Shown here: positions 1 through 64,000 of the stretch, piece by piece
Numbering within the stretch: the stretch's first letter is position 1
Layout: every line of letters starts with the position of its first letter
NCBI GenBank assembly: GCA_963855995.1
Contig: OY979722.1
Coordinates: 1,240,001 to 1,304,000 of the forward strand
DNA from: Muricea muricata
Lineage: Eukaryota > Cnidaria > Anthozoa > Malacalcyonacea > Plexauridae
Length of the DNA: 64,000 bases
Direction of reading: 5' to 3'
Notes under the pieces: model-generated
Seen by the model: only the letters and a program-made list of their open reading frames with translations
Told to the model about the DNA's origin: nothing
Databases searched by the model: none
Position numbers and translations under genes: made by a program

Positions 1-127
1 TTGCATGTACTAAAACTGAAGCAATAATGTCCATTGGCTAAATGTTAATCCCTGGTAGGTGGGGGTAGATTTAAATAGCAAACAGTGCTTTAAAACAGTA
101 AAGACTGGATCATTCAATGAAACTCAC

Positions 128-1915
128 CTTGTTCCAACTGTATGGATTGTAGTGCAATGTTGTTCCATCAGGATTTGCCTGTTATAAAAATAGGTGCACA
201 TGGCATACATGTTGCATAAAGAAAACAGTCAAGACAGATAAAAAATACGACCTAAAAGTCTTAAAAGATCTTGAAAGTCTGAAATCATTGATATTGGGTT
301 TTAATTGAAACTCTTTACTTGTCATAGAAACTACAGATCACAAAGAATTTTTTTTAAATCAAGTTTCTCGGCAAATGTAATGATTCAATCACCTATTACA
401 AAAATATGCCTGTACCCCTCTGTGAGTGAAACATCAAATTCCTTGACTTATATGGTTTCAGGTAGTGAAAGAAACTATATTTTACATGGTTTTGCAATAC
501 AGACACAGAAAACATTACTAGTATATTACGACCAGTTTTGGAGTAAAGGTTCTTTCACTTTTATGGCCGCACTACATGAATCCATCAACAATGTCTAAAG
601 TATCAGTTACAACACAGGCCCATTTATAAATGTGACCATACCAGAAAAGGGCCATGTTCAGATAGAAAGCCATCCAGTGAACTACATCCAGGTCCGCCAT
701 TCAGCCACAAAACCACTGGATCAGTTTCAGGGTTGTTTTGGGACTCAACAAACCTTTAAAAGGCATTGGATTCATTTTTAACTTGATGTATATAGCACCT
801 GTAGCTTAGAGAATGAAGCAGACATATGTCTGCATGTAAGAATGCATCAGAGAGCTGACTGGATGTTATCACTAACAAAGCAATTATTTGGAACAGTTGA
901 GAAAGTTGCACTAAGTTTTACTTCCACTTACATTGTCATTACTGTTGACTATATATTAAGCCACTGCTAGTACTGTATATATGGTAATTAAACCAGTTCT
1001 TATCAACACTCATGCAACTTTTGTGCTCCTCTAAAGCCTGGTTTGAGGATGAAACAAGCATAAAGGCCTGCTCAAACGAAGCCAACATCATGGAACATTG
1101 TTGGCCCAACAATGTTGCATGATGTTGGACGAAATTTTAAGCAAGTTTAAAATTAAGCCAACATCTTCCAACATGGTGTTCAAACGAGGCCAACATGTTG
1201 CCTCCAACAATGCTGGGCGATGTTGGACCAACATGTTGTCTTCGTTTAAACGAGCCTTAAGTGTACACACAATACTGACATTCAAGTATATAGATAAGCA
1301 TAGAATTTAAAGCACAAGAAAAGGAAAATTTTGTTTTGTTGTTCTTGTGCTTACTTCAACCAGGATTAGCAGTTATAAAGAGCAGGGCTCTCATAATCTG
1401 AGGAAATTTCCTCAGATTTATGCTGTTTTTATGGGGGTGGTATTAGTCATAATGAGGATGCATTCTTTTCAAAAGTTTATTGTTTCCTCATTCTCAACTA
1501 CCCAACCCCTATAGAAATATGGATATGGAAATTAGTTGTGTGAGCACTGATAAAGAGTTGTGAGTAAGTTGTGTGAGAGCTGGAAAAGCTCTCATGCAAA
1601 TTCTTGCTTCTCAACTCTCATTGACACACATGCCTTTACTCAAGTGTGCTCAAGGTTCAAGCTATGCTTCAAGACAAAAGTAAAACAGAACTGTATAAAT
1701 TCCAAACTCTAAATCTTGTTTAAACCTTACCAGTAATGGAGTTTCTTGGTCCCTTGGGCATTCAGATAGCCAGAATACTGTCGGAATGACGGTTGATGCG
1801 GAAGTCCAGGCAAAAATGAAACAATATCATCATTCGCTGACAGCGCTCCAGACCAAATCCCGAAGCATCCAAAAACTAGAAATAAACGAAAACCTTCCTT
1901 AAACACCTTTTGCAT
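128..1915 (-). CDS. CTSA: Cathepsin A / lysosomal serine carboxypeptidase, first three exons (partial)
   Basis: Lysosomal serine carboxypeptidase; vertebrate cathepsin A also protects beta-galactosidase and neuraminidase. Three exons fit in phase: 1915-1731, 753-642 and 178-128, giving 116 residues before the gene runs off the left edge. The start at 1915 opens with a hydrophobic signal peptide ([13 protein letters not shown]). Next come the mature N-terminus with [17 protein letters not shown], then [14 protein letters not shown] (oxyanion-hole region, about residues 77-90), then [14 protein letters not shown], all in the order expected for family S10. Splice junctions: TG|gtaagg to ag|G rebuilds Trp62; CTG|gtatgg joins in phase 0. 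The catalytic Ser motif and the Asp/His lie outside the window. An in-frame Met further upstream exists (2089) but would put an unlikely leader before the signal peptide. It shares a 745-bp divergent spacer with the channel-OTU gene. Confidence 0.9.
1063..1258. mobile_element. MITE-like foldback with CAACATGTTG motifs
   Basis: Ends are inverted (AAGGCCTGCTCAAACGAA against TTCGTTTAAACGAGCCTT). The interior is packed with self-complementary CCAACATGTTGG-like words, so both strands form short hairpins. It lies in intron 1 of CTSA. The short ORFs on both strands here are by-products of the repeat. Confidence 0.7.
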
Positions 1916-2660
1916 TTTTTTAAAGAAGAAGGTCGAGACAGATACGTAATTTTGAACACAATTATGTTTAAAAATGAACACGGATTTCGGAACACGCACT
2001 TCAGAATTATTTGTCAGGTAAACATACTTCGTCAAATATTGCTGATTTGCATAAAATGCCGCGGCCGTGTTTTCGTTTTCGCAACTCATTTTGCATCAGT
2101 CTTTCTCCCCCCCCTGCTTTTCTTGCAAACTAGTAAATAAATACAGAAAAACAGTATTTCTCAGGGGGTGATGATGTTTATCATAGACTATTAATATACA
2201 GATCAATGATTAATGTCAGAAAGAAGTCTTCGAAGTAAAAGTAATTAAGTTCGTTTGATGTATGCATATTGTTGGATAAAAAAAGAAGGATAAAGAAACG
2301 AATCGAAACGGAAGCTTTTTTGAAAGGGTATGTGTAAATAATGAACAGACTAGTAATAATCTACACTTCATGAATGATGTCTATATATGCATGTATATTT
2401 ATACATGTATGGCTTTTGAACAGAAAACATAATACGTCTCTTTAGAAAAGCAAATAAGCTCGTTAGCGCATTGAAAGAGCGATTTGTGCAAGATTGTAGG
2501 TCAATTCTAAGGTAAAAAAAGTTGCATAAAGTGCTTTTGTACAGCAGATATGAATTATAGTATTAAATCGTAGCCTCTTTCATATTGGTTACATCTATTA
2601 ATATCTTGTTTAATAGAAGTCTGAGTGAATAACTCAATCTTTATCCCAAAGTTGTCCACA
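1916..2660. promoter_or_regulatory. Divergent intergenic spacer between CTSA and the channel-OTU gene
   Basis: The two start codons (1915 minus, 2661 plus) are 745 bp apart and point away from each other, so both promoters must lie here or in untranslated exons within it. I see no clear TATA box that I would assign to either gene. The role is inferred from gene layout only. Confidence 0.4.
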
Positions 2661-4996
2661 ATGATCTCACTGTCAGATGCAATTCGTTTGGAGTCGAGCA
2701 ATCCTGCTGTGAACACCTTCAAACCGTGGTGGGAAGTCTGGTTGGATTGTACCCTAAATGCTTTCCTGTTGGTTGTCCTATTTGCCTTAGCTGGCGTTAC
2801 CATCTCTGGCACTCCTGGTCTTGTGTGCCTCCCAGTCAACACTAATATAACCTCATTGAATTATGCAGCAAATTTCTATGCCAATGCCAAGTGCACTACT
2901 CATGTTGATGGCCATATTTTGATCGTGTTTCCCTACATCATATTTGCCCAGTGGTTGATCCTCTTTGTGCTACATCTTTCCTGGTTTAACCTTCCATCTT
3001 TGAAAGCTTTCCTGGCCTCATCATTTGACACATTTCAAGTGTTGAAACAAGAAGGAAACCCAGTTATACAGGCTAAAACACGGTCGAAACAAAACCTTGA
3101 AAAAAAGCAAACAAAGGCAAAACCAAATGAAGTTTCAAATTTATCACCGCCCAATGTCCAAGACAATGATGAAGATCTGTTAAATTCAGGCAAAAATGCA
3201 AAGCTTGTGTATCTTGTTGACTGGCTAAAATACCTGTTGCAATTCGAATACAACTTAGTGTTTCTATACACTGCAAAATCTATCATAACTTGCGGCCTCA
3301 CAGCTATTCTTAGCGTTGGTCTAATTTCATCACTTGTGGCTTTCAAATGGAGAACAGCATTCACGTGTGATCTCCATGGCTCCCTACCACCACCCTTTGA
3401 CTACAATTCTTGCTCATTTCCTGCCGCGCCTTATGTGTACAGCATGATGATTCTGAATGCCATCTTTACAATACTGTTGGGTGTGTTTAATCTCCGAGCC
3501 TTGTTTTGGCTGGCTACATTCAGGTAAGACTCTCAATAATTCCAGTTGATCTGAAAACATGGGAAATTACTGGCACTAGTTGTCAAATAGAAATCCATTT
3601 TTCAATTCAATTCAATTTCAATTCAATTTCAATTCAAATTTCTCATGAAATATGATTAACAGTGTTTCTAAATTTCTGGCAGACTTATCATTCTCTTTAT
3701 TAAAGACAGTTTCTAAGTTTTAACAAGATTGACAAAGGAGAACAAAAGATATAAGTGATTAACAACAGCAGAATGGATTTCTATTTGGTAACTAGTTCCA
3801 GGCCTTTTACTCACAGTCAGATGAGCTAGTTTAAGGTATTATGAGCCTGCAGTAATTGGTTCACACTGTTGTAGTGACCCTGGCCTTGTGGCCAAACTAA
3901 ATAAAAAAAATGTGAAAGAAAAGGGTTATTTCTAAGCTGCTAGTTTCAGGCCCTTTTCTCACAGACAGCTCAGCTATCTTTGTATAATTTGTCCAGGTAC
4001 AATTATCGCAATTACCAACAGAAGAAATGGGGAAAAAACCATCCACTGAAAGGCAAACCCGGATTCTACGACTATTTCTTTTGCATTCAACTTCTGAAGG
4101 CGAACAACGCCGAGGGGAACGTCGTTTTTGAAACAATGGAATATGCCTTTGAAATATTTCAAAGTAAACTGCCTGAAGAAAGAAGCGAGAGCGTCTCCGA
4201 GACCTCGCTGGTTATCCCAGAAAAGCCAAGCCATTGCAAAAACCAGTTTGTGTTGACTGAAGTTTTGCGAAAGCTGGGAATGATTGCTAAAAAATCGAGG
4301 AGAAACGACTTATGGGCAGCTTTGGCTAATAGCTTGAGCCCGGATAAAAACGCCTTGTCATCGGAGGAACTCTTGACAGCAATGCAGGAACTCCGAAGGC
4401 GTGTCGTGGCTGAATTATTAGCGAAGCATGCACTATTTAAGGACTTGATCAATAAGGACGACCACTGTCCGATATTTGAAGATTACCTTGAAGACGTTAA
4501 ATTGGACGAAGTTCGTGAGAAGGGCATCAAAGAAGATCACTACATCTTAATGGCCTTCTCTATCGCGTACAAAGTCAACGTCGTCGTCGTCCGTGCTGAG
4601 AAAAGTTCCCTGCTTTACGAGCCGGAAAATCCCGAAAGTAACCAGTCAGTCTGGTTCATCACCTTTATTCCCCCACATTACTACCACGCAACAACCACTG
4701 ACCCCAATACAAGCGTCGAGGAAAGTACAGGCTTGACGTTTCTTACTGATCAAATTTATCAAACGGAGTTGTTGAAGGAGGTGAATGACAGATGGGAATC
4801 GGAGGGATACCCAGAGTATAGAAGGCGTTTGGAGAGTATTTTGCCTCAGGAGTTACCTTATCAGGCTCCAAGTCCTGTCAGAAAAGTGCCTGCTTTTGAA
4901 ATGGATGTAGAGGAAGAAGGCGTTAGATTGCGAGTGAGCAGATCGAAATCGGATAAAAAGAAGGCCGAAAGTTTAGTTCTTATAGACGCCGTGTAA
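2661..4996 (+). CDS. LRRC8/pannexin-like membrane domain fused to a probable inactive OTU domain
   Basis: Two exons, 2661-3523 and 3997-4996, joined AG|G, give 620 residues. I chose the ATG at 2661 (A at -3) because the protein then begins as LRRC8 subunits do: a short amphipathic start, then FKPWWEVW (20-27) and helix 1. Helices lie near 31-50, 85-107, 207-228 and 258-284. Paired extracellular Cys are C56 (in LVCLP), C78, C236 and C251. A Lys-rich intracellular loop (138-160) follows helix 2. In LRRC8 proteins a linker and leucine-rich repeats follow helix 4; here residues 289-365 resemble a linker and then about 380-522 reads as OTU: NDLWAALANSL (391-401), an Arg/Val helix, FEDYL (448-452), a buried VNVVVV strand and PPHYYHAT with His515. 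The position of the catalytic Cys is Asp392, so deubiquitinase activity is unlikely. Channel function is inferred from family. Confidence 0.8.
3540..3815. repeat. Dispersed MITE-like repeat, copy 1 (inside the channel-OTU intron)
   Basis: It begins CCAGTTGATCTGAAAACA and contains TCAAATAGAAATCCATTTT near the left end and ATGGATTTCTATTTGG near the right, an inverted pair. A second copy in the opposite orientation lies at 18060-18320. A fragment of the same end (CAGTTGATCTGAAAACACGG) occurs near 54747. Confidence 0.65.
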
Positions 4997-6937
4997 AATA
5001 GACCCTTCCTGTAGTTTAGTCGGTTTTTTTTGTTTTAAACTTTAGTTTCTGGCTCTGCGTGTAGTGCAAATGCTTTTGTCAATCTGCAGCACGCAAATTT
5101 GCACGCGCTTGTCGAAAGCATCTTCCAGACATTGAATGGATATGCAAATGCCTTGTCGACATTTAGGTTGTCATCAACTCAACTTTGAAGCAGCGGTGAT
5201 ATTAGTATTGCTGATTAATAATATCACAAGTAGATTTGAAGTCATACTATAAACCATGAATGGACATTATGATGACGTCTGTTCGACTAACGTTTGTACA
5301 AAACAACGTAAAATAGCGTTGCCATCGCCTTATCGACGTATTAATCTATTGTGAACTAATTACGATGCAGCAGGTTGTAGCAATGAGTGGGGACCATAAA
5401 AGACCCATGTAACAATATATGTTAAGCTAGCTAAGTGCTTAATGTAAAGAGATGTATGGCACTTGTCTGTGCTATATTAGGAATCAAACTCGTGTAATGA
5501 TCTCTTTGAGTTTTCCCTATCTTCGTACAAAAACAAGCGCTATAATCTAGTTTCCTGTGAGAAATATAAAGGAGATAGCCAGTGAGGAACATTTCTGAAG
5601 TTATCTTAATATTAGATCATCACTCGCTATAAGCTCATTCAGGTTTTTTGTGTGTGCAGACAATATCTTAATCGTTTGGATCAACCGTATTGATGCACAA
5701 CGTGACCAACGGCTCTTTTCCGTTTTTTAATCGATCTAAGAATTTTCCAGTAAGAATTAAACTTTTTTCTTGCACGTTGCAAGCCAATATCTGTAATAGC
5801 TAGAGTGACGGAAATATTAATTTGAAAAGCATATCGATTGCTTCATTCCCATTAATCTTTTGATGTCTCATTAGTATAAACGAATTTTAAGAACAGTTCT
5901 TTCTTCATTGGCTTTGTCGAGGTTTGAGTAAAACTCAGTACCACTAGCAAACTGAATATCAAGAATTTCAAATTGCTATATTATTTGACAAGTTGTTTTC
6001 CTTAGGTTTGCATATAGCGATAAATACACTCTTCATTTCTTTGAAAATTATCAATAAGCATTAGAGCAAACCTATCTGGAAATGCGGGTCATATGAGACT
6101 TCTGTAAATACAAATAAGCATAATACAATGTTCAAAAACAAATTCAGTTTGACTAGTTTTTAGCCCGCTTTTGCAAAGCGTCATTTACTTCTCTGGAATC
6201 TTGTAGATGGGTTGCCGGGGCTATAGTATGCGTTATATACGCTTTTGTAGACTAAACACTACTTGCTATGCCCACATTGTAATAAAGTGTTTTTTCCATA
6301 TGTAGAGTGTAGATATATCTGATATGGCGTGTGTAAATTTAAATTCTGAACGCTAATTAGCTGAAAGTATTGTAGGTATTGTGTATATCAACACGTGAAA
6401 TGTTTTATATTTTTTAAATACCTCAGCTTGTCTGCAATTTAATTATTGGTTTGACAATGGCTTGGAATAAAGACGAAATATCGCCGACTTCGGGTCGTTT
6501 TTTTTGAATATTGAGAAAGCAAGATGTTCATTTGGCTTTTTTTATTTTATGTTTCTTTCACGCCTTGGGATGAAATTATGCTTTCAGCCGCAGTGGCGAA
6601 AACAGCCCGGCATTTGGTTTGTGTTTATAGACCGTGTAAGGAATCAATTTCTAAAGAAATGAATGATGATGATTATTTAAATTTGCATAGCATGACCAAA
6701 TTGTCGGCCTTCAGGAAATAAATGGCACAGCAACTTGATTGACGATAGCAAGCACTTTACTGCTACGTGACGTTAAGAGTGTTCCTGCTAAATACCAAGA
6801 CGTACATGTGATTGGCTGCTACCTGAGCGATTAAGTACTTTTGTCCCAGGGCATTCTCTTCGTGCGTATCATTTTTGCGAGGCCGGTTATCTCCAGTTGT
6901 CCTTTGCTATTGCTTTTAAAAGTAGTTCATTGCTAAG
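4997..6937. other. Gene-free spacer downstream of the channel-OTU gene
   Basis: I see no coding exon. The first part presumably holds the 3' UTR of the channel-OTU gene; AATAAA occurs at 6281 and 6465, both far from the stop. A MITE copy sits at 6590-6712. The last 200 bases must include the HPGD-like promoter and 5' UTR. Confidence 0.5.
6590..6712. mobile_element. Short MITE, family with TTTGGTCATGC ends, copy 1
   Basis: The left end AGTGGCGAAAACAGCCCG and right part GCATGACCAAATTGTCGG are the degenerate inverted ends of a roughly 140-bp family. It shares the core GGAATCAATTTCTAAAGAAA with copies at 17590-17698, 45371-45512 and 52900-53041. The 65-codon ORF overlapping it is not a gene. Confidence 0.75.
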
Positions 6938-9900
6938 ATGAAAATCGACGGGGCAGTCGCAGTGGTTACCGGAGGAGCGAGGGGAATCGGACTGGAAATT
7001 ACTCGTACCTTGCTTGTGCACGGAGCAAAGGTAAGCATGCTTCGCTCAATTCCCTACGAAAAATTTCTTTGATTAGACGTAACGTAGCGTTTAGTTCGAA
7101 TGCGCATTTCACACGCAAGTTGTGAGTGGCAAACAGGATCAAAATTCATCTTGCTGTCGACAGTTAAATTGTGAGAATTCTCACGATAGCTCACTACAGA
7201 GCCTATACTGTTTTAATAATCAATCTCATCATGCTCTCATTAGAACAAGTTGATGACAGATTATTGGTATTTTCCAAACTAAGAATGCGAGGGTAAGAGT
7301 GACTCGGCATACACATAGTGGGACATTTAAAATCACAAGTGAAAAAATATCTGACACTGTCTGAACGCAGCCGCATAACTGTGGGAAACTACAATTGCTG
7401 AAGTGGTACTTCAAGACCGTTTGAAGGGATAAGGTTACCTGATACGTATGTAATGCCAGCTAGTGGCGTCGTAGGTGTTCTAGAATTAGCGGAAAAAACT
7501 CAGGAAAACTTTTAAAAGCTAAAGTGCAGATATATTCTTTGTCTTACGGTAAGAAACATTTCCAACACGACTTTGCCTAATTAATTTCCTAGCATCTTCC
7601 TATTTATCTTCTATATTTGGAAAATCGCACGTTTGAACTTTGTTGACGGACTTGAATTTGGGGATTGTTAAGAACAAAACAAACTTTATGGAGAGAACTG
7701 TTTGGGTGGATTTTAACGTTCACAGCATGTAGCTGTCTCTTACATAATTATAGTGCTCTTTACAATAGCAACGTAATTATATTGCTAACGAAATTGAAAA
7801 ACTTCTTCATTTAAAATATATCCGTGTTAGAAAAGCCAAAGCCTGGCTTTATTAAATTATGGAAGGCAAAACTTCGTGAGGAAAATCTGTAATCTTCTTA
7901 GAGATTGTCAAACGTAATTAGGGATTTTGAGAGTGTATTCGTCAGTCCAGTGTAAAAAAAGCGTTCCTTCTATCACGTACACAATCACATGTTTCTAAAG
8001 CTATTACACAATTAAAGCGATCAGGTCAGCATAAAGACATCTAGTCCAGATCTCTTTTTTAATTTCAAAGCTCCCTATCTAGGTAACAATACTCTCAAGT
8101 CACTTCTGGGAGGCATCTGGGAGGTGGGGGGATTAGCTCCCTATCTAGGTATCAATACTCTCAAGTCACTTCACGGTTTAACATTTAGTATTGGAAGTCT
8201 TCTTAAATAGCAGACCAACAAAACCTAAAACGTGAACGTCTTTCTCAAGGTATTCTTTTTGGACATTGACGAGACTGAAGGCAAGGTGACGGAAAAAGAA
8301 CTGCGAGAAACGTACCCTCATGTGACCTTCATCAAATGTGACGTCAAGCATGGAACGGAATTTAAAAGTATACATGACTTAATTGTTTTCCAATAAACTT
8401 TCATTTGAAAGGAACTATAAATCACACAGGTTAAATAATTTAGAACTACTTTAAGATCGTTGGTACTTCAAACGGCGAAATTATTTTTTATTAGCCCGGG
8501 TCGTTTGGTTTAGTACATGATTAATCACTAATCAGTTCGACGTTTCAATTGTCTGCTCGATCAAGGCAGTCGACGTACTGGGTCAAGTTCGAACCTAATT
8601 AATTTCATATACGTGGAACTTATCGCGTGCGTACTTAATTGAAACATATTGGGTTCGACGTCTGAAGTGGCCACGCCTTGTTTGTTTCAGATGTTGTGAC
8701 GAAAATAGCGCAACAAAATCGTGGCATTAGCATATTCTGCAATAACGCTGGAGTGATGGACAATGAGAATTGGAAACGAATGATTGATATAAACTTGGTA
8801 GGTTTTTTTAAGCAAGTTTCTAGAAGTACGTGATTTCGTTAAGCACTGCCCTGGATATTTTATGCATCACACATGCTTTGATTTAGACGGCGATGATACA
8901 AGGTACGATGATCGCAATGGACTTACTGGACAAGGATAAAGGTGGACAAGGAGGAGTGATTGTTAACATCGGTTCCTTAGCAGGTAAAATGAAGTAATGG
9001 AAATTACCGCGAGGGTTGGGGTATTACGCCTATTTTCTGAATAACGGAAATATCTATATCGATTTTTGTTGTGATTTACAGTTGGGATATTATGAAAAGC
9101 TGAAAAAGTGCTGAAGTATAATAGCCGTATCTCGCAGTTTTCGGTTGTTAGACAATATTTATTCGTCGATTATTGTTCAAAATAGGATTCGCCACCGTTT
9201 CTCGATCCTTCATCGAGGCTCGTGTCCCAAGAGGTCTAATGAAGTGTTTTTCTTAGCGTCAATCTAGGAGTCAATCTGCTCATGATGCTATGAGACACGA
9301 TGTTCTTTGGCATATGACATTTTTATGGCTTTAAATTGCTTCGTAGAAAAAGGCAGGGTCGTTATATGTGTAAAAAAACATGGCGGTCACGGTTTTATAC
9401 GGGAGGAGGGAACTGGACATGAGCGGTTTGTGCGAAGACTCCCCCTTCCTTACCTCCCTCTGCTATAGGTCCCCGTTGCATTCGAATATCTTTGTGAAAT
9501 GTTTTCCCCAATATACAGGGTTTGTTCCTTATGAGTTCTCTCCGGTGTACGCTGCAAGCAAGCATGGCGTCATTGGCTTCACTCGGAGTGTGGCGCAGGT
9601 AACATTCGTACATTGAACTATAAGTCTAAACTGGAACGATAAGTCAGGGGGGAAAATTGAAGCCAATTTGATTCAGTTTTTCTGAGTTTTGAGTTGAAAT
9701 ACTATTAAACGTGACAAAATGAGCCGTATATCAAATGAAAGCTATTAGAAAGTTGCATTTGGTGTAAAAAATTTGAGGCTTTAGGTGAAATACAAACACC
9801 TTAAATTTTGAAGTGAAATTTGCCGTATTTTTAAAAATTGCAGTTGTTTTCGTATTTTTTAGGCATTTCTTTTTTGTCTAAAGTCTTGAATTTTTTATAT

Positions 9901-12331
9901 TACATGTAACTTTTAAATAACTTTAATTTGATATAAGGTCCGATCTTTGGCGTTAAGTATTTCGCCTCAAAACTCAGAAAAACTAACTTGGCTTCAGCCA
10001 TTAACTGAACTTTTGTATTGAGTTAGTATAACTTTTGTATAGTTCCAGTTGTATTACAGTTCACTGCATTCGTATTAGCTTCACAGCTGGCTGTTTAAAG
10101 TTTGGTTTAGTTTAGCGTTAAAGTTTATAAAGAACCCTGATGTATGCTGATTTACTTAGGTATTATTGAATATTACAATAATACCTAAGTAAATCAACAT
10201 ACATCAGGGTCAAAGAGTAGAGACTACAAAGAGGGACCACTTCATTGAAAAAAGTGTAAGGTGCTGTCGTGATGATTCGTCATGGGCGCCATGTTCCTAG
10301 CCAGTGCTTTAAACAGAGGTATTTCCCCCCGGAAATATTCAAGATGGTTACTAATACCGGGGGAAAATGCTTCTGTTTAGGGCACTGGCTAGGAACATGG
10401 CGCCCATGACGAATCATCACGACAGCACCTTACGCTTTTTTGACTGAAGTGGTCCCTCTTTGTAGTCTCTACTCTTTGTCAGGGTTGTATGCTAATGAGA
10501 TAAGATAGGATAAATAGGAATGTCTAGGAGGTGAGGGGACTTTTGTCCAAGATGGCGACCAAAACAAACCATTTGAGTTCACTGAAACAAACATGTAATT
10601 AGCCTGCGAAGCAGGCGCTCTCGGGCTTAAGGGGGAAAAAAGAGTGCCTGCCGCCATCCTGCCGTAATTTGAAACACGCCCATTTATTAATGATGTTTAA
10701 CCTTTCAACGACTGACCAATCACAGCGCATTCTATTATTAAGCCGGCGGGATTGTTATACATTTCGCGGGAAAACGTGTTTACAAAAATAATACCCATTG
10801 TGTTACAAAAAAATACCCATTGTGTTACAAAAATAATACCCATTGTTAATTAACTACAATCGTCTCAACTAGCCAATGGGATTTTTTCGTAGCCTCCGAA
10901 CGAAAAAAATCGATAATACGGGCGGATGGCGGCAGGCGCTCTTTCAATTTCCCCCCTTAAACCCGAGAGCGCCTGCTTCGCAGGCTAACATGTAATTATA
11001 AAGTTATATAAACTGAGATAGAGTAAATAGATAGAGTAATAAGATAATAAAAACAAAACGAAACACAAACTATATTTAACCCTCTTTTTTAATTTTTGAA
11101 TCTGGCGCTCACGAAGAGAACGACAGTTTGGCGTGATTTGTTTTTAGATTGCACCTGAAAAAGGAATCCGTTGTAATCTCGTTTGTCCGTCGTTTGTCAA
11201 CACACGAATGACAACGACGATCACCGATGATGCTTGGATTAAGATGATAGAAACAGTTGGTTGTGTGACGTAAGCTTGACATGAATGCGCGTAGAAGTGT
11301 GTACACTGGCAGGAAATAACGCTCGTGGAGTTAAATTCATTCAAATTAGTGTACCCAACTCCCTTCCATTCTTTTATTAGCTTAGCCACAAGGGCAGGTC
11401 ACCCGGTCATTTGGGCCTGTATTACCTATCCCACCCTGTCAACTTTCCCTGTGGGAAGAAAGAAACCGGAGTACCCGAAGAAACCCACGACTTCCGGCCG
11501 AGCGTTTACTATACTCATTTGACATGAGGATTGGGTTCAAGTCCACCTTACGGAGGATCGAACTCGGAACCTTAGAGGTGAAAGGCGAGTGGTCTGACCA
11601 CTACACCACCGAAGCCCCAATTTTTTTGTAAGCCCTTCACAATTTTTGGGCAACTCGTCGGTAAAATGAAAGACTTCAGGGTTAGATTGTACACGAAAAG
11701 TGAAAAGCGGTATCCACTGGATGGTGATTTTTCAAAATTTTCTTAACATCTTCAGTAACTTGCCTCGTCCCAAGCCGCTTTCTGATAGACCGATGCATTA
11801 TGTAAACAGTCTACATGAAGTATTGGATTGCGAGGCAAGCGCGCAAAGAACGATGGGATGGCCGGAGTACTTCATCTAAATTGTTTATATAATGCGTCGC
11901 TCTATCGGCAAGCGCCTGGGAACGAGGCAGTTCAGTAACTATTTAAACCAAAAGTGAAGCACACAACTTTCGAGGTTAATTTCATTCAGTAATTTAAATT
12001 CCATGTTAATTTAAATTCCGAGGTTAATTCTATACAGTAAGAAAAATAAGTTGATTCCTGTACATAGAGCAACCTGACTCTCAGGGTCTTCACCTCCGCT
12101 TCCCGCGCAACGGAGGTGAAGATCTCGAGAATCAGGCTGTACATAGAGGAACCTAAAAAAGCCTGTTTCTCATTCATCTTTCTTATTTACGCTAGACCTG
12201 AGCTCGTTGCAAAGGCAGTTATCCAGCTTGTCGAAGATGATAGTTGCAATGGAGAAGCTTTAAGGGTCACACTTCAAAATGGGATTGACTTTCATTCTTT
12301 TCTTGAAGTTAGCGACTTAGTGGATAATTAA
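6938..12331 (+). CDS. HPGD: 15-hydroxyprostaglandin dehydrogenase (NAD+)-like short-chain dehydrogenase
   Basis: Seven exons fit in phase: 6938-7030, 8250-8367, 8691-8797, 8887-8983, 9519-9598, 11148-11269 and 12196-12331, giving 250 residues (vertebrate HPGD has 266). The family oxidises the 15-hydroxyl of prostaglandins and related lipids in the cytosol. Visible motifs: TGGARGIG cofactor loop (11-18), Asp36 after the second strand (NAD rather than NADP preference), NNAG (88-91), catalytic Ser136, and Tyr149-x3-Lys153 in VYAASKHG. These residues sit two positions before their human equivalents. GGQGGVIVNIGSLAG and VCPSFVNT also match the family. Introns are loaded with MITEs and a SINE but the frame is intact. 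It could be a paralogue acting on another secondary alcohol; the symbol indicates closest family, not proven substrate. Confidence 0.9.
8069..8172. repeat. Two-copy tandem duplication in HPGD intron 1
   Basis: AGCTCCCTATCTAGGTAACA...CAAGTCACTTC occurs at about 8069 and again at about 8136 (period 67 bp) with one difference. It ends about 80 bases before exon 2. Confidence 0.8.
9613..10055. repeat. Dispersed 0.44-kb repeat with AACTGGAACGATAAGT end, copy 1
   Basis: It begins ATTGAACTATAAGTCTAAAC, then TGGAACGATAAGTCAGG, and has a second landmark AACTCAGAAAAACTAACTTG near 9970. A closely similar copy in the same orientation lies at 40022-40450. It sits in HPGD intron 5. Confidence 0.8.
10132..10488. 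mobile_element. Compound foldback element in HPGD intron 5
   Basis: Two hairpins abut. The first (10132-10210) folds TGATTTACTTAGGTATTATT on its complement. The second has arms of about 105 bp that pair AGTAGAGACTACAAAGAGGG near 10215 with its complement near 10460, both arms also holding CATGGGCGCCATGTTCCTAG or its complement. CCTGATGTATGC-like words mark the outer ends. Confidence 0.75.
10599..10988. mobile_element. Foldback MITE with TTAGCCTGCGAAGCAGGCGC ends
   Basis: Inverted ends of about 50 bp: TTAGCCTGCGAAGCAGGCGC at the left and GCGCCTGCTTCGCAGGCTAA at the right. Each end is itself palindromic (GCCTGCGAAGCAGGC). The middle carries an imperfect triplicate of ATACCCATTGTGTTACAAAA. Confidence 0.8.
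11330..11618 (-). mobile_element. tRNA-derived SINE
   Basis: Read on the minus strand from 11618, the head GGGGCTTCGGTGGTGTAGTG resembles a tRNA-Glu 5' half with an A-box-like segment, an anticodon-arm remnant (CCTTTCACC) and a B-box-like GAGTTCGATCC. The body then contains GTGGGTTTCTTCGGGTACTC and CCGGTTTCTTTCTTCCCACA, a kind of core seen in animal SINEs. It overlaps HPGD intron 6, antisense to that gene. The 3' limit is approximate. Confidence 0.7.
11761..11930. mobile_element. MITE with TGCCTCGT ends and a 10-bp target duplication
   Basis: Ends TGCCTCGTCCCAAGCCGCTT and AAGCGCCTGGGAACGAGGCA are inverted. Flanks are TTCAGTAACT at 11751-11760 and 11931-11940, an exact 10-bp duplication. It sits in HPGD intron 6. 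Confidence 0.8.
12057..12150. repeat. Short hairpin just upstream of the last HPGD exon
   Basis: CTTCACCTCCG and CGGAGGTGAAG form the stem around a short loop, with further outer pairing of CTGACTCTCAG against CTCGAGAATCAG. CTGTACATAGAG occurs on both sides as a direct repeat. Confidence 0.7.
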
Positions 12332-12434
12332 CCCTCGACGCGTATCCACAGAACTGAAGACCACTATGTTTACCACGATGGATTGCCTTTTCTTAAAATC
12401 CAGCGTCACTCGACCTGGCGAATATATTAAGGCT

Positions 12435-12440
12435 AATAAA
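12435..12440 (+). terminator. Poly(A) signal AATAAA for the HPGD-like gene
   Basis: AATAAA lies 104 nt after the stop codon at 12329-12331, a plausible distance for 3' end formation. The assignment rests on position. Confidence 0.5.
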
Positions 12441-12821
12441 TCATCGTACGTATGAGCAGAATTGCAATAACAAATCAATTATTGGTTGCTTATTTAAATT
12501 GCGACGTAGAGTTATAACTGCTCTCTGTGGAATTTTTCTTTCGCCAGGTGCAAAGTGGGTGAACAAATAGATCGAGCTAAGCTCAATATAAAAGTGCGTT
12601 ATTAATTTAGTAATTGTAAATATAAGGACCATTACCAGCAGACAATATAATAAATCATATAATAATACGTGTTCATTCTGCATTTTCATTGGTCGCGAGC
12701 TATGTGTTATTAAAGTACTCACGCACGGATAACGTCAATTGATGGCGTGATCTAATTTAGCTAATTTATTTCGCGGGTCTTCGCATGATTTTTGTCAACT
12801 TTATTATAATATAAAACAAAT

Positions 12822-12995
12822 AGATTTCATTTTTTTTGCTTCTGTACTGTAATAGATCACAGATGACGCCATAGCGTGTGAAGAACAAAAAGTCACGCAC
12901 TCGACTGCGTCTCGTGCGTACTTTTTTGTTCTTCACACGCTATGACGTCATCTGTGATCTATTACAGTACAGACGCACGCAAAAATGAAATCTAT
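12822..12995. mobile_element. Foldback element around GATGACGYCATAGCGTGTGAAG
   Basis: The arms AATAGATTTCATTTTTTTTG...CTGTACTGTAATAGATCAC and their complement near 12950-12995 pair over more than 70 bp with a short loop. Lies between HPGD and DSL gene A. Confidence 0.75.
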
Positions 12996-13028
12996 TTGTT
13001 AAATATAAGAAAAAATGCACTCCGAAAA

Positions 13029-13210
13029 ACAAGATCTTCAAAACTCAAAATTCGAGCTTCTAAAAACAATATGACAATTTTGCGGTGATATTTCTACTCT
13101 ATTTCAAAATCATAGTCTTTGAAACTTTGGCTTTGAAATAGAGTCAAAATATCGCCGCAAAATTGTTGTCTTGTTTTTAAAAGCTCGAATCTTGAGTTTA
13201 CAAGATTTCT
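13029..13210. mobile_element. Foldback element with AAGATCTTCAAAACTCAAAA ends
   Basis: The left arm includes TTTTGCGGTGATATTTCTAC and CTCTATTTCAAAATCATAG; the right arm carries the complements (GAAATAGAGTCAAAATATCG, CCGCAAAATTGTTG). Loop is short, ends AT-rich. Confidence 0.75.
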
Positions 13211-13691
13211 TATATTGTGAATATAAGGCCTGTTTTAGAATCTCGCTGATTGTGTAGTGCGATTTTTTACGAGGAGGAAATAATATCTGGCAAGATATTA
13301 ACAAATCTCTTGGTCTCCAGCACGCTGGTCCACTACCGCCTGTTTTGTTTTTGTTAAGAAAGATGCTATAAGGTGTGTAGATAAAATGCGGACGCAGACT
13401 GGCGGACGCGGATTTCATCCGCTGATTTCATTACTTTTATTGGAATCATTTAAGATTCGCCGGTCCGTATCCGCGTCCGCATCCGAATTTTATCTGCACC
13501 GAACTGTTGCAAGGTCAAGTTGAACCTCGTTTCTGAAGGGGTTAATATTTAATATAAACAACTCCAGGAGACATGTCAGAAATATGGCACTCAACAGACA
13601 CTTCCAGTTGCTAAATTACTACAATTCAGCAATAATGTTTCCGAGTCATGATTGAAGTACACATCTGCCGACATCTGAACATTAAACGAAA

Positions 13692-16600
13692 ATGAGCGTG
13701 CGGAAAAATCTCTCGTTTTTGACGCTGTGTGTTCTACTACTTACTCTTTCCTTGGTCAAGGTAAGATATATTATAATACATCATTTTAAACAGTCGTGAA
13801 TGAACTAACTTGTCACGCCTTGAGCATAAAGCATTGGTCGGAAATGACAGATTCAGCTCAACGATAATAAACTCGTTTCATTACACCAGACTGCGAATGT
13901 TCCGAAAAGCGTGACACGCAGTTTAAAATGCGTAAAAAATCGCCTTCATATGATCTGCGCCATTATCTCGCGGCGCAAACGCATCATAGGATTATTATTT
14001 GTTAAAATATTTCTCTTGCTGAACCAACTCATGCCGAATTGGAGGTAGCTATGAGTAGAATATATTACGAAGCTCGTAAAGTGATATTTGCTAATGTTGA
14101 TTCAAAAATCAAATTTGAATGAAAGTTTGAGTGTAACAGAACGAAAAACGTTACTAATAAACTGTGTTGCATTTGGGAAAACTTGACTTTTTGGCTGTCA
14201 TAATATAATTATACTCAGCCATCCATACCTCAGTTGGCAGAGTATTGGAATAGAATCCTACTTTATAGATTTCTGTTTCAGAACCATCCTATGAAAAACT
14301 AGATTCATTTTAATCTAACATTGCAGAGAATCCCGCTCGAGACAACGAAGTTTTCGTTGTTCTCTGCAGTGTCAGATTAATATATATGAATATGGATTTC
14401 TGCAACCATGTAAAGTTTTGTCAGTGTGGTAAGGTGAGTACTAGTCCGACCAAGTTCGTGTTGGTTCGACTAGCGTGGGTGCGTTTTTTCTTGTCATATG
14501 GACATTTGTCATCTTGTCATATGGTTTTTATTGTCAAACATTTTGTTGTGTTTGCCGCACTGGCCATAATTTGTTTAATTTGGTTATCTCGAGTGCGCTG
14601 AAAGATCTAGGTTTCACAGCTATCACTTCGTTCGCACAGCTTCGAAGATCATTGCATGCGCTGGTCCAGTTTGCAAACTGTTTTTCAGAAGGTTTGAACA
14701 ACAGCAAATCAAAGAACAAATTACTATGCCTATGGGACAAAATGGTACCATGAAGTTCAATTCTTCGTGCTAGTTGAATGAGATTAGTGTTTAATGCCTG
14801 GGAAATCGTCTTACACTTTGTTTAAGCCTTAAGCCGCTAATGCGGGCGGGGTTTCCATTATCATCAATGCCGATGGACTTTAAACTATAAAGCGTTTCAC
14901 AGGTTTAGTTTTATTTTCCCACTCAAGCCGATTTTCATTTGGCACTCTATTGAGAAGAGTTAATCTTAACTGAAATATAACCACTTTTCGTCTGTCTAAC
15001 ACGCTAAACTTAGTTGTTGCATGCAGACGTTGAGAAAGCATCGCACCTATGCTTAAACTTTAATACCTGCCTGTAAAACCTTGGAAATTTTGCCAACTTT
15101 CATATTTCAAATGAACACGTCTAGTTATCTACAATTTTAGCGGGGGCAACTATATCTCAATGAGTCCGCTAATATCCTAACTGTTGACAAAATATTGCGG
15201 CATCTCAATTTGAGTCCCAGTGAGGTTCCGCTTTTGCGACACCATCAAATCTCACGCCAAAAATTTCTGTAATGCTTTAATGTTTCAGCAGGTTTTATTG
15301 ACACGTCAAGTGAAGGGACCTCGTTTAAAATGTAATTACGATAATCTTGACAAGGTCATGCGGTGCATTACCGAATTACTCATCATTCATTGAATGCTAC
15401 TGAATTTTATACCATGCTGGTAGCTGAACACCATTACTGGACAGCTTCATCGGCAGGCAGGTCTCATTAAAACCACTTGCGGCATGAAAATTTAGCAAGC
15501 CATAAATTTTATTACGATCTGCGACTTACGTTTCACCGTGCTGCTTGTCTGGCTTAGTTCCAGCTAAGGGTTACAAGATTTTATCACAACTAACTGCCAG
15601 CTTCCGGAGAAACCGGACATTTTTTTTCAATCATCCGAGCGCATGGCGTCCAGCAGTCGCCTGGCAGTCGCTGAATGACCTCCTGCAGAACTGTGACCGT
15701 GAAACCCGAGGCAAACTCACGAAATGAACCTTCGATGTCTCGCTGCATGAACGTTTCTAATGAAAACATTTAAAAATTTACGGTGACACAAATTCTTGAG
15801 TATATTAGTTTATTCCGGCTGTACGACCATCATTGGCGAAGCAAATTATCCAGTCCTGATGTATGTTTTCTTTAGAGAGTAGCGTTAATACTATATTTTC
15901 AAGACTTCCCATATTGTCTTCATGTTTACATGAATTTTGTTTCGCTCACTCTCAATGTTGATTTTGATCTTGATGCACTAACGTAAAAAAAGGCCTTCAG
16001 TGTAGGTACAAGCAAAGACAAGTCTAAGTCCAGTCCAGTCCAGTCCAGTGCGTGTTTTACAGCATGCCGTCAGCTGTTGTTTTCCTTCCTCCTTTGTTTA
16101 TTTACAAACACTTAGCACCTTCCAATCAAAGCCAAATTGTTGAATAAGCGAGTCGTGATGTTATACTCAGAAAGACATAAAAAGCAGTGGTACCAGAGAT
16201 ATTGAACTCATAAGACATAAAAAGCGACGTTTACTTGAAAATGCTGAACATCAATATTTTTTTGGTGAAAAAGGAAATCCCATTTTTAAGATACAGTAAA
16301 TATCAACTGCAGTTTTGTCCAGATTATTATAATTACAAAGCAATCTTGTTTGTATTTTATCTTAATTCCATCACTCATCAGAGCGAGCGGTGAAAATTCT
16401 GCCATGAATTAAAAATGTGGTTGAAATTGCCGCAGGAAAAGACAAAACATGCAAGTCGGGCCTCGTCTTTCAAGTACTATTTTAAGAGCACATGGCCATT
16501 AAGAAACGCATATGATGAAATAGGATCTTATTTTACTTTGACAATTTTTGTAAAGTGGACTCGGGAATATCATTTGTTTTGATTAGTGTATAGATGAAAG

Positions 16601-19600
16601 TAGATAAAAGACATGACAATGACATCATGAATGGTATTCCTGCTTGCTGACTGGACAGGCCTTAGAAACACCGCGGTTTACTCTTACAGTGGATGCAGGG
16701 TGGTCGTACCCTAAAAGCAACCGCTTGCTGAGACGCTTGCTCTTGACCTGTCGCTCTGTGACATAGGATTTATGAACTTCTCTTGTTACACATTAAACAC
16801 TTATTATATAAAAAAATATTTTGACTCACAGCAGCAGCCGAAACAAATTTTTGAAGTTCCACAGTCATTTATGTCCTACTATAAACACCAAGGGCGATTC
16901 TTGAGGCCCTGTTAGGGGGGTCTTGAATATACCTTATACCTATTATTAAAAGGTCATTTATACCTTATACCTAAAATGGCAGACATATTTATACCCAAAA
17001 GTACCCCAGCAACTCTTGTTTTCTTTTAGTTGCATTGTACACTATTTTTCACCCCTTGCAAAAGCATTTACCGGGTTGTTTTCATTATTTGGACATCACC
17101 TGTGACACCTGTGAATTTAGAGAGTCATTTTGCTCGAAGTTTCCAGTGTAGAAGCGAGAATGGGACAGTTTAATTGCAACTATAATTCGAAAAGCGTGCA
17201 GCAGTAACACTTACTTTTAGCAGATTTTATATTCTCACAAATACCGCCGTGGAACTTCAACTCTGCAAATTCAGGTTGAAGCTGTCGAGATATTAAAAGC
17301 GATCAGTATTGGTAACTATTGACAAATAAATGCTCCCAAATGCCTCGAATAGCTGACACAAAATGTCTTGTGGTCAGTTTTTTTTATACCTAAAAGTATA
17401 ACGCCAGTGATCATTTATACTTTATACCCAAAAGTCTATCGTTATTTATACTTTATAACTAAAATACTTTGGGTAAATATACCTTATACCTAAAACCCCT
17501 AACAGGGCCTCATTCTTGGAAGTTAAATAAAAACAACAGCGAGCGCACAACAAACGACGAATTAGAAAAACTTTCGTACTAGGAACGAATTAATACATTT
17601 TTTTGTGTTTTTGACCGTATAAGGAATGAATTTCTAAAGAAATGAATAATGATAATGATTAAAATTTGCATAGCATGACCAAATTGTCGGGCTGGCTTCG
17701 CTACTGTGGATCAGTGGACGCTGTCAATGGATCTGCATGATAGTGTCGCAGAAATGGACAGTGGTCACTCAGCAGTGCATTAAGTAGTGCCGCCCTATAC
17801 TGTATTTATGCAGTTTACTGACTGCCACTAGCCAGTCAAACATTCTTATTGGTCAGAAAATTATTGACTGGCTGGCATAATGGTAATGATGCGTGGACAC
17901 ACAAACTTTAATTGAGTCGCCCTGCTGTCAATTCCCTATACTGTGATAATGTGTTCACAATCAGTTTTTAACATCATTCAACCTGCATATTAAAAATATG
18001 ATAGTGTATTTTGTTATTGGTGCAATGTACTAGCATCTAGCTGATCTGACCGTCAGTAAAAGGCCTGGAACTAGCTATCAAATAGAAATCCATTTTGCTG
18101 TTGTTAATCACTTATATCTTTTGTTTTCCTTCGTGAAACTTGTTAAAACTTTGTAACTGTCTCCAATAAAGATAATTATAAGTCTACCAGAAATTTGCAA
18201 GCAAAGTCAATCATACTTCATGAGAAATTTGATAATTGAGATCGAAAAATGGATTTCTATCTGTCAGTATTTGACAACTAGTGCCAGTACTTTTTCGTGT
18301 TTTCAGATCAACTGGATTATTAGTTAGACTATTGTTTCCTCATTGGTAACCAGATATCCACAGCATGATTTGGACATGCCTTTCTGTTTTCGTTAATTCC
18401 AGCTTGCTCATGGCCAAGGAAATTTTTTGCTCGAAATAGATCGATATAGTCAACCGTCAGAAGAATTATCACCAAAATGTATCAAACTTTGTGTGACGAC
18501 CTCACCTTCTGGTTTTCCACGCTGCAACCTCAACACTACAACTGGTGCAGCTATGGTATCAAAATGGCGGGACACAGAAAAGAGTGCAACACCCAATCCG
18601 AAGACATATACATTTGAATTTGTTAACTGGGAGGTAAAAATTATAAATATATGTACATTTGTTTGAAACACACACGATAATGACCGTGTTGTTTACGTTA
18701 ATATAAATAGATCTATTGTATATACCAGTCAATGGTTTTAGAAAATTCTCCATTTTGCACGGTTAGCTATGATATTCCTCAGGTATGATAATTTATGCAA
18801 TATAGAGTATCTGGCAGTGCCATTATTATGCTGTTAATTTTACCTTACACTAGCTTTCAAACGCACAATTTATATAGGACAACAGTGAACTGAGTGCAAC
18901 TGTATGGAAACGTCCCGCAGGAGAATCGACATGTGATACATCGAGTCCTACTAATACTACATACTACGGAGAAGCTAGCAAAATCATACCGAGGTCAACA
19001 AGAGTCAGACAATACGAACTATATGCCGATAAATGGACAATTCGTGTAACGACATTAGTGCAGTGTAACAAGCGAGGATGCTTGGTACCATGTGTGCCTC
19101 GAGACAATAGCACAGGCCATTACACTTGTGATGATGGCAACAAAAAATGTCTACCAAAATGGTACGGTGGAAATTGTCTAAGAACTTGTGTGAAGCCATC
19201 CGACCCGCCTGGAAATTACAAATGTTCCAAGACTGGGGAAAAGAGATGTTTGACAAACTGGTTTGGTGAAAACTGTACAACTTACTGTAATTTAACCTCG
19301 TCAAACTATCAATGTGATAACAATGGTAAGAAAACCTGTTTTGAAAACTGGTTTGGCACGAACTGCTCAAAGTTTTGTGATAACTCGTCAAAAACCTACA
19401 GCTGCGATCAGACAGAAGAAAAAATCTGTAAAAGAAACTATTATGGAGAAGACTGCTCCGTATTTTGTAACAGCAGTGCGTCCACTTATCACTGTGGCAA
19501 AAATGGCGAGAAACTTTGTTTGAGAAATTGGTTTGGTGAAAATTGTTTAAAATTTTGTAACTTTAGTGCAAAAAACTACATCTGTGCACGTAATGGAAGT

Positions 19601-21750
19601 AAAATTTGTAAACAAAACTGGTTTGGGAAAAATTGCACTATCTTTTGCGACGAAAATCAATCTAATTATCGTTGCAATCAAGATGGAGGGAAAACCTGTT
19701 TGCCAAACTGGTTTGACAAAAGTTGTTCCAAATTTTGCGATCAAAACGCAACAAATTATAGATGCTCTAACAACGGAGACAAACTTTGCGTTCAAAACTG
19801 GTTCGGAAATGATTGCGAGAAGTTTTGTAACAAAACTTCAACGCGGTATAAATGTTCATTGAACGGTACGAAGTCTTGTCGTAGCAATTGGTATGGTCGT
19901 GAATGTTCAATTTACTGCGACGACACCATGGGAAACACGTACAGTTGTGATGATGCTGGAGGAAAAGTTTGTGCCAAGAATTGGTACGGTGAACACTGCA
20001 ACAAATTTTGTAATGCAACTACAGTCTATAAAAGATGTGATGAAGACGGAGAATTAGTTTGTAACAGTGACTGGTTTGGCGAGAATTGCACCATCTACTG
20101 TAATAGCAGTTCTGCTAACTACCACTGCAGTAACACTGGGGGAAAAATTTGTTTAGAGAATTGGTACGGAGCAGAGTGCACTGATTACTGTGACAACACC
20201 GCTTCGTATTATACCTGCGACGACAATGGCAGAAGAATTTGCTTACAAAATTGGTTCGGCACAAATTGCACAACATTTTGCAACACAACTGCACAAACAC
20301 ACGACTGTTCTAAGGATGGTAAAATAAACTGTTTGCCAAATTGGTTTGGTGAAAAGTGTTCTGTATATTGCGAGAAAAACGCTACGAGCTATCGTTGTGA
20401 ACGTGACGGGAGTAAAACGTGCTCACGTAACTGGCACGGAGAACATTGCAACGTCTTTTGCAACACGAGCTCAACAAAGTACGCTTGCAACGAAAATGGG
20501 AGAAGAACCTGTTTTCCAAACTGGCATGGGAAGAATTGCGAAACGTTTTGCGACAAAAACGCGACCACTTACGATTGTGACAATACTGGTCAAAAATCGT
20601 GTTTGCCATTCTGGTACGGACCAGAATGCAGAGCTCATTGTAGAGAGATTGAGTCGAATCTCTTTATGTGTGAAATAGAAGAGGGAAGTACACGTACTTG
20701 TCCAGAGGAATGGGAAGAGATTACCTGTGACGTGATTTGTGGCACAGAGGAAGATTTGAGGGCAGTTTTAGCGGAGTGCAGAAAGAAACGGGAGCGCAAT
20801 ATTTTATGTAAGACGACAACAGCTGATATCCTAACATGCTCCGACGATGGTAAGTGTTCATCAATAAACTGTTCATAGAACTGGAAAATACAAATGGCGC
20901 ATGGACAGGATTATGGCTATGTACATTCAAAATGAACAATATCAGTTATCTTGATACGAGCTTTCGGCTCAGACTGCAACATTTAACACGTGAAGATATT
21001 TGTTGTATGGTATAATAATAAAATAAACGTGAATCGTCCACCAAACATAACTAAGCTTGTTCTCTTTTTGTAGAACATGTCGACTATACACGCACAAGTC
21101 AAGAAAGCAAATCCCTCCTTGTTATTTCATCGATTGGAGCTATATTTCTGGTTCTTCCCGTTGTCATGTTATTCTTTATAATAAGGTATGCTTCTGCAAA
21201 ATGGACGATTCCCCTTTGTAGACAAACTTTTAAATTAGTAGGAATATTCATTAGCACAGCTGAAAAAAGCATCCTAAATTTAGTAAAATTTTAAAGTGTG
21301 GTTGCAAATCATTGTGAAATGGGGAAAATATAGTCCTGTGAAGTTTGCAAATTTTGTATACTTTGTATTACGCAAAGAAAAGTGTGGTCAGATTTCGAAA
21401 TGTGATTACACTTTTCCGCGCATAATACAAAAGTATACAAAATTTGCAAACTTCCCAAGACTATATTTTCCCATTTTACAATATTTTGCACCAAAACTTC
21501 AGCATTTTACTAAATTTAGGATGGTCTTTCCACCCGTGCTAATGAATATTCCTAATTCAAAAGTTTGTCTAAAAGGGGTGGTCCATTCGTACGGCGTTGG
21601 TTGGATTTCCATATCTAAAAGACTTCATGCTAATGTTTCGTACGACTGTGTTTACATTGTAGACGGAAACGAAGAAAACGAAATATTGTCACACCAACGC
21701 GAATTCAGGTGCAAGCTTCCAGAAATTTCGCCTGCACAACTGAGCTGTGA
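13692..21750 (+). CDS. DSL gene A: MNNL-like plus concatenated DSL repeats, type I membrane protein
   Basis: Proposed exons: 13692-13760 (23-residue signal peptide ending Lys, phase 0), 18403-18633, 18878-20849, 21074-21185 and a tail exon. Residues 24-165 resemble the MNNL domain of Notch ligands (Cys pairs, then a Phe/Trp strand at the exon 2/3 join and ATVWKRP). Then 17 units of about 30 residues follow the pattern FC-Y-C-G-K-C-NWFG-C, plus one degenerate unit. Many units carry N-glycosylation sequons. Exon 4 encodes a helix, VISSIGAIFLVLPVVMLFFI (about 774-793). The tail is ambiguous: the acceptor at 21662 gives a basic tail starting RRKRRKRN and stopping at 21750 (823 aa); the one at 21956 gives 13 residues after the join Arg and stops at 21999 (808 aa). 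No EGF repeats. Exon 1 is assigned by fit across a 4.6-kb intron and is the least certain part. Role, probably adhesion or Notch-type signalling, is inference. Confidence 0.8.
16903..17511. mobile_element. MITE with GAGGCCCTGTTAGGGG ends and internal TATACCTTATACC repeats
   Basis: Terminal inverted repeats GAGGCCCTGTTAGGGG and CCCCTAACAGGGCCTC. ATTCTT flanks both sides (16897-16902, 17512-17517), a 6-bp target duplication. The subterminal zones hold several copies of ATACCTTATACCTAAAA. Confidence 0.85.
17590..17698. mobile_element. Short MITE, family with TTTGGTCATGC ends, copy 2 (5' truncated)
   Basis: Shares GACCGTATAAGGAATGAATT, TCTAAAGAAATGAATAATGA and ends GCATGACCAAATTGTCGGGC followed by TGGCTTCGCTACTG. 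The left inverted end is missing. Confidence 0.7.
18060..18320. repeat. Dispersed MITE-like repeat, copy 2
   Basis: Reverse orientation relative to 3540-3815: it starts GGCCTGGAACTAGCTATCAA and ends GTTTTCAGATCAACTGG, with ATCACTTATATCTTTTGTT in common. It ends about 80 bases before exon 2 of DSL gene A. Confidence 0.65.
21199..21590. mobile_element. Foldback element in the 3' intron of DSL gene A
   Basis: Inverted arms of about 170 bp include GGAATATTCATTAGCAC (21239) against GTGCTAATGAATATTCC (21535), and TAGACAAACTTT against AAAGTTTGTCTA further out. The inner arms pair TTTGCAAATTTTGTATAC with its complement. The ORF crossing it is spurious up to the possible tail exon. Confidence 0.8.
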
Positions 21751-21999
21751 CCTCGTTATTACAAGGTGGGTATTTCCTGTACATAGTAGTCGCATACTTT
21801 GTCGTCTGTCGGCATTTGTCAAACAACACACATTCTTATGTTAGCCAGATTTGTCCATAGATCGTATACTCCGGAAGGTCAGTTTTGAGGGCCGAATATT
21901 GATTTGCCTTCATCATATGTTCATAAATGTGTTGTAACACTTTTTTGCTGTCGCAGGAAACGAAGTCGCAACAGATCAAAAATATTTATGGCATTCTGA

Positions 22000-23094
22000 C
22001 TAGCTGGTTTTGACTACAGCAAACATCATGTCCATTTCAAGGACGAAACATGTATAAATACTTGTATAAAGTTATTTTATTTTGGGTTACATTATATAGT
22101 TTAGTTACAAAGGGGTTAAAAAGCAATTTATATTGTGAAGTAACTTACTGGCCATCATATCATGCTAACACAACTTCTGAAGTGGCAGGCGGTTACAATG
22201 AACTATTATCCATATATTTACTAAACGAGACTGTAAAGCATGCATATATGGATTGTTTGGAGGGACAGTGTGATAGGCAGCAGCAGCAGTCATGAGACAT
22301 AAATCAAAATAGAGAAACTACCTTTGAAGTTTTTCCTAGAGATAGGGGGGCACTGTCCGAATTTTCCTTCACTTTTTGCGTTGTCCCTGCAAACAATCCA
22401 TAGATGCTTTAGAAATTGCGATTCACGGTTGAAAATGGCTAGTTGCTGTCCTGCCAAATAACAATACTGACCACACCAGCTTGCATGCGATGTTAAAATC
22501 TTTTTAGATTACTAACGAAACATTTATAGGTAGAAATTAACTGTGAACAAACATGTTCGTACGAACGAAAGGTATACGAAATTGATATTTAAGGTTTGTT
22601 AAAATAAAAGGACTTATGGTTTTCTTTCTGATTCTTGTTCCATAATGTGTAATACCAGGTTTAAAGCCAAACAAGAATTGACATGAAATAAAGAAAAGAT
22701 AGGATAAAAGAATACACAAAAAATAAGCCATACAACAGATCGTTTTCTAACATCTTTTTCATTCATTTTTACCATTGACCAGATCATCTTCATTGATTAG
22801 TATCTGCATAAATCTGTTACGACTTAAAAGCAATGGAGTTTAAAGCCTGTATCGCCATTATAAGATCAAAACTGTCCGGTCAAAGGGTCACGAGGAAGCT
22901 AGTTATACTTCATTGGTGGGCGGTGGGGTTGGGGGGTTTGTTAAAGGTTAGGTCTCAGGGTCGGAAGCGAATTTCGTCACTACTAACCAACAGAATCAAT
23001 ACTACAATAACTGCTCACTAGACCAGAATTACTAACATCCCTATAAATTTATCATGCAAGAAACAAACTAAAAATACTTTCAAAAGTCCTAAAC
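22000..23094. other. Spacer between DSL gene A and SNX16
   Basis: I see no exon, RNA gene or clear repeat. It must hold the 3' UTRs of both flanking genes, which converge here. ORFs at 22050 and 22833 have no recognisable domain. Confidence 0.4.
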
Positions 23095-26000
23095 CTATTC
23101 AGAGTCGGTGCAACTGTCTCCAATTATTCCACTGTCTCGTTTTTCTTTCTCACGTTCTCTGCTTTGCCGAGTCCTAGCTAGTTTATTTCTTTCCTTAGTT
23201 TTAACTTCACGTCCTGTCGTATCGGCTTCCTGTTTGTGTCTTTTACCCGACTCTTTGCTTTTTCCAGCCTTGTGCTTGCGTTCTTTCATTTTTCGCGTCA
23301 CATTGCAATGAAACTCGACATCGAGAAATCCGTTATACAGAAACGAGTCCTCTCCAAACGTTATGCTGTGCCTCAGCGAGTTTTGGTCTTTCAGTGCGGT
23401 AAGGTTCGCTTGTCGTTTGCGTTTTAACTGCATTAAGTTTCCCTCACTGGCAGATTTTGTTTGCGCAAAGCTTACACTCTTTCTAGATTTTGTCCCCGCA
23501 ACTGGGCAGGTGTCAGATATATCTGATAACTGTACATCCATAACATGACGTAAGGCGCTGCTATTGCCGGCAGGGGTAGAATGACCCGGGGGATCAGGTG
23601 ACTGACGTTGACGTAAACTCCACTCCAGGCTTCGTATTTGCGAGCGCGCTTCGCTCAATTGCGATTTGGTCGCTTCTAATTGGCTGTTTAGTTCAGTCAC
23701 AATTGATTTGGTGTTCTCCATTTGTTCCTCAAGAAATTGTACATAAGCCTTCAAGAAATGGGAAGATGCTGTTGTTAGGCAAAGAGTTGATTTGAAAGTC
23801 CATCCGTTATGTCAAATGTCGTAGCCAGACCGACGATTTAGTCCCGCTATAGAAATATTTCCGTTTCATTGACTACGAAAACAACAATTTGCAAAGAAAT
23901 TGCTGATTCTAATTTGAAATTTGTATAGCAAGACAAAACTCTCGAGCTGGCCATGCCAATGGTTATGTTTAAAGTTAGAAAGTCAGTTCACGTGACTGGG
24001 TAGCTACTCAAAACTGGTTGGTTGGTTAGTTAGTCTGATACATCCTGGTCATACCTAGGAATAAATTTACCAAAGGGGAGGGGGGGGGGTGCAAGGGTGG
24101 TTGTTATTTTGATCATTCCAGCCATTGTGTGTAAATCTGTTTAGTCTATGTAAATTCTGTTGTTTAATAATTTGATGTTATTCTGTCTTGTAAAATAAAA
24201 TAAAATGTGTTGCATCATTTGCATTTTTGAGATTTTCCTTATCAGTTTAGTCCTTTGATGCATGACCATGAATCTATTTTGCAAAAATTACTCGTATTTT
24301 TTGAAGGGTGGGTGACAAGTATGACTAAGAGGAACACAACTCAAGTCTAGCACTGGCAGATCTCCTGTACCTGGTCATACTTACCCTACTTTCCTCAAGG
24401 CTGTCAAAAGGTCCTGGTGGATCATCAAGGCAAAAAAATTCACAGGTTTCACGACTAGAATAAAAAATAACACACAGTTAACTGGGCTTAGCTTGTCACA
24501 GAATTACTGCCAAAACTAAAGTGGCATGGCCATCCCTGGTTTATGAACCAAGCAGCAGAGAGCACATAGTCAGAGTGGCAGTGAAGTTGATGCCATTTAA
24601 GAAGAAAAGATACTTTGGAACGTGATAACAGAATGGACAAAATGCCAGATGTTCCTTACCTAATCCGTAAATCACGATGCTGAAGAATAGTTTTAATAAA
24701 GCTTTGCAAACCATGAGCTCGTCTAGCAATAAAATCTAAATACATATACAGAATTTTATTCAATTTTAAAAATGAAATGCATTTTATGTGGCGTCAGATT
24801 TTAACATGGGTACTTTGTTCAAAATTTGACCAGTCAAATGTGACATGAAAAATAACTAAAATAGTCACTGAAAAGATGTAACTTTTCCACAACAGATTCA
24901 CCTCATGACTTGACTTGTTCAACACTTGGGTTGGTTGCATGAAAGGTTGGTAGCGCTACCCACTGAATAGTGATTTTCTTAACTGCTGCAGGAAGGATTG
25001 AACTCACAAGATATAAACAATGACTTTAACTCAAAAATACCAAACTTTAATATGAGTTTTGCCACTTACAGAACGTGTTCAGTAAGTCTGTGATAATCAC
25101 TGTCCAGTGAATAGCACTATTAACCAACTACGGATGGATAATAAGTTCATAGATAAATTCCTTGTATGATTGCATGGTGATTATTAATCAAAGTATAATT
25201 TTGTGATAAAGTATAATTTATAACTTTGTGATGATAAATTGATGTGGTGCTTCCACAAAATTATACTCTGAAGTTCATGGATGTAAAAATGCTGCAACAA
25301 TACCTGGGTTAAAGTTGTCCCCAAACCATTTCTTTGCTGGAATATGAAGTTTGATTTGTGGAAAGGAAGTCATCAGCTACCATGTTTAAATGAAATACAC
25401 AAATAAGAAAATTTTGGTTCAACAAATCACAATATTTTGCTGGACCTAGTCCAATAATTTATAATTATTACATAGTTATTCAAAGAACCTTTTCCCTAAG
25501 TCTTTCAAAATCTGAATATCTTCTAAAAATAAACCAACTTCTAGCTTGCTTCTGAACATGAATCTTATACACCTGAATTGAAAACAAAAGGCATAAAAAG
25601 CTTTACTCTATAACCATTTAACCCTTTAATGTCAATGCCTGCTAAATCTCATAATTTGTTTTTTTTTTCTATCTGACAAGTGACAACAAACAATTTCATT
25701 GGTCAAGTGGAAAAGTCTGGCACTAACCCAGCTAACACGTAATCCTATTATGTTTTTTATTAAAATTTGCTGATTATATCATGCTGATTGTATCATGCTA
25801 ATATTTATCACTTTCATAAGGATCCTTAGAAGGTTGAACAATTGGGTCGGGAGTCATATTTGTTGCAGATTTCCACAGGTTGTTAGCCAAAACACCATTG
25901 TAGGAGTATCATATGGCCAAAAGTTGCTTTATATGAGAAACAACAAAGTAAAACATGACCGATCAGGCATAACAATTATTTCCTTATGTAACTTGAGCCT

Positions 26001-26338
26001 TTGAAAACAAGTAGAAGTATACTCAAATTTGCAAATTTTTGACTTAATGCACATCAATCGAAATCATGAGTAACATCTGTTGTCTGAAACACAACTACAG
26101 AGTTATAGACGCGGACCAGTGATGTATACTCTCTATAGAAGTCAAAATGCTAAACTATTAAATTTAATATCAAAACATAACTCATTAACTCTTAACAGCC
26201 GGACATACTCAAAACATTAAACATGTACAACATGTATGTACAAACCGTGAACCTTTCACGCTTTTCGACAATCTCGTAGCCGACGATTGGAACGGTAAAG
26301 TTTTCCGGCAAAGGGGATTCACAACTCTCCTTGTCCAT
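23095..26338 (-). CDS. SNX16: SNX16-type sorting nexin: PX domain plus coiled coil
   Basis: Six exons fit in phase: 26338-26246, 25572-25489, 25376-25304, 24735-24660, 24454-24385 and 23748-23095, giving 349 residues. Sorting nexins of this type bind PtdIns3P on early and late endosomes and steer cargo trafficking. The PX domain (about 18-120) has [25 protein letters not shown] (48-53), the loop [15 protein letters not shown] (71-85) and GLQSF, with Arg49 and the Lys74/75 pair in PI3P-contact positions. It is followed by [16 protein letters not shown] (117-132), a segment diagnostic for SNX16. Residues 133-182 form a heptad-rich coiled coil ([16 protein letters not shown]...). The last 150 residues are basic, Lys/Arg/Glu-rich and look disordered; they differ from vertebrate SNX16 as far as I can judge. 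The start is divergent from the gene at 26806. Confidence 0.9.
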
Positions 26339-26805
26339 TGTCAACTTCCGCGCTCGCGAAACACAACGACGGTACGCATTTATATAAACTGGATACTGAA
26401 TGTGCTTTTGACAACCAAACGCGTACCGCCGTTGTCTAATATAGCTTCCTGGGTATGCATGAATCACTTGGTAGCCAGCTTTCATTTCCGGGCGAAAGAA
26501 TTTTTGAAAAATACAGCAATTTTACTTGCAAATTTGAAATGAAAATTGCATGACAATTTTTGACAAACACCCGATTGGCATGTTTGACGGCAGCCGGAAA
26601 TTTTGTCTGCGATTGGTCGACGGCCAGTTTCAGCCAGTGGTAATGGTCAAACGAGATCACATGGTCAAATTTGACCAATCAAGTTATTGATATGGGTGTC
26701 AATCATAGTGTCCATCTGTCAATCAAAAGTGCCAAGGCAGCAAGAAATGCACAATTTTTTAAGCCGCCAAGTAGCTTTTTTGCCCTTTTTCAAAAAAAGG
26801 CAAAA
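26339..26805. promoter_or_regulatory. Divergent spacer between SNX16 and an unidentified gene
   Basis: 467 bp separate the two start codons. It contains several repeats of the word GGTCAAA/TTTGACC (26645-26690: ATGGTCAAATTTGACCAATC is a palindrome). Promoter role is inferred from layout. Confidence 0.4.
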
Positions 26806-27230
26806 ATGCTCCACAAAGTTGTGCAGAAAACGCTGAAGAAAGTCAAGAAATGCAAGAGAACTCATGCTTCGCAACTTGAGGTAATTTTCAAACTTTTTTT
26901 CGCATCGGAGCGAATTTATTGAACTTACGGATGGCGAACTAATATATTCACAATGTATCCATTTTTAAACAAACATTTGGCGTAAGTATATGATCTTTTT
27001 ACTTTGTTTCTATGAACTACAAACCTTGGGGAATGGTTAATTAGTAAAATTAAACAGAAATTTGTTCTATTTTAGCTTTTAAGAGAAGAATTGAGACCCG
27101 GAGTCATCGTCATCGAGCTTTTGAATTCGAAATACGTCGATGGAAATATCTGTACTAAAATTTTTTTTTGCTTTGCAGAGGCCAAAGAAAACCTAAAAAA
27201 AGGCGAAATGGCACTCGTCGGAGTATACAG
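26806..27230 (+). CDS. Unidentified gene, first two exons (partial model)
   Basis: I do not recognise this protein. A very basic first exon at 26806-26880 (MLHKVVQKTLKKVKKCKRTH, then ASQLE) ends at a GT donor in phase 0. An exon at 27076-27230 opens LLREELRPGVIVIELLNSKY and continues to VGVYR before a GT donor in phase 2. The second exon is open for 51 codons with alternating strand-like hydrophobics (GVIVIELL, TKIFFCF) suggestive of a small beta domain. Further exons should lie in 27231-29500 but I could not place them. Support: divergent position, matching phases, consensus splice sites. It could still be chance. Confidence 0.4.
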
Positions 27231-28107
27231 GTATCGTATTTGATTATATTGTAAATTTTGTGTGTGTTTTTTGTACAATTTTGTCGACAAAAAATTACTG
27301 AATTTTTTAAAAACTAAAATGGCGTCTTGGAATTCGAACAAGAAGGTCGAAGACGCGCGAGGGACTCACGCGACGCGTGTGCCATGGCGAATCGCTGGAG
27401 TTTGTTTTTAGTTTTAATTTTAAAATGATAAAGGAAATATTAATCGGGAACTTGGTAGATTCAAATTAAAATTTTAAGGAGTTTGCTTAATGGATCTTGA
27501 TGGAGCTTGAATAATGGCAATTTTTTATCACATTTTTGCGATATGCTATAAAATACATTTATTTGAAAAAACTTCAATTAAATGAAAAGGTAGCTTATCC
27601 ATGTTGACTTGAATTGAATACTAACAAAAATATCAAAATCTGGTAATCTTAACCAGTTGTCTCCTTGTTGTTACTAGTACATAATGTATAGTGCAAAAAC
27701 GTTTTAAAACTTTAACAAGTAATGACATAAACCATCGAGCCATCTTTTATTTTGCATCCGTAGTAGTTACATCAATTAACCGGTCAGAACCCTTTATGAA
27801 TATGAATATCCCCCCCCCCCCAATTAATGACATAGCTTCGTCCCTGACTAAACTATTGATTTTCTGTCATGTAATCAATACTTCCTAAAGCTGCTCACCA
27901 GCCCCAAAGTATTTTCTTGATTAAAAACCTATTTACCGAAATAAGTAGAATATTTTGCTACAAACTACTATATGCACTGTATGAACTTTTCTACGGCCAC
28001 TCAATGTCCAATGACAGAATTATGCAATATTGAAATAAAAAACATGATTATTGAGATTGAGAAAACATGATTGAGAAATACGTAGCTAATATTGATATGT
28101 ATTAAGA

Positions 28108-28412
28108 CTGGATAGTGCATCGTAATACAAAATACAAGTAAAATTGAAGCCGGAAACACGTCATATTTTGATATCGGCAGCCATGTTGAATGGCCCTGCT
28201 CAAGGATTGAATCAACGTAGTTTCTTTTAAAAACCTGATTTTGGAAGCTTTTGCCTTAAAACGTGAAACTTTTGTTTCCAAAAGAAAACAAAAATCCTGT
28301 AGTAGAAATCTATAGCATTCAATGCTCAAGTGGGGCCATCCAACATGGTCGAAGGTCTAAAAATGTGACGTACTTCCGGTTTCAAATCCCAACAATATAT
28401 ACGCTATCCAGC
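28108..28412. mobile_element. Foldback MITE with CTGGATAGYG ends
   Basis: Left CTGGATAGTGCATCGTAATA and right ATATACGCTATCCAG are inverted; the arms extend about 100 bp (GAAGCCGGAAACACGTCATA against ACGTACTTCCGGTTTCAAAT). Confidence 0.75.
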
Positions 28413-28586
28413 TTTATACATATCAGTGGTAGGTAATTACAGCTGTTATGTTACAGCCATGTTCCTTGTCTCGCCACAATACATTTATTCTTGAATGATA
28501 GAGGACCATTTCTGGAGTGGAAATATTAAAAACTATCACAATGATTTGCCATGTACTTTACTGCATAAGTCATAGATTGGGAACAG

Positions 28587-28783
28587 GGCCGTAGCCAGAA
28601 CGTTAATAGGAGGGGTGGGGGTGTATATTCATATATCCATGTTCTGCAAGACGAGTTTTTTTCCAAATTAGATTCAAATTGATCAATTTGAATTTTATTT
28701 CTAAAAGCAACTCGTTGGGAAGAACATGAATGTTTGAATAAACACCCTCCCCTATAAACGTTCTAATCACGGCCCTGATTGGA
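28587..28783. mobile_element. Foldback MITE with AGGGCCGTAGCCAGAACGTT ends
   Basis: Left AGGGCCGTAGCCAGAACGTT pairs with right AACGTTCTAATCACGGCCCT; the arms continue through GGGTGTATATTCA against TGAATAAACACCC. Confidence 0.8.
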
Positions 28784-29017
28784 AAAATATTATCATTCTT
28801 GTATGCAAAAATGCTGCAATACTTTCCATTTCAACACAGCAAAACTTTGAATCATAGATTAAACCCGACTGTTTTTTGTCATTAAAGCGGACATAGCTTC
28901 TCATCTAGTGCATTACTGGCAAATTAATTCACGGCAAATCTCTCAGAAGTCAGAAAAGAATTAAAATACACTAATAGAGTGGGTGTTTTCTTACTAGCAT
29001 GACGTTTTACTACTATT

Positions 29018-29278
29018 ACGGTCATGGCTAAAGGGGATAAGCGAGAGGTAGGTTTTCAAGATGGCGGCTGTTTTTCAAGATTCTAAAAACGAGAACGAAT
29101 CAACAACCAGACATTTATAGCATTCCTAAAGCTTACCCTAACCCTAACCCTAAACCTAACCACAACTTAGGAATGCTATAAATGTCTGGTTGTTGATTCG
29201 TTCTCGTTTTAAGAATTTTGAAAAACAGCCGCCATCTTGAAAACCTACCTCTCGTCCATCTCCTTTAGCCATGACCGT
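29018..29278. mobile_element. Foldback MITE with ACGGTCATGGC ends and an internal TTAGGG-type tract, copy 1
   Basis: Ends ACGGTCATGGCTAAAGG and CCTTTAGCCATGACCGT; flanking ACTATT at 29012-29017 and 29279-29284. The arms pair for about 110 bp. The loop (29134-29161) is TACCCTAACCCTAACCC then TAAACCTAACC, an interstitial telomere-like run. A second copy is at 42829-43082. Confidence 0.85.
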
Positions 29279-29570
29279 ACTATTACCTCAGTGCCTCTGA
29301 TATATTTATAATTCTTTACACACTGGGTTGACGCGTGCAGTGCGTATTTTCAGCGAGTTTATATTGAACGACTTCATTTCAATTGCAGTTGTTGCATGAG
29401 ATTTTGAATACTGCTTCCTACATAGAAAAATAAAGTGCATTTTAATTATTTTCAGGATAACGCATCTTTAATGCCATAATCAGTGGGTGTAACAAACTCG
29501 AAATTTGGGGCAGAGGCCCATATTCTTGTACGTGTTCACAGGCCATTAAAACAATCAATTTTAAAGGAAA

Positions 29571-29576
29571 TTTATT
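29571..29576 (-). terminator. Poly(A) signal for DSL gene B
   Basis: TTTATT on the plus strand reads AATAAA on the minus strand, 94 nt past the stop codon of DSL gene B. Assigned on position only. Confidence 0.4.
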
Positions 29577-29669
29577 GAGCTGAATATGAATATGTGACCC
29601 AATAATGACAAGGCATACATCTTAATCTTAAGCATTACTTATTACAATACATTGAAATATTAAGAAATA

Positions 29670-32600
29670 TTACTTGATAAATATTATCACCGCAAAGACA
29701 GCAATTATAATCAATCCACCAATGACACCAAACAGCACTGGTTGCAATATACTGCTGCCAAATTTTTTTGCAAGTTCTAAATGTAATTGTTTGAAAAATT
29801 ATTAAACATTTGGCATGACCTCCGTCCGTCCTCGATTTCCCCCACCTCCTTCCCTCAGTTCTCACACCTTCCGTTCCCGATCTCCCTCCGTTTCCCAACC
29901 TCTCTACGTCCCCCGAGCTTCCTGCGTTTCTTGACCGCATTACGTTCCCTGACCTTCTTCCTTTTCCCTACCTTCCTGCGCCCCTTCTCGCATTTTTCCT
30001 TCCTCCGATTTCACTTCGTTTCCCTACTTCTCAACTTCCCCCGACCTCCCTGCGTTCCATGACTACATTACGTTCCCCGATTTTCCTCCCTTCCCCACTT
30101 CCCTTCTTTCCCCAACCTCGCTTCAATCTAGCTCTTTCCTTCACTTTTTCATTCACTAATTCATCTTTACCTTCGTCTTTACTACAATTAGTGTTCATAT
30201 CATTTGACGATCGGGAACAAAGATGAAACAGACCAACTTTCTCCTTGCACTGATTCAAGGCATAACGTAAGTCTCTGCCCTTCCCTTTTATACACGTCGA
30301 CGAACAATAACGCTTTATCCATCCGTGAGGGCACTGAGCTGTTGATCTTCCAGCTTTATTGCACAAATAAAGATCAGGAACTGATTCAACTTTTGTGCAA
30401 TGCGATGCACATTTATTCTCTGGTAAACAAACCTCATAACCTTCTTGCGTACATATGTAAAGATCGGAGCTGTGGTTGCAAAATTTACTGCAATTCTTCC
30501 CATGCCAGTTTGGAAAACAGGTTCTTCTCCCATTTTCGCTGCAAGCGTACTTTGTTGAGCTCGTGTTGCAAAAGACGTTGCAATGTTCTCCGTGCCAGTT
30601 ACGTGAGCACGTTTTACTCCCGTCACGTTCACAACGATAGCTCGTAGCGTTTTTCTCGCAATATACAGAACACTTTTCACCAAACCAATTTGGCAAACAG
30701 TTTATTTTACCATCCTTAGAACAGTCGTGTGTTTGTGCAGTTGTGTTGCAAAATGTTGTGCAATTTGTGCCGAACCAATTTTGTAAGCAAATTCTTCTGC
30801 CTTTGTCGTCGCAGGTATAATACGAAGCGGTGTTATCACAGTAATCAGTGCAGTCTGCTCCGTACCAATTCTCTAAACAAATTTTTCCCCCAGTGTTACT
30901 GCAGTGGTAGTTAGCAGAACTGCTATCACAGTAGGTGGTGCAATTCTCGCCAAACCAGTCACTGTCGTTACAAACTAATTCTCCGTCTTCATCACATCTT
31001 TTATAGACTGTAGTTGCATTACAAAATTTGTTGCAGTGTTCACCGTACCAATTCTTGGCACAAACTTTTCCTCTAGCATCATCACAACTGTACGTGTTTC
31101 CCATGGTGTCGTCACAGTAAACTGAACATTCACGACCATACCAATTGCTACGACAAGACTTCGTGCCGTTCAATGAACATTTATACCGCGTTGAAGTTTC
31201 GTTACAAAACTTCTCGCAATCATTTCCGAACCAGTTTTGAACGCAAAGTTTATCTCCTTTGTTAGAGCATCTATGATTTGTTGCGTTTTGATCGCAAAAC
31301 TTGGAACAACTTTTGTCAAACCAGTTTGGCAAACAGGTTTTCCCTCCATTTTGATCGCAACGATAGTTAGATTGATTTTCGTCGCAAAAGATAGAGCAAT
31401 TTTTCCCAAACCAGTTTTGTTTACAAATTTTACTTCCATTACGTGCACAGTTGTAGTTTTTTGCACTAAAGTTACAAAATTTTAAACAATTTTCACCAAA
31501 CCAATTTCTCAAGCAAAGTTCCTCGCCATTTTTGCCACAATGATACGCACTGCTGTTGCAAAATACGGAGCAGTCTTCTCTATAATAGTTTCTTTTACAG
31601 ATTTTTTCTCCTGTCTTATCACAGTTGTGGGTTTTTGACGAGTTATCACAAAACTTTGAGCAGTTCGTACCAAACCAGTTTTCAAAACAGGTTTTCTTAC
31701 CATTGTTATCACATTGATAGTTTGACGAGGTTAAATTACAGTAAGTTGTACAGTTTTCACCAAACCAGTTTGTCAAACATCTCTTTTCTCCAGTCTTGGA
31801 ACATTTGTAATTTCCAGGCGGGTTGGATGGCTTTGCACAAGTTTTAAGACAATTTCTACCGTACCATTTTGGTAGACATTTTTTGTTGCCATCATCACAA
31901 GTGTAATGACCAGTGCTATTGTCTCGAGGCACACATGGTACCAAGCATCCTTGCCCTATGCACTGCACTAATGTCGTTACACGAATTGTCCATTTATCGG
32001 CATATAGTTCGTATTGTCTGACTTTTGTTGACCTCGGTATGATTTTGCTAGCTTCTCCATAGTATGTAGTATTAGAAGGACTCGATGTATCACATGTCGA
32101 TTCTCCTGCGGGACGTTTCCATACAGTTGCAGTCAGTTCACTGTTGTCCTATATAAATTGTGCGTTTGAAAGCTAGTGTAAGGTAAAATTAACAGCATAA
32201 TAATGGCACTGCCAGATACTCTATATTGCACAAATTATCATACCTGAGGAATATCATAGCTAACCGGGCAAAATGGAGAATTTTCTAAAACCATTGACTG
32301 GTATATACTATAGATCTATTTATATTAACGTAAACAACACGGTCATTATCATGTGTGTTTCTAACAAATGTACATATATTTATAATTTTTACCTCCCAGT
32401 TAACAAATTCAAATGTATATGTCTTCGGATTGGGTGTTGCACTCTTTTCTGTGTCCCGCCATTTTGATACCATAGCTGCACCAGTTGTAGTGTTGAGGTT
32501 GCAGCGTGGAAAACCAGAAGGTGAGGTCGTCACACAAAGTTTGATACATTTTGGTGATAATTCTTCTGACGGTTGACTATATCGATCTATTTCGAGCAAA

Positions 32601-33246
32601 AAATTTCCTTGGCCATGAGCAACCTGAAAATATTATTGCGTTTAAAACATTTTTCCATGAATTGATAGTCTCTTTTTTTCTTTATAAATTTCCTTCATTT
32701 CCAGGAGAAATGTAACAACAAAAGAAAAACCCAAACTCAATGAAAAAGCTGTCCAAACGTCCATAATATAATAATTGCTAATTAAACATTGGACAAGCCG
32801 ATAATTGGTCAGGACGATCTTACATAATGCTTTCATAATGATGGATTACATAACGCTTAAGTGCAGTATAGTATATTGGATGTCATACAAAATTATATTC
32901 ATTGCTTTATTAATATTCCTGACATTTCCACTGGTATTTATTGATTTTTTAGATTTGAAATAACGAAAAGATTAGCGACTCGATAGCAAGTTCATAGCTC
33001 GCAATTCCAAACTTCATACCCGCTGAGAATCAAAATAAATCAATTTTTCGATCACTACAGGTCAAGTCAGTTTATAAGCACCGTTGTTTGGGCATCATTT
33101 AAATGTGTGTGCATTATTTGCGCGAACTTTGTACCGCTGATTTTGCAATTTATGCTAAATGGCGACTGACCCACCTTGATTGATCCTGATAGAAAGAGCA
33201 AAGCAAACATCAGACTGCAAGCTGTTTGGGAATCTTTCATCGTCAT
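29670..33246 (-). CDS. DSL gene B: MNNL-like plus concatenated DSL repeats, membrane protein without cytoplasmic tail
   Basis: Exons 33246-33175 (signal peptide, MTMKDSQTACSLMFALLFL...), 32623-32393, 32148-30171 and 29776-29670 fit in phase and give 795 residues. Domains: MNNL-like (about 25-165), 16 well-formed 30-residue DSL units, two degenerate units in which the WYG is lost (CLPENKC) or altered (CPHGW), a Cys-rich stalk, then one helix (VLFGVIGGLIIIAVFAVIIF, about 774-793) and Ile-Lys-stop. So it is anchored but has essentially no intracellular part. The sequence is near identical to gene A from exon 2 to the end of unit 16, intron included, and unrelated after that. The open frame running on past 30171 into CT-rich DNA is intron, because the donor GAAG|gtaaag there has the same phase as in A and C. 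Confidence 0.85.
29820..30130. repeat. CT-rich low-complexity minisatellite in the last intron of DSL gene B
   Basis: Strand-asymmetric polypyrimidine repeat with a loose unit such as TTCCCTGACCTCCCTGCG, about 12-25 bp long. The spurious C-terminal extension seen in translation comes from it. Confidence 0.75.
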
Positions 33247-33418
33247 GTTGTCGTGAAGATTGATAAGTAAAATCACGGTATAACGATGGCTCGTATATAT
33301 AATCACGGTATAACGATGGCATTTCAATGCCACATTACCGCCGGTTATTTTCTCAAAACAGTAGTATGCGTGTATGCAGCCAAAATCGAATTACCTTCAC
33401 GATTTACATAAACAAATC

Positions 33419-34567
33419 GGCATACTACGAAAGCTGGACCGGACTCGGGCCCGTAGAAAACCCAGACTCGATAATAACCCGGACCCGACGCTCGGACTTA
33501 CCTTTAGAAAAAACCGGACTGGCTTTTGAAAAACCCGGACTAGATAGACTAAGACTGCATTCGAAGCTGAATTCATTAAAAAGTGACTTTAAAAACTTTG
33601 CGCGTCAGTCGGCAGAAAGTTGAAACAATTAGACCATGTTCTATTAAATTATGATGAAATGTAAAATACGTGAAATTACTAGACATTACTTCCTAAAATC
33701 TTTCACTCAACAGTATAAAAATAATTCCTTCTTGATGCTCGCGGTGAAATAGGAGAACATAATGACACAAAGTCTAATCACACCTGTGTTACCAATAGCA
33801 TCTCAAAGGTTTGAGCAATTTAAGGATATATGTCCTGTTCAGTTAAACTTGTCCAGTTTTGGTAATCCTAAATCGTCTCTTCTTAAACAGTTAAGACTCC
33901 CTTAACGTTAAGGTATTGTGGAACAAAATTTTCGTCATATTTCCAATTTTTGAATAAGTGGATGCAAAAATACGTATTTTCAAAGTGCGATACTCCTACT
34001 CAGGCCGCATACCTCAGGTTGTAGAGCGTGACGCTAGCAACATCAAGGTCGTCAGTTCGATTCTTACCGCGGTTAAAGTATTTTCCTAAGAATTACCATC
34101 CTCAGAATCCATTCGTTTCCCAAGAATTACCAGTGATAGTCGCGTCTGATGGTTATGCCTAGGAAGCTAAGCTCCCTGAACTCTAGAAATGAACTCGTAT
34201 CAACTTGTTGCTCTTAAAATATTTAATATAGCAGGATTAGTTTGTCAATATTACGTTATGTTGTGTTTTGTAAAAGAACAAATTATACCGTTGAATAAAA
34301 GATTTTAAGAAGTAAAGTCTAGCAATTTCACGTATTTTACATTTCATCATAGCTTACTACAACATGCGTGGTCAAATTGCTTCAATTTTCTACCTTTCTC
34401 GTTTTAAATGAAATCAGTTTCGACTGCAGTCTTAATACCTATCGAGTCCGGGTTTTGTAAAAGCCAGTCCGGTTTTTTCTAAAGGTAAGTCCGAGTGTCG
34501 GGTCCGCGTTTTTGTTGAGTCCAGGTTTTCTACGGGTCTGAGTCCGAGTCCGGGTTTCGTAGTATGC
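33419..34567. mobile_element. Large foldback element with GGCATACTACGAAA ends
   Basis: Left arm GGCATACTACGAAAGCTGG, then CCGGACTCGGGCCCGTAGAA; right arm carries the complements and ends CCGGGTTTCGTAGTATGCC. The arms of about 140 bp hold diverged GACTCGGA/CCGGACT words. A second, inner inverted pair (GAAATGTAAAATACGTGAAA at 33658 against its complement at 34326) is nested inside. Confidence 0.75.
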
Positions 34568-34844
34568 CAAACAAATCCAGAAGTTTTATCAATAATACTT
34601 ATAATACAATACGGTAGGTTTCATTGTCCATATATAGGGGGCTTATATTTGTCGGTGTTTATTTTTGATGAGGTGTTAACAAAATTAAGTAGCATGTAAC
34701 TAGCCAAGAAAAACATACATGCAACAAATTGTAAATAGTTGTCACGCAAGCTCTTTGTACAGTAACAAAAATAGTTTAAGACTGACAAATTCACTCGCCG
34801 TGGGCATTTCTACTTTGACCTTCTTATTACACTTCTCCCGTTTC

Positions 34845-34960
34845 TGTTATGGTTTTAGGTCTGCTTTATTCGGCTACTCGTATGAATCTGAATATTACGT
34901 CATTCGTCATGCACTAAGCAGATTCTGTTGATTAGGTAATTGTAAATGTCAATCATTACA
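34845..34960 (-). repeat. 3' LTR (116 bp)
   Basis: Matches 38780-38894 over its full length with a few substitutions and one single-base indel; begins TG and ends CA on the minus strand. Confidence 0.85.
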
Positions 34961-35112
34961 TCCCCCTCTTCCTGGATGTTCAATAAGCACTTGAAGTGTC
35001 AATGTTCTAATTTGAAGTTTATAAAGTTTCTTCGTGTTTTCATGTTCAACCAAACATTATATAATATATATGTGCTGCCCAGCTACTTGATCTTTATAAA
35101 CGAAAACTATCG

Positions 35113-36264
35113 CCTGTATTCAAAAAGCTCACACACACTCACACTTGAGTGCGACTCGAATGAGATGCGCTCAAGTAGGGTTGAAGTGTGAGTGAGTGTG
35201 GAGTATGAGTGTAACAACTCAACAAGGGAACACTCACCCTTGAAAATATTAGCGAAGTTTGTATTCAAAGAGCTCACTCGAGTGTGACTTACTGGAGTTA
35301 AGGTTTGATGTTGATGAATAATTAACGATAGAAGGTATATAAACTAGTGAGACTGTTGTAGACTTGTCGATGCATTCGTACAGCCTAGCTGAACAATATG
35401 GCTAAAGGTACACAATATTTTTCGCAATTGGAAAAGCCGCTATTAACTGAATTAGTGCGAAAGCACAAAGATCTTGTAGAAAATAAAAAGAATAATTACA
35501 AAACCACACAACAGAAAAATAAGGCGTGGGAAGCTTTATCCGAATAATTCAATTCCCCGCCAGGTGCAATAGAACCTTAATAAAAATTTTTTTTTGTGGC
35601 CTTATCTCTACGCCTCATTTTGAATTGCAAGCACAATCTTCAAATAGCAATTACCACAGGTGTAAAATACAACAGGAATATTATGCTTTCAATAATTCTA
35701 TGGCAACATAGTGTCTGCTAAAATGAAAAGTGCGGTAGTCATTGGACTCCTTCATATCCCGTACTATTATGTCAGCCGAAGGGCATCCTAGCGTATTTGG
35801 CTTTTCAGTTTTAGGACGTATTCTGTTCCATGCTTTATTAGTCATATTATGTAATTGTTCCTTAGCGAGCGATTGCCTCGGATACTCGCTTAATAATTCA
35901 ACTTGCCGATGGCTACGAAATCGAAACTGCTCCTCGTCATATAAGGTCATTAAATATATGGTCTCCTCCTGCCTGTGTTGTTTCTTGCGACATTGTCCAA
36001 TAATTCTAACCTTTTAACCACCTTTCCGCCATGTTTGAATAAAGGTGAGTCTAACTGAGTGTGGCTCAAGGCAGGTACACCTCTCACTCACACTTTACTC
36101 AAAATTGGAGCTTCAGTTGAGTGTGAGTGGTGTCTTTGAATAGTTGGAGTGTGAGTGTCGCATTATACTTTGTGGGTGTGAGTGGACACTCATTGAGTGG
36201 TGAGTTGCACTCATTAAGAATGAGTGTCCACTCATTGAGTGTCAGTGTGCTTTTAGAATACAGG
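35113..36264. mobile_element. Nested PIF/Harbinger-type transposon remnant
   Basis: Inverted ends CCTGTATTCAAAAAGC and GCTTTTAGAATACAGG. Subterminal zones are rich in GAGTGTGAGTG words on both sides. Inside are a plus-strand Myb/SANT-like ORF (35398-35547) and a minus-strand fragment (35950-35681, YDEEQFRFRSHRQVELL) that looks like the start of a Harbinger transposase. No clear target duplication is visible. Confidence 0.65.
35398..35547 (+). pseudogene. Myb/SANT-like DNA-binding domain of a Harbinger element, truncated by a stop
   Basis: Begins MAKGTQYFSQLEKPLLTELV and ends NKAWEALSE before TAA. The helix pattern (FSxxE..LLxELV.K...LVENKK...K..AWE) matches Myb/SANT-like domains that accompany Harbinger transposases. 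After the stop the frame would go on FNSPPGA, which the family also shows at that point, so the stop is likely a mutation. Confidence 0.65.
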
Positions 36265-36568
36265 TGATACTATGTGTCTTCTTCGTCTGTTCGCTCTACC
36301 TTAACTTAACTAAGAGTAGTAGTTGGGGGGTTTTATCACACGTCCTGATCTTGTTCTGTGCTCTGTAGCCTGGTTGTTTTGACTGGCCGTTGTTGAAGGG
36401 GGTAGGGGTTGATCTGCGAGGGTTGTGGTTTTACAGTGCCTTCCTTTGTCGGGCCTGTAGGTTGTTGCGGTGACTCGATTTCCGGTTGGATTGCAACAAA
36501 TGGTTCCTTGGTTTGAAGTAGATCTCTTCTGTTCCGTCCGTAGTATCTTTCCTTCTTCAGTTTGTATC

Positions 36569-38634
36569 TTATAGGATCTTGGATGTTGTTCTCGTCCTGA
36601 TGACTCTTGCTTTGATGATTTGCCATGAGCTATCTTTATAGATTTGAACTGTTGATCCTTGTTGAATCGGCGGATGTTCTTTCGCTGATCTGTCGTGGTA
36701 AGTTTTTTGTTTCATTGCCATCGATCTTCGCTGCGAACTGTAGTCACCATTTGGAAACTGACGCTTGGATTCATGGGATGAAGGTAATCTTGTTCGAATC
36801 TTCCTTCCAAATAGTCTTTCGGCAGGTGATAGACCAGTGTTTGGATCTGGGCATGCTCGATGTGCTTGGATTGCAATGTGTGGGTCTTCACCACTCTTTT
36901 CAGCTTTCTTCAAAAGTTGTTTAATGGTTTGAGCCTGCCATGCCGTTTGACTTTGGATACGTTGGACTTGATGTAGTATGGGTAAACTTTCGTTTTTGAA
37001 TTCTTTAAACTCCTTGCTGCTGAACTGTGGGCCATTGTCTGACATGACGTTCCTTGGTGTGCCATGTCTTGCGAATATGGATTTTAGCTTTCGAATGACA
37101 TGACGACTGGTGGTGTTTTCAAGTTTGGATATTTCGGGGTAGTTGAAATAATAGTCTACCACTACTAAGTAGTCGTATTTTTGAAATTTAAATAATTCAG
37201 TTCCAACTTTCTCCCCAGGCTTCGTGGGTGGAGTGTGTTGTATCAGTGGTTCTTTCTGCTGGTAATTTCGTTGTTCTTGGCATGTGCTACATCTTTGAAT
37301 CATTTCAGTTAATTCAGTGTTCATTCCTGGCCAGATTAATGCTTGCCTTGCTCTGGTTTTGCACTTTTCGATGCCGAGGTGACCTTCATGTATTCAGCGC
37401 TTCATGTCCTTTCTCAGCGTGGAAGGTACTATTACTTGTTCACCTTTCATCAGGATACCATTTGCTTCGCTGATTTCATCGCAAAACTGGAAGAATGTTG
37501 TTATGTCTTGTGGAAGTCAAGCTTTAGTATCTGGCCATCCATTACACGTGGTATCGTTCACTTTTTGTAGGTAGAAATGCTCTGGATAGGGCATCAGCTA
37601 TTGCCAAATCTTTCCCAGGTGTAAACTTTATAGTCATATCGTATTTCTGAAGTTTGAGCCTGAAACTCTGGATTCGTGGGGGGTGCATTTGCGATTGGCT
37701 TCGTAAAAATCGGTTGCAGGGGTTTGTGGTCTGATTCCACTGTGAAGTGTTTACCATATACGTAATCGTGAAATCGTTGTGTGCCAAATACGCTTGCCAA
37801 TGCCTCCTTCTCTATCTGTGCGTAGTTTTGTTCTGTCTTCGTTAAAGATCTGCTGGCGTATGCCACTGGAGCCCATGTTTCGTGCTTTTGTAGTAGAACT
37901 GCTCCAAGCCCATATTTTGATGCATCAACTGATAGCATGGTTTCTAGCTGTGGATCATAGTATTTGAGAATTGGACTTGAGGATATTTCAGTCTTTAATC
38001 TTTCGAAATCTTTTTCTTGATACTCGGACCAATGCCATTCAACAGTTGACTCTAGTGGTTGTCGTAGATGGGTTGTTTTCGATGAGAGATCTGGGATGAA
38101 CTTGCCAAGGTATGTTACCATCCCAAGAAAATGTTGCAGCTCAGTCTTGTTGATCGGTGTGGGCATTTCCGTGATCGCTTTAATCTTTGCTGGGTCTGGT
38201 TTTACTCCTTTGTCCGAGAAGATGTGACCAAGAAAGGTCATTTCTGTAATCCCAAAGACGCATTTCCCTTTGTTCAGCTTTAGTCCGGATTTATTAAACC
38301 TATCGAGTGTTTCTGCTAATCGAAGATCATGTTCGTGTTTTGTTTTCCCCCATACGATTATGTCATCTTGCACGTTCGCACAGCCATTAATTCCTTCAAT
38401 AATCTGGGATATTTTCTTCTGGAAAACTTCACTGGCACTAAAGATGCCAAAGGGAAGTCGCTTAAATTTATATCGTCCAAATGGGGTATTGAATGCTAGA
38501 AGCTTCGAGCTTTCGTCATCCCCTTTGATCTGCCAATACCCACTTGACGCATCTAATTTAGAGAAATATTTGGCGCCAGCCATGTCTGCCATAATCGACT
38601 CAGCGCTTTGCATTGGGCAATGTTCTCTTTTCAT
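36569..38634 (-). pseudogene. Pol remnant: reverse transcriptase, RNase H and integrase
   Basis: Frame 38634-37594 carries the reverse transcriptase (FSKLDASSGYWQI, LPFGIFSA, VQDDIIVWG in the catalytic YxDD place, FLGH) and an RNase H (SVDASKYGLGAVLLQ, ESDHKPL). A shifted frame 37324-36569 carries the integrase with the tail of the zinc finger (CSTCQ) and DNGPQFSSKEF of the DDE core. The pieces are separated by frameshifts and the 5' part is missing. It is inactive. Members of this family copy themselves through an RNA intermediate. Confidence 0.9.
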
Positions 38635-38779
38635 ATGCGCAATTTTCCGTCACGTTTCTCGACTATAATTTGCGAAATAGGGATCTTTAATTGTGTAATT
38701 TTACAATAATTTGCGAAATATTTTGAAAATATCTCATTAAGTTCCATAATACAAAGGCTCTGCGGAGGAGAGTGCACCA

Positions 38780-38894
38780 TGTTATGGTTTTAGATCTGCA
38801 TTATTCGGCTACTCGTATGAATCTGAATATTACATCATTCGTCATGCACCAAGAAGATTCTGTGATTAGGTAATTGTAAATGTCAATCATTACA
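38780..38894 (-). repeat. 5' LTR (115 bp)
   Basis: Minus-strand left terminus of the element, TGTAATG...ATAACA, followed by the TGG of the presumed primer-binding site. Confidence 0.85.
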
Positions 38895-38899
38895 GTTTC

Positions 38900-40581
38900 T
38901 TTGTGTAAACGCGCGAAATGTTTCAGTAAATTTGCACTGTATTGCTTTTGTTTCGTTTTCTCCAACATTAAACATGATAATCAGATACTGTACATGCTGC
39001 AACAGATAGCGACAATGAAAAGCAGATTGTTTAAGTGTTCTGCATTATGTAAATAATATGTAAATAATTATGCGTTATGGAAATAATTTTTTAATGTAAA
39101 TCACCGAATCACAAGTAATTATAATGATCACAAGTGTCCAAAGTACCTATAGTAACCAAATTTATGTTCAATCCACCCCTCTCCCAATAAATCCATTCCT
39201 GTAAAACACCATAATGCAAGCTTCGCAGTAAAATTGATAAAATGGAAGTTTATTTAAAAATATTTACAATTTACAAATAATTAGATTGTTGCCTTGGTGT
39301 TAATCAACCAGGCCTCTCTTATCAAAGCATTGATTGTCAGCTATTCGTGATCTTGTGTCATAAACGGTCGTTCTGGACTGGAAAACTATATTTAATGCTA
39401 AATAGATACAAAAAAATTGTCGCAGATTTCCCGGCGTTAAAGAGCCGTGGTCAAATTATTATGTATAAAAATCACTTGTCAAAAAATAATTACAAATATT
39501 AGGAAAGTACCAGGCTAAGATTATCACTTATCAGGTTTTGTGATTGAAACAAAAGTCATCATTGTTTATGATTCGTTCTTTAGTAAACCAATTTCTATAG
39601 TTTATTGTCTTTCATTGTCTTCCACTCACAAAGCCTGTTGGTATAGGTTGGTGCCGACCCAAATATCGAAGTTAAACATAAATTTGATAATTTGTTTATG
39701 TACAGAAAAAACCTCGACGTGTGACGTCACTACAAGTGGCCGACACAGAATAAAGGTCATGGCTGAAGGGTTTATTCCCTTTAACCACCGTCACAGAACA
39801 AAAGCATACAGAAGTGTCACTCCAGTAGAGAATGTGCTTAAAGTAATGCATGGCTCTTCTTTTTTTCACTTTTTAAAAATTGATAAAATTAATATTTGAG
39901 ATTTCAAAACTACGCTTATCATCAAGAGGTATTTTTATTGTCATGGTGTATCTGTCTGAAACGTTATTTCAATTATTAAACTCGCCACTGGTAGTTAAGG
40001 TTTTTTAAACGAGGTAGCTTGTACCATTGAACTATAAGTAAACTGGAACGATAAGTCAGGGGGAAAAATTGAAGCCAATTTGATTCTGTTTTTCTGAGTT
40101 TTGAGTTGAAATACTAAACGTCACAAAATGGGTCGTATATCAAACGAAAGCTATTGAAAAGTTGTATGTGGTGTAAAAATTTTGAGGCTTTAGGTGAAAG
40201 ACAAACACCTTAAACTTTAAAGGGAAATTTGCCGCATTTTGCAAAATTGTCGTTGTTTTCGTATTTTGAAGGCATTTCTTTTTTGTATAAAGTCTTGAAT
40301 TTTTTATATTAAATGTAACTTTTTAATAGCTTCAATTTGATATACGGTCTGATCTTTGGCGTTAAGTATTTCGTCTCAAAACTCAGAAAAACTAACTTGG
40401 CTTCAGCCAGTAATTGAATTTTGGTATTGAGTAAGCGTTCCAATTGTATTATTTATTATCACTGGCTTCTATAAAACACAGCATTAATTGCAGAGACCCA
40501 ATTGATTTTGTGTCAACTGTTGAGTGGCCTGAGGTCGTACAACAACGTTTCTAAACACTAGTAGCGAAATATTTGAACTTA
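38900..40581. other. Spacer downstream of DSL gene C
   Basis: No exon recognised. It holds the dispersed repeat at 40022-40450. TTTATT at 40452-40457 could be the minus-strand poly(A) signal of DSL gene C (125 nt past its stop). The ORF at 39540-39899 shows no known domain. Confidence 0.4.
40022..40450. repeat. Dispersed 0.44-kb repeat with AACTGGAACGATAAGT end, copy 2
   Basis: Same order and orientation as 9613-10055: ATTGAACTATAAGTAAACTG, GAACGATAAGTCAGGG, then AACTCAGAAAAACTAACTTG near 40380. Small indels separate the copies. Confidence 0.8.
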
Positions 40582-43500
40582 TCAGATTGCAATGTTGCGC
40601 ATGGAAAACACGTCATCAGGTGAATCCAAAGCCATGTACGGAGAAGCCGCCCGCATTTTACGGGTTGAGTCGTACAGCGGGTTTTCTACCATCATTCCTT
40701 TGTTTTCGTACCCAAGCTCTTCCGTGTTAGACTGACGTCTCCTGTATCAGAAGATAAGAATGAATCGTTCTTTAATCTTAATCCCAAATATAATGCATCG
40801 AAGTAACGTAATGTTAGTAACGTTATCAGTGTTGCTAGTGCAGTTAAAAGCACCCAAAAACATAGAATCTAAAGAACGAATCACAAAAAAAATGATGACT
40901 GTTGTTTAAAAGCTCCTACCACAAAGCCTGCTGTGATCATTCTAAGTTGATATTACTAATGTGAATTCTTGGTTTGCACATGACGTCATTTCGTGTCACT
41001 GGGCGCCATCTTGGTTGACTCTGCAGATTACCTCAGCTGTTTACAGTGAAGTACTTGTGTCAATTTACTATTTCATCGTTAGTTTTAGCGTATCATGAAT
41101 GATACTTTAAAGATGTATGGCTCGATAGGATCAGAAATAATGAATAGATACTTTGTGGTTGCCATGTGTTTCGATTCGATTCGATGGCGTCGATTGCAAA
41201 CTATCAATAAACTTGGATTATGCATCTCAGCAAAAAGGAGTATTAGTTCTTACCTCATTAATTCATCAATATTCAAAGTAAGTTCCGCACGATTGAACTT
41301 TCGAGCAAAGAATTCTTTTCGAAATTCGTCTGGCTCCTCGTAGTCGCCATAGTCAGGTGGTGGCGGTGTAGTCACTTTCCTCTTCTTCTTGCGCCTAAAA
41401 AGAAATAAGTTATATACACATGTGTCTCATGTATACATCGCCTTGTAGCATCCCGTTTTCTATTTTGTCGTTTGGACGGTGTGGATCAGTGAACTCTAAA
41501 TTAGACTGGAACGATAACTTGGCCGCCATCTTTGAAGCCAAATTGGTTATCTATAGGTTATCAAGTTCGGTCCTTTTCTATTGTTTCTCTCGGCGCGGTT
41601 GACACCATTCTTCTGAGAATGTACCGATATTTGATGTTTTTATTTTGATTTAAGAGGTAATTTTATGGTTTATGAACTTATAACCTAGTTTGCGATACAG
41701 TCTTTTTTAAAAATAGCAAATACCTCGGGAAAATAGTACTAAGACTGTTTACGACATTTGTAGTTGTTGCCGCCATCTTGGCTTCACCCAAACGTCGGGT
41801 TTTTATCTGGAGTTATCGTTCCAGTATTTATAGAGTTCACTGGTGTGAACAAGTAGATTTATTACAGATGTTTTACATCGCAGCTTAACAAATTTTACGA
41901 CGGGCTTTAATGCATGTTTACTTATATTATTTACTTAAGACTGGACGAGAGTTGGCAGTCACAAAATTGCCACAGAAGCATTTGAATCTTGAAAAATGAA
42001 AAATGAGTGTTTTGACTGTGTTTTAAAATTTCACTTCAAAAAAATACCAACCTCGTACCCTGGCTCTCTTCCTCGGGCGAGAGCGTAGAGAAGAGAGCCT
42101 GGGTACGAGGTTGAAAAAATACTTGATTGTGCTAGAAAAGCATAAAGTACAGCGACTAGCCAACACTCGTCATCTCAATTGACCTCGTTTGATCCGGGCT
42201 TTAAACAATGAAAACATAATTTATCTTACCATAAAAGCGCTATGATCATCAAAACTATTATCAAACACAGTGCTCCAATCACTCCAAGATGTAGACGCTC
42301 ATTTGAATTACCTTGAAGCGGTTGAACACTTTTATCTATTACATGAAACGAAATGAAAAAAAATCATATTGAGAACAGTGAGATAAATGTGTGTTTAGAA
42401 TATTGTCCAAAAGTACAGATTAGCAATAGACGTTTGAAGTCCTTACGTCACGCCCGAGTTAAGCAATGAATAGCAATGCAATGTGGGAAACATGTGGGAA
42501 AAATTTACCTTGTATTTATATGCATTGAAAACCGTCTGACGCAAGCGCTTCTAAGGTCTACTAGGGTAGAACTTTTTACATCGCTTTGCGTTAAGACTTT
42601 CCTTGTACTGTAGTATAGTTGATCATTTTAAAAATCTCATCACACGCAGAAAATGAGAGTTGAAAGATGAGAGTTAGCATAAATATTTCTATAGCTTGCG
42701 TGACGCCGTCAAAATGAAAACAATGCATATTAAGGAGATATGGCGGGAGCGAAAACTGTTCCTCATTTAACTCAATAAAACGGGAATCTAAAAGGAGATT
42801 TTGGCTTCAGCATTCTTCTATAACCACCCGGTCATGGCTTCTGGGGATGGAAAGGAGGTTTTCAAGATGGCACCTGCTTTTCAAGATGGCGGCTGTTTTT
42901 CAAGATTCTTAAAACGAGAAAACGAGAACGAATCAACAATCAGACATTTATAACATTCCCAAACTGAGGTTAGGTTCAGAGTAAGATTTAGGAATGTTAT
43001 AAGTGTCTGGTTGTTGACTCGTTCTCGTTTTAAGAATCTTGAAAAACAACCGCCATCTTGAAAAGCCTAGCAGTTATGACCGTAAATTCATCGTGCGATA
43101 TACTCACCGGAGTTTAACAATGACGGTGCAACATGCGTACACATGTCACCCGTGTCTGTAGAATTGATACAGAAGAATGCTCTACCATTGCTGCTGGCAC
43201 ACTTCTTCTTGTACTTTTTGACTATCTCATCGACATTGTCGCAATTATCTAAACAATTTCTATTCTCATCCCGCCACATGCCCTCAGGGCAACTGATATT
43301 AACATCAGATGATTTATTCCATTCTTGAAGTTCGAAGTAATGCATCTCAAAGGTCAGACGTATTCGTGTATATTTACAATTCTCCCCGTACCAATTTTCA
43401 GCACAAATTATTTCGCCGTTTTTGTCACAACGGTAACGCACTTCAGTGCTGTTGCAGAATTTTGTACAATTTGCACCATACCAATTCTGGAGACACACTT

Positions 43501-46500
43501 TCCCGCCTTCATCATTACATTTATAGCGCGTATCACTATAGTTACAATGCTTTGAGCAATCCTTCCCAAACCAGTTTTTCCGACAAGTTTTATCTCCGTC
43601 TAACGTGCATTCAAATGTTTTAGTGTCGCTGCGGCAAAATTTCAAACAGTTGGGACCATACCAATTCTGCAAACACACTTTTCCCCCTTCATCATCACAT
43701 TTATAGCGTGTATCACTATTGTTACAATGCTTTGAACAATCCTTTCCAAACCAGTTTTTCCGACAAGTTTTATCTCCTTCTAACGTGCATTCAAATGTTT
43801 TACTGTCGCTGCGGCAAAATTTCAAACAGTTGGGACCATACCAATTCTGCAAACACACTTTCCCCCCTTCATCATCACATTTATAGCGGGTATCACTATT
43901 GTTACAATGCTTTGAACAATCCTTCCCAAACCAGTTTTTCCGACAAGTTTTATCTCCTTCTAACGTGCATTCAAATGTTTTACTGTCGCTGCGGCAAAAT
44001 TTCAAACAGTTGGGACCATACCAATTCTGGAGACACACTTTCTCCCCTTCATCATCACATTTATAGCGTGTATCACTATTGTTACAATGCTTTGAACAAT
44101 CCTTTCCAAACCAGTTTTTCCGACAAGTTTTATCTCCTTCTAACGTGCATTCAAATGTTTTACTGTCGCTGCGGCAAAATTTCAAACAGTTGGGACCATA
44201 CCAATTCTGCAAACACACTTTCCCCCCTTCATCATCACATTTATAGCGGGTATCACTATTGTTACAATGCTTTGAACAATCCTTCCCAAACCAGTTTTTC
44301 CGACAAGTTTTATCTCCTTCTAACGTGCATTCAAATGTTTTACTGTCGCTGCGGCAAAATTTCAAACAGTTGGGACCATACCAATTCTGGAGACACACTT
44401 TCTCCCCTTCATCATCACATTTATAGCGTTTATCACTATTGTTACAATGCTTTGAACAATCCTTTCCAAACCAGTTTTTCCGACAAGTTTTATCTCCGTC
44501 TAACGTGCATTCAAATGTTTTATGGTCGCTGCGGCAAAATTTCAAACAGTTGGGACCATACCAATTCTGCAAACACACTTTCCCCCCTTGATCCTCACAT
44601 TTATAGCGTGTATCACTATTGTTACAATGCTTTGAACAATCCTTTCCAAACCAGTTTTTCCGACAAGTTTTATCTCCGTCTAACGTGCATTCAAATGTTT
44701 TATTGTTGCTGCGGCAAAATTTCAAACAGTTGGGACCATACCAATCCCTTGAACATACCTTGCCACCGTTATCGTTGCATTTAAAATGCTCAGCACTGTT
44801 GTTACAATATATCGTACAGTTCTTCCCGTACCAATGTGGCAAACAAACGCGACTTCCTGCTTCGTCACACACGTAATTTCCCAAGCCGCTGTCACAAAAC
44901 TGATCACAGTCCTTGTCAAACCAGTTTGGCGCACAAATTCTTCGTCCTTGTCTGTCACATTGATAGTTGCTTGCACTCACGTTACAAAATGTGCTACACT
45001 CTTCACCGAACCAGTTTTTTATACATTTTTTATTGCCACGTGAACAAGTGTAGTGAGCTGTGACATTGTCTTGGCTGCATCCTTGGCATCCTGTGCACTT
45101 TAAAACTGTGCCCACATCAATTTCCCATTTGTTACCCTTAATGTCTACATGTTGAGCAATGTCAACTAATTTAGGTATAATTGTGCTAACATCGCCATAA
45201 TGTGTACAGTTGTTTGGCCTTGTTGTATCACACGACTTTCCTGTTTCGAGTCTCCAAACAGTTGCAGTCAGGATAGTGTTATCCTGGAATGTGAAGATTG
45301 TGTGATTAACGAAAACGTCTTTCATAAGATCCATGATTTATATAGTTGTGCCTATATCTCTAGACACAACGAAGCCAGCCCGAGAATTTGGTCATGCCAT
45401 GCAAATTTAAATCATCATTATTCATTTCTTTAGAAATTGATTCCTTGTACGGTCTATAAACACAGAAAAAATTGCATTTGCATGACCAAATGTTGGGCTG
45501 GCTTCGCCACCCTAACATATGCGTGCAAGAAGAATATCACTATATCTTTGTTCATTTATTATAATACCACTCTGTTAAAGCTTGCAAAGAGTGTAACAAA
45601 CCATCAAGGCAAACCAAAAAGGCCCTAGGAACAAGGTTAACAAACCAGCACGTACACAAAGACGGGGACTGGGAGGACTATGACTTCCCTTCCCCTATTC
45701 TAAACTATCAAAGTTCAAGCAAAATTTTTCTTTGTTCTTAGATAATCAGCTCTGAGCTCTGCGTAAATAGATTACAAAAATGAAGACCAAAAAAGTCATT
45801 TTAACCAGAACCATACCTTCCAGGAATGATTGAAATTATAAAACTCCCCAAGTTTATCGAGTTTAAACTTCTTGCCTTTAAAAGTTGCCGTGAATGTGTA
45901 CGTAAAGTTACAACTTGGAAACTGGAAAGGTGGCACGGTCACACACAGTTCGATACATTTTGCTGCATTGTCAATTGTGTCTTTATAACTATCCATCCCC
46001 AGTAGTAATTGTTCTTGGCCGTTGGCAACCTGATAAAATACATATAAGAATTAAAATTGTTTACTCTTTACTGACGGTACTGCACGTCAAACAAGATTAA
46101 GGGCCTGTTTACATGGAGGTAGGGTGACCCTAGCAGAAGGGTTACCCTAGCAAACGAGTTACCCTACTACAATATGTTTTATAGGAAGCGTTTACATGTG
46201 CGCTAGGGTTACCCTAGCGGTAGGGTTACCCTATCAAATAGATAGGGTTACCCTAGCAGTAGGGCTATCTTTTTGTCTACATAAGCCATGTAAACGCTTC
46301 AGGTAGGGTTACCCTATCAAGCGGGTCAAGTTATTCGCCTTCAGTAAATGTCAAACAAACAAAGATGGTCACAACGCTGAAATGAAACAACAAAATTAGC
46401 CAGACATAGTATCACACAGCATACCACAAGAACTTCGCACGTTAATATCATTTTTTAAATGAATGGCTGAGCGACCACGTTAAGATAGGGTTAACCTATC

Positions 46501-49500
46501 GGGCAACATAGCCCTAGCAGTAGGGTTACCCTATCTCATGTAAACGCTCGCTTTTTTCTGACCCGTTTGCTAGGGTAACCCTTCTACTAGGGTCACCCTA
46601 CCTTCATGTAAACAGGCCCTAAGAAATTATGATTTTCAATATACAAACATACAGTTACTGCTCAAAAGTTTGAATACAAGTGTGAATGTAGTTTCATGTA
46701 ATGGTAAAGTGATACCCATAACTTTTTTTGGTTAGTCATTCTTTCATTGTTAAAAATTCTGACTTGCATCTTCTAAGGTCTTTGCACACTTGCAATTAAA
46801 ATAGTACTAGTAGAACATGTATATAACCTCAGAATCAAGGAAATGGATTGGCATAGTTGACTAAGCAGATCAGCCGGTGTATTCAAACGAGATAGTCTAA
46901 TTTTCGCGCCTCGCGCCTCGCGCCTCGCGCCTTTTCTTCGCGCCTCGCGCCTTTTTTCGCGCCTTTTTCCGCGCCTTACTTTTCATGCTTTTTTTTTCGT
47001 GCCTTTTTTCTGCCGTTTTTCCCGCGCCTTATTCCCGGCCTCGCGTTTTTTTCGCTAAAAGTTCATTAAATTATTCTTAAAAATTGCCATCATCATCTTT
47101 TAATGTATAGGGAGAAAGAAACTTGCCAAACAAGTGACTCTACTATTATTCATTAACTGGAACGATAACTCGGCAATAAAGCCGTTTTTTCACTGGCAAA
47201 TTTTTGTCGCGCAAGTCTTCTATCTTATAAGCTCTCAACTAGGACAAATTAGATTCTTAATTAATAGTTCATTTCAATTTGAGTAGAACCGTACACATGT
47301 CACATCGCGCGAAAGTAATCGCCAGCAAAAAATCGGCTTATGAATACTGTGTATTACTTATGAATACTGTCCAATGTCATATGTCATTAGTCAAATGTCT
47401 GAAAATAACATAGAATAAATAAGTACAAAATTAGGGGGGGGGGTTACCCCTGATTAATTAAAGTCTGATTATGAACAGTTATATGATTATTTTGTTTCAA
47501 ATAATTTGCTATCCGATCATCAATTTGGTTTTAGACAGTTTCACTCCACAGCATCAACCCTTTTAGATAGCACAAATGAGTGGCTTAGTTAATATGGACC
47601 GTTGTGAAATTAATATTGCAGTATTTCTAGACTTACAAAAAGCTTTTGATACGATAAATCACGATATTCTTTTAAAGAAACTTGAAAGGTATGGCATGGG
47701 ATCACCAGTGTTGAATCTTTTAAGAAATTACCTGACAGACAGAACTTAGATGTGCTCAGTAAATGGCGTATTGTCCTGTTCAAAAACAGTTGCGTGTAGT
47801 GTTCCTCAAGGCTCGACTTGGTCCACTTCTATTCTTAATTTACATAAACGATTTACCAGGTAGTTTGGGGTTTTCGTCGGCAAGAATGTTTGCTGATGAT
47901 ACTACATTAACTGCCTCTGGTGAATCAGTTCTAGATGCTGAGGTGGCCATCAATCATGACCTTGCAAATATCAAACAATGTCTCTCAGCAAATAAATTAT
48001 CACTAAATCTTGTCAAAACTGAGTATTTATTAATCGGATCAAGGCATAACATAAATAACTTATTTCATGCTCCCAAAGTGCATGTTGTAGTACTCACTCT
48101 TAAGCGCTTAAGATAATATTCTCACTCTCCAAAATGCATGGTTACATAAATGTAGTTGTATACAAGACCGAATTTTGGGAGAGGTGCGCGCCTCCTCTGG
48201 GAATAGGAGAGGTGCACACCTCCCCAAAAAAACCCCCACATTCCCTTACAATTTCTCCAAAATCTGGCCTTGGTTATATGTTAACTCGGTTTTTGCATGC
48301 ATGCCACTTGATTTCTTATCTTTACTTCAAAGTTCAAATGGTCATTGTGGCCATGCATGTGTCTTTAGTATTGGAAAATGTTATTATAAGGATTGAAATT
48401 ATTGTTTTCAGAGATTTTATGACTTTGGTTAAATAGGAACAAATTTTGTCATTGTTTAACCAAGCCTATTATTACACGAATTATTATGTATTTAGTGTTT
48501 GAAAATGTTATTATAAGGATTGAAATTATTGTCGTTTTTAGAGATTTTATGACTGGTTGAATAGGAACAAATTTTGTGATTATTTAACCAAGCCTATTAT
48601 TGCACGAATTATTGTGTCTTTAGGGTTGGAAAATGTTATTATAAGGATTGAAGTTACTGTTTTCAGAGATTTTATAACTTTGGTTAAATATGTACAAATT
48701 TTGTCATTGTTTAACCAAGCCCATTATTACACGAATTATTGTGTCTTTAGTGTTGGAAAATGTTATTATAAGGATTGAAGTTACTGTTTTCAGAGATTTT
48801 ATAACTTTGGTTAAATATGTACAAATTTTGTCAATGTTTAACCAAGCCCATTATTACACGAATTATTTTGTCTTTAATGTTTAAAAATGTTATTATAAGG
48901 ATTGAAGTTACTGTTTTCAGAGATTTTATAACTTTGGTTAAATATGTACAAATTTGGTCATTGTTTAACCAAGCCCATTATTACACGAATTATTGTGTCT
49001 TTAGTGTTGGAAAATGTTATTATAAGGATTGAAGTTACTGTTTTCAGAGATTTTATAACTTTGGTTAAATATGTACAAATTTTGTCATTGTTTAACGAAG
49101 CTATTATTACACGAATTATTGTGTCTTTAGTGTTGGAAAATGTTGTTGTAAGGGCTGCTGTTAGTGCTGTATTGTTTTCAGAGATTTTATGAGTTTGGTT
49201 AAACATGATCAAATTTTGTCATTATTTAACCAAGCCTATTATTACACGAATTATTGTGTCTTTAGTGTTTAAAAATGTTATTATAAGGACTGCTGTATTG
49301 TTTTCAGAGATTTTATGACTTTGATTAAACATGATCAATAATTCGTGTAATAATAGGCTTGGTTAAATATTGACAAAATTTGTACATATTTAACCAAAGT
49401 TATAAAATCTCTGAAAACAGTAACTTCAATCCTTATAATAACATTTTCCAACACTAAAGACACAATAATTCGTGTAATAATGGGCTTGGTTAAACAATGA

Positions 49501-52500
49501 CAAAATTTGTACATATTTAACCAAAGTTATAAAATCTCTGAAAACAGTAACTTCAATCCTTATAATAACATTTTCCAACACTAAAGACACAATAATTCGT
49601 GTAATAATGGGCTTGGTTAAACAAGGACAAAATTTTTACATATTTAACCAAAGTTATAAAATCTCTGAAAACAGTAACTTCAATCCTTATAATAACATTT
49701 TCCAACACTAAAGACACAATAATTCGTGTAATAATGGGCTTGGTTAAACAATGACAAAATTTGTACCTATTTAACCAAAGTTATAAAATCTCTGAAAACA
49801 GTAACTTCAACCCTTATAATAACATTTTTAAACATTAAAGACACAATAATTCGTGTAATAATGGGCTTGGTTAAATAATGACAAAATTTGTACATATTTA
49901 ATCAAAGTTATAAAATCTCTGAAAACAGTAACTTCGATCCTTACAATAACATTTTCCAACACTAAAGACACAATAATTCGTGCAATAATAGGCTTGGTTA
50001 AATAATCACAAAAATTGTTCCTATTCAACCAAAGTCATAAAATCTCTGAAAACAATAATTTCAATCCTTATAATAACATTTTCAAACACTAAATACATAA
50101 TAATTCGTGTAATAATAGGCTTGGTTAAATAATGGCAAAATTTGTTCCTATTTAACCAAAGTCGTAAAATCTCTGAAAACAATAATTTCAATCCTTCTAA
50201 TAACATTTTCCAACACTGAAGATACAATAATTCGTGTAATAATAGGCTTGGTTAAATAATGACAAAATTTATACCTATTTAACCAAAGTCATAAAATCTC
50301 TGAAAACAATAATTTCAATCCTTATAATAACATTTTCCAACACTAAAGACACAATAATTCGTGTAATAGTAGGCTTGGTTAAATAATGACAAAATTTGAT
50401 CATGTTTAACCAAACTCATAAAATCTCTGAAAACAGTAATTTCAATCCTTATAATAACATTTTCCAACACTAAAGACACAATAATTCGTGTAATAATAGG
50501 CTTGGTTAAATAATGACAGAATTTGTTCCTATTTGACCAAAGTCGTAAAATCTCTGAAAACAATACAGCAGCCCTTATAATAACATTTTTAAACATTAAA
50601 AACACAATAATTCGTGCAATAATAGGCTTGGTTAAATAATCACAAAATTTGTTCCTATTCAACCAGTCATAAAATCTCTAAAAACGACAATAATTTCAAT
50701 CCTTATAATAACATTTTCAAACACTAAATACATAATAATTCGTGTAATAATAGGCTTGGTTAAACAATGACAAAATTTGTTCCTATTTAACCAAAGTCAT
50801 AAAATCTCTGAAAACAATAATTTCAATCCTTATAATAACATTTTCCAATACTAAAGACACATGCACGGCCACAATGACCATTTGAACTTTGAAGTAAAGA
50901 TAAGAAATCAAGTGGCATGCATGCAAAAACCGAGTTAACATATAACCAAGGCCAGATTTTGGAGAAATTGTAAGGGAATGTGGGGGTTTTTTTGGGGAGG
51001 TGTGCACCTCTCCTATTCCCAGAGGAGGCGCGCACCTCTCCCAAAATTCGGTCTTGTATACAACTACATTTATGTAACCATGCATTTTGGAGAGTGAGAA
51101 TATTATCTTAAGCGCTTAAGAGTGAGTACTACAACATGCACTTTGGGAGCATGAAATAAGTTATTTATGTTATGCCTTGATCCGATTAATAAATACTCAG
51201 TTTTGACAAGATTTAGTGATAATTTATTTGCTGAGAGACATTGTTTGATATTTGCAAGGTCATGATTGATGGCCACCTCAGCATCTAGAACTGATTCACC
51301 AGAGGCAGTTAATGTAGTATCATCAGCAAACATTCTTGCCGACGAAAACCCCAAACTACCTGGTAAATCGTTTATGTAAATTAAGAATAGAAGTGGACCA
51401 AGTCGAGCCTTGAGGAACACTACACGCAACTGTTTTTGAACAGGACAATACGCCATTTACTGAGCACATCTAAGTTCTGTCTGTTAGGTAATTTCTTAAA
51501 AGATTCAACACTGGTGATCCCATGCCATACCTTTCAAGTTTCTTTAAAAGAATATCGTGATTTATCGTATCAAAAGCTTTTTGTAAGTCTAGAAATACTG
51601 CAATATTAATTTCACAACGGTCCATATTAACTAAGCCACTCATTTGTGCTATCTAAAAGGGTTGATGCTGTGGAGTGAAACTGTCTAAAACCAAATTGAT
51701 GATCGGATAGCAAATTATTTGAAACAAAATAATCATATAACTGTTCATAATCAGACTTTAATTAATCAGGGGTAACCCCCCCCCCTAATTTTGTACTTAT
51801 TTATTCTATGTTATTTTCAGACATTTGACTAATGACATATGACATTGGACAGTATTCATAAGTAATACACAGTATTCATAAGCCGATTTTTTGCTGGCGA
51901 TTACTTTCGCGCGATGTGACATGTGTACGGTTCTACTCAAATTGAAATGAACTATTAATTAAGAATCTAATTTGTCCTAGTTGAGAGCTTATAAGATAGA
52001 AGACTTGCGCGACAAAAATTTGCCAGTGAAAAAACGGCTTTATTGCCGAGTTATCGTTCCAGTTAATGAATAATAGTAGAGTCACTTGTTTGGCAAGTTT
52101 CTTTCTCCCTATACATTAAAAGATGATGATGGCAATTTTTAAGAATAATTTAATGAACTTTTAGCGAAAAAAACGCGAGGCCGGGAATAAGGCGCGGGAA
52201 AAACGGCAGAAAAAAGGCACGAAAAAAAAAGCATGAAAAGTAAGGCGCGAAAAAAGGCGCGAAAAAAAGGCGCGAAAAAAAGGCGCGAAAAAAAGGCGCG
52301 AGAAAAAGGCGCGAGAAAAAGGCGCGAAAAAAAGGCGCGAAAAAAAGGCGCGAAAAAAAGGCGCGAAAAAAAGGCGCGAAAAAAGGCGCGAGGCGCGAAG
52401 AAAAGGCGCGAGGCGCGAAGATTAGATTATCTCTATTCAAACTTTTGAACAGTAACTGTACATCATGCATAACAATTTATTTAATCACGCTAGCCTCATC

Positions 52501-55500
52501 AGCGTTAGCTGGTTTTCATGAGAGTCGTGAAAGATACACAAGCAAATCCATGAGTATACATTAATTACAAAAACGAGTTCAAATACACAGAAAGAAATCC
52601 TCAAGGCAAATACAGGAACAACGAACATTAGTTTACCCACAGGGTATTAAATGCTGTCGTGGTATGGCAATATTCTGAAATTTTCAATTAACATTTAGAA
52701 ACATGAATAAAAATTTCAATAAATAATTACAAAAACGAGTTCAAATGCAAATAAAGAAACAAATCACTAAGGTAAATACAGGAACTACTAAATACAAGAT
52801 ATAGGATTGTCATTAAGATACTGGAAATACTCAAGTACAATACTCAAATACATGTTGTTTGTACACATGTGAAATTGATGTAACCCTGTTGTGTCACTCA
52901 GTAGCGAAGACAACCCGACAATTTGGTCATGCTATGCAAATTTAAATCATTATCATTCTTTAGAAATTGATTCCTTATACGGTCTATCAACACAGAAAAA
53001 TGTGCATTTGAATGACTAAAATGTCGGGCTGCCTTCGCCACTGGTGTCACTCTGAGTATATATTGAAAAAACCTATATACATTCTCTAGAATACTAGCCC
53101 AAAACTCTGTCAACTGAGCAATGTTGTTATGCCAGTTGAAGTATGTGATTCAATATCACAGTATAATTATATGATAGTTAGATACTACAATCATAACAGT
53201 CAAATACGAATACGATGTCGTCAGTCGAAACTCATGACGAGACGGAACAGAATTATGAAAATCTCAATAATTTGCGTCTCATGTAGCTTTAAACGAGACC
53301 TGCGCACTATACTGCGTGTACTATGAAGTTATCTGTATGTTTGTGAATCTATATGTGAACCCCCCCCCCCCCCCCTCCGCCCCAGCGCTGCCTTCTCCAT
53401 TCGCCCAAGTGAATACATACATACATCGAAAGAAATGTTCCAAGCAGGGGGGCAGGTTAGATCACAATTTTTCTTTTTAATCAGATATTCTGTGAACATT
53501 TCAATCATACTGTAGTTAATTAATGAATGGCAGTGCTGCAAATTATATGATATCGGCCTTTCAAAGACAAAAAATAAATGCTGGATCATGTTATGTGGAA
53601 ATTCGCCTCGTTATAGACACGATTATGTTCTCGGTGATAGTCGGTAGTAAATTATCTGCAGTGGACTTGCTTAACACTGTTCTCTTAAGGCAATCAGATA
53701 ATATGGTCTTATATTATACTTAATAGCTGATAAGCGCTGATAAGTCGCTTTATACCTTGCATATGCTATGTATTGCACGACATTGCCTTAAAAATAGAAC
53801 AAAACAGTGTCTCAAAAACAACTTCCGAAAAACACAATTCTTCGGTTTTTCGGAGGTTGTTATTGACACACTGTTTTGTTGTATTTGCAAAGAAAAATTA
53901 ATTCAATTGTTGCAATTGTCAAGAATCATAATAAATTCATGTGAAATTGGTGTTCATGCAACGGTAGATCGCGTAAATCTTGTTCTAATAGTGTGCAGCA
54001 AGTCATGGACGACGTTGACGAAGAACTTTATACAACCTAGAATTCGACATGCAGAAATAGCAGAAAGTGATATTTTATCAGGAGACGATGTTAATATTAA
54101 AGAAGACAGATTTGATCGTTAGTTAGATGATACTGAGATTGATAAACGAATTGTACAGTCTGGTCTTTTAGCGACTCGTTACAAAGACGAATGGGCGGTA
54201 AAGAGCCTTCGAAGCTTGGCGTGGAAATAGAGCCACTATGGCACAAAGTCTATATTTGCTGCTTTCCGATTTCTGCATGTACAGTCACGTGGGCGATTTA
54301 AGATTTGAGAGAGTTTAAATTTTCGTTGAACGAATTTTTTTATGCTAAACTGATTTTGAACGTAGCTAAAGTTTTTTGAAATTATTTTCCGTAATAACCC
54401 AATAACCGGTTATTATTTTCCGTGATAACCCAGTGACCGGTTATTATTTTTCGTTATCACCTTCAACACCGCATTTCCCCCGGAAAAATCAAATACCACC
54501 ACCTGCGTTTAGAATGAAGAAGGTTATGACGGGAAAATTAAAAACCAACGAAAACAAAATATGGTCTCAATGAGTTTTTATGCCTGGTTCACACTCATTG
54601 TAAAAATCGTAGATGACTTCTTTTGACTGATGTGATTGAGAGAATTCATTACCATTCCAAAAGCAATCTAATATTTGTCCTATACTTTAGCTTGTTCTCA
54701 TATTCATTCACATACGTGAGAAGGAGAAATCCCTGCTGTAACAACCAGTTGATCTGAAAACACGGAAAAGTACTGCTATATAGATAAGATTATAGTTATC
54801 CGGAAAAGGATTCAGAATTTATGTACCCTACCATGTCAAATTCCGGCCCTGGAGTTTGAATAATTTAAGCCAAAAATAATATGTTTTGTCTATCATAATA
54901 TGTGGTTAAAATCAAAGGGCAGAAATTTCACCTCGCACCAGAATAGCTGAAAGGCGATCAAAGATTTTTTTTTTACTTTCAGCACGTTTCCTGCTCGACT
55001 GATTTAAGAAGCAAAAAACTTGGCAGAAAATTTTTCATGAGGGTTACAATGCATCACGCGCCTTTTTCGATAATAGCATTTACTCAACATGTTTTAAAAT
55101 TTTTTATAACACACCAACCAAACTCAAATTACAATGTCAATAAAGTCAAGTACTTTAATTTGCATGTTTATGAAGAAGAAACGATCGAAGGTCATAATGA
55201 AGGTTTTAATTTGCATCTTTGAGTTAGCTCATTAGCTAGCCCAAACTTTACGTTGAGTAAATCTGTTGTAAAATAAAATTTCCAAAATTTCAACTCCAGC
55301 ATCCAGTGGATTTTTCATTTATTTTGACTCCCCAACTACTGATACGTGCATGAAACGCGACTTCTAGCGTTAAAAACAACTTAATTTCCAAACGTGTAAG
55401 GTCAGTATGTCGAAATGCTGAAAACTTTAGCATTAATGCCATTATAAAATTTAAAATCAAATTTTGACTGCATTATTTCAGTTGAATTTGACCTTGATTT

Positions 55501-57478
55501 GCAGCGCAAATGAGATCAAGATGAAGAGAAAAACACGGGAGTTTATGAATTAAAAATCGCCTTTTTCGTGTAAAACCCAAACGGGTCATGCGATATGACA
55601 ATCTTTTCAGTTCGCATGTAAATTACCAATTTCAGATCACATGATTGTTGATTGGTCAACAATATCAGACCACATAATCTGAAATGGTTTATTTTTAACC
55701 AAGGTGATTACGCTACTTGCGAGCTAATTATGTTATCTGCGCTAAGAGGTTTTGCGATCTTCAAATTTTACCGTCTGGGAACAACACGTAATCGAATCAA
55801 CTGTATATGCATAACCGATGTCCAAGAAATTATTGAAGTTCAAGCTTGTTTCCAACGATCACTAAAGGCCCACGCAGACGAGACGCGATTTCCCAACGCG
55901 ACGCGATTTTTTGATTTTCAAAAACAAGTAAAATCATCAACGGAAAGAAATTTTGCTAGATTTGTTAATTGTACACCAAATAGCTTAAATTGCTCAATTC
56001 CTTCCGAAGATTGGAAGAAAATGGAAAAGGGTTAAGTTAAAAAGGGCATTAGAAAGGGAAAATTTGCGTCGCGTTGACAAATCGCGTCCAGAAATCTGCA
56101 GGACGAGAGACCAAATTGTCTATTATTTGATGGGTAGCCAACGTTTGCCTGATCGCGGTTTACCTGCTGGTGAGAATGTGAGATACCTGCAACAAAGGTC
56201 AATGTCTGTGTGTTTTTCCAATTCGCACTTCCGCACCACATGTGTTAGTGCGTGTCTGTGGCGTGATCAAGGGGGTCAAGGTAAACTATGTACCTACATT
56301 GAAACCGAAATACCACAGCTTTCGCTTTCTCAAGTTAGAAGTTTTTGTGAATGAGATTTTGGTGCCTATAAACTGTAGACCAGGGGAAGAACATAATCTA
56401 GTCCATCGCCGTATAGACTTTATGTAATGCCACATGTACGATTATGAACTAGCTGTCTCACGCAATTAGAATTAAGGTATAAAACCACCGACATGGTATA
56501 AGATCATTTCCTTTTAAACATTTGCCGTTTTAAACATTACTTTTTGTACTGTACTATATACTGCATGTCTTATAATATATTGTCAAAATTATTGGTTTTG
56601 CTTTAAAGAGAAAAATACAATATGATAAGTAATGTACTAACGAAGACAGAAAGTTTACTTCTATAAAACCAACAAACGCAATCATTTACAAGTAATGAAT
56701 TATTATTGTTGCTTGATAAGCATGCAATCAATCACTTCTAGTTTAGTATGTGATTTTGTTTCAGTCAGAACTGCTTTTTAGAAACAGCGACAGAAAAACT
56801 GTACATTTTCTCGTAATATCTCTTTTCTTTATACCAATATAATCACATTACAAAATTCCTGAACCGTATTTTCACACATACCGTGGCTAGCGGCACAAGA
56901 ACGCGTTCACACCCTACCATAAAATGTAGAATATTTTGACGTACATGATTTAATAGAGCTGTTTCATGGTTTTAAGTAACAACTGTTTTATTTATCATGA
57001 AAAATAACTTAAGTTCATGTATTCGATCGTTTCGGAACGAAAATACGCGAGTTTTTAAAGAATGCTACCGCATCAACTCGATCGATATTACTTGGTTTGA
57101 AAAAATAGAAGTCGATATGGTAAAGTATCAATCGCTTAATTATGACTATAAGTTAATACAATAAGCCCGTAAGAATTGTAAAACGTTCTAATGGACAGGA
57201 ATAATGCACAGAAACAGCGATTGGTACATGATGGTACATCATATTTGATACGACATGCCCACTAGACATTATTCACAATTAGACTTGCGCATAAAAATAT
57301 TACCACGCCATTTGGCGCGCGCGTAGGCATGACGAGTACTCTCAAGACTACGGAACACATGTGTGGTTTTTGTAAAATATACACATATACATATACACAT
57401 TGGTACTAAATCATATACCTTCGTTATAGTAAATAATATCAGTGCCAGAAGCAACAGTTGATGAACCAAATTTGCCAT
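40582..57478 (-). CDS. DSL gene C: MNNL-like plus 19 DSL units, transmembrane helix and signalling-type tail
   Basis: Six exons fit in phase: 57478-57419 (signal peptide MANLVHQLLLLALILFTITK), 46029-45817, 45283-43108, 42335-42230, 41394-41254 and 40741-40582, giving 951 residues. MNNL-like region 21-160, then 19 units with the consensus FC-Y-C-G-K-C-NWYG-C; units 5 to 18 alternate two types in seven near-identical pairs. A Cys-rich stalk follows, then one helix (LGVIGALCLIIVLMIIALLW, 833-852) and a stop-transfer RKKKRK. The 99-residue tail has Tyr/acidic DYGDYEEPDEF, GYENKG (Tyr910), NPLY (919-922, a PTB or clathrin-adaptor motif) and SPYMAL (Tyr934, YxxPhi). No EGF repeats, unlike Delta or Jagged. 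The first exon is assigned across an 11.4-kb intron by phase, position and signal peptide character; the rest is well supported. Confidence 0.85.
41487..41843. mobile_element. MITE with CAGTGAACTCTAAA ends, in intron 4 of DSL gene C
   Basis: Ends CAGTGAACTCTAAATTAGAC then TGGAACGATAACT, and the complement AGTTATCGTTCCAG then TATTTATAGAGTTCACTG. Contains CCGCCATCTTTGAAGCCAA and its mirrored partner near 41770. Confidence 0.8.
42040..42112. repeat. Short hairpin CAACCTCGTACCCTGGCTCT
   Basis: Left arm CAACCTCGTACCCTGGCTCT pairs with AGAGCCTGGGTACGAGGTTG across a short loop; nearly perfect. In intron 4 of DSL gene C. Confidence 0.75.
42829..43082. mobile_element. Foldback MITE with CGGTCATGGC ends, copy 2
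   Basis: Same family as 29018-29278: shared TTTTCAAGATGGCGGCTGTT and ACATTTATAACATTCC with complements in the right arm. The loop here has a decayed GAGGTTAGGTTCAGAGT in place of the telomere-like run. In intron 3 of DSL gene C. Confidence 0.8.
43466..44725 (-). repeat. Seven tandem 180-bp repeats within exon 3 of DSL gene C
   Basis: CCAAACCAGTTTTTCCGACA recurs every 180 bp from about 43567. The array is exactly 7 x 180 bp (unit starts at the codon for LKFC, ends before TKFC). Each copy encodes two 30-residue DSL units (LKFC...GKDC and SKHC...GPNC). Inner copies differ by only a few bases, so they are young or homogenised. Confidence 0.95.
45371..45512. mobile_element. Short MITE, family with TTTGGTCATGC ends, copy 3
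   Basis: AGCCAGCCCGAGAATTTGGT at the left and ACCAAATGTTGGGCTGGCTT at the right are inverted. Core GAAATTGATTCCTTGTACGG matches the other copies in reverse orientation. In intron 2 of DSL gene C. Confidence 0.8.
46101..46619. mobile_element. Harbinger-type MITE with GGGCCTGTTTACATG ends and TAA target duplication
   Basis: Ends GGGCCTGTTTACATGGAGGT and ACCTTCATGTAAACAGGCCC are inverted; flanked by TAA on both sides (46098-46100, 46620-46622), the TWA-type target of PIF/Harbinger. The palindrome TAGGGTTACCCTA or a variant recurs at least ten times in both subterminal zones. Sits 70 bp upstream of exon 2 of DSL gene C. Confidence 0.85.
47520..48116 (+). pseudogene. Non-LTR retrotransposon reverse transcriptase remnant, left arm
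   Basis: Pieces in two frames: FLDLQKAFDTINHDILLKKL (motif A), SVPQGST, GPLLFLIYINDLP and MFADDTTL (the FADD catalytic motif). A stop (TAG after LTDRT) and a frameshift break it. Typical of the Jockey/CR1-like group; inactive. Confidence 0.85.
48375..49330. repeat. 127-bp tandem array, left arm
   Basis: Unit begins near TTATAAGGATTGAAGTTACT and contains CAGAGATTTTATAACTTTGG, TTTAACCAAGCCCATTATTA and CACGAATTATTGTGTC. About eight units, some shortened. 127 is not a multiple of three, so the stacked ORFs are artefacts. Confidence 0.9.
49340..50845. repeat. 127-bp tandem array, right arm (inverted)
   Basis: Reverse complement of the left array with about twelve units, including ACAATAATTCGTGTAATAAT and CAAAGTTATAAAATCTCTGA in each. 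Longer than the left array by about four units. Confidence 0.9.
51103..51700 (-). pseudogene. Non-LTR reverse transcriptase remnant, right arm
   Basis: Mirror copy of the left arm remnant with the same stop and the same frameshift, so both were already broken before the arms formed, or the arms have been homogenised. Confidence 0.85.
52240..52420. repeat. GGCGCGAAAAAAA minisatellite
   Basis: More than a dozen copies of GGCGCGAAAAAAA (12-14 bp), the outer part of the right palindrome arm. The mirrored left version (46905-46985, GCGCCTTTTTTC) is shorter and mixed with CGCGCCTCGCGCC. The Lys/Arg- or Phe/Ala-rich ORFs here are not genes. Confidence 0.9.
52900..53041. mobile_element. Short MITE, family with TTTGGTCATGC ends, copy 4
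   Basis: AGTAGCGAAGACAACCCGAC and GTCGGGCTGCCTTCGCCACT are inverted ends; core GAAATTGATTCCTTATACGG matches copies 1-3. Same orientation as copy 3. Confidence 0.8.
53797..53881. repeat. 85-bp hairpin
   Basis: GAACAAAACAGTGTCTCAAA, then AACAACTTCCGAAAAACACA, pairs with its complement (ACCGAAAAACC class words, GACACACTGTTTTGTT) with almost no loop. Confidence 0.75.
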
Positions 57479-60400
57479 CTCTTGAAGATGTTGTCATTGA
57501 GTTGTAAAACGCGAGATGATCGTAATTTGTCATCCGATCGTAAGATTGCGTCCTTTGATCTTTACGTCCAAGGCATGAACTCGATACTAACTGACCCCAA
57601 CGCGACACCGCTAGTATAAAGCCATTCTACGATACCGAAACCAGGACCGGACACGGAGGAGTGACGCGTGTTATGCAAATTATTTATTTCTTGTACCGCA
57701 GCAGAGATTCGCGAACTACATTAAGGCCACATACGTGTACATCTGAAAATATACCTAAATTATGTAAAATTGTGATTTGATTTAGCCTTTCGCATCGAAT
57801 AGGATTGAATACGCAAAATTGTTACGATATATGCCTATTTGATACAGATGTGGCCCTCCGTACATACTTCAATCTCGTGTCCTTTGACAGTGTGATTTTT
57901 TAACAGTAAAATATCTTTCTGACTAACCATAACGACATAATATTAAAAAGTGCGTATAGACATAACTTCGGCTACGAAGCGAGTTATACTTATATATGAT
58001 AACAGATAACGTAATAATTTTGTACTGAGTGCGACGTGGCAACTGGCAAGCAATGGTGGCATATGTGTCATGTAATGCGCCACAGTACATGCCGTACACA
58101 TGCTTAACTTAAAGTATTTTAGCTGTAAATCTTAAAATCTCATTCCATCATTCTTTATTTCTTTTGTATTTTTATCATGTAAAGGTACTTTCTATCCTAA
58201 GATATATTCTAACGTTCCGGCTCCAGCATTGCCCTCCGTGTTTCCGTTTCGTTTTTTAGCGGTAGCCCCCATACACGTGCGTTGTGACTGTCAGATTGCC
58301 TTAGGAAATGTGCTTGTTTTATTATCATATAGAATTACACGTCTACTGGTAAATCTGATAGCAATAAAAAACTAGTAAGGACCATCGCGGTTTGCCAAAC
58401 ATTACATGCCGACAAATGTAGCCGCAAAAACCATTGCAAACAAAATTCACTTCACAATTGTCTTTTTGCGTGCATTTTTAATCCTTTGATCATATTTCAT
58501 TAAAATTATCGTAAAATATTTGCTAAGGGGTAAAATTCTATACCACTCTCCTTAATTTAGAGAAATAATATTTCTTTTTAAAGGACAGTCATCTATAGTA
58601 TGACTTGAAATACCTACATGCTTTTATCATTTTTCAAAAAATAATCTCTAGAAATTAGGTGATAAGAGTATCTTCTGTACAATGTATGATGCTAAATTAT
58701 ATGTCCAAAGTTGGCAAACAGAAATCGATTTAATTGGAAAAAAAAATGGGCTATTAAAATCTTCTTTGTTTACATATGATTACCAATTAGTTTGAATGTA
58801 CACTTGAAAAATACTCTTTCTTATAGGATAACATGAATATAACTACCCACAATCCTAGATAGGTTAGCTTAAATCATGGTTTTTTTCCAGGCTGTGCAGC
58901 TCAAAATACGCTGATCATAATTACGCATATCCAATGACGTATATGATATTATATGAACGGATTAAAGGATTTCAAGTGGATTAGGACGGCATTTTTATAA
59001 TCCCAAAACAGATTAGAATTTGATTAATAACCATGCTAGACCATTTAACAAACTAGTTAATTGATTTTAAGGCTCGATTAACGGGCATTTCAGCTTTTAC
59101 TATCGTCGTTCTGATCATAAGGCACGTGATGATAAAATGAGCAATGTTTTCTCACTTCGACCAGCTTGATTGTGTCTTTCTACACTTCATTGAAAATCCG
59201 TCTGAACAACGCAAGCACTTTCAAACCAACGAGAAAAACAACTAGCCCGCGAACGGGTTTAGCTCAAGGAACGAGACTGACCTTTGAATGTACCAGTGGT
59301 GATATTGGACAGGAATGATGAATTATGAACTTTTGACCAAATATCGTAAACTTGTTTGTGACTATTAGTTCAGCATCGACTATTATATTATATCAAAAAT
59401 GACTATTGTTGTAACCCATGCAAGAACAAATTTTTGTGTAATAAACACACATTTTTATTCATGGATAACCTGCTGTCAGTCTAGCTAACTAGTTACCAAC
59501 CCCCCACCACCCATTCAATGACCCTGACAATGACATCTTATCTCAACCGGTATAGCCTTAAAATCACAAGATTAAAAATCCAATGTGTTTTCACGATTTG
59601 CGTCAGGATGTAGTTGTCAATCAGCGATGTCAGAGTTAAGTTCCGTTTTCTTGAAATGTTTTGCATGAAAACCGCGAAGAGCTCGTAACATTTTAATGCA
59701 TTTTGTCTGGCGACTAGTTACCCGTGGTGTCAGCCACTAGGTTATATTAATATAGTTACATATGATTCACTTTTAAAAGTCTGTGATCAATTACATAATT
59801 GACGGCGGTTTTATCTTGAATGAAAATCGAACATGGTCTGCGAATAAACAGCTTTAATTGGATTTTCATTCTTGATTTTTGCAGCAGAGATTCTTGTGGT
59901 GAATTGGCTCTCCAGATGGTTTGGTTCCCATCCACAAGGAATGCTATTTTACCAATTTTGGTGGTTGGGCCGAGATTAGGAACTCGCTTTATGTCGTAAT
60001 TATGATTTGTGGTCTGATGAGGCCACGTTGATGGTCTATAAAGCCTCCAAGTGGTTTAGCCCTGCAATACAGTCTTAGATCGGCGAGCAAGGTCGATGGG
60101 GCCTCCCCCACACAAAAAATTAATTACCACGCGTTTTGGTAACTACAGTCAGACACCACACTAATAAATATATATATATCGACAAGGTCATATTATCTTT
60201 AATATTGCTTGATAGACCCCTTTTATTGCTCAGATCAAATGCTTAGAGTTATGTTACAATTTATGATGCAAAACTAAATATATAACAAGCCGTGCATTTT
60301 ATCTTGTAAAACGATCATGTTTTGATAAAAGATATTTATGTTATGATTATAAACGCCGGAAACGTCAACAGATACAATCATCCTGGTAATGTAAAAAAAT

Positions 60401-61860
60401 TCAAAAATAACAGTTGATTATTTTCGTGGAATTCCAACTACTACTGTGGGAAACGTGTTCGTTGAGCTTTATTGGTTTTCTATGCATGGTAGATCTTTGG
60501 ATTTTTTCTTACTCATGCACTTGAAAACAGATGTTCTTAATGTTTCGCAATGTGTCTTATTCACGTCTTGATAATTTAGTTTATTTTTATCGTTTATTTC
60601 AGAGAAAAAACGCGATAGTGAATGCAAGCAGGAACACTGCTAATTTTAAGGAATAAAACCTTTTTTGCGAGTTCGGGCAACCAGTCTAGGCTAATATCGG
60701 CTCGAGTCTCCAACCACCATGTGCACGCCCAGACAAGTTTGCATATATATTTTCGTTTCGAAACATTTTTTAGGAAAACCAGACATGTAGATATACGATT
60801 TCTTTTGTGGTTTGATTTATTGATGACAACTTGTTTTTCAAAAAACAATAAGTGACAACGTGCATTTCGGGCGTGTCTGTTCATGACCCTAGAACAATAT
60901 GTTTCGGGTAAATCACAAAGTGACCAGCTAGAACAAGTCCGGGAAATATTTTTGCCTCCTTTGAAAACAACTAAACAATGGTTTTAAACAATTTTGTTGT
61001 AATTAAAACACAATGCAACGCAATGCAGTTGTGACTTAGGGTGATGTTCTTTGAAATGTTTCTTGTCCACATTCTGCCTTATAAAGTGATATGCAATTTG
61101 ACTAGAATTATGTCTAAACATTTCTCGGAAGAAACTACAAGAACGGTGCTACAATAACTCCATTCTCATGTCAAGGTTTCATGTCAAGGTTTGGTTTCAT
61201 GTCACGTCATAAATTTCATTAAGATCAACTCGATCTAAATCAAGTTGCATGAAAAATTGCAGGATGTGAGAGCGTTTTAACAAAGCCTCACTAAAAACAT
61301 GTTAATTTTTAATTTAAGGGATTCATGGCCCCTTTTAAGACCTTTTCAGTTGAAGGTCGTCAAGAAAAGATGACCTTGACTCTTCTAGAGGACCAAGTAG
61401 TCTACCTCAACAACTTGCTTTTAAGGACTTTCCTGGTGTGCTTAAGTGTATGGCAGACAAACAAATTAGCAACAATAAACTTCAAATATAATTTTTTATT
61501 TTCAACAAAATATCTTAGACTACAAATAAGCCAAAGAGTCCATTCTATCGTTTTGATAAGTTACAGTAATTTAAAAAAATTCCAGAGACCAACAAAACTG
61601 CAGACTTCATTTCAGCACAGAACATCAATGCTCCCCATGACCTGGGTTATAATATTCTAAATAACAAAGAAAAGAAAGGAATATATCAATTTCAACTTCG
61701 TTACAGTATTTAACACCAAGTAAATACCAACTAGGCATCTGTTCTCACTCCACATACATACAAAGGTCACTTGTCAATGCGTTTAGTACTGATCTCAAAA
61801 TACCAGGACAGTTTACCACATAGAAAATTGCTCCAAGTAATGGAAATAAAAGGTCATAGA
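57479..61860. other. Gene-poor region upstream of DSL gene C
   Basis: 4.4 kb of AT-rich sequence in which I see no exon, RNA gene or clear MITE. The first few hundred bases should hold the promoter of DSL gene C. The paired ORFs at 60594-60884 on both strands have no recognisable domain. Confidence 0.4.
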
Positions 61861-61892
61861 ATAATGACTTACTGGAGTTTGCTTTTGTCTCT

Positions 61893-62204
61893 TCTGCAGA
61901 AAAGGGAAAAAAAAGTAAAACATAAATGAGGGTGACTCTTGTTAGTTAATTGGGATTAGGTGGCTGTCATTTATAAGTTGATCCTCATCAACAGCCTTTT
62001 TAAGATGGATAATCTGGTAACTACAGATTGGTCCTGTTAAGGTGGACTTATATCCATCCAATATGACACAATGTTCTAACCTGTTATAGGTATTTTCCAT
62101 ATAAAATATCCAGTAATAGAGAATGCAATACCAAATGCCCACATAGGTTTTAAAAATGGAACCATCGCCTTAGCATTTTTGGTCACTTGTTGAACCAAAA
62201 CCAT
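61893..62204 (-). CDS. Possible small mitochondrial membrane protein (ATP synthase subunit j / 6.8-kDa proteolipid-like)
   Basis: An exon at 62204-62081 encodes 41 residues: a short basic start, then KAMVPFLKPMWAFGIAFSIT with a single helix ending YFIWKIPIT, and a donor G|gttaga. The next candidate exon starts at 61893 (acceptor tctgcag, G|AA GAG ACA AAA) and may end at TCCA|gtaagt. A Pro-rich start, aromatic pair and one helix resemble ATP synthase subunit j / 6.8PL, but the match is by pattern only. The second exon end and the stop are not settled. It is divergent from TP53RK with 552 bp between starts. Confidence 0.4.
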
Positions 62205-62756
62205 AGCTGATTAAGTTATAGGAACTACAAAGATACAAATTATAAACTGGGTTAAATATAAATATGAATTTTGAGACACTGCAAATAACAAAATAGAGAA
62301 AGATAATTCTTTAAATCCAGGCTTTATGATAGAAATTTGCATGTCTACACATGAGCTATAGCCAAAACAACTAAAAGACAAAATATACATCGAATTATTA
62401 CCAGATTTTCAATATTATTTCTCAACTTTTGGAGCTCTGTCTTTGCAATAAATGTTGTACAGGTCAAGAGAGTGTTTCCATTTGTAGAAATATAGTTTAC
62501 AAATTCTTGATAGTATTTTTAAGGCCGATATCACCGTTTTGGCGAATGCTAAGAACAAATATCGGCCGTTTAGATATTAGTAAAAACGTTTTAATCTTTT
62601 TTCTCATATATCACGAAAGTTCGTCTTAAATAATCCTGAAAATTCGCTGAAATTCAGCCATATCTGAAAGGAAATGTTCAGGAAAATAGACATTTCTATG
62701 ACTGAAATTTTTGCAAATGCCAATTTTCATTCTGTTTTGGAAGCACCATAACCAAA

Positions 62757-63416
62757 ATGGCCGCTGAAAACGTGCTTTTCCAACAAGGAGCGGAGGCAAA
62801 GATCTATTCTTCTACGCTCCTTTCCAGACCAGTTATAGTAAAAGAAAGATTTAAAAAATCCTACAGGCATCCAGTTTTGGACGAGAAACTCACACATCGA
62901 CGCACGTCTCAAGAAGTCCGCTCCATAGCAAGATGTAGGAAGGCTGGTATTTCAACGCCTGTTGTGTATTTTGTGGATTATACGTCACATAAAATATACA
63001 TGGAAAATGTTCAAAATGCAGTGCCGGTGAAAGATGTTATAAACTCCAAGTTAGCACAAAATTCAGACTTGGAACAGTTGGCTGAAAAATTGGGCACCAT
63101 GTTGGGCCAAATGCATTCCGTCGATGTGATCCATGGTGATTTGACCACATCAAATATGTTGTTACGTGACAGTGAAGATATTGTACTTATTGACTTTGGA
63201 CTGAGTTATATATCATCATTAGTTGAAGATAAGGGCGTCGACCTGTATGTATTGGAACGCGCATTGCTCAGTAGCCACCCCAACACTGAACAGTTCTTTC
63301 AGAAAGTTTTACAAAGTTATGTCACAGCAACTGGAAGTGCAAAAAAAGCACAAGAAATTTTGGAAAAATTGGAAGAAGTTCGATTGCGAGGACGAAAAAG
63401 AGTCATGGTCGGATAA
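62757..63416 (+). CDS. TP53RK: TP53-regulating kinase (Bud32/PRPK), KEOPS subunit
   Basis: Intronless, 219 residues (human protein 253; archaeal and yeast forms similar in core length). It is the atypical kinase/ATPase of the KEOPS complex, which with OSGEP makes the t6A modification at position 37 of ANN-decoding tRNAs; the animal protein was also described as phosphorylating p53. Motifs: GAEAKIY (11-17) replacing the usual Gly-rich loop, Lys29 in VIVKERF, RRTSQE (48-53), catalytic HGDLTTSN (126-133) and DFGLS (146-150), and the C-terminal basic RLRGRKR that Bud32 proteins carry. The ATG at 62757 is preceded by ACCAAA, a good context. The small gene at 62204 lies upstream in the opposite direction, and DHRS4 converges downstream. 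Confidence 0.95.
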   Translation: MAAENVLFQQGAEAKIYSSTLLSRPVIVKERFKKSYRHPVLDEKLTHRRTSQEVRSIARCRKAGISTPVVYFVDYTSHKIYMENVQNAVPVKDVINSKLAQNSDLEQLAEKLGTMLGQMHSVDVIHGDLTTSNMLLRDSEDIVLIDFGLSYISSLVEDKGVDLYVLERALLSSHPNTEQFFQKVLQSYVTATGSAKKAQEILEKLEEVRLRGRKRVMVG

Positions 63417-63449
63417 ACAATTTATTTATAGAAATAAGTTTTAATTATC

Positions 63450-63455
63450 AATAAA
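63450..63455 (+). terminator. Poly(A) signal for TP53RK
   Basis: AATAAA 34 nt after the TAA stop. Short 3' UTR; the DHRS4 stop at 63565 is on the other strand about 110 bp away. Confidence 0.6.
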
Positions 63456-63564
63456 GCATCCTATTTTCCTTGAAAATCATTTTGTTTTATTAATTCTAAA
63501 CTCTACAAGGAACTATCATAGCATTGTTTTGAATCCATCTAGTCTATAACACCAAATTTCATTT

Positions 63565-63963
63565 TTAAAGTCTTGAATGAGCACCACCAGTTATGCAAAT
63601 ATTTTCTCCAGTGATGTAAGAGGCATCATCCGAAGACAAGAAGGATACCAGACCAGCACAATCTTCTGGGGTACCAATTCTAAAGAAAAACTCCAAATTT
63701 GTAAACAATTGCTTTCTCATTAAAATATAATTTTGTGGAAACACCGCAAAAGTTTATTATCGCAGAGCTTTTGATCAGTAAGCTCGGATCTTCATCAGGG
63801 CTAATAATAATGTGACTAATTGAAATTCACACGTCCCTTAAATAGGTAAAATGTCGTGATTTGTTAGAAATGTCAATCAGGACTGCTTGCAGTAATCGTA
63901 GTCTTACCTTTTTATGGCATTATCTTTTAACAATTCCTGCTGGAAAGATTCATTTTCCCATAT
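63565..63963 (-). CDS. DHRS4: DHRS4-type peroxisomal short-chain dehydrogenase, last two exons (partial)
   Basis: Exons 63963-63908 and 63679-63565 join AG|A to give the C-terminal 57 residues. The family reduces carbonyls such as all-trans-retinal with NADPH in peroxisomes. Evidence: [20 protein letters not shown], then [18 protein letters not shown], matching the C-terminal SDR core (the Pro-Glu-Asp helix and YITG strand). The last three residues, Ser-Arg-Leu, form a type 1 peroxisomal targeting signal. The catalytic Ser/Tyr/Lys exons lie beyond the right edge. Related DHRS2 members are the main alternative. Confidence 0.9.
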
Positions 63964-64000
63964 CTACAATACAGAAATAGATATTGATAAAAATTGGATA

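Follow-up and report, generated by a model that had tools for sequence, protein, structure and literature searches.

The stretch of DNA analysed here (the window, 64,000 nucleotides) covers positions 1,240,001-1,304,000 of Muricea muricata contig OY979722.1 (GCA_963855995.1), called contig C7 in the searches of the same genome, which covered 453 Mb in 74 contigs. Near the beginning of the window lies a two-exon gene coding for an LRRC8-type membrane domain joined to an OTU-like C-terminal domain (Table 1). Further along, three long frames at 19058-20878 (plus strand), 30031-31968 (minus strand) and 43088-45334 (minus strand) consist of tandem DSL (Delta/Serrate ligand) stretches matching PF01414 at E down to 9e-94, with 16, 16 and 18 stretches, respectively. 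By eye the first two frames closely resemble each other, and they run in opposite directions. Retroelement frames with reverse transcriptase/RNase H and integrase occupy 36569-38634 (minus strand), and a single-exon frame at 62757-63416 (plus strand) codes for a small kinase-like protein of the RIO1 family (PF01163, E 2e-11), which we take to be TP53RK/Bud32-like.

Gene structure and membrane domain

The two exons, of 863 and 1000 nt, form an open frame of 620 codons plus the stop, from the ATG at 2661 to the stop codon ending at 4996. The donor CAG/GTAAGA follows position 3523 and the acceptor TTTGTCCAG/GT stands ahead of 3997.

Table 1. Features of the window gene and exons of its two full-length paralogs. 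Positions are those of the window unless a contig or locus is given.
Feature	Position	Strand	Basis
Exon 1 (residues 1-287, two bases of codon 288), coding for the four-helix LRRC8-type membrane domain	2661..3523	+	splice model, PF12534
N-terminus, FKPWWEVW, TM1 and LVCLP, residues 1-65	2661..2855	+	stretch best matched by PF12534
TM1, residues 30-48	2748..2804	+	hydropathy
First extracellular loop, Cys56 to Cys78	2826..2894	+	Cys invariant in three paralogs and three LRRC8-type proteins
TM2, residues 86-104	2916..2972	+	hydropathy
TM3, residues 208-226	3282..3338	+	hydropathy
Second extracellular loop, Cys236 to Cys251	3366..3413	+	Cys invariant in the same three plus three sequences
TM4, residues 258-276	3432..3488	+	hydropathy
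Intron, 473 bases, GT-AG, phase 2	3524..3996	+	stop codons if the frame is read through
Exon 2, coding for the cytosolic linker, the OTU-like domain, a conserved putative helix and the tail	3997..4996	+	splice model, own-genome matches
Linker, residues 289-359	3998..4210	+	G-F/Y-x-D-x-x-FC conserved in three paralogs
OTU-like domain, residues 380-522	4271..4699	+	hhalign, three-paralog profile against 12-sequence OTU profile
Asp392, aligned with the OTU catalytic Cys	4307..4309	+	by eye and in forced full-length alignments; gap instead with MAFFT
His515 (in PPHYYHA), aligned with the OTU catalytic His	4676..4678	+	paralog and OTU profile alignments
C-terminal region, putatively helical, residues about 524-575	4703..4858	+	conserved in three paralogs
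Paralog C2, exons	C2 22145633-22145862, 22142786-22143790, 22140817-22141456	-	GT-AG sites and alignment
Paralog C7b, exons	L018 2026-2458, and from 5051 on		GT-AG sites and alignment

The Pfam scan identified the LRRC8 family PF12534 with its best match over residues 1-65 (E 2e-8 with the whole protein, E 1e-9 with exon 1 alone). The score of the window protein, 34.2 bits, exceeds the curated cut-off of 25, and so do those of the two paralogs described below (C2, 41.1 bits; C7b exon 1, 36 bits). Exon 1 was also aligned to an LRRC8-type protein of the same genome (L001) over 345 columns with 24% identity (E 8e-9), and LRRC8D and LRRC8C appeared as weak PDB sequence matches for residues 1-82 (best E 0.008). 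Pannexins and innexins are large-pore proteins with four helices and two extracellular Cys pairs. The window protein resembles them in this topology but matches PF12534, and the Pfam scan returned no innexin family for it at E up to 10.

With LRRC8A-E, the subunits of the volume-regulated chloride channel VRAC, the window protein shares the N-terminus matched by PF12534, the position of the start, the FKPWW-type motif, the four predicted helices, the extracellular Cys, a long cytosolic loop and, after TM4, the succession of a linker and a cytosolic C-terminal domain. It differs from them by its short first extracellular loop and by an OTU-like domain in place of the leucine-rich repeats: Pfam detected no leucine-rich repeat family in the window protein or in the main exon of C7b (E up to 10), nor in C2 (E up to 1), and gave clear matches in L001 and in L002, another LRRC8-type protein of this genome. 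As counted by eye in the alignment, the outer loops of the OTU-type family hold 4 Cys against 6 in L001 and L002 and 7 in L004. The three OTU-type proteins and the three LRRC8-type proteins of the genome were separated with a branch support of 1.000 in an unrooted tree of these six membrane domains. A match of the linker following TM4 to the cytosolic linker of LRRC8 had been expected, but its score against LRRC8 linker profiles did not rise above that of shuffled sequences (99 of 300 and 21 of 200 reached it).

Recurrence of the fusion in two diverged paralogs

At least six matches to exon 2, itself included, were found in the genome, the five others at E 5e-18 to 4e-6, and at least seven to PF12534, C7b not being among the matches listed. 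Two full-length paralogs were modelled, their exon borders being placed manually from GT-AG sites and alignment. C2 counts 624 residues and aligns with the window protein over the full length of the latter at 26% identity (E 2.5e-75). C7b, which lies 5.7 Mb off on the window's own contig, counts 592 residues with 31% identity (E 1.4e-81); it is modelled with two exons, between which an additional small one is possible. Scans of viral contig and genome contig collections yielded no relatives of either exon.

The introns of the three genes fall at different places: that of the window gene follows TM4, those of C2 interrupt the first outer loop and the OTU-like part, and the one modelled in C7b interrupts the cytosolic loop. 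A single exon of C2 codes for the first outer loop, TM2-TM4, the linker and the start of the OTU-like part, and a single exon of C7b extends from ahead of TM3 through to the end of the protein, the whole OTU-like domain included. The window intron is missing from both at the equivalent place. The sequence WLATFR/YNYR, split by the splice in the window, corresponds to WVGTFR-IIRC within a single exon of C7b, and C2 also reads through this place. Since single exons of C2 and C7b hold both parts, the membrane and C-terminal domains belong to one protein regardless of the 3523/3997 junction.

A tandem copy 96-98% identical to C2 adjoins it (L019, G000:C2 22133500-22141000). The frame of this copy changes in TM2 and no TM1 exon was seen in the stretch read, indicating that some copies do decay. 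The comparison of C2 with this broken partner gave dN 0.0041 and dS 0.0507 (dN/dS 0.08) from TM2 to the start of the OTU-like part, and dN 0.0112 and dS 0.0707 (dN/dS 0.16) for the OTU-like part and the tail; pooled and rounded, 20 synonymous and 8 non-synonymous changes were counted on about 345 and 1236 sites, respectively (Fisher p 2e-8). With dN/dS values of 0.08 and 0.16, both halves of the C2 form have been under purifying selection.

These data are in agreement with several points of an earlier, sequence-only reading of the locus. It had joined 2661-3523 and 3997-4996 in one gene, as the open frame, the GT-AG borders and the read-through in C2 and C7b confirm. The LRRC8/pannexin-like four-helix domain that it described, with PF12534 proposed as a check, is recovered in a match above the curated cut-off, in the hydropathy topology and in four conserved outer Cys. 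Finally, the proposed fusion of a channel to an OTU-like part in one protein is repeated in C2 and C7b, both full-length and diverged and each with introns of its own.

The C-terminal domain and its probable OTU-like fold

Scans of the C-terminal domain against Pfam, NCBIfam and PHROGs returned no informative family. The Pfam OTU model, whose use the sequence-only reading had also suggested, matched neither the window protein nor C2 nor C7b, and the places of these three genes were absent among the genome Pfam OTU matches listed (150 of 235 candidates scored). No OTU chain was retrieved by PDB sequence searches with single sequences and family profiles. The best PDB match of the pair profile was a designed TIM barrel (E 0.004) whose repeat stretches each scored E 29-94, and a weak Pfam score was observed for the unrelated PF03648 (E 0.02-0.17). 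AlphaFold, run without alignment, produced two models with pLDDT 34 and 36, the second of which had no Foldseek match at E 0.001.

As the Pfam and PDB sequence searches had found no OTU, direct OTU profile tests were carried out. An HMM built from five human OTUs, with the OTUD3 sequence verified, gave 13.7 bits on window exon 2, 9.4 on C2 and 8.9 on C7b, the three matches overlapping along the model. Among 2000 shuffled versions of exon 2 (1583 scored) the highest value was 9.8 bits, and the 244 remaining open frames of the window gave at most 5.3 bits. In profile-profile comparisons, the window-C2 pair profile scored 35.0 against OTU (shuffles at most 22.5) and the three-paralog profile 38.6 (shuffles at most 20.3), with 0 of 400 shuffles reaching the score in each case. 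Against a 12-sequence OTU profile, the three-paralog profile scored 41.6 (hhalign, probability 90%) in an alignment of 110 columns spanning positions 7-118 of the 121 of the OTU profile; none of 300 column shuffles reached this value (maximum 22.8) and the reversed sequence scored 10.3. Decoy profiles gave 18.6 (caspase) and 8.6 (LRRC8 linkers). Identity in the OTU profile alignments was about 15-17%. An OTU-type fold of residues 380-522 is thus supported by profile comparison, as a remote relation. The OTU-type domain named in the sequence-only reading stands on these comparisons and their controls, and finds no backing in the Pfam OTU and PDB sequence searches.

A rather unlikely alternative is that the C-terminal domain adopts a different alpha/beta fold, peculiar to these channels, and that its OTU likeness is due to a chance pattern of helices and strands. 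Such a fold would account for the Pfam and PDB searches, with single sequences as with family profiles, finding no OTU, and the weak scores of PF03648 and the designed TIM barrel point in the same direction. Moreover, OTU was chosen first and then tested, and, two decoys aside, it was the one fold family compared at this sensitivity, which introduces a bias. Chance would nevertheless have to explain why three diverged paralogs score in overlapping stretches of the OTU HMM, why the alignment covers nearly the whole domain at scores reached by 0/400, 0/400 and 0/300 shuffles, and why C7b carries a complete OTU Cys motif.

The genome contains at least 151 Pfam OTU matches (E up to 10; 150 of 235 candidates scored), and about 30 of those listed are part of long open frames (800 to 2667 residues), suggesting OTU-carrying mobile elements. 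Capture of the OTU domain from such elements would have had an abundant source, and we consider it unlikely. To represent the genome's own OTUs, 30 loci (L020-L049) were reduced to 13 full domains and then to seven non-redundant ones, with borders taken from the human OTU HMM. The three-paralog profile scored 25.9 against these seven domains, a small margin over the shuffle maximum of 23.1 (n=300), and the own-genome profile alone gave 7.9 bits on C7b, 0.3 bits on the window and a value below zero on C2. The window protein thus scores far higher with the five human OTUs than with the seven of the genome (13.7 vs 0.3 bits) and the two values of C7b are nearly equal (8.9 vs 7.9 bits), so that capture seems the less likely reading, although this evidence is weak.

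At the place of the catalytic Cys, where OTUs read DGNCLFRAL, the window protein reads RRNDLWAAL, with Asp or a gap and no Cys. C2 (SHDLINTL) has no Cys there either, and C7b reads SDDCLFNAIAK, the OTU HMM putting its Cys column on this motif. The His place, conserved in the window protein, is occupied by Arg in C2 (PPRDYIA) and Asn in C7b (HPNYYTA). No gene of the three retains both the Cys and the His at the corresponding OTU positions. In relation to OTUD3/OTUD5-type deubiquitinases, the family is therefore characterised by a profile likeness along nearly the whole domain and by the loss of Cys, His or both in each channel gene; judged from these alignments, the domain looks catalytically dead. 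The expression 'ubiquitin-pathway fold' used in the sequence-only reading holds as far as the profiles support the fold, and overlooked the missing catalytic Cys with its Asp392 or gap. Without this Cys, the domain is better named pseudo-OTU.

It is quite improbable that the domain is instead an active deubiquitinase with a shifted active site, trimming ubiquitin from the channel or its partners. The Asp-Cys motif retained by C7b and His515 retained by the window protein are compatible with such an activity, and mixed subunits could in principle unite the different residues. The pair is nevertheless incomplete in every one of the three genes, and to our knowledge the known OTUs have both residues in one chain. 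Still less probable is a decaying or chimeric gene model, with membrane and downstream domains in separate genes or the locus a pseudogene: the tandem C2 copy does change frame in TM2 and shows no TM1 exon in the stretch read, but in the window gene two open exons are joined by a clean splice, the fusion lies within single exons in C2 and C7b, and the C2 copies display dN/dS of 0.08 and 0.16.

A comparable pattern is found in the human pseudo-deubiquitinase FAM105A/OTULINL, which has Asp139 in place of Cys, has His350/His352, resides at an ER-like membrane location, and neither cleaves nor binds ubiquitin (PMC7862380). The window protein likewise combines, in the forced alignment, Asp for the catalytic Cys with a retained His in a predicted membrane protein, a likeness of pattern that does not by itself imply kinship. 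FAM105A is a relative of OTULIN with a predicted membrane-localisation motif, for which no channel domain is described. Since FAM105A does not bind ubiquitin (PMC7862380), a pseudo-OTU domain need not do so.

Proposed function and place among LRRC8-type proteins

In the usual account, LRRC8 proteins combine a pannexin-like pore with leucine-rich repeats and are of chordate origin; their subunits form rings of six, and the leucine-rich repeat domain of LRRC8A, under the pore, is linked to gating and surface delivery (PMC9399500). LRRC8-like genes have also been reported in Nematostella vectensis (Abascal and Zardoya 2012, as cited in PMC9399500). Like the window gene these lie outside chordates, and the passage on them in PMC9399500 mentions no C-terminal OTU domain. 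A search of the open-access literature, with subscription papers and preprints outside its range, retrieved no report of an LRRC8-OTU fusion.

The explanation that we favour, with moderate confidence, is that the window gene encodes an LRRC8-type channel subunit in which a pseudo-deubiquitinase domain serving for docking or gating replaces the leucine-rich repeats. The N-terminus would face the pore, formed by subunits of four helices with two extracellular Cys pairs that would assemble as a ring. Below this pore the pseudo-OTU domains would form a platform for docking and gating, in the manner of the leucine-rich repeat domains of LRRC8. They could bind another protein, which may be ubiquitin itself or a ubiquitylated protein, and this binding may be coupled to channel opening or trafficking without any cleavage, the cytosolic platform being a dead enzyme retained for binding. 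As the genome contains at least two more genes of the same build, the channel family appears to have exchanged its usual sensing part for a new one.

Other LRRC8-type genes were observed in the same genome. At L001/L009/L011 (G000:C11 12643604 to about 12646350), a membrane frame matching PF12534 (E 1.4e-52) joins, by a frame change and with no convincing intron, a second, uninterrupted frame in which leucine-rich repeats follow a linker that by eye resembles that of LRRC8 and precede a complete caspase domain containing QACRG (PF00656, E 1.5e-45). The words 'pannexin', 'LRR' and 'leucine' do not occur in the main text of a coral caspase survey (PMC4715348). L002 is a plain LRRC8-LRR gene. At L004/L010 (G000:C10 2159308-2168900), the LRRC8-type frame ends soon after the linker, with no leucine-rich repeats in the stretch read and a further exon possible.

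Because the genome has forms with leucine-rich repeats, with leucine-rich repeats and caspase, with no repeats and with pseudo-OTU, the cytosolic end of the LRRC8-type family seems exchangeable. It is conceivable, as a tentative extension, that LRRC8-type proteins outside vertebrates are modular receptor-channels with interchangeable ends (LRR, LRR plus caspase, pseudo-OTU or none), among which the window gene would represent a non-cutting branch gated by ubiquitin-type signals. If so, one branch would connect the pore directly to the recognition of ubiquitin, and another would connect it to a protease of cell death.

That one animal genome holds three diverged forms combining this pore end with an OTU-like end suggests that the pore has been joined to other sensors. 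The family would offer a natural experiment on the part played by the leucine-rich repeat domain in gating, and may connect large-pore channels directly to the ubiquitin system.
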